In this document: piece by piece, positions 1 through 44,726 of the stretch
How the letters are laid out: every line of letters starts with the position of its first letter
Position numbering within the stretch: the first letter of the stretch is position 1
Origin: Candidatus Nitrotoga sp. LAW
Lineage (GTDB): Bacteria; Pseudomonadota; Gammaproteobacteria; Burkholderiales; Gallionellaceae
Assembly: GCA_003402315.1 (NCBI GenBank)
Contig: QFXI01000011.1
Coordinates: 1 to 44,726 of the forward strand
Reading direction: 5' to 3'
Length of the DNA stretch: 44,726 nucleotides
Translations under genes and position numbers: made by a program
The notes under the pieces: generated by a model
Told to the model about the DNA's origin: nothing
Seen by the model: only the letters and a program-made list of their open reading frames with translations
Database searches by the model: none

Positions 1-993
1 AATCGGCGGTCTGGGTTGTTTCCCTTTCGACACCGGACGTTAGCACCCGATGTCTGTCTCCCATGCTCGCACTTCTCGGTATTCGGAGTTTGCAATGGTT
101 TGGTAATCAGCAATAGACCCCTAGCCATGACAGTGCTCTACCCCCGAGAGTGATACATGAGGCACTACCTAAATAGTTTTCGGAGAGAACCAGCTATTTC
201 CAAGTTTGTTTAGCCTTTCACCCCTATCCACAGCTCATCCCCTAATTTTTCAACATTAGTGGGTTCGGACCTCCAGTGAGTGTTACCTCACCTTCATCCT
301 GGCCATGGATAGATCACTTGGTTTCGGGTCTACACCCAGCAACTATCGCCCTTATCAGACTCGCTTTCGCTGCGCCTCCCCTATTCGGTTAAGCTCGCTA
401 CTGAATGTAAGTCGCTGACCCATTATACAAAAGGTACGCAGTCACGGAACAAGTCCGCTCCCACTGTTTGTATGCATGCGGTTTCAGGATCTATTTCACT
501 CCCCTCCCGGGGTTCTTTTCGCCTTTCCCTCACGGTACTGGTTCACTATCGGTCGATTACGAGTATTTAGCCTTGGAGGATGGTCCCCCCATATTCAGAC
601 AGGATTTCTCGTGTCCCGCCCTACTTGTTCCAACCCTATTTCCACTCCTGAATTTTCGCGTACGGGGCTATCACCCACTATGGCCAGACTTTCCAGACTG
701 TTCCACTAATTCAGAAGCTAAAGGTTGCAGGCTCCTCCGATTTCGCTCGCCACTACTCTCGGAATCTCGGTTGATTTCTTTTCCTCCGGCTACTTAGATG
801 TTTCAGTTCACCGGGTTCGCTCTACCTGACCTATGTATTCAGTCAGGAGTGACCCTTGCGGGCCGGGTTTCCCCATTCAGATATCTACGGATCAAAGCTT
901 TATTGCCAGCTCCCCGTAGCTTTTCGCAGGCTTACACGTCTTTCGTCGCCTGTAATCGCCAAGGCATCCACCACATGCACTTATTCACTTGAC
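1..993 (-). rRNA. rrl: 23S ribosomal RNA, 5' third (partial)
   Basis: Read on the minus strand, the stretch begins near 993 with GGTCAAGTGAATAAGTG followed by TGGTGGATGCC, the usual 5' end of bacterial 23S rRNA, and runs off the left window edge near E. coli position 1000. It holds domain I and part of domain II, so roughly the first third of the molecule. The gene is transcribed from right to left behind 16S, tRNA-Ile and tRNA-Ala. The exact 5' end is estimated by similarity and may be off by a few bases. All open frames across it are spurious. Confidence 0.97.
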
Positions 994-1187
994 CCTATAA
1001 CATTAAACCCTCAGCTTTTTAAAGACGAAGATTTTTGTTACAAGATTTTTTTTGCGTTTGTGACCGCTTCCATCCGACTTGAATGGTTACGGCTTGATAC
1101 AATCAAAACCCATGTTTTTCATGCACGCGTATTAATTAGGTTCTCCCATTAACACTTGTGCGTGAATCACTTTCTTACTTCTTCCAG

Positions 1188-1201
1188 ATTTTTAAAGAAC
1201 C
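1188..1201 (-). promoter_or_regulatory. boxA-like antitermination site in the 16S-23S spacer
   Basis: On the minus strand the text GGTTCTTTAAAAATC lies in the spacer between tRNA-Ala and 23S. It matches the GTTCTTTAAAA form of boxA in betaproteobacterial rRNA operons, where NusB/S10 bind to keep polymerase resistant to Rho. A second copy sits in the 16S leader. The call rests on sequence resemblance and position only. Confidence 0.6.
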
Positions 1202-1280
1202 ACTATTAGCAAAAGCCAATATCAAAACAAATAGCTTGGATATAGGTTCTTACCTTGAACATAATAAAAGTAATGGTAAA

Positions 1281-1356
1281 TGGTGGAGGATGACGGGATC
1301 GAACCGACGACCCCCTGCTTGCAAAGCAGGTGCTCTCCCAGCTGAGCTAATCCCCC
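1281..1356 (-). tRNA. alaT: tRNA-Ala (anticodon TGC)
   Basis: The minus strand folds as a 76-nt tRNA. The acceptor starts GGGGGAT, the anticodon loop reads TTTGCAA (TGC, alanine), the T loop is GGTTCGATC, and CCA is encoded at 1281-1283. It sits in the 16S-23S spacer, 5 nt from tRNA-Ile, and is processed from the rRNA precursor. Confidence 0.97.
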
Positions 1357-1361
1357 ATGCT

Positions 1362-1438
<77 letters not shown>

Positions 1439-1554
1439 TATTAAGCGTGAGAAGCGAGAGGTCCGGCATGAGAATAACCCCAGTCCTACTCCAGCCACCT
1501 CACTACTTTAGTTTAGACAACCGATGAGTGTGGATACGTACGCCAAGGCTTCTC

Positions 1555-3099
<1,545 letters not shown>

Positions 3100-3283
3100 T
3101 CTCTATGCTTATTTGATCTGCCCTCGCAGGCAAATCGATCTCACTCAAAGCGAATCAATATTTCATTTTTTCAACTTCATGTGAGGCACTGCTTTTATGT
3201 CTTGAGCATGACAATCACGCAAACTAATTCGCTTGATCATCAATGCCTTAACGCATGTACCCACACTCGTCGGTTGTCTGTAA

Positions 3284-3296
3284 ACTTTTAAAGAAC
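3284..3296 (-). promoter_or_regulatory. boxA-like site in the 16S leader
   Basis: The minus strand reads GTTCTTTAAAAGTTTAC about 190 nt upstream of mature 16S and just after the promoter. This is the leader boxA expected for Nus-factor antitermination of an rRNA operon. Confidence 0.65.
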
Positions 3297-3323
3297 GGGC
3301 TGCCACAGCAGCGAGAGGGGCGC

Positions 3324-3351
3324 ATTATACAGAGCAAATATCGATGGTCAA
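3324..3351 (-). promoter_or_regulatory. rRNA operon promoter (sigma-70 type)
   Basis: On the minus strand a -35 TTGACC (3346-3351) is separated by 16 bp from a perfect -10 TATAAT (3324-3329). The bases after the -10 are GCGCCCCTC, a GC-rich discriminator typical of stringently controlled rRNA promoters. The bases before the -35 (AAATAAAATGC) are A/T-rich like an UP element. Transcription should start near 3316 and proceed toward 16S. Confidence 0.85.
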
Positions 3352-3841
3352 GCATTTTATTTGTGAAACGTGTAAATATGTCTCCTGGACTTGTAGCGCA
3401 TAACTTAACACTTGCCTAATTTAAGGCCTGGTAGCGGTAATGGTACCCAGCGAGCTAACAGAGTAATTTGCCTTTATTGCCCAATAAACATAGTAATTAA
3501 TCTAAGCGAACCTACATTCTCTGCCGACTGTAGAATATCCCGATATATTCGGTGATTTCCTACATTGCATGTGATCGGGCGCAGTCGCATCGATGTAGAT
3601 CAACCCATTTTTGCACACCCCCAAAAAATTTTCCGTCAGCGCATTGAGCTCCTGGTATTACCCACCGATCTCAGAAACTTACACTATTAACATTTGCATG
3701 ACGGCAATAAGCAACGCATTTTACGTGCTCCTACGTTTTCGCATGCCCATTGCTTAAATTGCACGTAGTGTGGCATTCGTGCCACAATCCTGCGCCTGTG
3801 ACAACACTCCTGAATTCTTGATCATAATCTATCCAAACATC
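3352..3841. other. Intergenic region between the rRNA promoter and lysS
   Basis: About 490 bases lie between two divergent transcription units. The right edge of the rRNA promoter (possible UP element) is on the left and the lysS 5' region is on the right. I see no convincing ORF, RNA gene, repeat or clear lysS promoter. Short inverted stretches around 3536-3552 (ATATCCCGATATATTCGG) are too weak to call. Confidence 0.5.
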
Positions 3842-5347
3842 ATGACTACCGAACCAACCACACCTCAGCAAGATGAAAATCAAATTATTACCGAACGCCG
3901 CGCCAAGCTCGCCACACTTCGCAAAGAAAGCGTAGCTTTCCCGAATGATTTTGAACGAAAAAATCTGGCCGGTGATTTACATGCTGCTTACGGTGCAATG
4001 AGCCACGACGAACTGGAAACAGCGCAAGTCAGTGTGACTGTAGCCGGGCGCATGATGTTGAAGCGCGTGATGGGCAAAGCCAGCTTTGCCACCTTGCATG
4101 ACATGAGCGGACGCATCCAGCTATTCATTAACAATAGCGATACCGGCGAAGTAGCGCATGATGCATTTAAGCACTACGATCTGGGCGATATTCTTGGTGC
4201 AACAGGTGTACTGTTTAAAACCAAGACCGGCGAACTTTCTGTGCGTGTAACTGGGCTGCGCCTGTTGACTAAAGCACTACGTCCGCTACCGGAAAAATTT
4301 CACGGTCTGATCGACCAAGAACAAAAATACCGCCAACGGCATGTGGATCTCATCACCAATGAGGACACCCGCAATACATTTATCATCCGCTCCAAGGTAA
4401 TCCAGGCTATACGGGAATTTTTCATACGCCACGATTACCTCGAAGTCGAGACGCCTATGATGCATCCCATCCCGGGAGGTGCATCAGCCAAGCCCTTTAC
4501 CACGCATCACAATGCCTTGGACATGCAGCTGTATCTGCGCATTGCCCCGGAGCTGTACCTTAAGCGGCTGGTAGTGGGCGGCTTTGAGAAGGTATTCGAA
4601 ATCAACCGCAACTTTCGCAATGAGGGGCTTTCTACGCGACATAACCCCGAATTCACCATGATCGAATTTTATGAAGCCTATCGGGATTACCGTTATCTGA
4701 TGGACTTTACCGAGAAGCTGTTTAGCGAAGTGGCGCGCAAGGTGCTGGGCACCACTGTATTCTCTTATCAGGGACGTGAGCTTGACTTGGGGCAACCGTT
4801 CCATCGCCTAACCATTGCACAGGCAATCCAGAAATATCATCCGCAGTTTTCTAACGAGCAGTTGAACGACCGCAATTTTCTCATCAACGAATTACAAGAC
4901 CTGAAGGCTAAATACAGGGCGGAAGATGGTGTGGGCGGACTACAACTTTCACTGTTTGAAGAGCTGACTGAGCATCAGTTATTCGAACCAACTTTCATCA
5001 TTGACTACCCTGCAGAAGCTTCGCCACTGGCGCGCCGCAGCGATACGCGCCCGGAAATTACCGAGCGCTTTGAACTATTTATGGTTGGACGCGAAATCGC
5101 CAATGGCTTCTCCGAGTTGAATGACCCGGAAGACCAGGAAGCGCGCTTTGATTCACAGGTAACGGCCAGGGAGGCAGGTGACGAAGAAGCCATGTTCAAG
5201 GACAGCGATTACATTCGCGCGCTGGAATATGGCCTGCCGCCCACCGCCGGGGAAGGCATCGGTATAGACCGGCTGGTGATGCTGCTCACCAATAGCCCAA
5301 GCATTCGTGATGTAATTTTATTTCCGCAAATGCGGCCCGAAAAATAA
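3842..5347 (+). CDS. lysS: Lysine--tRNA ligase, class II
   Basis: This cytoplasmic enzyme charges tRNA-Lys with lysine. The 501-residue product matches the usual length (E. coli about 505). It has an N-terminal OB-fold anticodon-binding domain (roughly 50-150) and a class II catalytic core with motif 2 [14 protein letters not shown] near residue 257 and motif 3 GIGIDRL near 471. The frame stays open back to 3770, but the conserved N-terminus starts at the ATG at 3842 ([10 protein letters not shown]); the extra 24 upstream residues are not family-like. No strong ribosome binding site precedes it. In many relatives lysS follows prfB; here it is alone, divergent from the rRNA operon. Confidence 0.96.
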
Positions 5348-5574
5348 CAAAATAACCAAACGCTTATCGGTACATTTTGATGGGTACTTCCTGTTGCACG
5401 AAGAGCCATGAACGAGTAGTCATATAATTGTGGCAGCCCCATGATGGCTGATATAGCTTGCCGATGATTACACTGAACTAAGTCATAAGTATCATTTTTA
5501 CTTTCAACAGCTCAGCGCATGCTTGGCGTTGCGTTGCTGTATAAAATTAGTTCTGGTTCAACTAGACGATAAGG

Positions 5575-7020
5575 ATGGATACAAGAGGTTTCCCCGTTTC
5601 GTTCCTGGCATCGTTGCTTCTGGCGGGCTGTACCATGATGCCTGCATATGAAAAACCCCTGCCACCCATCGCTTCAACTTTCCCGCGTTCTGCCCCGGGA
5701 GGGGTGGCAGGCGTTACGGTGGCCAACACCAGTTGGGAGTCTTACTTTGGCGATAAACAACTCCGGGGGTTGATTGCAAGGGCGCTCGGTAACAACCGTG
5801 AACTTTTGCTGGCCGTGAGTCGTGTAGAAGAAGTACGATCCCTCTATGGCATTCAACACTCGAATCTGCTGCCCAACATCAGCGGAAACGCTTCCGCCAG
5901 TCGGTTCCAGCTTCCGGCTGATGTATTGCCTATCCAGCCCGGCACGGCGAACTCGTTCCTGTTGAATCAGTACCAGCTATCGTTTGCTTTAAGCACGTGG
6001 GAACTTGATTTCTGGGGCCGCTTGCGCAGTTTGGACACTGCGGCCTTGGAAACTTACCTGGCCACTGACGAAGCGCGTCATGCCGTCCAGGCTACGGTGA
6101 TAGCGCAAGTCTCGAACAGTTACCTCATCGAATGCGAATTGGACGAACGCATCGACCTCGCCATGCGAGCCTTTAAGACGCGGCAGAAATCATTGCGAAT
6201 TGCACAGAGGCGTTTCGAGGTTGGCACTGCTGCTAAGTTGGATGCTGTCCAGGCCGAGATTCTTCTGAGTCAGGCTCAGGCTGAATTGGCAGTATTGCAC
6301 CGCTTGCGTGAACAAAATCATAATGGACTGGAGTTGCTGGTTGGCGGTTCGGTGTCGACAGTTCACCGTTCGCTTAGCAGTATCGAGGCCGGGTTTGTGC
6401 GCAGTCTCGATGCAGGTCTGCCTTCCGACCTGCTGGTTCAGCGTCCTGATTTGCGGGCAGCCGAACGGCGCCTTATGGCGGCCAATGCCAACATCGGTGC
6501 CGCCCGAGCAGCGTTTTTCCCTCGTATCACACTCACCGGCTCGCTGGGCATTACCAGCCGCGAACTGGACGGCCTGTTTTCAGGAGCCGGCGGTGCCTGG
6601 AGTTTCATGCCCAGCATCAATCTTCCTTTGTTTGACGGCGGCCGCAACCGGGCCAACCTCGATTTGTCGTACGCGCGGCGCAACTCTGCGGTGGCCGAGT
6701 ACGAGCGTAGCGTGCAGAATGCCTTTCGCGAAGTAGCCGATGTGCTGGCCGAGCGACATTGGCTGACCGAACAGATCCAGGCGCAACAGGTCACTCTTAA
6801 GGCTCAGCGTGAAAGAAGCCGTCTCGCTGCTTTGCGCTATCAGCATGGCTCCACCAATTATCTGGAGGTGCTGGATGCCGAGCGCTCGCTATTTGCCGTT
6901 GAACAGGTGCTGGTGATTGCCCGACGTTCCTACCTCGCCAGTGGGGTCATGCTGTTCGCGGCATTGGGTGGTGGAGGCGGTACGACTGACGGGGAAGTAA
7001 AACCGGTGAAGTTGAAATGA
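5575..7020 (+). CDS. Outer-membrane efflux lipoprotein, TolC/NodT family
   Basis: This is the predicted outer-membrane channel of a tripartite exporter. The 481-residue product has a lipoprotein signal with lipobox LLAGC (Cys19), then two repeated outer-membrane-efflux domains rich in alpha-helical coiled coil, as in NodT/CusC-type factors. The text LPSDLLVQRPDLRAAERRL (near 285-300) is a family hallmark. A weak AAGG sits before the ATG. The stop overlaps the adaptor start by 4 bases (ATGA), so the gene heads a translationally coupled operon with an HlyD adaptor and two ABC transporter genes. Its substrate cannot be told from sequence. Confidence 0.9.
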   Translation: MDTRGFPVSFLASLLLAGCTMMPAYEKPLPPIASTFPRSAPGGVAGVTVANTSWESYFGDKQLRGLIARALGNNRELLLAVSRVEEVRSLYGIQHSNLLPNISGNASASRFQLPADVLPIQPGTANSFLLNQYQLSFALSTWELDFWGRLRSLDTAALETYLATDEARHAVQATVIAQVSNSYLIECELDERIDLAMRAFKTRQKSLRIAQRRFEVGTAAKLDAVQAEILLSQAQAELAVLHRLREQNHNGLELLVGGSVSTVHRSLSSIEAGFVRSLDAGLPSDLLVQRPDLRAAERRLMAANANIGAARAAFFPRITLTGSLGITSRELDGLFSGAGGAWSFMPSINLPLFDGGRNRANLDLSYARRNSAVAEYERSVQNAFREVADVLAERHWLTEQIQAQQVTLKAQRERSRLAALRYQHGSTNYLEVLDAERSLFAVEQVLVIARRSYLASGVMLFAALGGGGGTTDGEVKPVKLK

Positions 7021-8096
7021 TGAGGAATCTGAACAAGAAGTGGCTCCTGCGGATCTTGGCTGTGATCATCATTGTGATCCTGGCTGGGCTACTGGCGCGA
7101 CAATTCCTAGGCAAGGACAAGAACCTCGATGCTATCGCCAGCGGGAACGGGCGTATCGAGGCCACCGAGATCGACGTAGCAGCGCGTTCCTCCGGCCGCA
7201 TCAAGGATATCCTGGTGGACGAAGGTGATTTTGTGAAAGCCGGGCAAGTTCTGGCACATATTGACTCGGACTCGCTCAACGCGCAACTACGTCAGGCCGA
7301 GGCGCAGGCACAACAGGCACATAACGCCATTTTGACTGCGCGCAGCCAGCTTGCGCAACGCCAGGCTGAACGCGCGGCGATGCTGGCTGTGGTAGTGCAG
7401 CGTGAGGCAGAACGCGCGGCAGCGCGCAGCCGTGCCGCGCGATCATCGACGCTTGCTAAAGAAGGCGGTACCTCGCGCCAGGAGGCTGATGATGACCGTA
7501 CCCAATTGCGCAGTGCCGAAGCTGCCATTACGGCAGCCAAGGCTCAGGTGGCCGCCGCCGATGCGGCGATCGACACGGGACGTGCACAGGTGCTTGGCGC
7601 GCAATCTGCAGCTGAGGCAGCCGATGCGACCATCGAACGCATCCGCGTCGATATCGCCGACAATGATCTTAAGGCTCCGCGCGATGGAAGGATCCAGTTT
7701 CGCGTAGCTCAGCCCGGCGAGGTGGTTGGCGCCGGAGGCAAGGTGCTCAACCTGTTAGACCTTGGGGATGTGTACATGAATTTTTTCTTGCCGGAGACAC
7801 TCGCCGGCAAGGTGGCGTTTGGTAGCGAGGTGCGCATCGTGCTTGACGCCGCGCCCGGCTATGTCATTCCAGCCAAGGTTTCGTTTGTTGCCAGCGCTGC
7901 ACAGTTCACTCCGAAAACAGTGGAAACCGCAAGCGAGCGACAAAAGCTGATGTTCCGGGTGAAAGCCAAGATCGCCCCCAGCTTGTTGAAAAAACACATA
8001 AACCAGGTCAAGACTGGCCTGCCTGGTGTGGCTTGGATTAAACTGGATCAGCAAGCTAAATGGCCCAAGGAACTGACAACCCGGGTCCTGGAATGA
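7017..8096 (+). CDS. yhiI: HlyD-family periplasmic adaptor (YhiI-like)
   Basis: This membrane-fusion protein bridges the inner-membrane ABC transporter and the outer-membrane factor. The 359 residues show one N-terminal membrane anchor (about 10-28), a biotinyl-lipoyl half-domain ([18 protein letters not shown], then [17 protein letters not shown]), a long Ala/Gln/Arg-rich alpha-hairpin (about 90-205) and the second lipoyl half ([19 protein letters not shown]). Gene order with an RbbA-like fusion and a YhhJ-like permease matches the E. coli yhiI-rbbA-yhhJ set, which is the basis for the name. It overlaps both neighbours by 4 bases. Confidence 0.9.
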
Positions 8097-10855
8097 ACTC
8101 CGCCGCCGGCAGCGTGCTTGTCGCCCGCCTTGTCGGCGTCAGCCTAAGCTACGGCAAGACGCTGGCGCTGGACGCGATTGACTTGGATATCCCCGCCGGC
8201 TGCTTGGTCGGCCTGATCGGCCCAGACGGCGTCGGAAAGTCCAGCCTGATGTCGCTGGTAGCGGGCGCGCGCGCGGTACAACAGGGCCTAGTGGAGGCAC
8301 TCGGGGGGGATATGGCCAGTGTGCGCCACCGCAACGAAGTTTGCCCGAATATTGCCTACATGCCGCAGGGGCTTGGCAAAAATCTGTATCCGACCCTGTC
8401 CATAGAGGAAAACCTGCAGTTTTTCGGCCGCCTTTTCGGCCACGGTGCTGCCGAACGGAGGCGCCGTATCGATGAGCTCACCACCAGCACGGGCTTGTCT
8501 CCATTTCTCAGTCGCCCGGTAGGAAAACTTTCCGGCGGCATGAAACAAAAACTGGGCATGTGCTGTGCGCTGATCCACGATCCAGAACTACTAATTCTAG
8601 ACGAGCCGACCACTGGCGTCGATCCGCTGGCGCGCAAACAATTCTGGGATCTGATCACACGCGTTCGCAACCACCGTCCAGATATGAGCGTGATCGTATC
8701 CACAGCATACATGGACGAGGCCGATCGGTTTGACTGGCTGGTGGCGATGGATGCAGGCAGGATCCTGGCCACCGGCACGCCGCGCGAATTGCACGAGCAG
8801 ACCGGGACTGCATCTCTGGAAGCGGCTTTCATTGCGCTGCTGCCGGAAGAGCAGAAGCGTGGCCACCGCGCTGTCGTTGTTCCGCCCTTCGCTGCCGGTG
8901 AAGACCACAAGATCGCCATTGAGGCACGCGATTTGACCATGATATTTGGCGATTTTATGGCGGTTGATCATGTCAACTTCCGCATCCGCCGCGGCGAGAT
9001 TTTTGGCTTCATCGGCTCCAACGGTTGCGGCAAATCTACCACCATGAAGATGCTTACCGGTCTGCTACCGGCCAGCGATGGCCAAGCCTGGCTTTTCGGT
9101 CACGAAGTGGATTCTCATGATATCGCTACGCGACGGCGGGTTGGCTATATGTCCCAATCCTTTTCGCTGTACTCGGAACTCACTGTACGCCAGAACCTGG
9201 TGCTCCATGCGCGCTTGTTCAATATGCCTGAGGTGGAGATTCCGCCACGGGTCGAAGAGATGCTGTTTCGATTTGGCCTCGGCGAAGTGCCCGACGCATT
9301 GCCGAACAGTTTACCGCTGGGGATCCGCCAGCGCTTGTCGCTGGCGGTAGCAATGGTGCACAAGCCAGAATTGTTGATCCTCGACGAACCGACCTCAGGT
9401 GTTGACCCGATTGCGCGGGACAATTTCTGGCAGTTGATGATCGACCTTGCTCGCAAGGACAAGATCACGATCTTCATTTCGACCCACTTTATGAATGAGG
9501 CTGAGCGCTGTGACCGTATTTCGCTGATGCATGCTGGGAAAGTTATGGTCAGCGATGCGCCGTCCGAACTGTTAAATAAAGGCGGAGCAGCCACACTGGA
9601 ACAGGTATTCATCGACTATCTGGAAGAAGCCGGTGCGGCGGTTATCCTGCCCGCTGGCGCTCCTCCGTCCACTCCTATTCTTCCCGCCGCCGCTCCCAGC
9701 ATGGGGTGGCAGTCCAGATTGCGCCGCTGTTTCAGTGCGTCCCGCGCATTCAGCTACACACTGCGCGAAGCGCTGGAACTACGCCGCGACCCGGTGCGCG
9801 GGGCGATGGCGCTGATCGGCTGCCTGACCCTGATGTTTTTCATCGGCTATGGCATCAATATGGACGTGAATGATCTCAGCTACGCCGTGCTCGATCGTGA
9901 CCAGACCACGCTCAGTCACAACTACGCTTTGAACCTCTCTGGATCGGGCTATTTTGTCGAGCATCCGCCAATAACAAGCTACGCCGACTTGGACCGGCGC
10001 ATGCGCAACGGCGAACTGTCACTTGCCATTGAAATTCCGCCCGGCTTTGCTCGCGACGTCCAGCGCAGCAACCCGGTCCAGATTGGTGCCTGGATCGATG
10101 GTGCGATGACAATGCGGGCTGAAATCGTGCAGGGCTACGTGCAAGGCATGCATCAAAGCTGGCTGATCGACATGGCGAAGACCCGGCTCGGCCAGGACGC
10201 GGCTACCGGTTCGGCTATCATTGAAACGCGATTTCGTTATAACCCGGACATGATGAGTCTGCCGGCGATGGTTCCAGCGGTTATTCCTATCCTTATGCTG
10301 ATGATTCCGTGCATGCTGACAGCGCTGTCAGTAGTACGCGAGAAAGAGCTGGGTTCGATCATCAATTTCTATGTCACCCCAGTTACCCGTACCGAGTTCC
10401 TGCTTGGCAAGCAGCTTCCTTACATTGTGTTGTCAATGCTGAATTTCCTGCTGATGTCTGTACTTGCCATCACAATATTCGGTGTGCCTATCACCGGCAG
10501 TTTTGCCACCCTTGCGCTGGCAGCCCTAATTTTCAGTATTTTTTCGACAGGCTTTGGCCTGTTCGCTTCCATTTTTACCCGCAGCCAGATTGCGGCGATA
10601 TTCGCGACCATGCTCGGCACTATGCTTCCGGCAATTCAATTTTCAGGCCTGCTCAACCCGGTTTCCTCGCTGGAAGGTGCCGGGAAAATCATCGGGCAGA
10701 TCTATCCGGCATCGCATTTCCTCATAATTAGCCGTGGAATTTTCAGCAAGGCTCTGGATTTGTCGGATCTGGTCGCATACTTCTGGCCTATGTTGCTGGC
10801 CGCTCTGGGAATTGTAGGTCTATCAATCTCCCTGCTGAAAAAGCAAGACAGCTGA
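8093..10855 (+). CDS. rbbA: RbbA-like fused ABC transporter (two ATPases plus ABC-2 permease)
   Basis: This is a 920-residue inner-membrane exporter subunit. The first ATPase has Walker [10 protein letters not shown] (43-51), signature LSGGMKQ and Walker [14 protein letters not shown]. The second has Walker [10 protein letters not shown], Walker [14 protein letters not shown] and a degenerate signature, LPLGIRQR instead of LSGGQ. The C-terminal third is an ABC-2 permease with about six membrane segments and a large periplasmic loop. Length and architecture match E. coli RbbA, a protein also reported to associate with ribosomes. I start it at 8093, where ATG overlaps the adaptor stop; an in-frame ATG at 8060 would lengthen the overlap to 37 bases. 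Confidence 0.9.
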
Positions 10856-10857
10856 CG

Positions 10858-11982
10858 ATGAGCCATACTTCCAATATCTATCAACTCGGTGTCAAGGAGC
10901 TGTGGAGTTTGCGGCGTGATTCGATCATGCTGATACTGATTGCCTATACTTTTACCGTGGCGATTTATATCGCCGCTACCGCAATGCCGGATTCCCTGCA
11001 CAAGGCTGTGATCGCAATCGTGGATGAAGACGGGTCACCCCTTTCTGCGCGCATAACCTCGGCTTTTTATCCTCCACACTTCATGTCACCGATCATGGTG
11101 TCGCTGAAGGAGGTCGATCCGGGATTGGACGCTGGCAAATTTACGTTCGCGCTCGACATTCCTCCGGAATTTCAGCGCGATGTGATAGCCGGAAAGTCCC
11201 CGACTATCCAGCTGAACGTGGATGCCACGCGCATGAGCCAATCTTTCACCGGCAGCAGCTACATCCAGCAGATTGTATTGGGTGAAGTCAATGAATTTGT
11301 TCAGCGTTATCGTGGTAGTACTACACCGCCAGTTGAGTTGGCAATGCGAGTACGTTTCAATCCCTCTCTGGCACCAGCCTGGTTCGGTTCGCTAATGGAG
11401 CTCGTCGGTCACATTACCATGTTATCAGTCATTCTGACCGGCACCGCCCTGATCCGTGAACGCGAGCACGGTACGATCGAGCACCTGCTGGTAATGCCGG
11501 TGACAGCCAGCGAGATCATGCTGTCCAAAGTCTGGTCTATGGGGGTGGTAGTCTTGCTGGCAACGGCTTTTTCGCTGTCCTTTATCATACAGGGCCTATT
11601 GCAGGTGCCGATTGAAGGCTCGATAGCACTGTTCCTCTTTTGTGCCACATTACATCTATTTGCCACCACATCAATGGGCATCTTCATGGCAACACTCGCG
11701 CGCACCATGCCTCAGTTTGGTCTTTTGGTGGTACTAGTACTGCTACCGATGGAAGTGCTGTCTGGAGGATCAACCCCACGCGAAAGCATGCCTGAACTCG
11801 CGCAAAATATAATGCTGGTTACGCCAACCACGCACTTTGTTTCTCTCGCTCAAGCCATTCTCTTCCGTGGAGCCGGATTCGAAATAGTATGGCCGCAAAT
11901 GCTTACATTAGTCGTGATCGGAAGTGTCCTGTTTGTTCTGTCTCTGCGTCGATTCCGTAAATCTCTCAGCAGCCTAGCTTGA
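10858..11982 (+). CDS. yhhJ: ABC-2 type permease, YhhJ-like
   Basis: This 374-residue inner-membrane permease probably pairs with the permease half of the preceding fusion protein. It has one N-terminal membrane segment (about 22-42), a periplasmic domain of about 130 residues, and a block of five hydrophobic segments from about 180 onward, the ABC-2 fold. The text LIREREHGTIEHLLVMPVT is typical of the family. It starts 2 bases after the upstream stop and completes the four-gene export operon. The natural cargo is unknown; relatives are linked to drug or surface-component export. Confidence 0.9.
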   Translation: MSHTSNIYQLGVKELWSLRRDSIMLILIAYTFTVAIYIAATAMPDSLHKAVIAIVDEDGSPLSARITSAFYPPHFMSPIMVSLKEVDPGLDAGKFTFALDIPPEFQRDVIAGKSPTIQLNVDATRMSQSFTGSSYIQQIVLGEVNEFVQRYRGSTTPPVELAMRVRFNPSLAPAWFGSLMELVGHITMLSVILTGTALIREREHGTIEHLLVMPVTASEIMLSKVWSMGVVVLLATAFSLSFIIQGLLQVPIEGSIALFLFCATLHLFATTSMGIFMATLARTMPQFGLLVVLVLLPMEVLSGGSTPRESMPELAQNIMLVTPTTHFVSLAQAILFRGAGFEIVWPQMLTLVVIGSVLFVLSLRRFRKSLSSLA

Positions 11983-12096
11983 AATACTTTCACTAGCGTA
12001 GTGTATTGTACTGTCTGCGCCGCATAGAGATGGACTCTACCAAAAAACAGAGAGACATCTCTTAGGAATTAGAATGAGTGCATAAGCTTCGTTTTA

Positions 12097-12519
12097 TTGC
12101 GGCAAATACATGAAAATGTTTACCTTGGTCAGCGTGCCGGTTATATCGCCATGCAACAGGCCTCCGCTGTGACTAAGAAGTCGGTGGCGAAGTTTGTGCA
12201 ATACCATCTCCCGCCTGGCCAACTGGTGCGCAGTGATGCGCTGGCTTCGTTAGTGGAGATCGGCAAAACCCAGCACCATGCCGCACGGGTGACCCCATCC
12301 GACAAAGCCGGAAAATGGCTGCCCTGGGTGCATATCGCCATCGGCAACCTCAAAGCATTTCTGCTAGGAACCTATCACGGGGTATCGTCCAAGTATTTGC
12401 AAGAGTATCTCAATAAGTTCTATTATCGATTCAACCAGCATACGTGGGAAGCAAAATTGCCATTACGTTTGCTCAACGCTTGCCTGACGCTGGCTCAAGT
12501 TACACTGAAAATAGTTTAG
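12097..12519 (+). pseudogene. IS1595-family transposase remnant (C-terminal half)
   Basis: The 140-residue frame matches only the C-terminal half of an ISXO2-like/IS1595 DDE transposase, recognised from WVHIAIGNLKAFLLGTYHGV and KYLQEYLNKFYYRFN. The N-terminal zinc-binding and first catalytic parts are missing, so the element is dead. I could not identify terminal inverted repeats. It lies just downstream of the export operon and marks the start of a stretch with several mobile-element scars. Confidence 0.8.
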
Positions 12520-12642
12520 AGGCATATAAAAAAGCTTCACCTTGGTGTAGCACTTCCAGAAATCGGAAGTAACAAAAAACCATGGCCTGCCTCCTATTTT
12601 TCCTCTGTAGCTTGAATTATTTTTACTAACGTAAATAGATAC

Positions 12643-13215
12643 TTACTTAACCGGCGCCATCAAGTGCTGGTAAGGCGTGTCTGGAAACATTACGTAGGGA
12701 AGCGAAGTGTCGGGGTCGGCATTCTTTGGATATGTATCGTAGAAGCTGGCATCAGCGCCGACGATCATCACGTGAGGCCCGGTCTTGATCCAATGATTTT
12801 TGGCATCGGGCTTGGTCGCAAAGGGATCGGTATTACTGGCATCTGTTCCACCAGAGAGCATGTACATAAAACCAACTTTCCCTGGAGTGGGGTTCGTATG
12901 CGCGATCCACGCATAGACCCATTCCATAGCGTTCTTATCCATGCACATAGGGTCGGGCCCGGGAGTCGCTGGATTGTCCGGCATGCAGGTAAAACCATTT
13001 GTTCCTTGGCGCACGGTGCGCATTTTGCCGTCTGCCTCCATAGCCACGATGGTTGCTCCCTTCGCAACCTTGGCTGGCGCCGCGGACATCGCGCTTGCGA
13101 TCATTTTTTTATCGCTGGCCGACACCTTCGCGCCTGCGGCATAGGCATTCATTGTCAATACAGACAATACTGCGATCCCCATCATGCCACTTACGATTTT
13201 ATTCAGTTGATACAT
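12643..13215 (-). CDS. Conserved secreted protein of unknown function
   Basis: This 190-residue product has a clear Sec signal peptide (hydrophobic 8-26, cleavage near AYA-AG). The mature part starts with an Ala/Lys/Ser-rich helix. It then has a domain with one Cys pair (FTCMPDN and PDPMCMDKNAMEWVYAW) and HIS/TRP-rich text such as GPHVMIVG. A strong ribosome site (TAAGGAGACC) precedes the ATG. I recall similar proteins annotated only as hypothetical in proteobacteria, and I assign no function. It is flanked by IS1595 and IS5 remnants, so it may have moved with them or merely survived between insertions. Confidence 0.75.
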   Translation of the reverse strand: MYQLNKIVSGMMGIAVLSVLTMNAYAAGAKVSASDKKMIASAMSAAPAKVAKGATIVAMEADGKMRTVRQGTNGFTCMPDNPATPGPDPMCMDKNAMEWVYAWIAHTNPTPGKVGFMYMLSGGTDASNTDPFATKPDAKNHWIKTGPHVMIVGADASFYDTYPKNADPDTSLPYVMFPDTPYQHLMAPVK

Positions 13216-13585
13216 TTTGGTCTCCTTAGGATGATTACGGAAAAACAGGGGCAGCCCACGGTTTTATCAAGTAGTAAATATCAAGTGCTCATAGGACATT
13301 TCCCCGTTTGGTGAACATCAGAAGAATTAATACTACTTGCCTGAAACGAAAATGGAATAAGCAATTTCCTTATTTTTGATATGAACACTTTAAAAATTTC
13401 CCACTTTTCTCCCCAGTTTTGCAGCATGGTGAGTTATTCTCAAGAAGAATGGCAACATCCTCCCTATGAATATCGAACACAATGTCAGCGCGCCACCCAA
13501 CCTGAATTTCGACATGTAGACCTGCACGAACAAACTTACGGAAATAAGTAGTCCTTTGGTAAAACTGAACGCCGAGTAGAGCGGA
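13216..13585. other. Intergenic, no recognised gene
   Basis: About 370 bases between the secreted protein and the IS5 remnant. A short plus-strand frame (ATG near 13425, about 40 codons) and a longer minus-strand frame (13390-13680) exist, but neither has a recognisable domain and the latter crosses the transposase remnant. It may be debris from the IS5 insertion. Confidence 0.4.
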
Positions 13586-13916
13586 ATGCATTTCGTCCTG
13601 ATGCGGTACGGGTGCATGCCCAGAAGGAAAGGAAAGAGCGACACCGGGGTTAAGCCCATTGATGTGATACTCGTGGTCAAGATGCTAATTCTCCAGCATC
13701 TCTACAACTTTACTGACGAAAAAATTGAAAACCAGGTTCGAGCCCGGTTCCCATTTATGCATTTTATGCAGCTGCAACTGGAAGACCGGTACCTGACGCC
13801 AAGACGGCCTGGTTACTCCAGAAACGACTCAAAGACCTGAAGCTGGTCGAAGTGTTGTTTGACCGGTTTCACGAGCAACTAGCGGCTCATGGCTATGTGG
13901 CTCGAAAGGTCAGATG
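13586..13916 (+). pseudogene. IS5-family transposase remnant, frameshifted
   Basis: The frame from 13586 carries an IS5-type N-terminal domain (VKPIDVILVVKMLILQHLYN, then a diverged QVRARFPF). Near 13785 the text GACCGGTACC appears to lack one G. Restoring it gives LEDRVPDAKTAWLLQKRLKD, which continues into LFDRFHEQLAAHGYVARK in the second frame. A further shift follows at about 13905, where VARKGQM would be expected. The catalytic DDE region is absent. This is an old, decayed insertion sequence. Confidence 0.75.
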
Positions 13917-14002
13917 GCAGCCACCACTTTCGTGGAACTATCGCAACAACTTAGTTTATTTGGGTAGGCAAAGTGAATTTTGCCCACCCGTTACGGTTGA
14001 TA

Positions 14003-15238
14003 TTACGGAGAGATTAAGAAAGGAGGGGGGGAATCAGGCGGTACACGGCTATCTAATCCCCATAATTGATAGTCGTCGGTTAAGGTTTTAAGAAAGGCGA
14101 CAATTGCCTTTTCCTCTTCGGGACTCAAGCCCAGATTACCCAGTTCGCTGCTATTTACATTCTGGGGAACTTCGGGCTGGGGCCAACCGGACTCGCCAAA
14201 CCTTGAATCTGTGTTATCCCATACCGCACCCAAGGTGTCGCGGCTATTATAAAAATGCACAACCTGTTCCAGCGATTCCAAGACGCCGTTATGACCATAA
14301 GGCGGCGTCAGTGCAATATTTCTCAGCGTCATGACTTTATGCTTACCGATCTCATTGCCTTCAGGGTCTATGGCTGCAATATCGCTACGGCCACCAAGGC
14401 CAAGATTAGGCTCTGGGTTATTCGGTATTTTTACATTACGTGGCAAGCCGATGTTGTCATAAGTAAAATCGGTAAACAGCGGCAGCATTAGTTCGCCGTT
14501 TTTGTTACGGGTCGTCTCGCTGGTATGGCAGGCAGCGCAGTTGCCTTTGCCATTGAATAGCTTTAAGCCTTGTTCTTCAATACCGGTTAAAGTGGTTTTC
14601 CCAGCCAACACGTAGTCGAATTTGGACGTGAATTTATTAAAAACAGAGGTTTTTTCAAATTCGCCGATGGCTTTTGCCGCGAGATTAAAAACTTTGTCAA
14701 CTTTAGCAACATTCAGATTAATACCATAGGCTTCCCGGAACAATTCCTTGTATCTTTTATCTTCCTTTATACGGTCAACCACCGCCTGTTCGCTGGGCAT
14801 TGCCATTTCGAGCGGATTTAGTAAAGGTTTTTGCGCCTGTTCGCTCAAATCTTTGGCACGCCCATTCCAGAATTGGCCTCCTACAAACAAGCCTGCATTT
14901 CGGCTCCAATGAAATGAAGGACTATGTGCCGCATAACCTATGCTTGGAGTATTTAACGTACCTATAAGACTGGTAATCGAGCCTTTCGAAATAGCAGTGC
15001 CATTTTTGACGTTATCCGGGTCAACAAACCCCGGAACCACTTTACTAGCCAAGCCATTACCTCCTGCCGGCTGTAGGCTGTGACAACTCGCACAGGATTG
15101 GTTTCTGTTCAGAGACAAATTTTTATCCTGAAATAAAAATTTGCCAAGTTGCTGTATATCGCTCAACGGTTCTTTAGCTTGGGAGGTAATGCTGATCAAC
15201 ATCATTATTATTGATAAAGCAATGCTTCGTGATTTCAT
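14003..15238 (-). CDS. Di-haem cytochrome c peroxidase / MauG-family protein
   Basis: This predicted periplasmic di-haem c-type enzyme reduces hydrogen peroxide or, in MauG-like members, oxidises a protein partner. The 411-residue product has a signal peptide (cleavage near SQA-KE) and two haem-binding motifs, CASCH (49-53) and CAACH (234-238). The text GGQFWNGRAKDLSEQA (120-135) and LRNIALTPPYGHNG (C-terminal half) is typical of the family. I chose the ATG at 15238 over the upstream one at 15322 because GGAGT precedes it and the signal peptide begins there. No cytochrome maturation or amine dehydrogenase genes are adjacent, so the partner is unknown. Confidence 0.88.
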   Translation of the reverse strand: MKSRSIALSIIMMLISITSQAKEPLSDIQQLGKFLFQDKNLSLNRNQSCASCHSLQPAGGNGLASKVVPGFVDPDNVKNGTAISKGSITSLIGTLNTPSIGYAAHSPSFHWSRNAGLFVGGQFWNGRAKDLSEQAQKPLLNPLEMAMPSEQAVVDRIKEDKRYKELFREAYGINLNVAKVDKVFNLAAKAIGEFEKTSVFNKFTSKFDYVLAGKTTLTGIEEQGLKLFNGKGNCAACHTSETTRNKNGELMLPLFTDFTYDNIGLPRNVKIPNNPEPNLGLGGRSDIAAIDPEGNEIGKHKVMTLRNIALTPPYGHNGVLESLEQVVHFYNSRDTLGAVWDNTDSRFGESGWPQPEVPQNVNSSELGNLGLSPEEEKAIVAFLKTLTDDYQLWGLDSRVPPDSPPPFLISP

Positions 15239-15657
15239 AAATGAAACTCCAGTAATAGGTATGCAAAAGAGAGTCGCTATCATCCAATAATAATTATATA
15301 AATAATAATGATTATTGTTCAATAAATTAAATTATAAGTAGCCGGGAAGTAGTCAGGTCGCTACTCAGGGCGCTTACGAAAGTTGAATTGCATCCTCGAT
15401 TGACTCGGTATATCTGCGTCGTATATCCAATTAAAAAATCTCGAGACGCGCTAAACACTGACAATTCCCACCAACAACTTGACCTTTCTGGCAGCCACCA
15501 TCTACGCGCTCTGCAAGCGTCGCCGGCAAATGGTACTGTTTATCAAAAGGATCAAGCAGGATCTACGTATCAAGAAGTGCTGCGGCAATTCAGAGAATTC
15601 GGTGAACTTGAAAATATAAATGGTGTAAATCGGCTAATAAATCATTTGAGTTAAACA
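15239..15657. other. Intergenic, one doubtful ORF
   Basis: About 420 bases upstream of the peroxidase. A plus-strand frame at 15388-15654 (88 codons) has no ribosome site or recognisable domain, and I do not accept it as a gene. The peroxidase promoter should lie near 15250-15330, which is very A/T-rich, but no clear -35/-10 pair stands out. Confidence 0.4.
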
Positions 15658-16074
15658 CTAACTCCCCCACCTAAGCCACACTCGTAACTGTCGGAAAGAT
15701 TCAGCATCCAGGCTATCCGGCAAAATAATGACACTACGCGCTAAGTGCCTCCCTTGCGGCAACACATTTAGTACGGTAAGAAAAGGAGTAACCAGACTAT
15801 CGGCTAAAACCCGCGCAGTTACTTGATCCCCATTGCGCGCAACCAACAAGATCATGTCTCCGTCCAGTAGTAGCGTTTTGTTAGAGGATAGCGCTAACAG
15901 CCAGGCATCGTGCCATACGTGATACAGCATGCTGGTTAACACGAGCGAAGCCAAGAGTATCTTCGCCCATAATGGCAAAGCCAATAGAACCAGAACCGCG
16001 AGCATAGCGCCATGCGAAACAACTAATACGATTGTAAAATAAATGGAAGGTTGAAGATTAAATTGCCGTTGCAT
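15658..16074 (-). CDS. ygfX: YgfX/CptA-like small membrane protein
   Basis: The 138-residue product has two close N-terminal membrane helices (about 10-55) followed by a soluble C-terminal domain ending in LPDSLDAESFRQLRVWLRW, which I recognise from the YgfX family. In E. coli YgfX (CptA) is paired with SdhE/CptB and has been reported either as a toxin acting on cytoskeletal proteins or as a membrane factor in flavinylation; no sdhE is visible here. It follows rluB on the same strand after 58 bases and is probably the last gene of that transcript. Confidence 0.7.
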   Translation of the reverse strand: MQRQFNLQPSIYFTIVLVVSHGAMLAVLVLLALPLWAKILLASLVLTSMLYHVWHDAWLLALSSNKTLLLDGDMILLVARNGDQVTARVLADSLVTPFLTVLNVLPQGRHLARSVIILPDSLDAESFRQLRVWLRWGS

Positions 16075-16132
16075 GGTAACTTTCTGGCAATTCGAAATAT
16101 CTTCAAGAAAAAATCAGAGCTTGGCGCCTATT

Positions 16133-17083
16133 TCAGGGGCGCACTTTATTTTTAAACGGCGTTGTGCTGCGACGTGCGTCTGTCTTGCGATGGGGAGAGG
16201 CGCTCATGTTAGTGCCTATTTTTTTGTTTTTATGGCCTGCATTCATCATTCCATTATCAAACTTTCCAGCCTTGCTTCCAGTCCATTCAGCGACTTTTTC
16301 CGTGACAGGTTTCGATTCCATGCCCACCCAGTCAAGAATCTGACTAACCTCTCCTGTGCCGAGTTCTGCCAGCGTACCTCGCTTCAAGTGAGGCGGCAGA
16401 TTAACGATGCCGAAGCGCACACGTATTAAACGGCTAATGGGCAAACCTAACGCCTCAAAGGTACGACGCACAATGCGATTGCGCCCTTCCTTTAACATCA
16501 GTCGGTACCAATGATTGTAGCCCTCCCCTCCTTCGTCGGTAAGCCTCTCGAACTTCACTGGGCCATCCTCCAAGGTGATTCCTTCCTTCACCATCTGCTC
16601 CATCTGCTCGTCAGTCATGCTGCCCTGCACGCGCACAGCGTATTCGCGTTCCACTTCAAAACGTGGGTGCATAAGGCGGTTAGCCAGATCCCCAGAGGTC
16701 GTAAAAATCAACAACCCACTGGTATTAAAATCGAGCCGCCCGATGGCAATCCATTTCATGCCTCTCAACTTAGGTAACTTGTCGAACACGCTCGCACGCT
16801 TTTCCGGATCATCGCGACTAACAATCTCACCTTCCTGCTTGTGATACAGCAATACACGCGGCAAATTATTATTACTTGTTTTAATGTGCACAATGCGCTT
16901 ATCGGCACGTACCACATCGTCCTCAGTCACACGCATACCCAACGTCGCCACTTCTCCGTTCACCGTTATACGTCCAGCGGAAATCCATTCTTCCATAGTA
17001 CGACGGGAACCCAAGCCGACTTGCGCCAGTACCTTCTGCAAGCGCTCGCCTTGTTGTTCTGGTTGCTTTGCCTGTTCGTTCAT
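16133..17083 (-). CDS. rluB: 23S rRNA pseudouridine synthase, RluB-type
   Basis: The enzyme isomerises a uridine in 23S rRNA helix 89 (U2605 in E. coli for RluB) to pseudouridine. The 316-residue product has an N-terminal S4 RNA-binding domain (about 13-60, [15 protein letters not shown]) and the RsuA/RluB catalytic domain with [11 protein letters not shown], where Asp118 is the predicted nucleophile. [12 protein letters not shown] is the second family signature. The last 60 residues are a basic low-complexity tail, as usual for RluB. Its ATG overlaps the recR stop by 4 bases. RluE or RluF are less likely given the length and tail. Confidence 0.9.
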
Positions 17084-17679
17084 CCCATAACCTCTCGCCT
17101 TTCCAGCACGGCTTGCGCCAGGGTACCGCTATCCACATGTTCCAGTTCGCCACCCACCGGCAGCCCACGCGCGATGCGCGACACTTTGATGCCCTGCGCA
17201 CATAGCAAGATAGTAATGTAGTGGGCAGTGGCATCACCTTCTACAGTAAAATTAGTGGCGAGTATCACTTCACATGTATTTTCCTGTGCCCGTCTAACAA
17301 GGCGTTCAAGGTGCAATTCACGCGGGCCGATGCCATCCAGTGGAGAAAGCCGTCCCATCAGCACAAAATACATACCGCGATAGCACTGCGCCTGTTCCAT
17401 CATGAGCAAGTCTGCCGGCATCTCCACCACGCACAGCAGGCTAGCATCACGCTTGGGCGAACGGCATAAGGCACAAATTTCTTCTTCGGAAAAATTATTA
17501 CACTTGGCACAATGATGGATTTTTTCCACAGCATGTCCAAGCGCCCGTGCCAGCCGCAATGCGCCCGACTTGTCGCGTTGCAACAAGTGATATGCCATAC
17601 GCTGCGCAGATTTCGGCCCAACACCGGGCAAACAGCGCAAAGCGGCTATCATTTCTTCCAGACTAGAAAGCGTATTCAT
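17080..17679 (-). CDS. recR: Recombination mediator RecR
   Basis: RecR works with RecF/RecO to load RecA on gapped DNA. The 199-residue product has the helix-hairpin-helix ([16 protein letters not shown], 14-29), a four-cysteine zinc finger (Cys57, 60, 69, 72) and a Toprim domain with [10 protein letters not shown]. The length is standard. It follows ybaB by 27 bases, the common dnaX-ybaB-recR order, and its stop overlaps the rluB start, so the block is probably one operon. Confidence 0.96.
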
Positions 17680-17706
17680 TCAACTACTAAAAATATTGTG
17701 GTATTT

Positions 17707-18033
17707 TCAGAACGGCAAGCTCATGCCGGGCGGCAGATTCATGCCTGCCGTGAAGCCACCCATTTTTTGTTGGGTCACTGCAGCAACCTGTTTCATCGCA
17801 TCATTCATTGCCGCCACGATCAAATCTTCCAGCATTTCCTTATCGTCTGATAACAAGCTGTTATCCAACATCACGCGGCGCACATCGTGGGCACAGGTCA
17901 TCACTACTTTTACCATACCGGAACCGGCTTGGCCTTCTACCTCGATTGTAGCGAGCTCATCCTGCGCCTTTTTCATGTTCTGTTGCATCTGCTGGGCTTG
18001 TTTCATCATCCCGGCCAATCCGCCCTTCATCAT
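17707..18033 (-). CDS. ybaB: Nucleoid-associated protein YbaB/EbfC
   Basis: This small dimeric DNA-binding protein is often found between dnaX and recR. The 108 residues start [20 protein letters not shown], a Met/Gln-rich helix characteristic of the family, and end with a Gly/Pro-rich tail ([16 protein letters not shown]). GGAGG precedes the ATG. The gap to dnaX is 18 bases. Confidence 0.93.
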
Positions 18034-18051
18034 GCCTATACCCTCCTTAAC

Positions 18052-19677
18052 TTATTGTATTGATTTAATCGTTTCTTCAAGTACCTGCGCGCCTAGTTGT
18101 GCCTGTGCCTCACGCACGAAGGGGTCTTGCATAATGGCCTCAACTGCGTATTGCTGACGTGTCTGTTTCACTTGCTGTTCGACCGCAGCTGGAGTAGCCA
18201 CGTTGTTCACACCTAACGTAACCGACAATCGTACGGACTGAACGAAATAATCGGTAAGAGCGGCCTGCAGTTTTTCCTGGGCCATTTTATTGGTCAACAA
18301 ATGTTTGTGCTGCGGCGCTAAAACTAAAGTTAACCGCCCATCAACAAAGCTTTCCAGCGTGCAATGTTTCGCCAATTCGCGCGCCATACCTTGCACATTA
18401 AGTTGTGCCAATAATGTGCTCCAATCAAGAGCCACAGAAGTAGTTCCTACTGGATTGACTGGTGGTGAAATAGTTTGAATAGGTTGCGGTTGAGGTTGCT
18501 GCTTCGGCTCTGGTGCCGGTATCACAATAGCCTGAGCCATCGGCGACGCCGTCACTTCAGCTGTACGCTGTTCCGACATCGCCTTGGCGCCAGCTGGCCT
18601 AAATGCCAACATACGCAACAAGGTCATGGTGAAACCAGCATATTCATCAGGCGCAAGGTCAATTTCATTACGCCCGTGTATGGCAATCTGATAATACAAT
18701 TGAATTTCTTCTGCGCTAAAACTCCGCGCCAGTTCCAGTAAGCGCATTCGCTCCGGCTCATCTTCCGCGATGGCTTGCGGCACCGTCTGCGCCAAAGCAA
18801 CACGGTGCAATAGAGTCGCCAAGTCTTGCAAGGCAACATCAAACGCCAAGCTGCGGCTTTGCATATCGTCAGCAATACGCAACAAACCGACTCCGTCCCG
18901 CACCAACAAAGTTTGCAACACGTCATACAGATAACTCTGGTCAATCGCACCTAACATATTACGGACCGTCGCCTCATCGATTCTGGAGTCAGAATAGGCA
19001 ATGGCTTGATCGAGCAAGCTTAGCGCATCGCGCATACTGCCCTGCGCCGCACGGGCCAGCAATGCCAGCGCTGCGATTTCAAACGTGATGTCTTCCTGCC
19101 CCAGCACATATTCCAAGTGTGTGACAATTAACGCGGGTGGCAACTGTTTCAGATTGAACTGCAAACAGCGCGACAACACGGTGACGGGGATTTTTTGCGG
19201 GTCAGTTGTGGCGAGAATAAATTTGACGTGTGCTGGCGGCTCTTCCAATGTCTTCAACATTGAGTTAAAAGCTGCCTTGGAAAGCATGTGTACTTCATCA
19301 ATCAGATAAACTTTGTAGCGCCCCAATGTGGGCAAATATTGCGCGTTATCCAGTACTTCGCGCATATTATCAATGCCGGTATTAGACGCCGCATCCAGTT
19401 CAATAAGATCAACAAAACGTCCACTGTCAATTTCCGTGCAAGCGCTACAAATTCCACACGGTGTGGCGGTAATGCCGGTAATGCAATTCAAGGATTTTGC
19501 AAAAATGCGCGCGATGGTAGTTTTGCCCACACCGCGCGTGCCAGTAAATAAATAGGCGTGATGTAACCGATTTTGTGTCAGCGCATTGCTTAAGGCCTGC
19601 ACGACATGCTTCTGCCCCGCCAATTGCGCGAAGATCTTAGGTCGCCATTTGCGCGCTAGAACAGAAGTTACTGACAA
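18052..19677 (-). CDS. dnaX: DNA polymerase III subunit tau/gamma
   Basis: This is the clamp-loader ATPase of the replisome. The 541-residue product has Walker A GTRGVGKT (46-53), a zinc-binding module (Cys65, 74, 77, 80), DEVHMLSKAAFN as Walker B/sensor text, and a C-terminal tau-like domain after a Pro/Gln linker (PEPKQQPQPQP). The frame opens with TTG at 19677 (TTG TCA GTA ACT); an upstream in-frame stop two codons earlier and no better candidate support this rare start. I looked for an AAAAAAG-type slippery heptamer near the domain III/IV border and found none. It begins the dnaX-ybaB-recR-rluB series. Confidence 0.95.
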   Translation of the reverse strand: MSVTSVLARKWRPKIFAQLAGQKHVVQALSNALTQNRLHHAYLFTGTRGVGKTTIARIFAKSLNCITGITATPCGICSACTEIDSGRFVDLIELDAASNTGIDNMREVLDNAQYLPTLGRYKVYLIDEVHMLSKAAFNSMLKTLEEPPAHVKFILATTDPQKIPVTVLSRCLQFNLKQLPPALIVTHLEYVLGQEDITFEIAALALLARAAQGSMRDALSLLDQAIAYSDSRIDEATVRNMLGAIDQSYLYDVLQTLLVRDGVGLLRIADDMQSRSLAFDVALQDLATLLHRVALAQTVPQAIAEDEPERMRLLELARSFSAEEIQLYYQIAIHGRNEIDLAPDEYAGFTMTLLRMLAFRPAGAKAMSEQRTAEVTASPMAQAIVIPAPEPKQQPQPQPIQTISPPVNPVGTTSVALDWSTLLAQLNVQGMARELAKHCTLESFVDGRLTLVLAPQHKHLLTNKMAQEKLQAALTDYFVQSVRLSVTLGVNNVATPAAVEQQVKQTRQQYAVEAIMQDPFVREAQAQLGAQVLEETIKSIQ

Positions 19678-19690
19678 AATTTACGTTATC

Positions 19691-20221
19691 TCAAAAATGG
19701 TAGGCAAGGCGAATTTGGCTAAAATTGATGCCTGGATTTGGGTGCTTAATTGAACCATTAGACAAATGCTGAAAACGATAGCCCAGATCAAACTGCTTCC
19801 GATCCCCAAAACGCAAGCCTGCACCAAGATGATCACCAAATTGAAAAGCGGTACTAAATCTACGGTCAGCATTGATATGAATATCGGAAATCAGATGAAC
19901 TCCGATCCCTGCTTCCAGGTATGGCGCCAAGCCGGAAAGATTTTTCTGTTGCAGGCGAAATATCGGAGTAAAACCGATATCAGTAATATTGTGATTACTG
20001 CCCGCACTGTTTTGGCCGTTCCAACGTCCAGCTGAAGCTTCCCAATAGCCAGTCACCAACCAGTTGCCGTCGGTAAACCACTTCTTTTCCCAATCCCATT
20101 GGGCGCCGATACGCGCCATATTGGTTTTATCGCCACTTCCAATCTCAGCGGAAACACCATCTATGGCCCACACATTCCCAGTTAACAATAACGCACCGAT
20201 CAGTACACAGATCTTTTTCAT
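19691..20221 (-). CDS. pagL: Lipid A 3-O-deacylase, PagL-like
   Basis: This predicted outer-membrane beta-barrel enzyme removes the 3-O acyl chain of lipid A, which lowers endotoxicity. The 176-residue product has a signal peptide (1-19, ending VWA), alternating beta-strand text and a C-terminal Tyr-His-Phe that suits barrel assembly. The active-site stretch FQHLSNGSIKHPNPG has the catalytic His and Ser (H-x-S). Where I remember P. aeruginosa PagL having Glu (12 residues after Ser) this protein has Asn. I start it at the ATG at 20221, with GGAG upstream, rather than the GTG at 20227. Family membership is fairly secure; activity is inferred. Confidence 0.82.
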   Translation of the reverse strand: MKKICVLIGALLLTGNVWAIDGVSAEIGSGDKTNMARIGAQWDWEKKWFTDGNWLVTGYWEASAGRWNGQNSAGSNHNITDIGFTPIFRLQQKNLSGLAPYLEAGIGVHLISDIHINADRRFSTAFQFGDHLGAGLRFGDRKQFDLGYRFQHLSNGSIKHPNPGINFSQIRLAYHF

Positions 20222-20242
20222 TGTCACTCCATCTTCTAAATA

Positions 20243-20342
20243 GGGAGGCGAGCCTTACCCCCGGCACTTGCAATAAATGGTTATGGCTGCTTCCTTCCGG
20301 ATCTGACCAGGTTCACCACCTTGTAATGCGGGGAGGCCCGCC
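20243..20342 (-). ncRNA. ffs: 4.5S signal recognition particle RNA
   Basis: The minus strand has the conserved SRP apical hairpin text GGTCAGATCCGGAAGGAAGCAG, given here across 20289-20310, flanked by complementary arms GGCGGGCCTCC at the 5' end and GGCTCGCC at the 3' end. The size of about 100 nt fits the short bacterial type. It binds Ffh for co-translational membrane targeting. It lies just upstream of pagL on the same strand; the dnaX cluster continues beyond it. Confidence 0.92.
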
Positions 20343-21249
20343 AATTCTTTCAAGCAACCCAACAACTTGTTGCGTAATACCAAAGCAGCGCTACTAACAC
20401 CACGAAAATCCCATGTCTTAATTACACAATAAGCATCTCAATTTCGTCTTTATGCGTTTCGCCTTAGCAAAAAATTTATTGCGACTATTAAGCCGCTTAT
20501 TTTATGTTGTCATCATACTATCAAATGAACTGGCTGACAAAATCCAGCCATATCCAATATGGCATGGACTTGAATTAAGAGCTGTATTTCCAAAAAAATG
20601 AGCTTGAAGCAAGCGAACCGAAAGCCTCAAGATTATAGGCTCGGCACAAAAAAATTGAATTTTTTCCATGTGCCGCAATCGACAACATATAAACTAAAAA
20701 AGATACAAGATTTTAAACATGAAGCAGCTGCACACGCGGTGAAAGGATTTGCATCACAACAGGGAATTGACGTGATCCCTATATGTCGAGCTAAGCGGAC
20801 TTTCCTATCCGACCATATTGGGTCGTCATTAAATCGTTATAGGCACAACGAAAAATATTACTTAAATTCAATAACATAAACATAAATCGCAATAAACTTG
20901 TCAAGAATAAAAAGAGAAATAGAATGTGCGTCTAACAGATTCGCCCATCAGATTCATCGTATCCAATCCTTATATTTGGACTGCATGTACGCAAAGGACA
21001 TGCAGTCACACAGCTCGAATCAAAACAGTTTGGCAATCGAAAATATAGGCACAAGTAAAACATCAGGGCTGTATGCCCTTATGCACGTGACCACAGAGCT
21101 AACAACGTGAACCGTCGAGACATCCTGTTACTGTGCGGCGGACTTAAAAGTTTCCCGAAAGCTATCGAGACAGACTATGCGAAAACGTCCGTGCATCTAC
21201 ACAACGATATAGCCTTGACAAATATACCCTTACTCATGCCATATCACCA
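20343..21249. other. Long region with no convincing gene
   Basis: About 900 bases of A/T-rich DNA between the SRP RNA and the ClpA-N gene. Plus-strand frames at 20598-20879 and 20898-21110 have no ribosome site, no recognisable domain and odd composition, so I do not call them. One perfect inverted repeat is listed separately. The stretch could hold unrecognised RNA or the remains of a lost gene. Confidence 0.5.
20979..21007. repeat. 10-bp perfect inverted repeat
   Basis: GACTGCATGT (20979-20988) is the exact reverse complement of ACATGCAGTC (20998-21007), with a 9-base spacer. No T-run follows on either strand, so it is not an obvious terminator. It could be a protein-binding site or a small-RNA hairpin. 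The sequence is seen; the role is unknown. Confidence 0.6.
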
Positions 21250-21891
21250 TTAGCGTGCTGCATTGGCCAACGCAGCTAACGTGTCGGCTCCCAAATCAGC
21301 ACTGTAGTAACCCAGATTTGCGCCTGTCTCATCTACACTCACCTTCGGCATCAGTCCAGCCACTAAAAGCGATTCATTCTTGGCGGCACGATGCACGTCG
21401 TGGGGATCAGTGATGCCTGTATTACTATAAATATTAGAAGCTGCGCTGCCATCCTTTTTTTCCGTACCTTCGTCCAGCGTATATATAGTGCGCTGGTTGA
21501 GCAGGGATGTAGCATGGGAATCATACTCATTAAGTAAGAAAACAAGTATATTTCTGCCGGACACTTCTTTCTGGTTAGTCGACTTCACGTGCAAGATTGC
21601 ACTTTGTATTACGCGGTGAAAAGCAAGCGTAGGCTGTGTATTAATTTCGTCGCTATCGGGTACGATTGGTGTATTTTTATCAACAAAATCAATCAATAAA
21701 ATTCGCAACTCTTCAATATCCACTCCACGAGATTGTAATATCTCTATCGCTGAAGGATTATCCAGCATTGCTAGCAGCAAATGCTCCACTGAAAGAATTT
21801 TGTGCCGCTTAGCACGCGCGTCAATGATTATTTGCCGCAGGTTGGTTTCAAGTTCTTTCCCGAGCAAATCTGCCCGATAAAGCTTCCACAT
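21250..21891 (-). CDS. Stand-alone ClpA N-domain protein
   Basis: Residues about 10-140 match the double Clp N-domain of ClpA: the text VEHLLLAMLDNPSA, then TQPTLAFHRVIQSAILHV and VSGRNILVFLLNEYDSHA, parallels E. coli ClpA closely. The AAA+ ATPase modules of ClpA are missing. Instead there is an unrelated tail of about 70 residues ending ADLGADTLAALANAAR. The start is well supported by GGAGGAAACATCA before the ATG. In ClpA this domain docks the adaptor ClpS and substrates, so a free copy might compete for ClpS or bind other partners. That is inference; it could also be a truncated clpA that kept its reading frame. No clpS or clpP is nearby. Confidence 0.75.
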   Translation of the reverse strand: MWKLYRADLLGKELETNLRQIIIDARAKRHKILSVEHLLLAMLDNPSAIEILQSRGVDIEELRILLIDFVDKNTPIVPDSDEINTQPTLAFHRVIQSAILHVKSTNQKEVSGRNILVFLLNEYDSHATSLLNQRTIYTLDEGTEKKDGSAASNIYSNTGITDPHDVHRAAKNESLLVAGLMPKVSVDETGANLGYYSADLGADTLAALANAAR

Positions 21892-22209
21892 TGATGTTTC
21901 CTCCAGTTAAGTTATAGAAAATATCATTGCTGATTAACACACATCGAAGCCTGTATTACTTTAAACTTCAGACAGTGCCTTCTTTTTGAGTATATTATGA
22001 AAAAATATGGTGGGCAAATAAATATCTGACGAGTAAGCTTAGACTGTGGTAGCGCAGCAAGCCGCAATTTAAGCCGTTTCTTGGTCAAGCCCGGCGGAGT
22101 TGTGAACTTTAACATGGAACTACTTTAGTACTGTAGTTCGTCAATCAGAAGTGTCCTTATTCAAGGTGGCACGAGCGTGGGTGCTTAGCCAACCAAGCCT
22201 TGGATCTTT
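21892..22209. other. Intergenic, no recognised gene
   Basis: About 320 bases between the ClpA-N gene and an integrase tail. A 63-codon minus-strand frame at 21924-22115 has no ribosome site or domain. The ClpA-N promoter should lie here but I cannot point to a clear one. The right part is presumably debris of the vanished element that left the integrase tail. Confidence 0.4.
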
Positions 22210-22431
22210 GAGTGCTTGCGGCATACCTGGGCAAGCTGGCTTGTAATGGCTGGAACGCCATTATCTGTTCTGCAAACGCTTGGTGGGTGGAAGTCACTTG
22301 ATATGGTGCAGCGTTACGCTCACCTTGCACCGGATTTTATCGCCAGTTACACAGAAAACTCTGCAAGAGGCGGAGCACAATTAGAGGTACACAAAAACGA
22401 TATTGCTTTGAGGCTTGTTGCAAGTGCTTGA
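22210..22431 (+). pseudogene. Tyrosine recombinase C-terminal fragment
   Basis: Only the last third of a phage/ICE-type integrase remains. [20 protein letters not shown] carries the catalytic Arg and downstream helix, [16 protein letters not shown] holds the second His/Trp position and the nucleophile Tyr. Homology begins abruptly at the RHTW box; upstream sequence does not encode the rest. It stops 5 bases before the 3' end of tRNA-His, exactly where an integrase gene sits in a tRNA-integrated element. I found no matching tRNA-His repeat elsewhere in the window. Confidence 0.85.
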
Positions 22432-22436
22432 ATATT

Positions 22437-22513
22437 TGGGGTGACTGATGGGGCTCGAACCCACGACAACCGGAATCACAATCCGGGGCTCTACCAACTG
22501 AGCTACAGCCACC
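22437..22513 (-). tRNA. hisT: tRNA-His (anticodon GTG)
   Basis: This is a 77-nt minus-strand tRNA with the extra 5' G (G-1) facing discriminator C73, a bacterial tRNA-His hallmark. The acceptor is GTGGCTG paired with CAGTCAC with one G-U pair, the anticodon loop holds TTGTGAT, and CCA is encoded. It is the last tRNA of a His-Arg-Pro cluster and its 3' end adjoins an integrase tail. Confidence 0.95.
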
Positions 22514-22542
22514 ACTGGGTAAAACTCGACAAAATATGTCTG

Positions 22543-22619
22543 TGGCGTGCCCGACAGGAATCGAACCTGTAACCCCCAGCTTAGAAGGCTGGTGCTCTAT
22601 CCGGTTGAGCTACGGGCAC
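22543..22619 (-). tRNA. tRNA-Arg (anticodon TCT)
   Basis: This is a 77-nt minus-strand tRNA with acceptor GTGCCCG/CGGGCAC, anticodon loop CTTCTAA (TCT, reads AGA/AGG), T loop GGTTCGATT and an encoded CCA. It is the middle gene of the His-Arg-Pro cluster. Confidence 0.95.
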
Positions 22620-22660
22620 AATTTCCTGCAAGTCATTTGACTCTGTACTACTAAGATATA

Positions 22661-22737
22661 TGGTCGGGGTGGAGAGATTCGAACTCCCGACATCCTGCTC
22701 CCAAAGCAGGCGCGCTACCAGGCTACGCTACACCCCG
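22661..22737 (-). tRNA. proM: tRNA-Pro (anticodon TGG)
   Basis: This is a 77-nt minus-strand tRNA with acceptor CGGGGTG/CACCCCG, anticodon loop TTTGGGA (TGG), T loop AGTTCGAAT and an encoded CCA. It is the first gene transcribed in the cluster. It lies downstream of pgsA on the same strand. Confidence 0.95.
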
Positions 22738-22903
22738 AAAGCGGAGGACTATACCCTGCATGAGATAAAAAATCAATCATGTTCGGGTTATTTTGCAGTG
22801 TGCCCATGAAATGTTATCTCCACACAACCTAAATGACGGAACATTATTTCGAGGCCTCTTACCAACATAAAGTAGCCATTTTATGTAACATACATACCCC
22901 CAT

Positions 22904-23470
22904 TTATTTGCGGGCAATTTGTGGCAGCGCAAGTTTCAAGTAATAGATCATTGACCACAATGTCAAAACAGCAGCAAGATAAATCAATAAAGTACCCAAT
23001 GCATTAGCAGGCAAACCAACCAACGAGTCATGACAGAGCAGCAGCATTATGGCGATCATCTGAAATACAGTTTTCACCTTGCCAAGCATGGAAACTGCTG
23101 TGCTCTTGCTTTCGCCAAGCTGCGCCATCCATTCACGTAAGGCAGAAATGGCAATTTCACGGCCTATAATAATAAAAGCAATGACCATATCCACATAACC
23201 AAGCTTTACCAGCACAATTAATGCAGCAGCCACCATCAGCTTATCAGCGACTGGATCGAGAAATGCACCAAAGGCAGAAGTTTGATTGAGCGCGCGCGCC
23301 AAATAACCATCTAGCCAATCTGTAAGAGCGGCCAATGCGAATATCACCGTGCTAACTAAATGCTTGTGGTGCAGGGAAAGTGCTGTATCCGGTAAGTAGA
23401 ACACCCCAAGAAATACAGGTATGAGGATAATGCGAAACCAGGTCAGCAAATTTGGAATATTGAGTGGCAT
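22904..23470 (-). CDS. pgsA: CDP-diacylglycerol--glycerol-3-phosphate 3-phosphatidyltransferase
   Basis: This inner-membrane enzyme makes phosphatidylglycerol phosphate, the first committed step to phosphatidylglycerol. The 188-residue product has about five membrane helices and the CDP-alcohol phosphotransferase signature DWLDGYLARALNQ followed by GAFLDPVADK (about 50-77), with all metal-binding Asp residues present. It starts 2 bases after the uvrC stop, the common uvrC-pgsA arrangement, and leads into a tRNA cluster. Confidence 0.95.
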   Translation of the reverse strand: MPLNIPNLLTWFRIILIPVFLGVFYLPDTALSLHHKHLVSTVIFALAALTDWLDGYLARALNQTSAFGAFLDPVADKLMVAAALIVLVKLGYVDMVIAFIIIGREIAISALREWMAQLGESKSTAVSMLGKVKTVFQMIAIMLLLCHDSLVGLPANALGTLLIYLAAVLTLWSMIYYLKLALPQIARK

Positions 23471-23472
23471 GA

Positions 23473-25284
23473 TCAGTGCAATTGTTGATAAATTTTTTCC
23501 GCCAGCGACAGACTAACACCCTCTACCTGTGCCAACTCTTCTAAACTGGCTTGATACACGCCCTGCAGACCTCCGAACCGAGCGAGCAGATTACGCCTGC
23601 GCTTCTCTCCTACCCCGCTAATCTCTTCCAGCATGGAGGTTGTGCGCGTTTTACCGCGCTTGGCGCGGTGTCCACTAATAGCGAAACGATGCGCCTCATC
23701 GCGCACCTGCTGAATCAAGTGTAATGCTGGATTGTCCGGCAACAATTGTAGCGGTTTTTCATGCTGCGGAAGTAACAATTGCTCTAACCCGGGCTTGCGC
23801 TCCACGCCTTTGGCTACGCCCATTAACGGGATTTCCATCAGGCCTAGTTGTTCTAACACCTGACAAGCCACACTTAACTGACCCGCGCCGCCATCTATCA
23901 AAATTAAATCGGGACGCTTGCCTTCCCCCGCCTGTAATTTTTGATAGCGACGAAACAAGGCTTGGCGCATGGCTGCGTAGTCGTCTCCCCCAATGATACC
24001 GCTAATGTTGTAGCGTCGGTACTCCACAGTACGCATAGCCAAATTATCGTACACAACACAGGAAGCCACAGTCGCTTCGCCCATAGTGTGGCTGATATCA
24101 AAACATTCAATGCGTGACAATTGGGGTAGCTCAAGCACTTCGCGCAATTTCTCCAGTCGAGCCAGCTGTCCGGCCTGCTGGCCTGCTTGCTGGTGTAATG
24201 CCAGCAGAGCATTTTTCAGCGCCATATCCAACCATTGGCGCCGTTCACCACTTACACTATGGCGTATCTGTACCTTATGCCCGACCTGTTCGCCAAGTAA
24301 TTCTTCCAAAGTATTTGCCGCGAGAGGTGTGCTGGTAAGAATAAGAGGTGGCACGCTATGGTTTAAATAATGCTGTGCCAAAAAAGCATGTAGCACTTCG
24401 TCAGCCGCCTGCGCTTCGGCATTTTGCGGAAAAAAGCTCTTATCACCGAGATGTCTACCACCGCGCACCATGGCCAAATTCACACACAGTACACCGTTCA
24501 ACTCAGCGACAGCAACAATGTCCGCATCTGTTGCACGACCACTTTCCATGAACTGCTTTTGCTGCACCGTATGCAGCGCATGCAACTGGTCGCGTAGCGC
24601 AGCAGCCTGTTCATAATGTTGGGTCTTTGCCGCTTGCTCCATAGCTAGCCTTAGCGATCCTTCCACCTCGCCCTGCTTGCCTTGTAATAGCAAATTCGCA
24701 TTGTGCACATCAATTGCATAGTTCTGCTGGCTAATCAATCCAACACAAGGGGCAGTACAACGATGAATTTGATGCAGCAAACAGGGACGAGCGCGATTGG
24801 AAAATGTGCTGTCCTCGCAAGTACGGATGCGAAAAATTTTTTGCAGCAACTGTATGCTTTCCTTGGCGGCTTGTGAGTTTGGGTAAGGCCCGAAGTATTG
24901 ATGGTATTTACCAGTCGCACCACGATAATAAGCGAGGCGAGGAAAACCATGCCCGGTCAGGACGATATATGGGTAAGATTTATCATCTCTAAAAAGTATG
25001 TTGTATCGCGGTTTTAATGTTTTTATTAAGTTATTTTCCAGCAGCAGAGCCTCAGCCTCAGAACGTGTGACCGTCACCTCAATACGGGCAATATGCGACA
25101 CCATCAGGCTGATGCGCGGTGAGATGTTTGTTTTCTGGAAGTAGGATGCAACGCGTTTTTTAAGCTGCCCAGCTTTGCCTACATAAAGCACTTGCCCTTG
25201 GCTATCCAACATACGATACACACCAGGCAGTAGGGGCAGACTGGCAACAAATGATTTAAGGTCAAACTCGGTTGTTTGGGTCAA
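23473..25284 (-). CDS. uvrC: UvrABC excision nuclease subunit C
   Basis: UvrC makes both incisions around DNA lesions in nucleotide excision repair. The 603-residue product has the GIY-YIG nuclease ([19 protein letters not shown], about 18-36), a four-Cys patch ([21 protein letters not shown]), a UVR domain near 205-240, the RNase H-like endonuclease ([19 protein letters not shown]) and C-terminal helix-hairpin-helix motifs. The length is normal. Its start lies 23 bases inside the end of the upstream glycosylase gene, so the two repair genes are probably co-transcribed. Confidence 0.96.
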
Positions 25285-25942
25285 GGTTATTATTTAGGTC
25301 ACGGCTATGCAAATATAGAACAATTGCGCTGAAAACGGCATGAAACATCGCCTCGGTCAGGCGCTTGGTCTGGGTATTGTAGCGGCTGCAATGGTAGCTG
25401 TCATACAGCATTATGCCGTTCGGCAGTGCATGCCGCATGCCATGCGAAAATTTATAGTCTTTTATTTTCAAGTCCAGCGCAAGCAACACCGCAAGATGGG
25501 CAATCGCCCCTAAAGCCAGGACTACTGCGCCTAACGGTAAAGAAGCCAGTTCAGCCACCAAATATTGATTGCATTGCCGCACTTCGGCAGGTTCCGGCTT
25601 GTTCTGCGGCGGCAAACAGCGCACCGCATTGGTAACACGGCAATCGCTTAAAATCAGTTCGGCATTAACATGACCTGCGGCATTCAAAGGTTCGGATTGA
25701 CTAGCAAAACCAAATTGATAAAGTGTGGAATACAGCAATTTCCCGGCAAAATCGCCGGTAAATGGCCGACCTGTGCGATTCGCTCCATGCATACCAGGTG
25801 CCAATCCCACTATTAGCAGACGCGCCTGCGCATCGCCGAAGGACGGCACCGGGCGAGCATAATAATCTGGATATGTTTGACGCACATCACCCAGAAAGTT
25901 CGCCAAGCGTGGGCATAAATGGCAAGTGGTAGAAAATTCCAT
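25262..25942 (-). CDS. Uracil-DNA glycosylase, family 5-like (UDGb)
   Basis: This is a predicted base-excision enzyme removing uracil (and perhaps hypoxanthine or other deaminated bases) from DNA. The 226-residue product has motif 1 [16 protein letters not shown] (46-61), characteristic of the UDGb group, and motif 2 SYHCSRYNT near residue 180, where most relatives read H-P-S. Cys7, Cys10, Cys101 and Cys109 could ligate the 4Fe-4S cluster of family 4/5 enzymes. It overlaps uvrC by 23 bases, putting two repair functions in one transcript. Family 4 is the alternative but the HGANRTGR text favours family 5. Confidence 0.85.
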
Positions 25943-26340
25943 GCGCTATCTATCCAAATAATTGATACTTCGCAAAAAATAAAATGCATTTAGTCGTAAA
26001 GCGCATGAAATTATTGATCATAATACCCATATCAGCAATTCAACCGTAATAGTCTAAATTACCTTCGTCGTGACCATTGATATGCGATGCATTCAAACTC
26101 AATTTTCAATATACACTTTCAATTCGTCGGCTTTCAACGACAATAGTATTTGCACTATTTCAAATAATTAGAATTGCCACAGGTTTTATGTTGCCATGTA
26201 ACGACACAAAAATTTCAATTTTTTTAAAAAAAATTGAAATTAAATAGCAATCATTTGTTTTTATTAACAATAAATAATGGCATGATATATGCTTATTTTA
26301 TCAATACAGCAATATTGCTGAGCTGATAAAGGAAGTTAAG
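25943..26340. other. A/T-rich intergenic region between divergent genes
   Basis: About 400 bases separate the glycosylase/uvrC unit (minus) from the EF-hand gene (plus), so both promoters must lie here. It is strongly A/T-rich. One long palindrome at 26211-26241 is listed separately. I could not settle on unambiguous -35/-10 pairs. Confidence 0.45.
26211..26241. repeat. Perfect 15-bp palindrome of A/T-rich sequence
   Basis: AATTTCAATTTTTTT (26211-26225) is mirrored by its exact reverse complement ending at 26241, with one extra A between the arms. It lies 100 bases upstream of the EF-hand gene. It could be an operator, a bidirectional terminator-like hairpin or a nucleoid-protein site; the sequence alone does not say which. 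Confidence 0.65.
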
Positions 26341-26601
26341 ATGAACTATTCTTCAAGAATACAAAATACTCCGGCCCAATCAATCGCTCTAGTTTCTATG
26401 CTGTTAATTGGCGCAACTGGCATTGTTCAGGCTGATTCCATTACCAAGGAAAATGCACCATCTTGGGCCGCTTACGACACAAACAGCGATAGCTTTGTTA
26501 GTTTGGAGGAAGCCACAACCAAGCAAATGCCCGCTCGTGTATTCAAAGAACTGGACGCCAGCCATGACGGTAAATTAAACAAAGATGAATTTACTAAATA
26601 A
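26341..26601 (+). CDS. Secreted EF-hand calcium-binding protein
   Basis: This is an 86-residue exported protein with a signal peptide (hydrophobic 13-30, cleavage near VQA-DS) and a mature domain of about 55 residues. Two EF-hand loops are visible: DTNSDSFVSLEE (about 45-56) and DASHDGKLNKDE (about 72-83), with acidic or oxygen side chains at positions 1, 3, 5 and 12. AAAGGAAG precedes the ATG. A strong terminator follows at 26662, so it is probably monocistronic. The partner or role of the calcium binding is unknown. Confidence 0.88.
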   Translation: MNYSSRIQNTPAQSIALVSMLLIGATGIVQADSITKENAPSWAAYDTNSDSFVSLEEATTKQMPARVFKELDASHDGKLNKDEFTK

Positions 26602-26661
26602 AGCGGCAATTTACAGTAATCTGAGTTGACTTCTGTTTTTTTCATAAAAGCTCCCCTTCTG

Positions 26662-26692
26662 GTGCGTCAGCTCCCCCTGACGCACTCTTTTT
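26662..26692 (+). terminator. Intrinsic terminator after the EF-hand gene
   Basis: GTGCGTCAG (26662-26670), a 6-base loop and CTGACGCAC (26677-26685) form a perfect 9-bp stem followed by TCTTTTT. It is the clearest intrinsic terminator in the left half of the window. Confidence 0.9.
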
Positions 26693-27272
26693 GCGCCATC
26701 TGAATGTATTTTTTATATTTGACGGGCGGATTTAAAATGGCAGATTCAACTTCGAAGTGCAACAGCTAACGATGGCTCGGCATAGCGCATTCCAAATATA
26801 CTGCATGCAATAATTCGAAATCCAACACTTTGCATGGCCGTGGTTGAGTCACCCTATCGCCCACTGCACTTACCACTAAACAACGAACAGCTTTCAGTCA
26901 ACGATTTCCAGGCGTTCTTTAACGCTAACACATGACCCTGAATCATAACTTCGCCACTTCTGCCCATTTGCATAGTGCTTGCAGCATAATCTGGCACAAC
27001 CTCCCCCATCACGGATGTCCGCATAGACATGCCAGTAGATCGCCTCATGGCGCCCGTCTTTTGGGCAAGCCGAATTTGACCAAAACCAGCTTGTTTCAAC
27101 CCGTAAATCTGGTATCGTTACCAGTTGGTGGGCATGGGTACATTTCTTACTTACACCCCTTTTACTGGATTGTTTAAGTGGCTCCGAATATTAACGCGGC
27201 TTGCCGCCGAAACTCTCTTATAAAATGACACTTCAGTGCTGAATCCCCCATTTATTGTTATGGAGCCAAGGA
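26693..27272. other. Intergenic region upstream of the formaldehyde genes
   Basis: About 580 bases with no convincing gene. Overlapping frames at 26854-27099 (minus) and 26932-27177 (plus) are antisense to each other, lack ribosome sites and show no domain I know. The adhC promoter is expected within about 100 bases of 27273; I cannot define it, and no FrmR-type regulator gene is adjacent. Confidence 0.45.
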
Positions 27273-28379
27273 ATGAAAACAAAAGCTGCAATCGCATGGA
27301 AGGCCGGTGCGCCACTGACAGTTGAAGAAGTTGACCTTGCAGGGCCAAGGGAGGGTGAAGTACTGGTCGAAATCAAAGCGACTGGAATCTGCCATACTGA
27401 TTATTACACGCTATCGGGTTCTGACCCGGAAGGTATTTTTCCATCGATCCTTGGGCACGAAGGCGCAGGCATCGTGGTAGATGTCGGCCCGGGTGTTTCC
27501 TCTCTTAAAAAATACGATCATGTTATTCCTCTATACACCCCTGAATGCCGCCAATGCAAGTACTGCTTGTCGCGCAAGACCAATCTTTGTCAAGCCATCC
27601 GCGCAACCCAAGGTCGCGGCTTGATGCCTGATGCTACATCACGTTTCTCGATTGACGGCAAGCCCATCTATCACTATATGGGAACCTCAACTTTCTCCAA
27701 CTACATCGTCGTTCCTGAAATTGCATTGGCTAAAATCCGTGAAGATGCGCCATTCGACAAGGCTTGTTACATCGGCTGTGGTGTGACGACCGGTGTTGGC
27801 GCCGTGGTTTTTTCAGCTAAAGTTGAAGCCGGCGCGAATGTGGTGGTGTTTGGATTGGGTGGCATTGGTCTGAACGTAATTCAAGGCGCAAAGATGGTAG
27901 GTGCCAACAAGATTATCGGCGTTGACATCAATCCCGGACGAATCGAGATAGCTCGCAAGTTCGGCATGACCGATTTCGTGAATCCAAAAGAAGCTGGAGA
28001 TATCGTCAATCACATAATCCAGTTGACCGACGGTGGAGCTGACTACTCCTTCGAATGTATTGGTAATGTCACCACCATGCGGCAGGCGCTTGAGTGTTGC
28101 CATAAAGGTTGGGGGCAATCATTTATCATTGGCGTTGCCGCCGCCGGGCAAGAAATCAGCACGCGCCCATTTCAACTGGTAACCGGTCGCGAATGGAAAG
28201 GTTCCGCTTTTGGCGGGGCACGCGGCCGTACCGATGTACCGAAAATTGTTGACTGGTACATGGAAGGTAAATTGAATATCGATGATTTAATTACCCATAC
28301 CTTGCCGCTGGAGCGCATCAATGAAGGCTTTGATTTGATGAAGAGCGGCGAATCAATTCGTTCTGTCGTGCTGTATTGA
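27273..28379 (+). CDS. frmA: S-(hydroxymethyl)glutathione dehydrogenase (class III alcohol dehydrogenase)
   Basis: This enzyme oxidises the glutathione adduct of formaldehyde to S-formylglutathione with NAD+. The 368-residue product has catalytic zinc ligands Cys40 and His62 (GHEGAG) and the structural zinc set Cys92, 95, 98 and 106. The Rossmann motif GLGGIGLNVIQGAK follows near 193. I start it at ATG 27273 (GGAG upstream, MKTKAAIAWK is the conserved N-terminus) and not at 27255. The next gene encodes the hydrolase for its product, so together they detoxify or oxidise formaldehyde to formate. AdhC is the equivalent name. Confidence 0.95.
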   Translation: MKTKAAIAWKAGAPLTVEEVDLAGPREGEVLVEIKATGICHTDYYTLSGSDPEGIFPSILGHEGAGIVVDVGPGVSSLKKYDHVIPLYTPECRQCKYCLSRKTNLCQAIRATQGRGLMPDATSRFSIDGKPIYHYMGTSTFSNYIVVPEIALAKIREDAPFDKACYIGCGVTTGVGAVVFSAKVEAGANVVVFGLGGIGLNVIQGAKMVGANKIIGVDINPGRIEIARKFGMTDFVNPKEAGDIVNHIIQLTDGGADYSFECIGNVTTMRQALECCHKGWGQSFIIGVAAAGQEISTRPFQLVTGREWKGSAFGGARGRTDVPKIVDWYMEGKLNIDDLITHTLPLERINEGFDLMKSGESIRSVVLY

Positions 28380-28391
28380 ACGGACTGAGCC

Positions 28392-29243
28392 ATGATTGAA
28401 CTGATCAGCGAACACGCATGTTTTGGAGGGATCCAACAGTTCTATAGCCATCATTCCAAAGAAATCGGCTTGCCAATGCGTTTTTCAGTATTTCTGCCAC
28501 CGCAGGCTCGGGAAGGCAAGGTTCCTGCCCTATTCTGTTTGGCCGGCCTGACCTGTTCAGAAGAAACTTTCATGGTCAAGGCAGGGGCACAACGTAGTGC
28601 TGCGCGGCAGGGACTGATGCTGATTGCGCCCGATACCAGCCCGCGTGGCGCCAATATTCCAGGCGAAGCAGATAGCTGGGATTTAGGGGTCGGTGCAGGT
28701 TTCTATCTCGATGCGACAGAAGCACCATGGGACAAGCATTACCGTATGTACAGCTACGTGCTGGAGCTATATGAACTAATTGTGCGAGAATTTCCAGTAC
28801 ACTCTTCCAGTATTGGCATTACCGGGCACTCGATGGGCGGACATGGGGCGCTTGTCCTGGCGTTGCGCAATCCGGACCTTTTTAAAACAGTATCGGCATT
28901 TGCGCCGATCTGTGCACCAAGTAAATGTCCTTGGGGTGTTAAGGCATTTGCTACGTATCTGGGCAGCGAGCAAGAGAATTGGCAACAATACGATGCCAGT
29001 GTGCTCATGGAACAAAGGCACGCGCCATTTCCAAACGGAATACTGATTGATCAGGGGTTAAGCGATAAATTTCTGCCCAATCAACTGTTTCCCCAAGCGT
29101 TCGAAGCAGCCTGCCAAAAAGCGCAGCAACCCTTGGAACTGCGCAAGCATGCTGACTACGACCATGGGTATTATTTTATTTCGACATTCGTCGAAGAACA
29201 TATTCAATTTCATCACCGAACATTAAATGGAACAACTCCATAA
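28392..29243 (+). CDS. fghA: S-formylglutathione hydrolase
   Basis: This esterase hydrolyses S-formylglutathione to formate and glutathione. The 283-residue alpha/beta-hydrolase has the nucleophile elbow GHSMGGHG with Ser147, the oxyanion region CLAGLTCSEE (49-58), and C-terminal Asp/His in SDKFLP and ADYDHGYYF. It starts 12 bases after the dehydrogenase stop and is almost surely co-transcribed with it. This is the FrmB/FghA family. Confidence 0.95.
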   Translation: MIELISEHACFGGIQQFYSHHSKEIGLPMRFSVFLPPQAREGKVPALFCLAGLTCSEETFMVKAGAQRSAARQGLMLIAPDTSPRGANIPGEADSWDLGVGAGFYLDATEAPWDKHYRMYSYVLELYELIVREFPVHSSSIGITGHSMGGHGALVLALRNPDLFKTVSAFAPICAPSKCPWGVKAFATYLGSEQENWQQYDASVLMEQRHAPFPNGILIDQGLSDKFLPNQLFPQAFEAACQKAQQPLELRKHADYDHGYYFISTFVEEHIQFHHRTLNGTTP

Positions 29244-29390
29244 CAATATCGATTGTATTTGCCCAATTTGTTGACAAGCCATTAAAAAATTTCTTGGTGA
29301 ATATTTTATTAATTTGTGAAGCTGTGATTGCCATTGGCGCAATGGCTTGATACAGTGCGGTGTTTTTTCAACTAAAGGGAGTCATTAATT

Positions 29391-29684
29391 ATGAATAAAG
29401 CAGAGTTGATTGATGTAGTAGCTAAATCCACAAAAAATCCAAAGACAAATGTCGAGGAGATACTAAATGCGCTGATGGCTGCTGTACAAGCAACATTGGT
29501 AAAAGGTGATAACGTGCAGCTGATTGGTTTTGGCACCTTTGCTGTCGAACAGCGCGCTGCTCGGATTGGACGGAATCCAGCTACCGGAAAAGAACTAAAA
29601 ATACCAGCCAAGAAAGTTGCGAAATTTAAAGTCGGCAGCAAATTGAAAGACGCGGTTGCTGGCGTAAAAGCTAAAAAGAAATAA
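29391..29684 (+). CDS. hup: HU-family DNA-binding protein
   Basis: This histone-like protein bends and compacts DNA as a dimer. The 97 residues are slightly longer than the usual 90 because of a Lys-rich end (GVKAKKK). The IHF/HU signature GFGTFAVEQRAARIGRNPATG spans about 46-66 and the DNA-intercalating proline is in RNPATGK. AAAGGGAG precedes the ATG. A strong terminator follows. HU is favoured over IHF subunits by text and genomic isolation. Confidence 0.93.
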   Translation: MNKAELIDVVAKSTKNPKTNVEEILNALMAAVQATLVKGDNVQLIGFGTFAVEQRAARIGRNPATGKELKIPAKKVAKFKVGSKLKDAVAGVKAKKK

Positions 29685-29696
29685 CCAGCACAGTTA

Positions 29697-29733
29697 AGCG
29701 TGCCCCCCCCCCCCCAAATCTGGGGCACGCTAT
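29697..29733 (+). terminator. Intrinsic terminator of hup with a poly-C loop
   Basis: AGCGTGCCCC (29697-29706) pairs with GGGGCACGCT (29722-29731). The loop consists of the rest of a 13-base C run (29703-29715) plus AAATCT. The tail ATCTC is poor in T. The C run makes the hairpin able to slip into several equivalent pairings. Confidence 0.75.
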
Positions 29734-29903
29734 CTCATCATTTCTAAATTAATATTTCCGCCTCGTTTGCGGCATCACGCTTTAAACCCTGAGATTCACA
29801 TCTTTCATTTTTATTCTCAGTTGCCTGTTATAAACCGGCCAATAACAGATTAAGTGTAATTTTGGTTGACACCCATTCCATAAGAGCTGTGGCGTTTAGT
29901 TTT

Positions 29904-31760
29904 TTAGTTTCCCCATGCCTCGATTTCGGTAATGCGGGAATGGCTGGAGAGTGCACTGGTAACGTTTACCCGAATCCGGTCGGTGGTGAACGCGGCGAAG
30001 CTTACTGTCCTCTTAACAAGATTATTTCCGCTTACCGTAGCAAGCGTGATCCAAGCCGACCCATTCCAGCCCTGGACTGTAAAACCAGTTACACCCCAAG
30101 TGCTAAAAGTTAGCGTATCGGTGGGTTCGATCGGGTTAGTGTAGTTGTCCTGAAGTGTGTAAACCACTACGCGATCAACAGTCTTCGTACCACCAAAGTT
30201 GATTTGCACCCAGTCTGGATAGGTATTAAATGTTGCATCACGCCAGCCTCCCCCACTACCCCAGGGGGTACCGGTGCGCTGATTGTTGTTGACCGCCGAA
30301 ACCGGATAATCGCTGCTAGTGCTTGATGACGCAGAAGCCACTGCCCCAACGCTGGCGAGCGCAATGTTGCTACTCGTCACCGCAGACATTGTCGTTGCCG
30401 AAACAGGGTTTGATTGCGCTGAGCAGTTGTTTGCGGCATCACATGCCGCTAAGGTGTAGCTATAACTGGTCGAGGCTGTCAAACCCGTATCGGTATAGCT
30501 CGTTGTAGCCGGACTTCCAACCAGGGTGCCCCCACGATAAACTTTGTAGCCCGTTACGCCCACATTGTCCGTCGAGGCCGTCCAGCTTAGGTTTATCTGG
30601 GTAGTACTAACAGGCGCAGCAGAAAGGCCTACAGGTACAGTAGGTGATACATTGTCTGCGCCACAGCTTCCACCCACCGATCCAGTTCCATCCAGTTTAA
30701 AAGTAGCTGATGCTACACATCCAGCCGTAATAACAAACTGAGATGGCGAACTCCCCCCAAGCACAATTGGAGCGATCGGCACCCCGTTATTGTAAAGTGG
30801 TGGCTGAAAAGAAAGTCCGGAAGAGGTTTCCGAATAAGGTCCAATACTAGAACCCGCAGTAAACTCAGTCTGAATTACTTCTGCGTGCAGTGTATAGCTG
30901 CCAGGGGGCAGTAACAATTTAAAATAACCGGTATCCTGAATAAGGTAATCAGAGACAACACTAAACACTTTATTGGAATTTATTTCCTTAGCCCAAATGT
31001 TGGCGCCACGAATAGGCGTACCATTGACTTGGACGAAGCTTCCAGTAAGTTGGCCATAACCGCTGTTCAATGTTGCATCTGGATAAAGAGCGCTCACTGC
31101 AGCAATATCATCTTCGTGTAAGGAAGCGTAACTCCGGTAAGCGATGGGGTACATTAATGGATAATTTGAGGGGTACGACGTCACCAGCCCTTGTGAATTA
31201 TCCAATTGCGTGTGATCCAAACCAATCAAATGACCAACTTCATGGGCAAGGACGACTTTCATGGTTGTATCGTTTACGGAAATATAACCATTGATAACAG
31301 CACGGCCTTCCACATATTGACACTGTGAACCGTTATTATTCCAAGCCGAACCTGCGAAACCCAGTACACTATTTTTTGCACCCACACCGAATATGGAATC
31401 AATAATGGAACCATCGGAATCGTAAATTATTGGGTTTAATCCATCCGAAAAATCATACAAGAGCGTCGCATAATTACTGGCAGCAATATCCACCGGCAGA
31501 TCTGCCCCGCGCGCAAGAACCACCGTTGAAGTCGCCACATTAGTCCACAGGGATACCGCTTCGGTAACTAGTGCGTCTGCCTGCGCTTTTGTACGGGAAC
31601 CAAGAATGCCTTGGTCATAATTAAGCGACACTGAACCTGCGCCAGCATATTTTGTAGGTAGCTGATAACAAACCACCAAAGGTCCACCTGCAAATGCAGA
31701 AACCGTAAACAGAATCAGCACCCCAGCTATAAACCCGTGCAGAACTCTCAGGCATGTCAT
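29904..31760 (-). CDS. Secreted matrixin-type metalloprotease with FN3 and discoidin-like domains
   Basis: This 618-residue exported protein has a signal peptide (hydrophobic 8-24) and a metzincin zinc site HEVGHLIGLDH (173-183). A Met-turn candidate PLMYPIAYR follows about 20 residues later, as in matrixins. After the catalytic domain come a carboxypeptidase-regulatory-like beta domain (about 235-300), one fibronectin type III domain (LSAAPVSTTQINLSWTAS onward) and a C-terminal F5/8 type C or galactose-binding domain (GTPWGSGGGWRDATF, DWVQINFGGTKTVDRVV). It probably cleaves extracellular protein while the accessory domains bind sugar or matrix. Its ATG overlaps the upstream gene's stop. Confidence 0.87.
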   Translation of the reverse strand: MTCLRVLHGFIAGVLILFTVSAFAGGPLVVCYQLPTKYAGAGSVSLNYDQGILGSRTKAQADALVTEAVSLWTNVATSTVVLARGADLPVDIAASNYATLLYDFSDGLNPIIYDSDGSIIDSIFGVGAKNSVLGFAGSAWNNNGSQCQYVEGRAVINGYISVNDTTMKVVLAHEVGHLIGLDHTQLDNSQGLVTSYPSNYPLMYPIAYRSYASLHEDDIAAVSALYPDATLNSGYGQLTGSFVQVNGTPIRGANIWAKEINSNKVFSVVSDYLIQDTGYFKLLLPPGSYTLHAEVIQTEFTAGSSIGPYSETSSGLSFQPPLYNNGVPIAPIVLGGSSPSQFVITAGCVASATFKLDGTGSVGGSCGADNVSPTVPVGLSAAPVSTTQINLSWTASTDNVGVTGYKVYRGGTLVGSPATTSYTDTGLTASTSYSYTLAACDAANNCSAQSNPVSATTMSAVTSSNIALASVGAVASASSSTSSDYPVSAVNNNQRTGTPWGSGGGWRDATFNTYPDWVQINFGGTKTVDRVVVYTLQDNYTNPIEPTDTLTFSTWGVTGFTVQGWNGSAWITLATVSGNNLVKRTVSFAAFTTDRIRVNVTSALSSHSRITEIEAWGN

Positions 31761-32338
31761 TTAGCCGCTCCTGCTTGTTGACGCACAAGCTCTTTAAATT
31801 CGTCGAGATTAAATTGCTTAGTAGATCCCGGTGCCTGCCGCAATTTAATTAGGGCTGGTGTGGGCACCAAATGGGTGGAGGCACCCAAGGTCATTTCTTT
31901 GAAATCTCTACCATTGGTTACATGAGCACCCGTTAACCCCGGGATAACATTAAATTTTCCCTGCTCAAGACCAACTGGGCTGGAGAACCCTGATACCGAA
32001 ACTCCATAAAGAAACAGTATATAACTCTCCCCCACTATAAAAGTAGGCACTCCCGTTATTTGATTTGTTTCCCCTTGTACCTTTCCGCCGATTTGCTTTA
32101 TGGTATGCGTGGCCCCAACTTTACCCTTGAGAACCTCCTGCACTTCAAAGGTGCTATAAGTCACAATCAAATTTGTTTGGGGATCACGTTCACTATGGTT
32201 CTCAAGGGATTTACCTTGAAATGCGATAGCGGCGTCATTAATGATTTCATCCAGGTAAAGTGGTAACACACTCATAGCGTGTGCAGGCAGCGTACTTATA
32301 AAACTGATCAAACAGGCAAAAATAAATTGTCTCAGCAT
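31757..32338 (-). CDS. Secreted partner of the matrixin-type protease, unknown function
   Basis: This is a 193-residue exported protein with a signal peptide (FACLISFISTLPAHA). I start it at 32338, with GGGAGGTG upstream, rather than at 32383. The mature part begins SVLPLYLDEIINDAAIAFQG and is predicted mainly beta, with text VEVLKGKVG-like (EVQEVLKGKVGATHTIKQIG). No Cys, no known motif. It is translationally coupled (ATGA) to the downstream protease. I believe such pairs recur in other proteobacteria, but cannot verify that. It might be an inhibitor, chaperone or targeting partner; this is inference. Confidence 0.75.
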   Translation of the reverse strand: MLRQFIFACLISFISTLPAHAMSVLPLYLDEIINDAAIAFQGKSLENHSERDPQTNLIVTYSTFEVQEVLKGKVGATHTIKQIGGKVQGETNQITGVPTFIVGESYILFLYGVSVSGFSSPVGLEQGKFNVIPGLTGAHVTNGRDFKEMTLGASTHLVPTPALIKLRQAPGSTKQFNLDEFKELVRQQAGAAK

Positions 32339-32945
32339 AAAAACACCTCCCAAGCGATATGGTATATCGAACCAGTGTCCCAAAGTTTTAGCCTATCTAT
32401 AAAATTTAAATTTACGCTAAAGCAAAAATTAAACCTAAAGCACTTTCATATTCATGATCCTACACATTGTAAATATGAAAATCTCTAGAAAAATATGTAT
32501 TTTCATAATAGATAACCAACCTTAAATTTAATTGCTTGCTCCAAGCCAGTTTCATGTACGAAAAGTATACTAAATGCGAATTTTAATAACCCCTAGATCC
32601 CAATAATCTACGAAACCAGAATTAGTACATGGTTTATTAAAAATGCTAGGATGCACGCTAAACAAAAGAACTTTTTATTAACTTAATGCTACGGGCAATT
32701 TCACTAAACATTAGGGTTCCGGACAACAATAGATATGGAGACACAAACTCTAAAGCAGAATTAAGCAATTCTATTTTGGAATTGAAATATACGAACTGAT
32801 AACTTAACTAAATAGTAAACAAGCAATTTTTATGGCAAGTGGTACAGATTATATCGTACTCAATGCCAGTTAGATCGCTACCCCCAATGGGGAAACTCAA
32901 ATTATTAATCTATCAGCAGCGAGCGCAAAGGGAGCAACAACACGC
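32339..32945. other. A/T-rich intergenic region between divergent genes
   Basis: About 600 bases, very A/T-rich, between the protease operon (minus) and the ABC permease (plus). The promoters of both must be here. I see no ORF with a ribosome site, no RNA gene and no strong palindrome. Confidence 0.45.
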
Positions 32946-33764
32946 ATGATTACAGTAGTAAAAAATCTTGTCGAATACCACGAATTGATGACAGTACTTG
33001 CCTGGAAGAACGTCACACTACGCTACAAGCAAGCATATCTGGGCATTGCCTGGGCTGTAGTCAAGCCACTCATCCTTATGCTGATTTTTACATTGGTCAA
33101 GAGCTTCGTTGGTATTGATAGTGGCAACATCCCTTATCCCCTCCTAACCTTCGCAGCGCTCATGCCCTGGATTTTCTTTCAAGAATCTGCATCCGAGGGA
33201 GTAAGCAGTGTGGTGGGTAATGCCAACCTGATCAAAAAAATCTATTTCCCGCGCGAAATTTTCCCCATAACAGCAGTCGTCACCAAACTTGTAGAGCTTG
33301 GCATCAACTTTGTCATTCTAGCCGGGCTTATGATTTGGTTTCAATATATGCCCAGCATACACATACTATGGGTACCGCTCATCATTCTTTACACAATCCT
33401 GGCAGCTCTGAGCATCGCATTTGTTGGCGCAGCAATTAATGTTTATTACCGGGACATGGGAACAGCCCTGCCTGTTCTGCTTTCCCTACTTATGTATGCA
33501 TCTCCGGTGATTTACCCATTGCAACTCGTAAAGGATAAACTTTTAGAGCAGCAAGCTGCTGGCGAGTGGTCCAACCTACTCTATACCCTGTATACCCTTA
33601 ATCCCCTAGCAGGCATCATTGACGCATTCCAAAGTGTCGTGCTGAAAAATCAGCCGCCGGATCTAATGGCCATGATACCTGGCATGATTTTAGTTACGAT
33701 CCTACTCCCTCTAAGTTACGCATTCTTCAAGCGGGCGGAGTCTTATTTTGCAGATGTAATTTAA
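32946..33764 (+). CDS. wzm: ABC-2 permease for polysaccharide export (Wzm/KpsM-like)
   Basis: This 272-residue inner-membrane permease of the O-antigen/polyol-phosphate export family has about six membrane helices. The N-terminal text MTVLAWKNVTLRYKQAYLGIAW and PREIFPITAV around residue 105 are hallmarks. AAAGGGAG precedes the ATG by about ten bases. Such permeases need a separate ATPase (Wzt), nearly always the next gene; none is present in the window. The protein may use an ATPase encoded elsewhere, or the operon may have lost its distal part near the tRNA hot-spot. Confidence 0.88.
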   Translation: MITVVKNLVEYHELMTVLAWKNVTLRYKQAYLGIAWAVVKPLILMLIFTLVKSFVGIDSGNIPYPLLTFAALMPWIFFQESASEGVSSVVGNANLIKKIYFPREIFPITAVVTKLVELGINFVILAGLMIWFQYMPSIHILWVPLIILYTILAALSIAFVGAAINVYYRDMGTALPVLLSLLMYASPVIYPLQLVKDKLLEQQAAGEWSNLLYTLYTLNPLAGIIDAFQSVVLKNQPPDLMAMIPGMILVTILLPLSYAFFKRAESYFADVI

Positions 33765-33785
33765 AGGCAGCGGATAGTTAAATGA

Positions 33786-33804
33786 TCTCCGGCAAAGCCG
33801 GAGA
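33786..33804 (+). terminator. GC-rich hairpin after the ABC permease gene
   Basis: TCTCCGGC and GCCGGAGA form a perfect 8-bp stem with an AAA loop, 22 bases after the permease stop. The following bases are CTTATTG, not a proper T-run. It probably ends the permease transcript or stabilises its 3' end. Confidence 0.6.
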
Positions 33805-34070
33805 CTTATTGAACAGTAGTCCATAAGCCGCTAATCCTCTCCAAGACAACTACAACTCTAATTTGTCTAATCGTAACACTTTTCCTCTTGGTTCCGATGT
33901 ACGCTCTACCCCAACGACTTAGACAAAATATCCACGAGCCTAAGATACTTCACCAGTAAAATTCTGTCCTTGCCCTGCGAAATACCCCGCTACCGCTATC
34001 GCACTTTACCCTTTACGGGGTTACAATATTTGACCTTTTGTATGGATTACGGTAACCTGCGCGGCCTTTA
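33805..34070. other. Intergenic region before the tRNA-Ser/tRNA-Arg pair
   Basis: About 270 bases without a gene. A tRNA promoter is listed separately. No trace of a polysaccharide-export ATPase gene is visible on either strand. Confidence 0.5.
34030..34058 (+). promoter_or_regulatory. Probable promoter of the tRNA-Ser/tRNA-Arg transcript
   Basis: TTGACC (34030-34035), a 17-bp spacer and TAACCT (34053-34058) fit a sigma-70 promoter. Initiation would fall near 34065, six bases before tRNA-Ser, and GCGCGGCC after the -10 resembles a stringent discriminator. The -10 is imperfect. Confidence 0.6.
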
Positions 34071-34163
34071 GGAGAGATGGCCGAGTGGTCGAAGGTACTC
34101 CCCTGCTAAGGGAGCGTAGGGTTTATAGCCTTACCGAGGGTTCGAATCCCTCTCTCTCCGCCA
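34071..34163 (+). tRNA. serV: tRNA-Ser (anticodon GCT)
   Basis: This is a 93-nt class II tRNA with acceptor GGAGAGA/TCTCTCC, anticodon loop CTGCTAA (GCT, reads AGC/AGU), a long variable arm around 34118-34136, T loop GGTTCGAAT and an encoded CCA. It lies 25 nt before tRNA-Arg, probably in one transcript. Confidence 0.95.
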
Positions 34164-34188
34164 GAGAAATAATATTAAAAACAGTTTT

Positions 34189-34265
34189 GCGCCCGTAGCT
34201 CAGATGGATAGAGTACTTGGCTACGAACCAAGGGGTCGGGCGTTCGAATCGCTCCGGGCGCACCA
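34189..34265 (+). tRNA. argV: tRNA-Arg (anticodon ACG), integration target
   Basis: This is a 77-nt tRNA with acceptor GCGCCCG/CGGGCGC, anticodon loop CTACGAA (ACG, A34 to inosine, reads CGN) and an encoded CCA. Its 3' part from the anticodon on is repeated at 39064-39110 and partly at 43973-43996, so it is the attachment site of at least two integrated elements. The gene itself is intact because the elements bring an identical 3' end. Confidence 0.95.
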
Positions 34266-34267
34266 GT
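34221..34267 (+). repeat. Attachment-site repeat, copy 1 (inside tRNA-Arg)
   Basis: This is the 47-bp segment from the tRNA anticodon (CTACGAACC) to two bases past CCA (CACCAGT). Copy 2 at 39064-39110 differs by one base (C to G in GGGGTCGGG). Copy 3 shares the last 20 bases and four more downstream (AAAT). Together they define attL, a middle junction and attR of stacked elements. Confidence 0.9.
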
Positions 34268-34272
34268 AAATC

Positions 34273-34310
34273 AATGGGTTAGGTCAGAAATGATCTAACC
34301 CATTATCTTT
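34273..34310 (+). terminator. Intrinsic terminator of tRNA-Arg (copy 1)
   Basis: A 14-bp stem (34273-34286 with 34291-34304, one G-T pair) and a GAAA loop is followed by ATCTTTT. On the other strand the stop codon of the integrase remnant lies inside this hairpin, which indicates the terminator came in with the element. Confidence 0.85.
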
Positions 34311-34935
34311 TGGATGGGGACTTTTTGGGGACTTTCATTCCCAAGCTGTTCCCGCCGAATCATTGCGAGGCTACGATTGATCCGACTGCCTTCATTTGTG
34401 ATGCGGTTTAATGCCGCCAATAGCTCATCAATCTGTACTACCGAGTAATGAGCCGTCATACCTTGTCGGGTATGCCACAAAATGTCAGCAATCGTCTCTT
34501 CCCGTGCGCCAGCCTCTCGCAATCGCATTCCAACCGTATGGCGCAAATCGTGAATATGCAGGTCAGGAATCCCTGCAAGCTTCCGCACTCGTTGCCATGA
34601 ATTGTTGTTCATGGTCTCAATTCGATGCCCTTGGTAGGGAAACACGTACTCGGCATGTTTTCCGCGCTGTGCTTCGATGATACTTTGAGCCACCGTATTG
34701 CAGACCAGAACGCGACCCCGCTTCCGTCCCTTGACGTTTTCCCTTGGAATATCAAACACTAATACGCCAAGTTCAGGAATAGAAATTTCCCATTCCCACT
34801 TCAGACCACACACCACAGACCACACACCACCCCATCCCGTGCGCCCGTATTCAAATCGAACAAGACCATCGTTGAAAGATGATCCGGCAGTAACGGCAAG
34901 ATGCACCGTTGTTCTGCCCAAGTGATGGGACGCGG
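34295..34935 (-). pseudogene. Tyrosine integrase, truncated and frameshifted
   Basis: Read right to left, the catalytic domain starts at REPRPITWAEQRCIL, continues LLPDHLSTMVLFDLNTGARDGVVCGL and would join KWEWEISIPELGVLVFD, then HDLRHTVGMRLREAG with the catalytic His/Arg pair and HYS with the nucleophile Tyr. A 14-bp tandem duplication (34803-34830) breaks the frame exactly between GL and KW; removing one copy restores it. The N-terminal DNA-binding part is missing because the sequence switches near 34930 to another gene remnant. It lies next to the tRNA-Arg 3' end and was probably the integrase of the proximal element. Confidence 0.88.
34803..34830. repeat. 14-bp perfect tandem duplication inside the integrase
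   Basis: AGACCACACACCAC occurs twice in direct succession (34803-34816 and 34817-34830). Because 14 is not a multiple of three it shifts the reading frame. One copy gives an uninterrupted, family-like integrase sequence, so the duplication is the disabling mutation or a reversible switch. Confidence 0.9.
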
Positions 34936-35654
34936 TTCACGCTGGTGGCGCTTGTCTATAAGTTTGTGGACACCGAAGGCGAACCACTTCCGGAAGATGT
35001 TGCTTCCTTTTTTGCCAAGGGTGCTATCGACGATGGGCAACTTAATGCCTTCGCAAAGTTGATTGGCAAGAAGGGTATCGAGTGGTATTGGATCGATGCG
35101 GGTGACCAGAAGGCTGGCTCAATCTGCGTGATTAAGCGGGCAACCAAGGATAAGGAAGCTACGCAATATCGTATGCACATGAACAAAAACCATATATCAG
35201 CTGTGCAGTTCGCCACTCTTGCGCATGAATTGGGGCACCTGTTTCTAGGGCATCTAGGCACAGGGCGCTCAATGTTCCGCATCGGCCTTCCATGAACCAT
35301 GCGCAGCGCGAAATTGAAGCTGAGTCGGTGTCCTATTTGGTGTGCGCCCGTAATGGCATCACATCAAAATCAGAAACCTATCTTGCGAATTACGTCGAGA
35401 AGAATACCACCGTTGAACACCTTGATCTTTACCAAGTGATGCGGGCATCCGGGCAAGTGGAAGCCCTGCTTGGCCTTACAGCGCACACAAAATATGACAA
35501 GCCACCAGCCTTAAAGCCGGCATCTAAAAAATCTCGCGTTGAACCCATTCCGGATTTATTCTCAAGTGCGCCAGCCTCCATGCCAGCAGAAAACAAGGCA
35601 GCCGATACTCAATTCGCCAACAACACGAATCCATCAAGCCGCTTTGGTTTTTAG
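34918..35654 (+). pseudogene. IrrE/ImmA-like zinc metalloprotein, 5'-truncated and frameshifted
   Basis: The first frame runs to 35295 and carries the zinc-binding motif HELGHLFLGHLG near residue 104. The second frame (35292 on) continues the same family with MNHAQREIEAESVSYLV, where a third metal ligand (Glu) and the following helix are expected. A single-base shift near 35265-35275 separates them: in the second frame the sequence before its ATG also reads as protein (RALNVPHRPSMNHAQ). The start is lost where the integrase remnant is joined. Homologous domains occur in ArdC-like anti-restriction and phage-repressor-cleaving proteins of mobile elements. Confidence 0.75.
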
Positions 35655-35966
35655 CGGGATAATCGTTGATCCGCGCTGGGCAGCGGCAAGCTGTTTTCCC
35701 CACCAGTCAAGCAGCTTGACCCGCCCATTTTTTCGACTTCACCAATCAAGGCCAGTCAACATGACCTTGGGCGTGTTTCAAGATAATATTTTAGCCTCGA
35801 CGCGATAATATGCTGATTTTATTGTTTTGATACTGATCAATTAGAGATACCCAAGCACCGTCACTATAGATAAATATCACGATACCTGGATTCGGCCGTC
35901 ATTTAAGCACTTTTCAAACTGATTACATTGGATTGGCAAAGGTTGACCACCAGCGGCACATTTGCG
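35655..35966. other. Intergenic, no recognised gene
   Basis: About 310 bases between the metalloprotein remnant and the antitoxin gene. No ORF with a ribosome site, no tRNA and no strong hairpin is seen. The antitoxin gene ends at its right edge. Confidence 0.45.
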
Positions 35967-36302
35967 CTAAATCACAATCGCTTCCAACCCCTTTTTTTCA
36001 ATGAGCTGTAAAAGCTTCGCTACTGCACCACTGGGGTGTTTACCAGAATTAGGCGACTCCCATTTTTGGACGGCAGAAACACTGACATTCAAGATTGAAG
36101 CAAACACCGATTGACTAACCTTGGCTTTTTCCACGCGGATGGCAGTCACTTTTTCGGGCGTGTACTCAGGCGCTTTCTGGCACAGCAGGTTCATCTTGGT
36201 CATGTCTTGTTTGGTGATCAAGGCATGGCCTTGAAGGGCTTTCGCCATCTCCAGCATTTCGCTAAGAATGCGGTTTTCTTCAAGTGATTTTTTATTTGTC
36301 AT
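35967..36302 (-). CDS. HTH antitoxin of a HigBA/RelE-type module
   Basis: This 111-residue DNA-binding protein has a C-terminal Cro/C1-type helix-turn-helix (SQSVFASILNVSVSAVQKWE, about 70-89). The N-terminal half (MTNKKSLEENRILSEMLEMA) is probably the toxin-contacting arm. The gene overlaps the toxin gene by 11 bases and follows it, the toxin-first order of higBA-like modules. It should neutralise the toxin and repress the shared promoter. The family assignment is good; the exact toxin class is less certain. Confidence 0.85.
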   Translation of the reverse strand: MTNKKSLEENRILSEMLEMAKALQGHALITKQDMTKMNLLCQKAPEYTPEKVTAIRVEKAKVSQSVFASILNVSVSAVQKWESPNSGKHPSGAVAKLLQLIEKKGLEAIVI

Positions 36303-36669
36303 GACAAATCTCCTTTAGGATTTTGGATGTAAGCAGCTCGTCGAGTTTATTGCGGTTCACGTTTTCAAGCGCATGGGCAATGATTTTTGCGGCTTCAACT
36401 TCTTTGTCTGAAAAGTCTGTTCCGGGGGCATTTTTCTCACGTCCCGCTAAAAAGAAGATGGCATCTTGATGCTTTTTAGCGACCAGTGTACGGGTTGACC
36501 CACTTTTGCCTTGGCCGGGTATCGGTATGCGCTTTTTGCACACGCCGCCACCCAAGTCGGCTTCAAACAATCCTTGCTCAATCTGGTGTGCGGCCTCACA
36601 CAGCAGAGCATCACTCACCACTTTGCGCGCCCAGCGATCAAAGGTTTTGGTTTTGAACACTCTTTTCAT
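36292..36669 (-). CDS. RelE/HigB-type toxin
   Basis: This is a 125-residue predicted mRNA interferase that would act at the ribosome. The start MKRVFKTKTFDRWARK and the core GGGVCKKRIPIPGQGKSG-TRTLVAKK followed by IFFLAGREKNA are typical of the RelE/HigB-like toxins found on mobile elements. The frame is intact while the neighbouring integrases are broken, as expected for an addiction module that kills cells that lose it. Upstream, 36670-36700 contains GCACCATGTGC, a possible operator half-site pair. Confidence 0.83.
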   Translation of the reverse strand: MKRVFKTKTFDRWARKVVSDALLCEAAHQIEQGLFEADLGGGVCKKRIPIPGQGKSGSTRTLVAKKHQDAIFFLAGREKNAPGTDFSDKEVEAAKIIAHALENVNRNKLDELLTSKILKEICHDK

Positions 36670-36776
36670 ATTCGAATTCTAGTTTGTTATAGCACCATGT
36701 GCAATAGCTGTTCAGCAAGGAGGCATGATGTTTCGATACGCAGGGTTGTGAGTTGCTGAGTTCCTTGCTTGTTAGT

Positions 36777-37990
36777 TCATGCACTTTTCAAACTAATTAC
36801 ATTGGATGCGCTGAGAATCGCTTCCAGCCTATCGCCCAATTTGTTCCAAGCCTCGCGCTTTTCGTCAGCATAGTCATCGAGCAAATATACCCGGTCAATT
36901 TTGCTGCCGATCACATGGTTCTGGCATAGGTTGATCACATCCCGGCTGACTTTTAATTTCTGCATTAGTGTTGCCCCTGTTCTGCGCAAATCGCGCGGCG
37001 TCCACTCCTCATCACCCACCACCAGATTGTTATTTTCAACTCTGTTTTTCAGTTTGCGGGTTCTGCTCTTGAATTTCACCTGTCGGTCGCCCACCAGCTT
37101 ACTGACAGTCTTTTCGCATACGTGCCCCACTTTGTAGCGCGCCGGGAAAGCCCATTCGCTATCATTCGTCAGGGTGTGCAGCTGCTTGAACTGATCCAGC
37201 GTGAAATCGGAGAGATAAACGAGTTGGTCGTGTTTTCTGCCGCGCTCGCCTTTGGTGTTGGCTGCCGGAATAAACCACGTCCGCTGCTCAAAGTTGACAT
37301 GCTTCCATTCAGTCATCAGCAATTCACCAATGCGGCAAATCGTCCCCAGACACAACCACAAGGCGATCTGCGCTTCTTTTTTTAGGGGACGTTCCGTGCC
37401 ATATTTTTGAGACGCGTCCGCGTAATCTTGCGCCGTGGTCTCGAAAATCGTTTGCAGCTTGTTGATTTCCTCAATGCTCAGTTGCCGCTTGCGCTCTTTG
37501 GTGTAATCGTTCGGGACGATTTGTTTGATGTCCACCAACTCGGCGGGATTGCCGTCGATCAGCAAGGCGCGCCAAGGCTTGCGCTTTTCCGCCCAGCGCA
37601 ACATCTGCCCGATGTCCTTGGATAGCTCGACCGCCGTGGCTGTCTTGCCTGCTGCGATGATTGCCCGATACACATCCCGCAGATGATTCTCGGATAAATG
37701 CCGTACCTCGATATTGCCCAGCACTGGAATGGCGTGCCTCCCCATGGACTGGGTAATGTATTTGTTGCCGTCGCTGCGGTTCACCCCATCCTTAATCCAT
37801 ACCTTGTAGAGATCATTGAAGGTGAGGGCTTCAGTGCGCTTTTGTTCGTCGGCACGGAGATTGCGTCAACATCGGCCTGCGCTTCAATTCTGGTCGCGAC
37901 CTTGTTGGCGCGTGGATCAATGCCAGCCTTAACCAAGTCACGTGCTTTATCACGCTCCTCGCGAATTGCCGCCATATCCCTGGTCGGGTA
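36777..37990 (-). pseudogene. P4-type tyrosine integrase, frameshifted and 5'-truncated
   Basis: The long frame (37784 down to 36777) contains the core-binding domain, the catalytic boxes CRIGELLMTEWKHV (Arg), TPRDLRRTGATLM (Arg) and a C-terminal HVIGSKIDRVYLLDDY with the nucleophile Tyr. Upstream, the frame IREERDKARDLVKAGIDPRA belongs to the same protein but is out of register. Restoring one missing C near 37858 yields AISRADEQKRTEALTFNDLY, which bridges the two. Homology fades by about 37990, so the N-terminal DUF4102 arm is also lost. This is a second inactive integrase within the proximal element. Confidence 0.85.
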
Positions 37991-38206
37991 ACTATTCCTG
38001 TTTGCTAATGATTAACAAGTATAGTTTGAATAATGCACATAAAAACCGTTGTTATCCTCAGTATGGCACGGTGAATATGCTAATAGATAATTTTGGGTTA
38101 AAAATAAAGATTTTGCTTATTGTTATTCTTAGTCGGTCTTTTATTATCTGTTCTCAAGTTGGCTGATATTTCCGTTTAATAACTATTAATTCTAAAGTGA
38201 GACAAA

Positions 38207-38401
38207 ATGTTGCTACCACGTCAAGCTAAAATATCAGTTGCCGCGCTTCTAGTATGCATCGCTCCAGCTTATGGAGGATGGGGCTTAAACGACGTCGTAA
38301 ACGCAGTCACAAATGCTCCCGCGGCCGCTACTATTCACCGGGATCTTGACTGCTTGCGCGCAGAAGTCGATTTCGAGAGAAGTATTGCCACAAAGATGTG
38401 A
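38207..38401 (+). CDS. Small predicted secreted protein, unknown
   Basis: This 64-codon frame has a plausible signal peptide (KISVAALLVCIAPAYG) and a short mature part with one Cys (DCLRAEVDFE). GTGAG precedes the ATG. No family recognised. It may be the beginning of a longer gene interrupted after ATKM, or a genuine small protein. It lies in the decayed proximal element. Confidence 0.4.
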   Translation: MLLPRQAKISVAALLVCIAPAYGGWGLNDVVNAVTNAPAAATIHRDLDCLRAEVDFERSIATKM

Positions 38402-38473
38402 GTGAAATTTCACGAGACAGAGTTCTTGTGATCGGTATTGACATAAAAAATTACATTGGGAATGGTGGAAACG

Positions 38474-38866
38474 ATGACTACATTTTTCGGAATAGGTGAA
38501 CATAATTCGGAAAAATTTATCGAGCATGGAGTGGTGTGCATAGATAACTCGGTAGAAAAAGAAGCCGTTGTATTTAAAACATTCCAGAGTATCAGGACTG
38601 AGGATATAATTTTTATTAAAAACTATACTCAAGCTGGACTGAAAGTGAAAGCTGTTGGAATTGTTTTGTCCAGCTTACCTACCGAAAATGAGCTGGGAGT
38701 TTGCATTCCGGTTGAATGGGTATGGAAAGGTGAGAAGTTTATGGAGCAATTTGGCGAAGAATTGGCACACTGTAGCGATGCACTTTATGAAGAATATAAT
38801 ATTTTGGTACAAAGAGAAATAATAGATTTATTGCCCAGCAGATTCCAGTTAACTGAAGAGTGGTAA
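38474..38866 (+). CDS. Hypothetical protein of the proximal element
   Basis: This 130-residue soluble protein starts MTTFFGIGEHNSEKFIEHG. I prefer the ATG at 38474 (GGTGG upstream) over 38456 or 38462, which are also in frame. The composition is acidic, with one hydrophobic strand pair (LKVKAVGIVLSSLP) and ends LLPSRFQLTEEW. No known domain is visible. A 12-bp hairpin follows the stop by 9 bases, supporting a real transcript. It could be element cargo. Confidence 0.6.
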   Translation: MTTFFGIGEHNSEKFIEHGVVCIDNSVEKEAVVFKTFQSIRTEDIIFIKNYTQAGLKVKAVGIVLSSLPTENELGVCIPVEWVWKGEKFMEQFGEELAHCSDALYEEYNILVQREIIDLLPSRFQLTEEW

Positions 38867-38874
38867 AATTTTAA

Positions 38875-38907
38875 TGACAGCTCAGCCTGCCTCATGCTGA
38901 GCTGTCA
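38875..38907 (+). terminator. 12-bp hairpin after the hypothetical gene
   Basis: TGACAGCTCAGC (38875-38886) pairs perfectly with GCTGAGCTGTCA (38896-38907), with a 9-base loop. No T-run follows, so it is either a weak terminator or a protein-binding palindrome. Confidence 0.6.
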
Positions 38908-39063
38908 CCTTAGTAAAGGGTCATCCGTAGCGAGAAACAGCGTAGCCAGATCGTAACTTGATGGCGATGCTTGCCAGCTGCTTGAGGCTTTGTGTAGCTG
39001 GAAATTGAATTGGCGAGTGTTACAGGTAACTGATAATTAAAAATTAATTTCAATCTGCGGCTT

Positions 39064-39110
39064 CTACGAACCAAGGGGTGGGGCGTTCGAATCGCTCCGG
39101 GCGCACCAGT
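39064..39110 (+). repeat. Attachment-site repeat, copy 2 (junction of stacked elements)
   Basis: This copy of the tRNA-Arg 3' half, anticodon to CCA plus AGT, differs from copy 1 by one base. It lies at the end of the serine recombinase gene: in antisense the repeat encodes the last residues (CARSDSNAPPLGS) and the stop TAG falls on the tRNA anticodon-loop bases CTA. It separates the decayed proximal element from the intact distal one. Confidence 0.9.
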
Positions 39111-40695
39111 CAGGTATAAAACTGGGCACTTGTTTCAAGTTGCCCATTTTTATTTGTTGCATCGTTTCAGCAAGGGCGGCATAGCTGCCTTTGACTGTAG
39201 CGTTTCTGTCTTCCACCACGATTTCGTCCACTAGAATATTTAAATAACTTTTTGCCAGCGGTGAATTTTTGGCAAGCAGTTTTTCACGCAGCACCTTGCC
39301 TAATACATCCACCTGACTTGCCTTGATATGCTCAACCGCTGGCAGGGTGTGATCGCGACGAACACCAGCCAGTTCAATGAATAGCGCCTCCCGTGCTGCC
39401 TTGTGTTGTTGAGCGCGGCGCTGAGTTGTGTCATCCAGTTCAATCGCGCCCATTTCAATAGCATTTAACAAATTGTGTTGTTTCTTTTCGACCAGTTTTA
39501 TCTGGCGATTAATTTCATTGATGCGCTCCTGCTGGCCATCCTTGGAAGATTTGATGCGCTTTCGCAGTTCCGCCACCATCATTTGCAGACGTTCCGGTGC
39601 AAAGATTTTATCGGCCATGCTATGCAGCACTAAATCGTCCAGATGCTCCATAGGTAGATTTTTACTAATGCAAGCGTGATTGCCTTGGCTTTGGCGGCTT
39701 GTGCATTTGTAATACTTGTAACGGCCTCCCTTGCCCGTGACTAAGGTCATAGCGTGTCCGCATATTCCGCACTTGAGCAAACCCGTCAGTAATGTCGGGC
39801 ATGAAACCAAACGCGGCGCTCTTCTCGAAGGTGCGCGGGATTCACGTTTTGCCCTGACGCGCTCGAAGGTGGCAGCATCGACGATGGCAGGGATAGTGGC
39901 TTTTATCCATTCCTCTGGCGGTCTATTGGTGTTGGTCTTGGAGTCGCGGATATTGGTGAAATATTCGCCCATGTAGAGCGTATCCGATAGCAAGGTGTGC
40001 GACTTATGAATATTCCAAGGCTTACCACGCATAAGCAGCCCCTTTTCGGTGAAATGCTTGGCGATTTCTTTGCCGCCCATCTCTCGGCCTTGATAACCGT
40101 TCAGATAGAGATCGTAAGCCATGCGCACAATGCCAGCCTCAGATTCATTGATAACAAGTTTCTTTTTGTGGCGGCCTCGACTGCCTGCTATATCCGTGAC
40201 TATTGCCTGATAGCCAAAGGGCGGTGATGAACCATTGAAGAAGCCTTGCCGTGCGTTCTCCTTCATGCAGCGGGAAACGTGTTTGCTTATCTCTTTGGAT
40301 TGATGCTCGTCAAACATCGTAATAATTCGGCGCATCATTTCGCCCGCCGAATCGTCGCTGGTTTGCTGGGTAATGGATATGACCTTAACCCCAGCCTTGC
40401 CCAGCTTGCGCTCATATACGCCGAACTCAATGCCATCGCGAAAGAAGCGCGAGAGGCTATGAATGATGATGGCTTCGAATGCGGGTGGTTTCACCATGGC
40501 ATCGTTAATCATTCGCTGAAATACAGGCCGCTTGTCATCCGTGGCGGATGCACCTGGCTCGATGTATTCCTGCACTACCAAGTGGCCGTTAGCCTTTGCC
40601 CACTCGTGCAATTGGCGAAGTTGGTCAGGAATAGACAGGTCATTTTCTGCCTGCCGCGAGGTGGAAACCCTTACGTATAGCGCCACGTGCATCAT
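39064..40695 (-). CDS. Large serine recombinase (integrase of the distal element)
   Basis: This 543-residue site-specific recombinase has an N-terminal resolvase domain with catalytic Ser11 (YVRVSTSRQ) and the conserved Arg text SLSRFFRDGIEF. A recombinase domain follows (GFFNGSSPPFGYQ, about 150-260). Then come a zinc ribbon (CGICGHAM with the second pair CTSRQSQGNHAC) and a long coiled coil (about 385-450). GGAG precedes the ATG pair. The last 13 residues are encoded by the tRNA-Arg repeat read backwards. The frame is intact, so the element may be mobile. Confidence 0.92.
   Translation of the reverse strand: MMHVALYVRVSTSRQAENDLSIPDQLRQLHEWAKANGHLVVQEYIEPGASATDDKRPVFQRMINDAMVKPPAFEAIIIHSLSRFFRDGIEFGVYERKLGKAGVKVISITQQTSDDSAGEMMRRIITMFDEHQSKEISKHVSRCMKENARQGFFNGSSPPFGYQAIVTDIAGSRGRHKKKLVINESEAGIVRMAYDLYLNGYQGREMGGKEIAKHFTEKGLLMRGKPWNIHKSHTLLSDTLYMGEYFTNIRDSKTNTNRPPEEWIKATIPAIVDAATFERVRAKRESRAPSRRAPRLVSCPTLLTGLLKCGICGHAMTLVTGKGGRYKYYKCTSRQSQGNHACISKNLPMEHLDDLVLHSMADKIFAPERLQMMVAELRKRIKSSKDGQQERINEINRQIKLVEKKQHNLLNAIEMGAIELDDTTQRRAQQHKAAREALFIELAGVRRDHTLPAVEHIKASQVDVLGKVLREKLLAKNSPLAKSYLNILVDEIVVEDRNATVKGSYAALAETMQQIKMGNLKQVPSFIPDWCARSDSNAPPLGS
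39123..39152 (+). terminator. Intrinsic terminator after att copy 2
   Basis: TGGGCACTTG, loop TTT, CAAGTTGCCCA (one bulged T) and a run CATTTTTATTTG form a good plus-strand terminator 12 bases after copy 2. It lies wholly inside the antisense serine recombinase reading frame. It differs in sequence from the terminators after copies 1 and 3. Confidence 0.75.
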
Positions 40696-40901
40696 CGTTC
40701 TCCATAGTCAGCAACCCCAAAATCTTAAAACCTGTTTAGCAGGAAAAGGGAGTGTCTCTAAACACGAGCAGCGGCGGGGGCTGACCCCGAACGATTCCCG
40801 CTTTGAACACGCCGCCCTCCGGGCAATTCAACGATGGCATACTGTAGAGCACCGCAGCTGGCCGTCATTTAGAAGGTAGAACACGGCCAGCGTGGTGCAC
40901 G

Positions 40902-41045
40902 TTACTCGTCGTCTTTCAGCGCTTCGATTTGCATCATCGCATGAATTAAATCGGGCAAAATGGATTCAAGGAACGCTAGTTCGTCGGTTGATATGACCGC
41001 CGCTTGAGGCTTGAACTGAATCTTGATATTTATGGATTCGTTCAC
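40902..41045 (-). CDS. Small protein (47 aa) of the distal element
   Basis: This is a short minus-strand frame with GTG start at 41045, reading MNESINIKIQFKPQAAV and ending MMQIEALKDDE. AGGAGGTG lies 11 bases upstream. An ATG four bases earlier (41049) opens a different frame of only 27 codons. The longer frame has protein-like composition (amphipathic helix and acidic end). It lies between the 74-residue gene and the recombinase gene on the same strand, so it may belong to one operon. No family known. Confidence 0.55.
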   Translation of the reverse strand: MNESINIKIQFKPQAAVISTDELAFLESILPDLIHAMMQIEALKDDE

Positions 41046-41072
41046 TCATTATGGCACCTCCTTTCCTGCAAT

Positions 41073-41297
41073 TTATTTCTGCCCATCCCATTCCGCTGGT
41101 GCTGCCCCGCTCCTTACCTTGCCGCTCTTCGTTAATTCGCGCTCCATATCACGCACAAATTCGGAGTTTCCGAATTCACGAAGAAATTCTTTTTTGAATA
41201 ACAAAAACTTTTCTTTTTCCATGTTCATTTCAGCGAGTGCCAACACACGCCGCTTGCGCGGGTTTATTAACCGAATGATTAACTCGAAGATCATCAT
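41073..41297 (-). CDS. Small charged protein (74 aa) coupled to the Rep-like gene
   Basis: I start it at 41297, where ATG overlaps the upstream stop (ATGA); the frame continues further up but only antisense into the Rep-like gene. The product begins MMIFELIIRLINPRKRRVLAL, a short hydrophobic stretch followed by a basic patch, then a Lys/Glu-rich helix (MNMEKEKFLLFKKEFLREFG). It might be membrane-associated or DNA-binding. No family is recognised. Translational coupling to the Rep-like gene suggests a job in replication or transfer of the element. Confidence 0.6.
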   Translation of the reverse strand: MMIFELIIRLINPRKRRVLALAEMNMEKEKFLLFKKEFLREFGNSEFVRDMERELTKSGKVRSGAAPAEWDGQK

Positions 41298-42364
41298 TCG
41301 CCCATCCTCATTTCTGTCATGCGCCGCTCGACATCGGTTTGCCATGTAAGCGGGTCGTGGATGTGTTCCAATTGGATGGCTAAATGCGCACGTGCTTGCT
41401 TGAGCGATATGGCAGGGGTTTTGCCTTGCAGGCTGTAAATGGCGGCGATGCGCTTCATGTAGCCATACAGGCTGATGGTAATACGCATCATGCGTTGATC
41501 CAGCAGGGCTGGCATGTCCAGTTCACGCACTACGCCCAAGCCTTCCATTTGTGCAACACGCTGTTGCAGGTCTTGCCACAAGGGATGCAACGGCCAGCGC
41601 GAACGGTTGCTGTCATTCGTTTTGATGCGCAACGTTGTGTGGTCGTTGACCAACACGCGGAGCAAATCGCCCTGACGTTTTTTTAAATCCTCGAAGGTTC
41701 TGATGCCGACCAGCCGCAGCCATTGCTTGCGGGCCTGCCATTCAATACGCCAGACATTTTGCTCCATGCCCCACAGTTCATAGAACCAAGTTTTCTGACT
41801 GCTTTCTTGTATTTCGTCGCACTTATTATAGAGGCGCAGTCGGAGGTCAGTTTGACCGAGGCGGAAAGTTTGCTTCTTGCGGTGTTTGCGGTGTTGATTA
41901 TCCTTGGCGAAGCTGGAAACAAAATTGTCTTCGTCGAAATCAATGATGGGCAAGTGATAGTCGAAGGTGAAATCCACTCTTGAAAGTTTTTCAGGCTGAT
42001 ATGCGTGCAGTCCGACAGAGTGCGCCCATGCCAGAAAGCGGTCATGCAATCCCTGTGCGCTGGAATGCCACAATGCAATGCTGCGGAAGGTGACGAAGAA
42101 GGATGGGACATTGAATTCGCCAAACTGGATGCTGAATGCCTCATTTTCGATCAGGAACGGATACCCGCTACCTGTGCCGTGTCCGGCCAGCATGAATTCT
42201 TCAGTGCCGAGCTTGATGAGCGTGGGTTTGCGCGACTTGGATAGGCGCATGATTTCTTTCTCTACAGCCAGCCGTTCATAGTCAAATTTACACCCCTCAG
42301 AAGGCGCGAGGTAATAGGCACACTCGATGGTGTCATGGCCGGATAGGAGAAGATGGAAATTCAT
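41294..42364 (-). CDS. Rep_trans-like replication/mobilisation initiator
   Basis: This 356-residue protein resembles replication initiation factors of the Rep_trans superfamily (as in RCR plasmids and MobT-type relaxases). The core strand SRVDFTFDYH (128-137), the text RLRLYNKCDEI (174-184) and VWRIEWQARKQWLRL (204-218) are the family signatures. Such proteins nick one strand through a tyrosine; I cannot tell which Tyr is catalytic (Tyr179 is one candidate). The start overlaps the upstream ribbon-helix-helix gene (ATGA) and the end overlaps the next small gene. It would let the element replicate by rolling circle or be mobilised in trans. Confidence 0.75.
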   Translation of the reverse strand: MNFHLLLSGHDTIECAYYLAPSEGCKFDYERLAVEKEIMRLSKSRKPTLIKLGTEEFMLAGHGTGSGYPFLIENEAFSIQFGEFNVPSFFVTFRSIALWHSSAQGLHDRFLAWAHSVGLHAYQPEKLSRVDFTFDYHLPIIDFDEDNFVSSFAKDNQHRKHRKKQTFRLGQTDLRLRLYNKCDEIQESSQKTWFYELWGMEQNVWRIEWQARKQWLRLVGIRTFEDLKKRQGDLLRVLVNDHTTLRIKTNDSNRSRWPLHPLWQDLQQRVAQMEGLGVVRELDMPALLDQRMMRITISLYGYMKRIAAIYSLQGKTPAISLKQARAHLAIQLEHIHDPLTWQTDVERRMTEMRMGE

Positions 42365-42786
42365 TTGCTGGAAGTTTTAAATTGATCTTTGGTGCCAACA
42401 AAGTTGCCATATAAGGCCTCAGGATGTTCATTCCCTAACTCTTTTTCAAGTAAACAATAATGGCTATCCGCCGAACGCTGGAATCTGCCGCGAATTCCGC
42501 CCATGTAGTAAAGCTGCCCCTTCTCGCCTATTTGGTGCGCAATGTAATCGTTATCACGATCATCAACGGGTTCACCCGGACATTCTGGGAGCCGCTTTTC
42601 TAACTCATCAATCGCAGTGGTCAGCAAGTCGGCCACAATTTGTGTGCGGTTTTTTTGTGGGTAGACTTCACAAAGCGCGGCAATCTTGGCAGCAATGTGA
42701 ACAGGTAGGCGGAACGAAAATTGCTTAGTTGTAAGCCGTGAGTTGTCAGGGCTTGTCCATAGGTCGTGAAGCTGATCTGATTTCAT
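42361..42786 (-). CDS. Ribbon-helix-helix (CopG-like) protein
   Basis: This 141-residue protein starts at 42786, where GGAG precedes MKSDQLHDLW; a longer frame from 42828 is less likely. Residues about 21-65 (KQFSFRLPVHIAAKIAALCE then NRTQIVADLLTTAIDELE) fit a ribbon-helix-helix fold. The remainder (GEKGQLYYMGGIRGRFQRSAD) is unassigned. It is the first gene of the coupled operon and probably autoregulates it or serves as an accessory DNA-binding factor for the Rep-like protein. Confidence 0.7.
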   Translation of the reverse strand: MKSDQLHDLWTSPDNSRLTTKQFSFRLPVHIAAKIAALCEVYPQKNRTQIVADLLTTAIDELEKRLPECPGEPVDDRDNDYIAHQIGEKGQLYYMGGIRGRFQRSADSHYCLLEKELGNEHPEALYGNFVGTKDQFKTSSK

Positions 42787-43076
42787 GTATATCTCCAGTA
42801 AGTCAAATGACTTGCTAGAAATATACAAGCATTACAATCGAATGTCAAACAAATTACACCAAGTAATAAATTAAGCCGCTGCGCAGCCCGTGCGCGCGCT
42901 GCGCGTCGCTCCCAGGCTGCCCATCGGCTTATATTTTTCCGTGTTAGAGATTAGTTAAACTGTGTTAGATTGGGTTAATGTATTTATAGCCCCCCGTGTT
43001 ACTTGAACGGGCTAAGAGCGAGACTTTTAATATTTTTTTGGATTTCCTTATCTATTCTCTATAAGAAAGAGTCACA

Positions 43077-43931
43077 ATGACATCAGAAAAACACAAAAAG
43101 AACATTGAGAATGATAGTGATAAAACTCTAACATGCGGCTTAATAATGCCAATATCATCCATCGATAATTGCTCATCTGATCATTGGATTGAAGTAAAGA
43201 GCATTATTATGGAAGCTGTGGACTCTATAACTAACCTACGCTTTTCCATTAAACTTGTAAGCGATGCTGATGACGTGGGTGTAATTCAGAAGCGAATTGT
43301 TCAGAATATATACAGCTCAGACATAGTTATTTGCGATGTCAGCTGTAAAAATCCAAATGTCATGTTTGAACTCGGAATGCGCTTGGCATTTGACAAGCCA
43401 ACAGTAATCATAAAAGATGATAAAACAGACTATGCTTTTGATACAGGAATTATTGAGCACGTTCCCTATCCTCGCGACTTACGTTTTTCGAGAATCGTTA
43501 CATTTAAAACAGCACTTGCAGAAAAGGTTGTTGCTACTCATCGAGCTGCAATGACCGACCCAAATCATTCAACATTCCTCAAAAACTTTGGCAAGTTTCA
43601 GGTGGCAAATTTAGAAGAATCTCTAATTCCAGCAGATAAGTTAGTTATTGAAATGCTCTCTGATCTCCAAACAGAGGTTGCGCGACTTAGACGATTTTCT
43701 CCCCGCGATGATATTCGCCGGAATAAGAATAACGAGGCGGAAAGTATATTGAAAATTACTCATGCGATAGATTCATATCGTCATGACAACAAAGGGATTG
43801 ATACAATAGAACTTCTTGGAAAAGACGATTTCTACAAATATGTAGAAGATCGTATAGATGCTCATCGGCATTTTGATAGTCCCAGTGATTTTCGAAAGGC
43901 AGTGGATCGAGAACTTATAAATCGTTGCTAA
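43077..43931 (+). CDS. Nucleoside deoxyribosyltransferase-like protein, candidate defence cargo
   Basis: This 284-residue soluble protein has residues about 18-125 that resemble the NDT/TIR-like Rossmannoid fold. The diagnostic text is SSDIVICDVSC then NPNVMFELGMRLAF (93-106), where Asn94 and Glu98 occupy the positions used for catalysis in NDT-type enzymes. Relatives I recall act on nucleotides or NAD and occur in anti-phage operons. A charged central linker (RRFSPRDDIRRNKNNEAES) leads to a helical C-terminal domain. AAAGAG precedes the ATG. The gene is more A/T-rich than its neighbours and lies alone at the far end of the element, next to att copy 3. The defence role is inference. Confidence 0.65.
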   Translation: MTSEKHKKNIENDSDKTLTCGLIMPISSIDNCSSDHWIEVKSIIMEAVDSITNLRFSIKLVSDADDVGVIQKRIVQNIYSSDIVICDVSCKNPNVMFELGMRLAFDKPTVIIKDDKTDYAFDTGIIEHVPYPRDLRFSRIVTFKTALAEKVVATHRAAMTDPNHSTFLKNFGKFQVANLEESLIPADKLVIEMLSDLQTEVARLRRFSPRDDIRRNKNNEAESILKITHAIDSYRHDNKGIDTIELLGKDDFYKYVEDRIDAHRHFDSPSDFRKAVDRELINRC

Positions 43932-43972
43932 TTTTAGAGTAAGGAAATAGCCACCTCCCAGTGCCCAGATTT

Positions 43973-43996
43973 ATCGCTCCGGGCGCACCAGTAAAT
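43973..43996 (+). repeat. Attachment-site repeat, copy 3 (right end of the island)
   Basis: These 24 bases, ATCGCTCCGGGCGCACCAG then TAAAT, match the last part of tRNA-Arg copy 1 and its immediate downstream bases, including AAAT which copy 2 lacks. It marks the distal boundary of the stacked elements. It is shorter than the 47-bp copies, as expected for an attR that no longer needs to encode the tRNA. Confidence 0.85.
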
Positions 43997-44029
43997 AAAG
44001 GGGTTAGGCATAAAAGCTTAACTCCTTTT
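43997..44029 (+). terminator. Intrinsic terminator after att copy 3
   Basis: AAAGGGGTTAGGC (43997-44009) pairs with GCTTAACTCCTTT (44016-44028; two G-T pairs) around an ATAAAA loop. It resembles the tRNA terminator after copy 1 in layout (GGGGTTAGG vs TGGGTTAGG) but differs in sequence. It may be the original tRNA-Arg terminator before any insertion. Confidence 0.75.
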
Positions 44030-44598
44030 CCATTCTTGCGTTGCCTCTACGCTATCGAAAGAATCAATCTGGAAATAATCCGGGTGCAATTGGTGGGACG
44101 GCAACCTCAATTCCACCACGTCAAATCAACCCTCTCTAATTCATAATAGCTGCTGCGGACTGGTGCGGAAAGCATCCGTATTACCAGCCAGTTCATCAGT
44201 GTCGGACTGCCGGATACATCGAAAATGCAGACATTGGTTCGATCTGCCCTTCGCAATCGAATTGCGTGATATATCAGAAGCAACATGCTAGTGGCAGTCT
44301 TCGCCCCCAGCGCATGTACACCGATGCAGACGGGCCTGGGAATGCTTGCGCTACCAGGCATGGGGGAAACTTTAACAATTTCGATTTGACGAAGGGATTA
44401 CAGGCAATATGCCAGCCTTCAGCTTGAGAGGCGCACGACAAATAATGCAACCATTAATATTAATGTAAAAAGTGCTGTGGTTGCCACTGCAATTGGTGTT
44501 ACAGCAGGTGCGCTGTTAGGCGGGCGCATATGCTAGGTTTAGCTGTACTAGCTCAGACCTGATCTGACAGTTACCGAATTTTTCGGGTGTCTGTCAGA
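44030..44598. other. Region with unrecognised remnants
   Basis: About 570 bases. An 84-codon minus-strand frame (44107-44361) and a 61-codon plus-strand frame have no ribosome site or known domain. A plus-strand frame without a start ends at about 44535 in VKSAVVATAIGVTAGALLGG, a glycine-zipper-like tail that could be the end of a broken membrane or colicin-like gene. At 44569-44597 CTGACAG and CTGTCAG flank a partly palindromic stretch that probably forms the terminal repeat of the IS element listed next. Confidence 0.4.
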
Positions 44599-44726
44599 TT
44601 AAATTTGGTTTAGATTTTTTCCACTCCAAACCTGTTTCCCACTGAGTAACGTTTCCAACGGCGTTCTGCCATTACAAACCTTGCCCTGATGAGTTCTTTC
44701 ATTATTGTAATAATTGAGCCATTCGT
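44599..44726 (-). CDS. IS481-family transposase, C-terminal end (partial)
   Basis: The minus frame entering from the right window edge reads EWLNYYNNERTHQGK then RTPLETLLSGKQVW and stops with TAA at 44599. This is the typical end of an IS481/IS3-group integrase-core transposase. The rest is outside the window. The inverted-repeat-like sequence CTGTCAG...CTGACAG just beyond the stop fits the end of the element. Confidence 0.85.
   Translation of the reverse strand, partial: EWLNYYNNERTHQGKVCNGRTPLETLLSGKQVWSGKNLNQI

Follow-up and report, generated by a model that had tools for sequence, protein, structure and literature searches.

What becomes of the transcription stop of a tRNA gene when a mobile element integrates into that gene? 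tRNA genes are classic landing sites of mobile elements, and the question arises at a tRNA-Arg(ACG) gene in the window, that is, the whole stretch of 44,726 nt from the nitrite-oxidising bacterium Candidatus Nitrotoga sp. LAW that was analysed. For co-directional elements, with ICEKp1 as the case, recent work (PMC13023037) has shown the fate of this stop upon integration. Our reading of the present locus, to which we give a probability of about 0.7, is that two elements with convergent recombinases accreted in the tRNA gene, the attP of each containing a tRNA 3′ end with a terminator behind it.

Two stacked elements at tRNA-Arg(ACG)

The target gene (34189..34265, + strand; ARAGORN and Rfam RF00005), which would have been regenerated by element 1, is accompanied by two copies of its own 3′ end, both displaced. 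The first repeat copy (34221..34267, +), running from the anticodon loop to the tRNA 3′ end plus GT, is 98% identical over 47 nt to the second (39064..39110, +), which forms both the right end of element 1 and the left end of element 2. The third, at the right end of element 2, holds only the last 18 nt of the tRNA (43973..43990, +), within a stretch (43973-44008) that is 94% identical over 36 nt to 34248-34283. As the sequence-only reading had described, a terminator hairpin is found by folding after each of the three: T1 (34273..34304, +), brought by element 1 and overlapping the 3′ end of intA (RNA fold, pattern scan, and relative comparison); T2 (39123..39146, +, with a U-rich tail at 39147-39155), inside the serine recombinase ORF (ORF, fold, and conservation); and T3 (43997..44028, +), read as the displaced native chromosomal terminator (fold, and common to the right flank of a relative, G005). 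As in other tRNA-targeting elements, the tRNA 3′ end is directly repeated at both ends and an integrase gene adjoins an end.

Element 1 extends from 34266 to about 39108. Its intA (34295..34921, −; PF00589, E 4e-12) is the 3′ portion of a gene for a tyrosine integrase, convergent with the tRNA; the upstream part of this gene runs on in another frame (34801-35040), and the 96% identical relative in G004 is a single frame of 375 aa. Split over two frames, intA looks broken, so that element 1 is probably not mobile by itself. Further genes include an HTH antitoxin-like gene (35967-36302, −; HTH_3 below its cut-off), a RelE-like toxin (36292-36669, −; PF06296, E 3e-42), and, in the right half, a second tyrosine integrase, intB (36777..37784, −; PF00589, E 3e-11), copies of which (86% and 93% identical) adjoin tRNA-end copies at L077 and L073.

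Element 2 (39109-43990) encodes a recombinase of 543 aa (39064..40695, −; PHROG 95 integrase, E 2e-99) with the Resolvase, Recombinase, and zinc-ribbon domains of large serine recombinases (PF00239, PF07508, and PF13408); among viral contigs, only two distant relatives of it, at 24% identity, were seen. The gene at 41294..42364 (−) might, as a guess from a weak PDB match to GST REP (E 0.16), encode a rolling-circle replication initiator, and overlaps a gene for a protein of unknown family (42361..42828, −); neither product had a match in Pfam, PHROG, or NCBIfam. The cargo is a TIR / nucleoside deoxyribosyltransferase-like protein (43077..43931, +; PADLOC TIR effector, E 1e-6; PHROG 3634, E 5e-16; PF05014 below its cut-off).

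Origin of the terminators

By fold and context, T1, T2, and T3 are each a GC-containing hairpin followed by a U-rich tail, the form of an intrinsic terminator, with 6 to 14 nt between the CCA and the stem. In the tRNA direction they fold at −20.7 kcal/mol (T1; z −4.4, 51-nt piece), −15.9 kcal/mol (T2; z −2.8), and −17.0 kcal/mol (T3; z −3.3). A simple pattern scan picked up T1 alone among them and returned 12 terminator-like sites in total, where shuffles gave an expectation of 12.9; a generic scan is therefore not enough to make the case by itself.

In G005, the site is occupied by another element between the same flanks, as is also typical of tRNA targets. Its left flank matches that of the window genome (G000) at 220/226 positions (97%) and its right flank, T3 included, at 98/107, but the terminator directly 3′ of the tRNA is a different one. 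No truly empty site was identified in a close relative. Because the flanks are conserved and the post-tRNA terminator differs, the latter appears to have arrived with the element. Judged from this sequence comparison, T3 is native to the chromosome and T1 was carried in by element 1; T2 is assigned to the element 2 recombinase. The comparison bears out the earlier proposal of two stacked elements, the left end of each being a tRNA end plus a terminator.

T1 and T3 are alike at 26/35 aligned positions and hence homologous. Moreover, T1-like terminators follow full tRNAs at L201 and L164, where no integrase of the three families surveyed below adjoins and the site is not necessarily empty. Both observations, together with a host-like terminator at L114 and L124, would fit a crossover downstream of the terminator, which would make T1 native and T3 the element's copy. 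We consider this very unlikely for the window genome, where it is contradicted by G005: T3 and the flank downstream of it are common to the two genomes and the left flanks are nearly identical, yet the post-tRNA terminators differ. Under the preferred reading, in which T1 came with element 1, the same homology and the same two loci make T1 look like a captured host terminator and not an independent one. The claim that a different terminator follows each tRNA end therefore holds for T2, which is of another kind, and not for the related T1 and T3.

With a tRNA 3′ end and a terminator side by side in attP, recombination inside the tRNA end would leave the tRNA side with a whole tRNA and, after it, the terminator of the element, and would push the native T3 to the far end. 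Transcription of the tRNA would then be halted by the element's terminator and kept from reading into the recombinase gene in antisense. Such a swap is supported for T1 by the strain comparison and for T2 by family association. In this form the proposal that integration restores both the tRNA and its stop finds partial support, with the tRNA regenerated and an element terminator after it, except that T1 is not independent of the native T3.

Survey of tRNA-Arg ends

The survey covered 147 copies of the tRNA-Arg end, of which those with at least 50 nt downstream were counted (six shorter full copies were left out). Taken by itself, the ViennaRNA hairpin score was not strict enough (91/600 random pieces reached ≤ −8 kcal/mol), and a combined criterion was used instead. 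Strong terminators were found after 39/46 partial copies and 84/95 full copies, against 63/1500 random 72-mers drawn from these loci and 1/43 stretches upstream of partial copies. Terminators after copies of the tRNA end are thus more frequent than expected by chance, in agreement with the initial supposition.

Where a convergent integrase of one of the three families adjoins, a strong terminator in the tRNA direction was present at 24/24 distinct copies (rows L179_6954 and L191_4431 were dropped, another copy lying in between). At 13 of the 24 a strong terminator was scored in the integrase direction too, as would be expected if the hairpins were simply the integrase genes' own terminators, bidirectional between convergent genes, with no tRNA unit involved. 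That explanation is improbable in our view. It is the tRNA direction that scores at every copy, and in 7/8 serine-type left ends the recombinase frame passes through the hairpin to stop 45 nt inside the tRNA end (the exception, L179, lacks the motif used for reading). The integrase stop codon falls 6-30 nt past the CCA, in or ahead of the hairpin, at 9/15 TyrA loci, and most of the full copies, so often followed by a terminator, have no such integrase adjoining. Ten other convergent ORFs were scanned with Pfam, and no phage integrase or resolvase was found among those 10.

We prefer to read the hairpins as terminators serving the tRNA. Their identity correlated with that of the integrase for TyrA (r = 0.38, p = 0.004, n = 15) and with that of the recombinase for SER (r = 0.68, p = 0.014, n = 6). 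Across ten TyrA terminators, 99.2% of cells were paired and 14 cells had changed on both sides; the covariation score was 0.363 vs 0.197 in shuffled data, a value reached in 0/500, while the count of pairs with changes in both partners (4 vs 2.8 shuffled) was not unusual (57/500). On these ten sequences, the tyrosine-type terminator is seen to stay foldable through compensatory changes. At 12 full loci, however, TyrA terminators correlated with the host flank (r = 0.44, p = 0.04) as well as with the integrase (r = 0.33, p = 0.05), and to regard them as a pure element property is too simple; they are related to the host terminator and were probably captured from a host. At L114 and L124, where the terminator is host-like in look, capture or homogenisation is indistinguishable from a crossover downstream of the terminator.

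The predicted serine recombinase attachment site

The attP of a large serine recombinase is a palindrome of about 50 bp. In element 2, a palindrome centred on the tRNA end matches at 16/22 arm positions (0/1000 shuffles), and at L184 one matches at 15/22 (2/1000 shuffles). The predicted element 2 attP would consist of AGTGCCCAGATTTATC, the tRNA end, and GTCAGGTATAAAACTGGGCACT. Its putative left half-site is AGTGCCCAGATTTATC (43960..43975, +; palindrome test), and its putative right half-site, TATAAAACTGGGCACT (39115..39130, +; palindrome test and conservation), is made up of a spacer and the 5′ arm of T2. One arm of a hairpin that lies inside the recombinase ORF, as read from the sequence, would hence be half of attP, where the recombinase would bind; this predicted second role of T2 had been overlooked in the sequence-only reading.

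A strong hairpin-plus-tail follows 8/10 serine-type right ends, one of the eight (L068) being an inverted remnant. Among aligned T2 relatives, TGGGCACTT is invariant in 10/10. This invariant 5′ arm within the attP palindrome raises a serious alternative, which we hold at somewhat less than even odds, namely that the hairpin serves in the first place to bind recombinase, termination being an incidental by-product of the U-rich stretch. An alphaproteobacterial relative with half-site and hairpin but no U-tract points the same way. In S. meliloti pSymB, a 36%-identical recombinase also ends in a tRNA-Arg (CCG), with AAAACTGGGCACT behind it, and there, as in MT839362, the hairpin that follows the tRNA lacks a U-tract; in neither is it therefore a canonical terminator, and the hairpin may mainly serve as a site for the recombinase. 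A by-product is harder to reconcile with the U-tract found in all ten aligned relatives and with the 3′ arm, which is not needed for recombinase binding and yet stays paired as it varies. A hairpin that terminates tRNA transcription remains our preferred reading of T2.

The stop codon of the recombinase gene is read from CTA of the tRNA anticodon loop, on the complementary strand. In the excised form, the frame would stop exactly seven codons past a Gly-His-Trp (GHW) motif in 7/12 right-end matches. As in integration-dependent switches, the element-encoded C-terminus differs between the two forms in the tails read for the window and L184. Integration thus appears to exchange the last residues of the recombinase, and would swap its C-terminal tail for one read from the tRNA antisense strand. 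A bolder version, which we regard as doubtful, is that four functions (tRNA 3′ end, attP palindrome, tRNA terminator, and recombinase C-terminal codons) share about 60 bp and that integration acts as a switch, which would shield the recombinase gene against antisense transcripts from the tRNA and replace a conserved tail, DKSGHW plus seven residues, by the tRNA-antisense one, with the enzyme's activity or stability changed in the integrated state. In that version, convergent elements would more widely supply a terminator, and co-directional ones would discard it and use the tRNA promoter.

Integrase orientation

Across 19 Nitrotoga genomes, the neighbourhoods of 107 integrases were examined among the PF00589 matches listed, after setting aside the XerC/XerD-like rows at the top, rows from the window itself, and the second fragment of any gene that was split. 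Where the closest tRNA end was no more than 400 nt away, strong terminators were present among the matches listed at 9/15 convergent vs 3/15 co-directional loci (p = 0.060), or 7/12 vs 3/15 when nonredundant (p = 0.057), over a background of 36/800. The higher frequency at convergent loci in Nitrotoga is suggestive and not significant. Among 36 listed integrases of other Gammaproteobacteria, the same cut-off gave a strong terminator near the tRNA at 0/3 convergent and 0/1 co-directional loci; one convergent locus had a hairpin of −10.8 kcal/mol and one co-directional locus a hairpin further away. In E. coli K-12, convergent argU-intD has no strong terminator, co-directional argW-intS has no terminator, and co-directional leuX-intB has one with a 7-bp stem. 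Searches for tRNAs across the class, starting from argU and leuX of E. coli, returned scattered loci. Given argU-intD and the three other convergent loci, an orientation rule is not claimed as general, and the idea of a general modular unit of tRNA end plus terminator fails outside the clade.

Relation to known systems and implications

Islander/TIGER islands integrate in tRNA genes and are described as restoring the tRNA 3′ end (PMC4383910, PMC10111431). The present elements resemble them in the split target, the gene regenerated by attP, the displaced fragment at the other end, and the tandem arrangement, and differ in that attP would carry a terminator too; the only remark on terminators in the portion of PMC10111431 available is that the fis identity block can reach into the fis terminator. 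In ICEKp1 and co-directional tRNA-Asn ICEs, the native tRNA terminator is likewise displaced to the far end, and the integrase is then transcribed from the tRNA promoter (PMC13023037), whereas the present elements have convergent integrases and supply a terminator. Convergence of tRNA and integrase is shared with the OC-shape integrases of the KplE1 paper, 438 of 1273 tRNA-adjacent integrases surveyed, with no attP-borne terminator discussed in the available part of that paper (PMC2951348). The serine-integrase ICEs at rumA in Streptococcus also have their recombination site within the integrase gene, whose C-terminal end is altered by integration (PMC4701971), but their target is a protein gene, not a tRNA antisense strand, and here the hairpin and terminator would lie in an attP half-site. 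In the integration-dependent immunity of mycobacteriophage BPs, attP lies in an element gene, attB lies at tRNA-Arg, and the protein C-terminus is changed by integration; that gene is the repressor, the enzyme is a tyrosine integrase, and the accessible account describes no terminator (PMC9262239).

The locus would therefore be a convergent-element counterpart, within one bacterial clade, to the ICEKp1 case, and in element 2 the attachment site, the terminator, and the end of the protein would overlap to form a compact serine-recombinase module. The locus also poses a testable question, namely whether integrase orientation determines if the tRNA terminator is supplied by the element or discarded.

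Terminators behind copies of the tRNA-Arg(ACG) end

The genome, 2.8 Mb in size, is assembled in 33 contigs; the window corresponds to contig 11 and carries tRNA-Ser(GCT) at 34071-34163 and tRNA-Arg(ACG) at 34189-34265 (both ARAGORN predictions). A second copy of the tRNA-Arg 3' end lies at 39064-39110 (98% identity over 47 nt) and a third at 43973-43990, the latter holding 18 nt of tRNA and reaching 94% over 36 nt when the bases beyond are counted. Hairpins with U-rich tails follow all three copies, namely T1 (34273-34304), T2 (39123-39146) and T3 (43997-44028), confirming the repeats and hairpins described in the sequence-only reading; a simple terminator scanner detected only T1, missing T2 and T3. 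The same tRNA end also occurs in Candidatus Nitrotoga records QFXH01000003 (sp. MKT) and CAMCFJ010000020 (sp. CP45).

Scanning genome contigs with the tRNA end returned at least 119 stretches, which together with the genus loci gave at least 147 copies after redundancy was removed, of which 101 are full tRNAs and 46 are partial. Among the matches listed, and under a strict criterion, a strong terminator stood behind 39 of the 46 partial copies and 84 of the 95 full copies having at least 50 nt downstream, compared with 63 of 1500 pieces taken at random from these loci and 1 of 43 taken from upstream. A smaller count with a laxer score gave 24/25 partial copies versus 445/3200 random pieces. 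On these counts, terminators follow the listed copies of the tRNA end more often than by chance. Most listed full copies without an adjoining integrase of the three families also had a terminator, which makes the copies with an element starting directly behind them the informative ones. In each of four loci (L146, L155, L173 and L211), two near-complete copies of tRNA-Arg(ACG) are spaced by about 140 nt, with a strong terminator behind the second only.

Origin of the terminators and integrase orientation

Comparison with a relative, G005, bears on the proposal that an element brings its own terminator to the tRNA. Its left flank is identical to that of the window at 220/226 positions and its right flank, including T3, at 98/107, while the element between them differs, and its terminator on the tRNA side gives a local alignment with T1 of just 24 positions, of which 21 are identical. 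Because the flanks and T3 are conserved and the element and tRNA-side terminator are not, T3 is, judged by these alignments, the native terminator, and the one behind the tRNA arrived with the element, in support of the proposal. In a second relative, G004, the integrase is 96% identical to intA of element 1, and its terminator is likewise 96% identical. T1 resembles native terminators, and we read it as a putative captured host terminator. Two copies of the intB 3' end (36776-36828 and 35902-35954, 75% over 53 nt, 874 bp apart) stand on either side of a RelE/HTH gene pair, as if the pair had been inserted together with the second copy.

Among the matches listed, convergent integrase genes (facing the tRNA) from two tyrosine families lay behind 16 and 3 copies, and those from a serine family behind 7; 15, 3 and 6, respectively, remained after two rows were dropped in which the same integrase was seen across an intervening copy. 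Read in the tRNA direction, all 24 of these listed copies had a strong terminator; read in the integrase direction, 13 did. In ten tyrosine-type terminators, 99.2% of cells were paired and the covariation score was 0.363 versus 0.197 (0/500 shuffles); the count of pairs changed on both sides was ordinary (57/500). Among listed matches, tyrosine-type terminator sequence correlated with the integrase (r 0.38, n=15) and also with the host flank (r 0.44, 12 full loci).

Among the integrases listed, strong terminators in Nitrotoga accompanied 9/15 convergent versus 3/15 co-directional tRNA-integrase pairs (p 0.06). The available part of an ICEKp1 study describes co-directional ICEs as displacing terminators and using the tRNA promoter (PMC13023037). 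Against this pattern, a strong terminator is absent at E. coli argU-intD and at three other convergent loci among the integrases listed, and E. coli leuX-intB has one. A rule by which integrase orientation decides terminator supply is therefore still hypothetical. Three co-directional Nitrotoga integrases (L280, L279 and L278) have a hairpin with a U-rich tail behind the tRNA, one of them falling short of the strict threshold. A GGGCACTGGCG-like motif is common to their downstream regions, and they may belong to an integrase group of their own.

Elsewhere in the window, a tyrosine integrase fragment containing a TAG (22186-22329) adjoins the tRNA-His/Arg/Pro cluster at 22437-22737 and is probably what is left of a further element that targeted a tRNA gene. 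The right edge (44544-44726, about 183 bp) has five further copies in the genome at 98-100% identity, several of them at contig ends, and is probably an insertion sequence.

The recombinase gene and predicted attachment site of element 2

The serine recombinase ORF of element 2 (39064-40695, minus strand) reads through T2 to a TAG stop from the tRNA anticodon loop. Among the matches listed, 8 serine-type left ends were read; in 7 of them the stop of the frame lies 45 nt into the tRNA end, the eighth (L179) being unmatched by the reading motif. Joining the ends of the element gives AGTGCCCAGATTTATC + tRNA end + GTCAGGTATAAAACTGGGCACT, a predicted attP whose palindrome matches at 16/22 arm positions (0/1000 shuffles) and is centred on the C of GGGCG-C-ACCA; the joined ends of L184 match at 15/22 (2/1000 shuffles). 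The 5' arm of T2 forms the right half of this palindrome. Among the matches listed, TGGGCACTT is invariant in ten T2 relatives, and the 3' arm varies with pairing kept; the check for a neighbouring recombinase covered eight of them (all but L177 and L182), each standing next to a member of the family or to its C-terminal frame. A strong hairpin with a tail lies behind 8 of 10 listed right ends bearing the left half-site, one of which (L068) is an inverted remnant and no real terminator case. The cargo at 43077-43931 resembles TIR or nucleoside deoxyribosyltransferase-like proteins (PADLOC TIR effector model) and is perhaps an anti-phage gene.

The literature surveyed, judged mostly by titles and abstract openings and with subscription journals largely uncovered, yielded no description of a terminator as a component of a tRNA attP; as coverage was partial, this is weak evidence that such an attP is novel.

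Excision would exchange the recombinase C-terminus, from ...DWCARSDSNAPPLGS when integrated to ...DWCARSDKSGHWEVAISLL at the predicted excised junction, and in L184 from ...NARPLGS to ...DKSGHWETVISLP. The excised-form frame stops exactly seven codons past the Trp of a Gly-His-Trp motif in 7 of the 12 right-end matches listed, with differing sequences; it stops at the Trp codon in L068, continues onward in L090, and is absent among these 12 at L316 and two loose matches (the second place of L122, and L182). This pattern suggests, without proving, an attP within the recombinase gene and selection acting on the excised-form tail. The sources, as far as available, describe C-terminal exchange also for serine integrases of rumA ICEs (PMC4701971) and, in the repressor and at tRNA-Arg, for phage BPs (PMC9262239).

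The overlap extends to relatives beyond Nitrotoga. A recombinase of S. meliloti pSymB, 36% identical to that of element 2, ends inside tRNA-Arg(CCG), behind which lie AAAACTGGGCACT and a hairpin lacking a U-tract; this gene (L482:5968-7655) overlaps the tRNA by 30 bases and shares its half-site motif with element 2. Another 36%-identical relative, on a 4.3-kb faecal phage scaffold, ends inside tRNA-Asn, again with a hairpin and no U-tract. Since both genes end inside a tRNA and neither hairpin has a U-tract, an old origin is probable for the recombinase-tRNA overlap, and a T2-type hairpin may act in termination in the present clade only.
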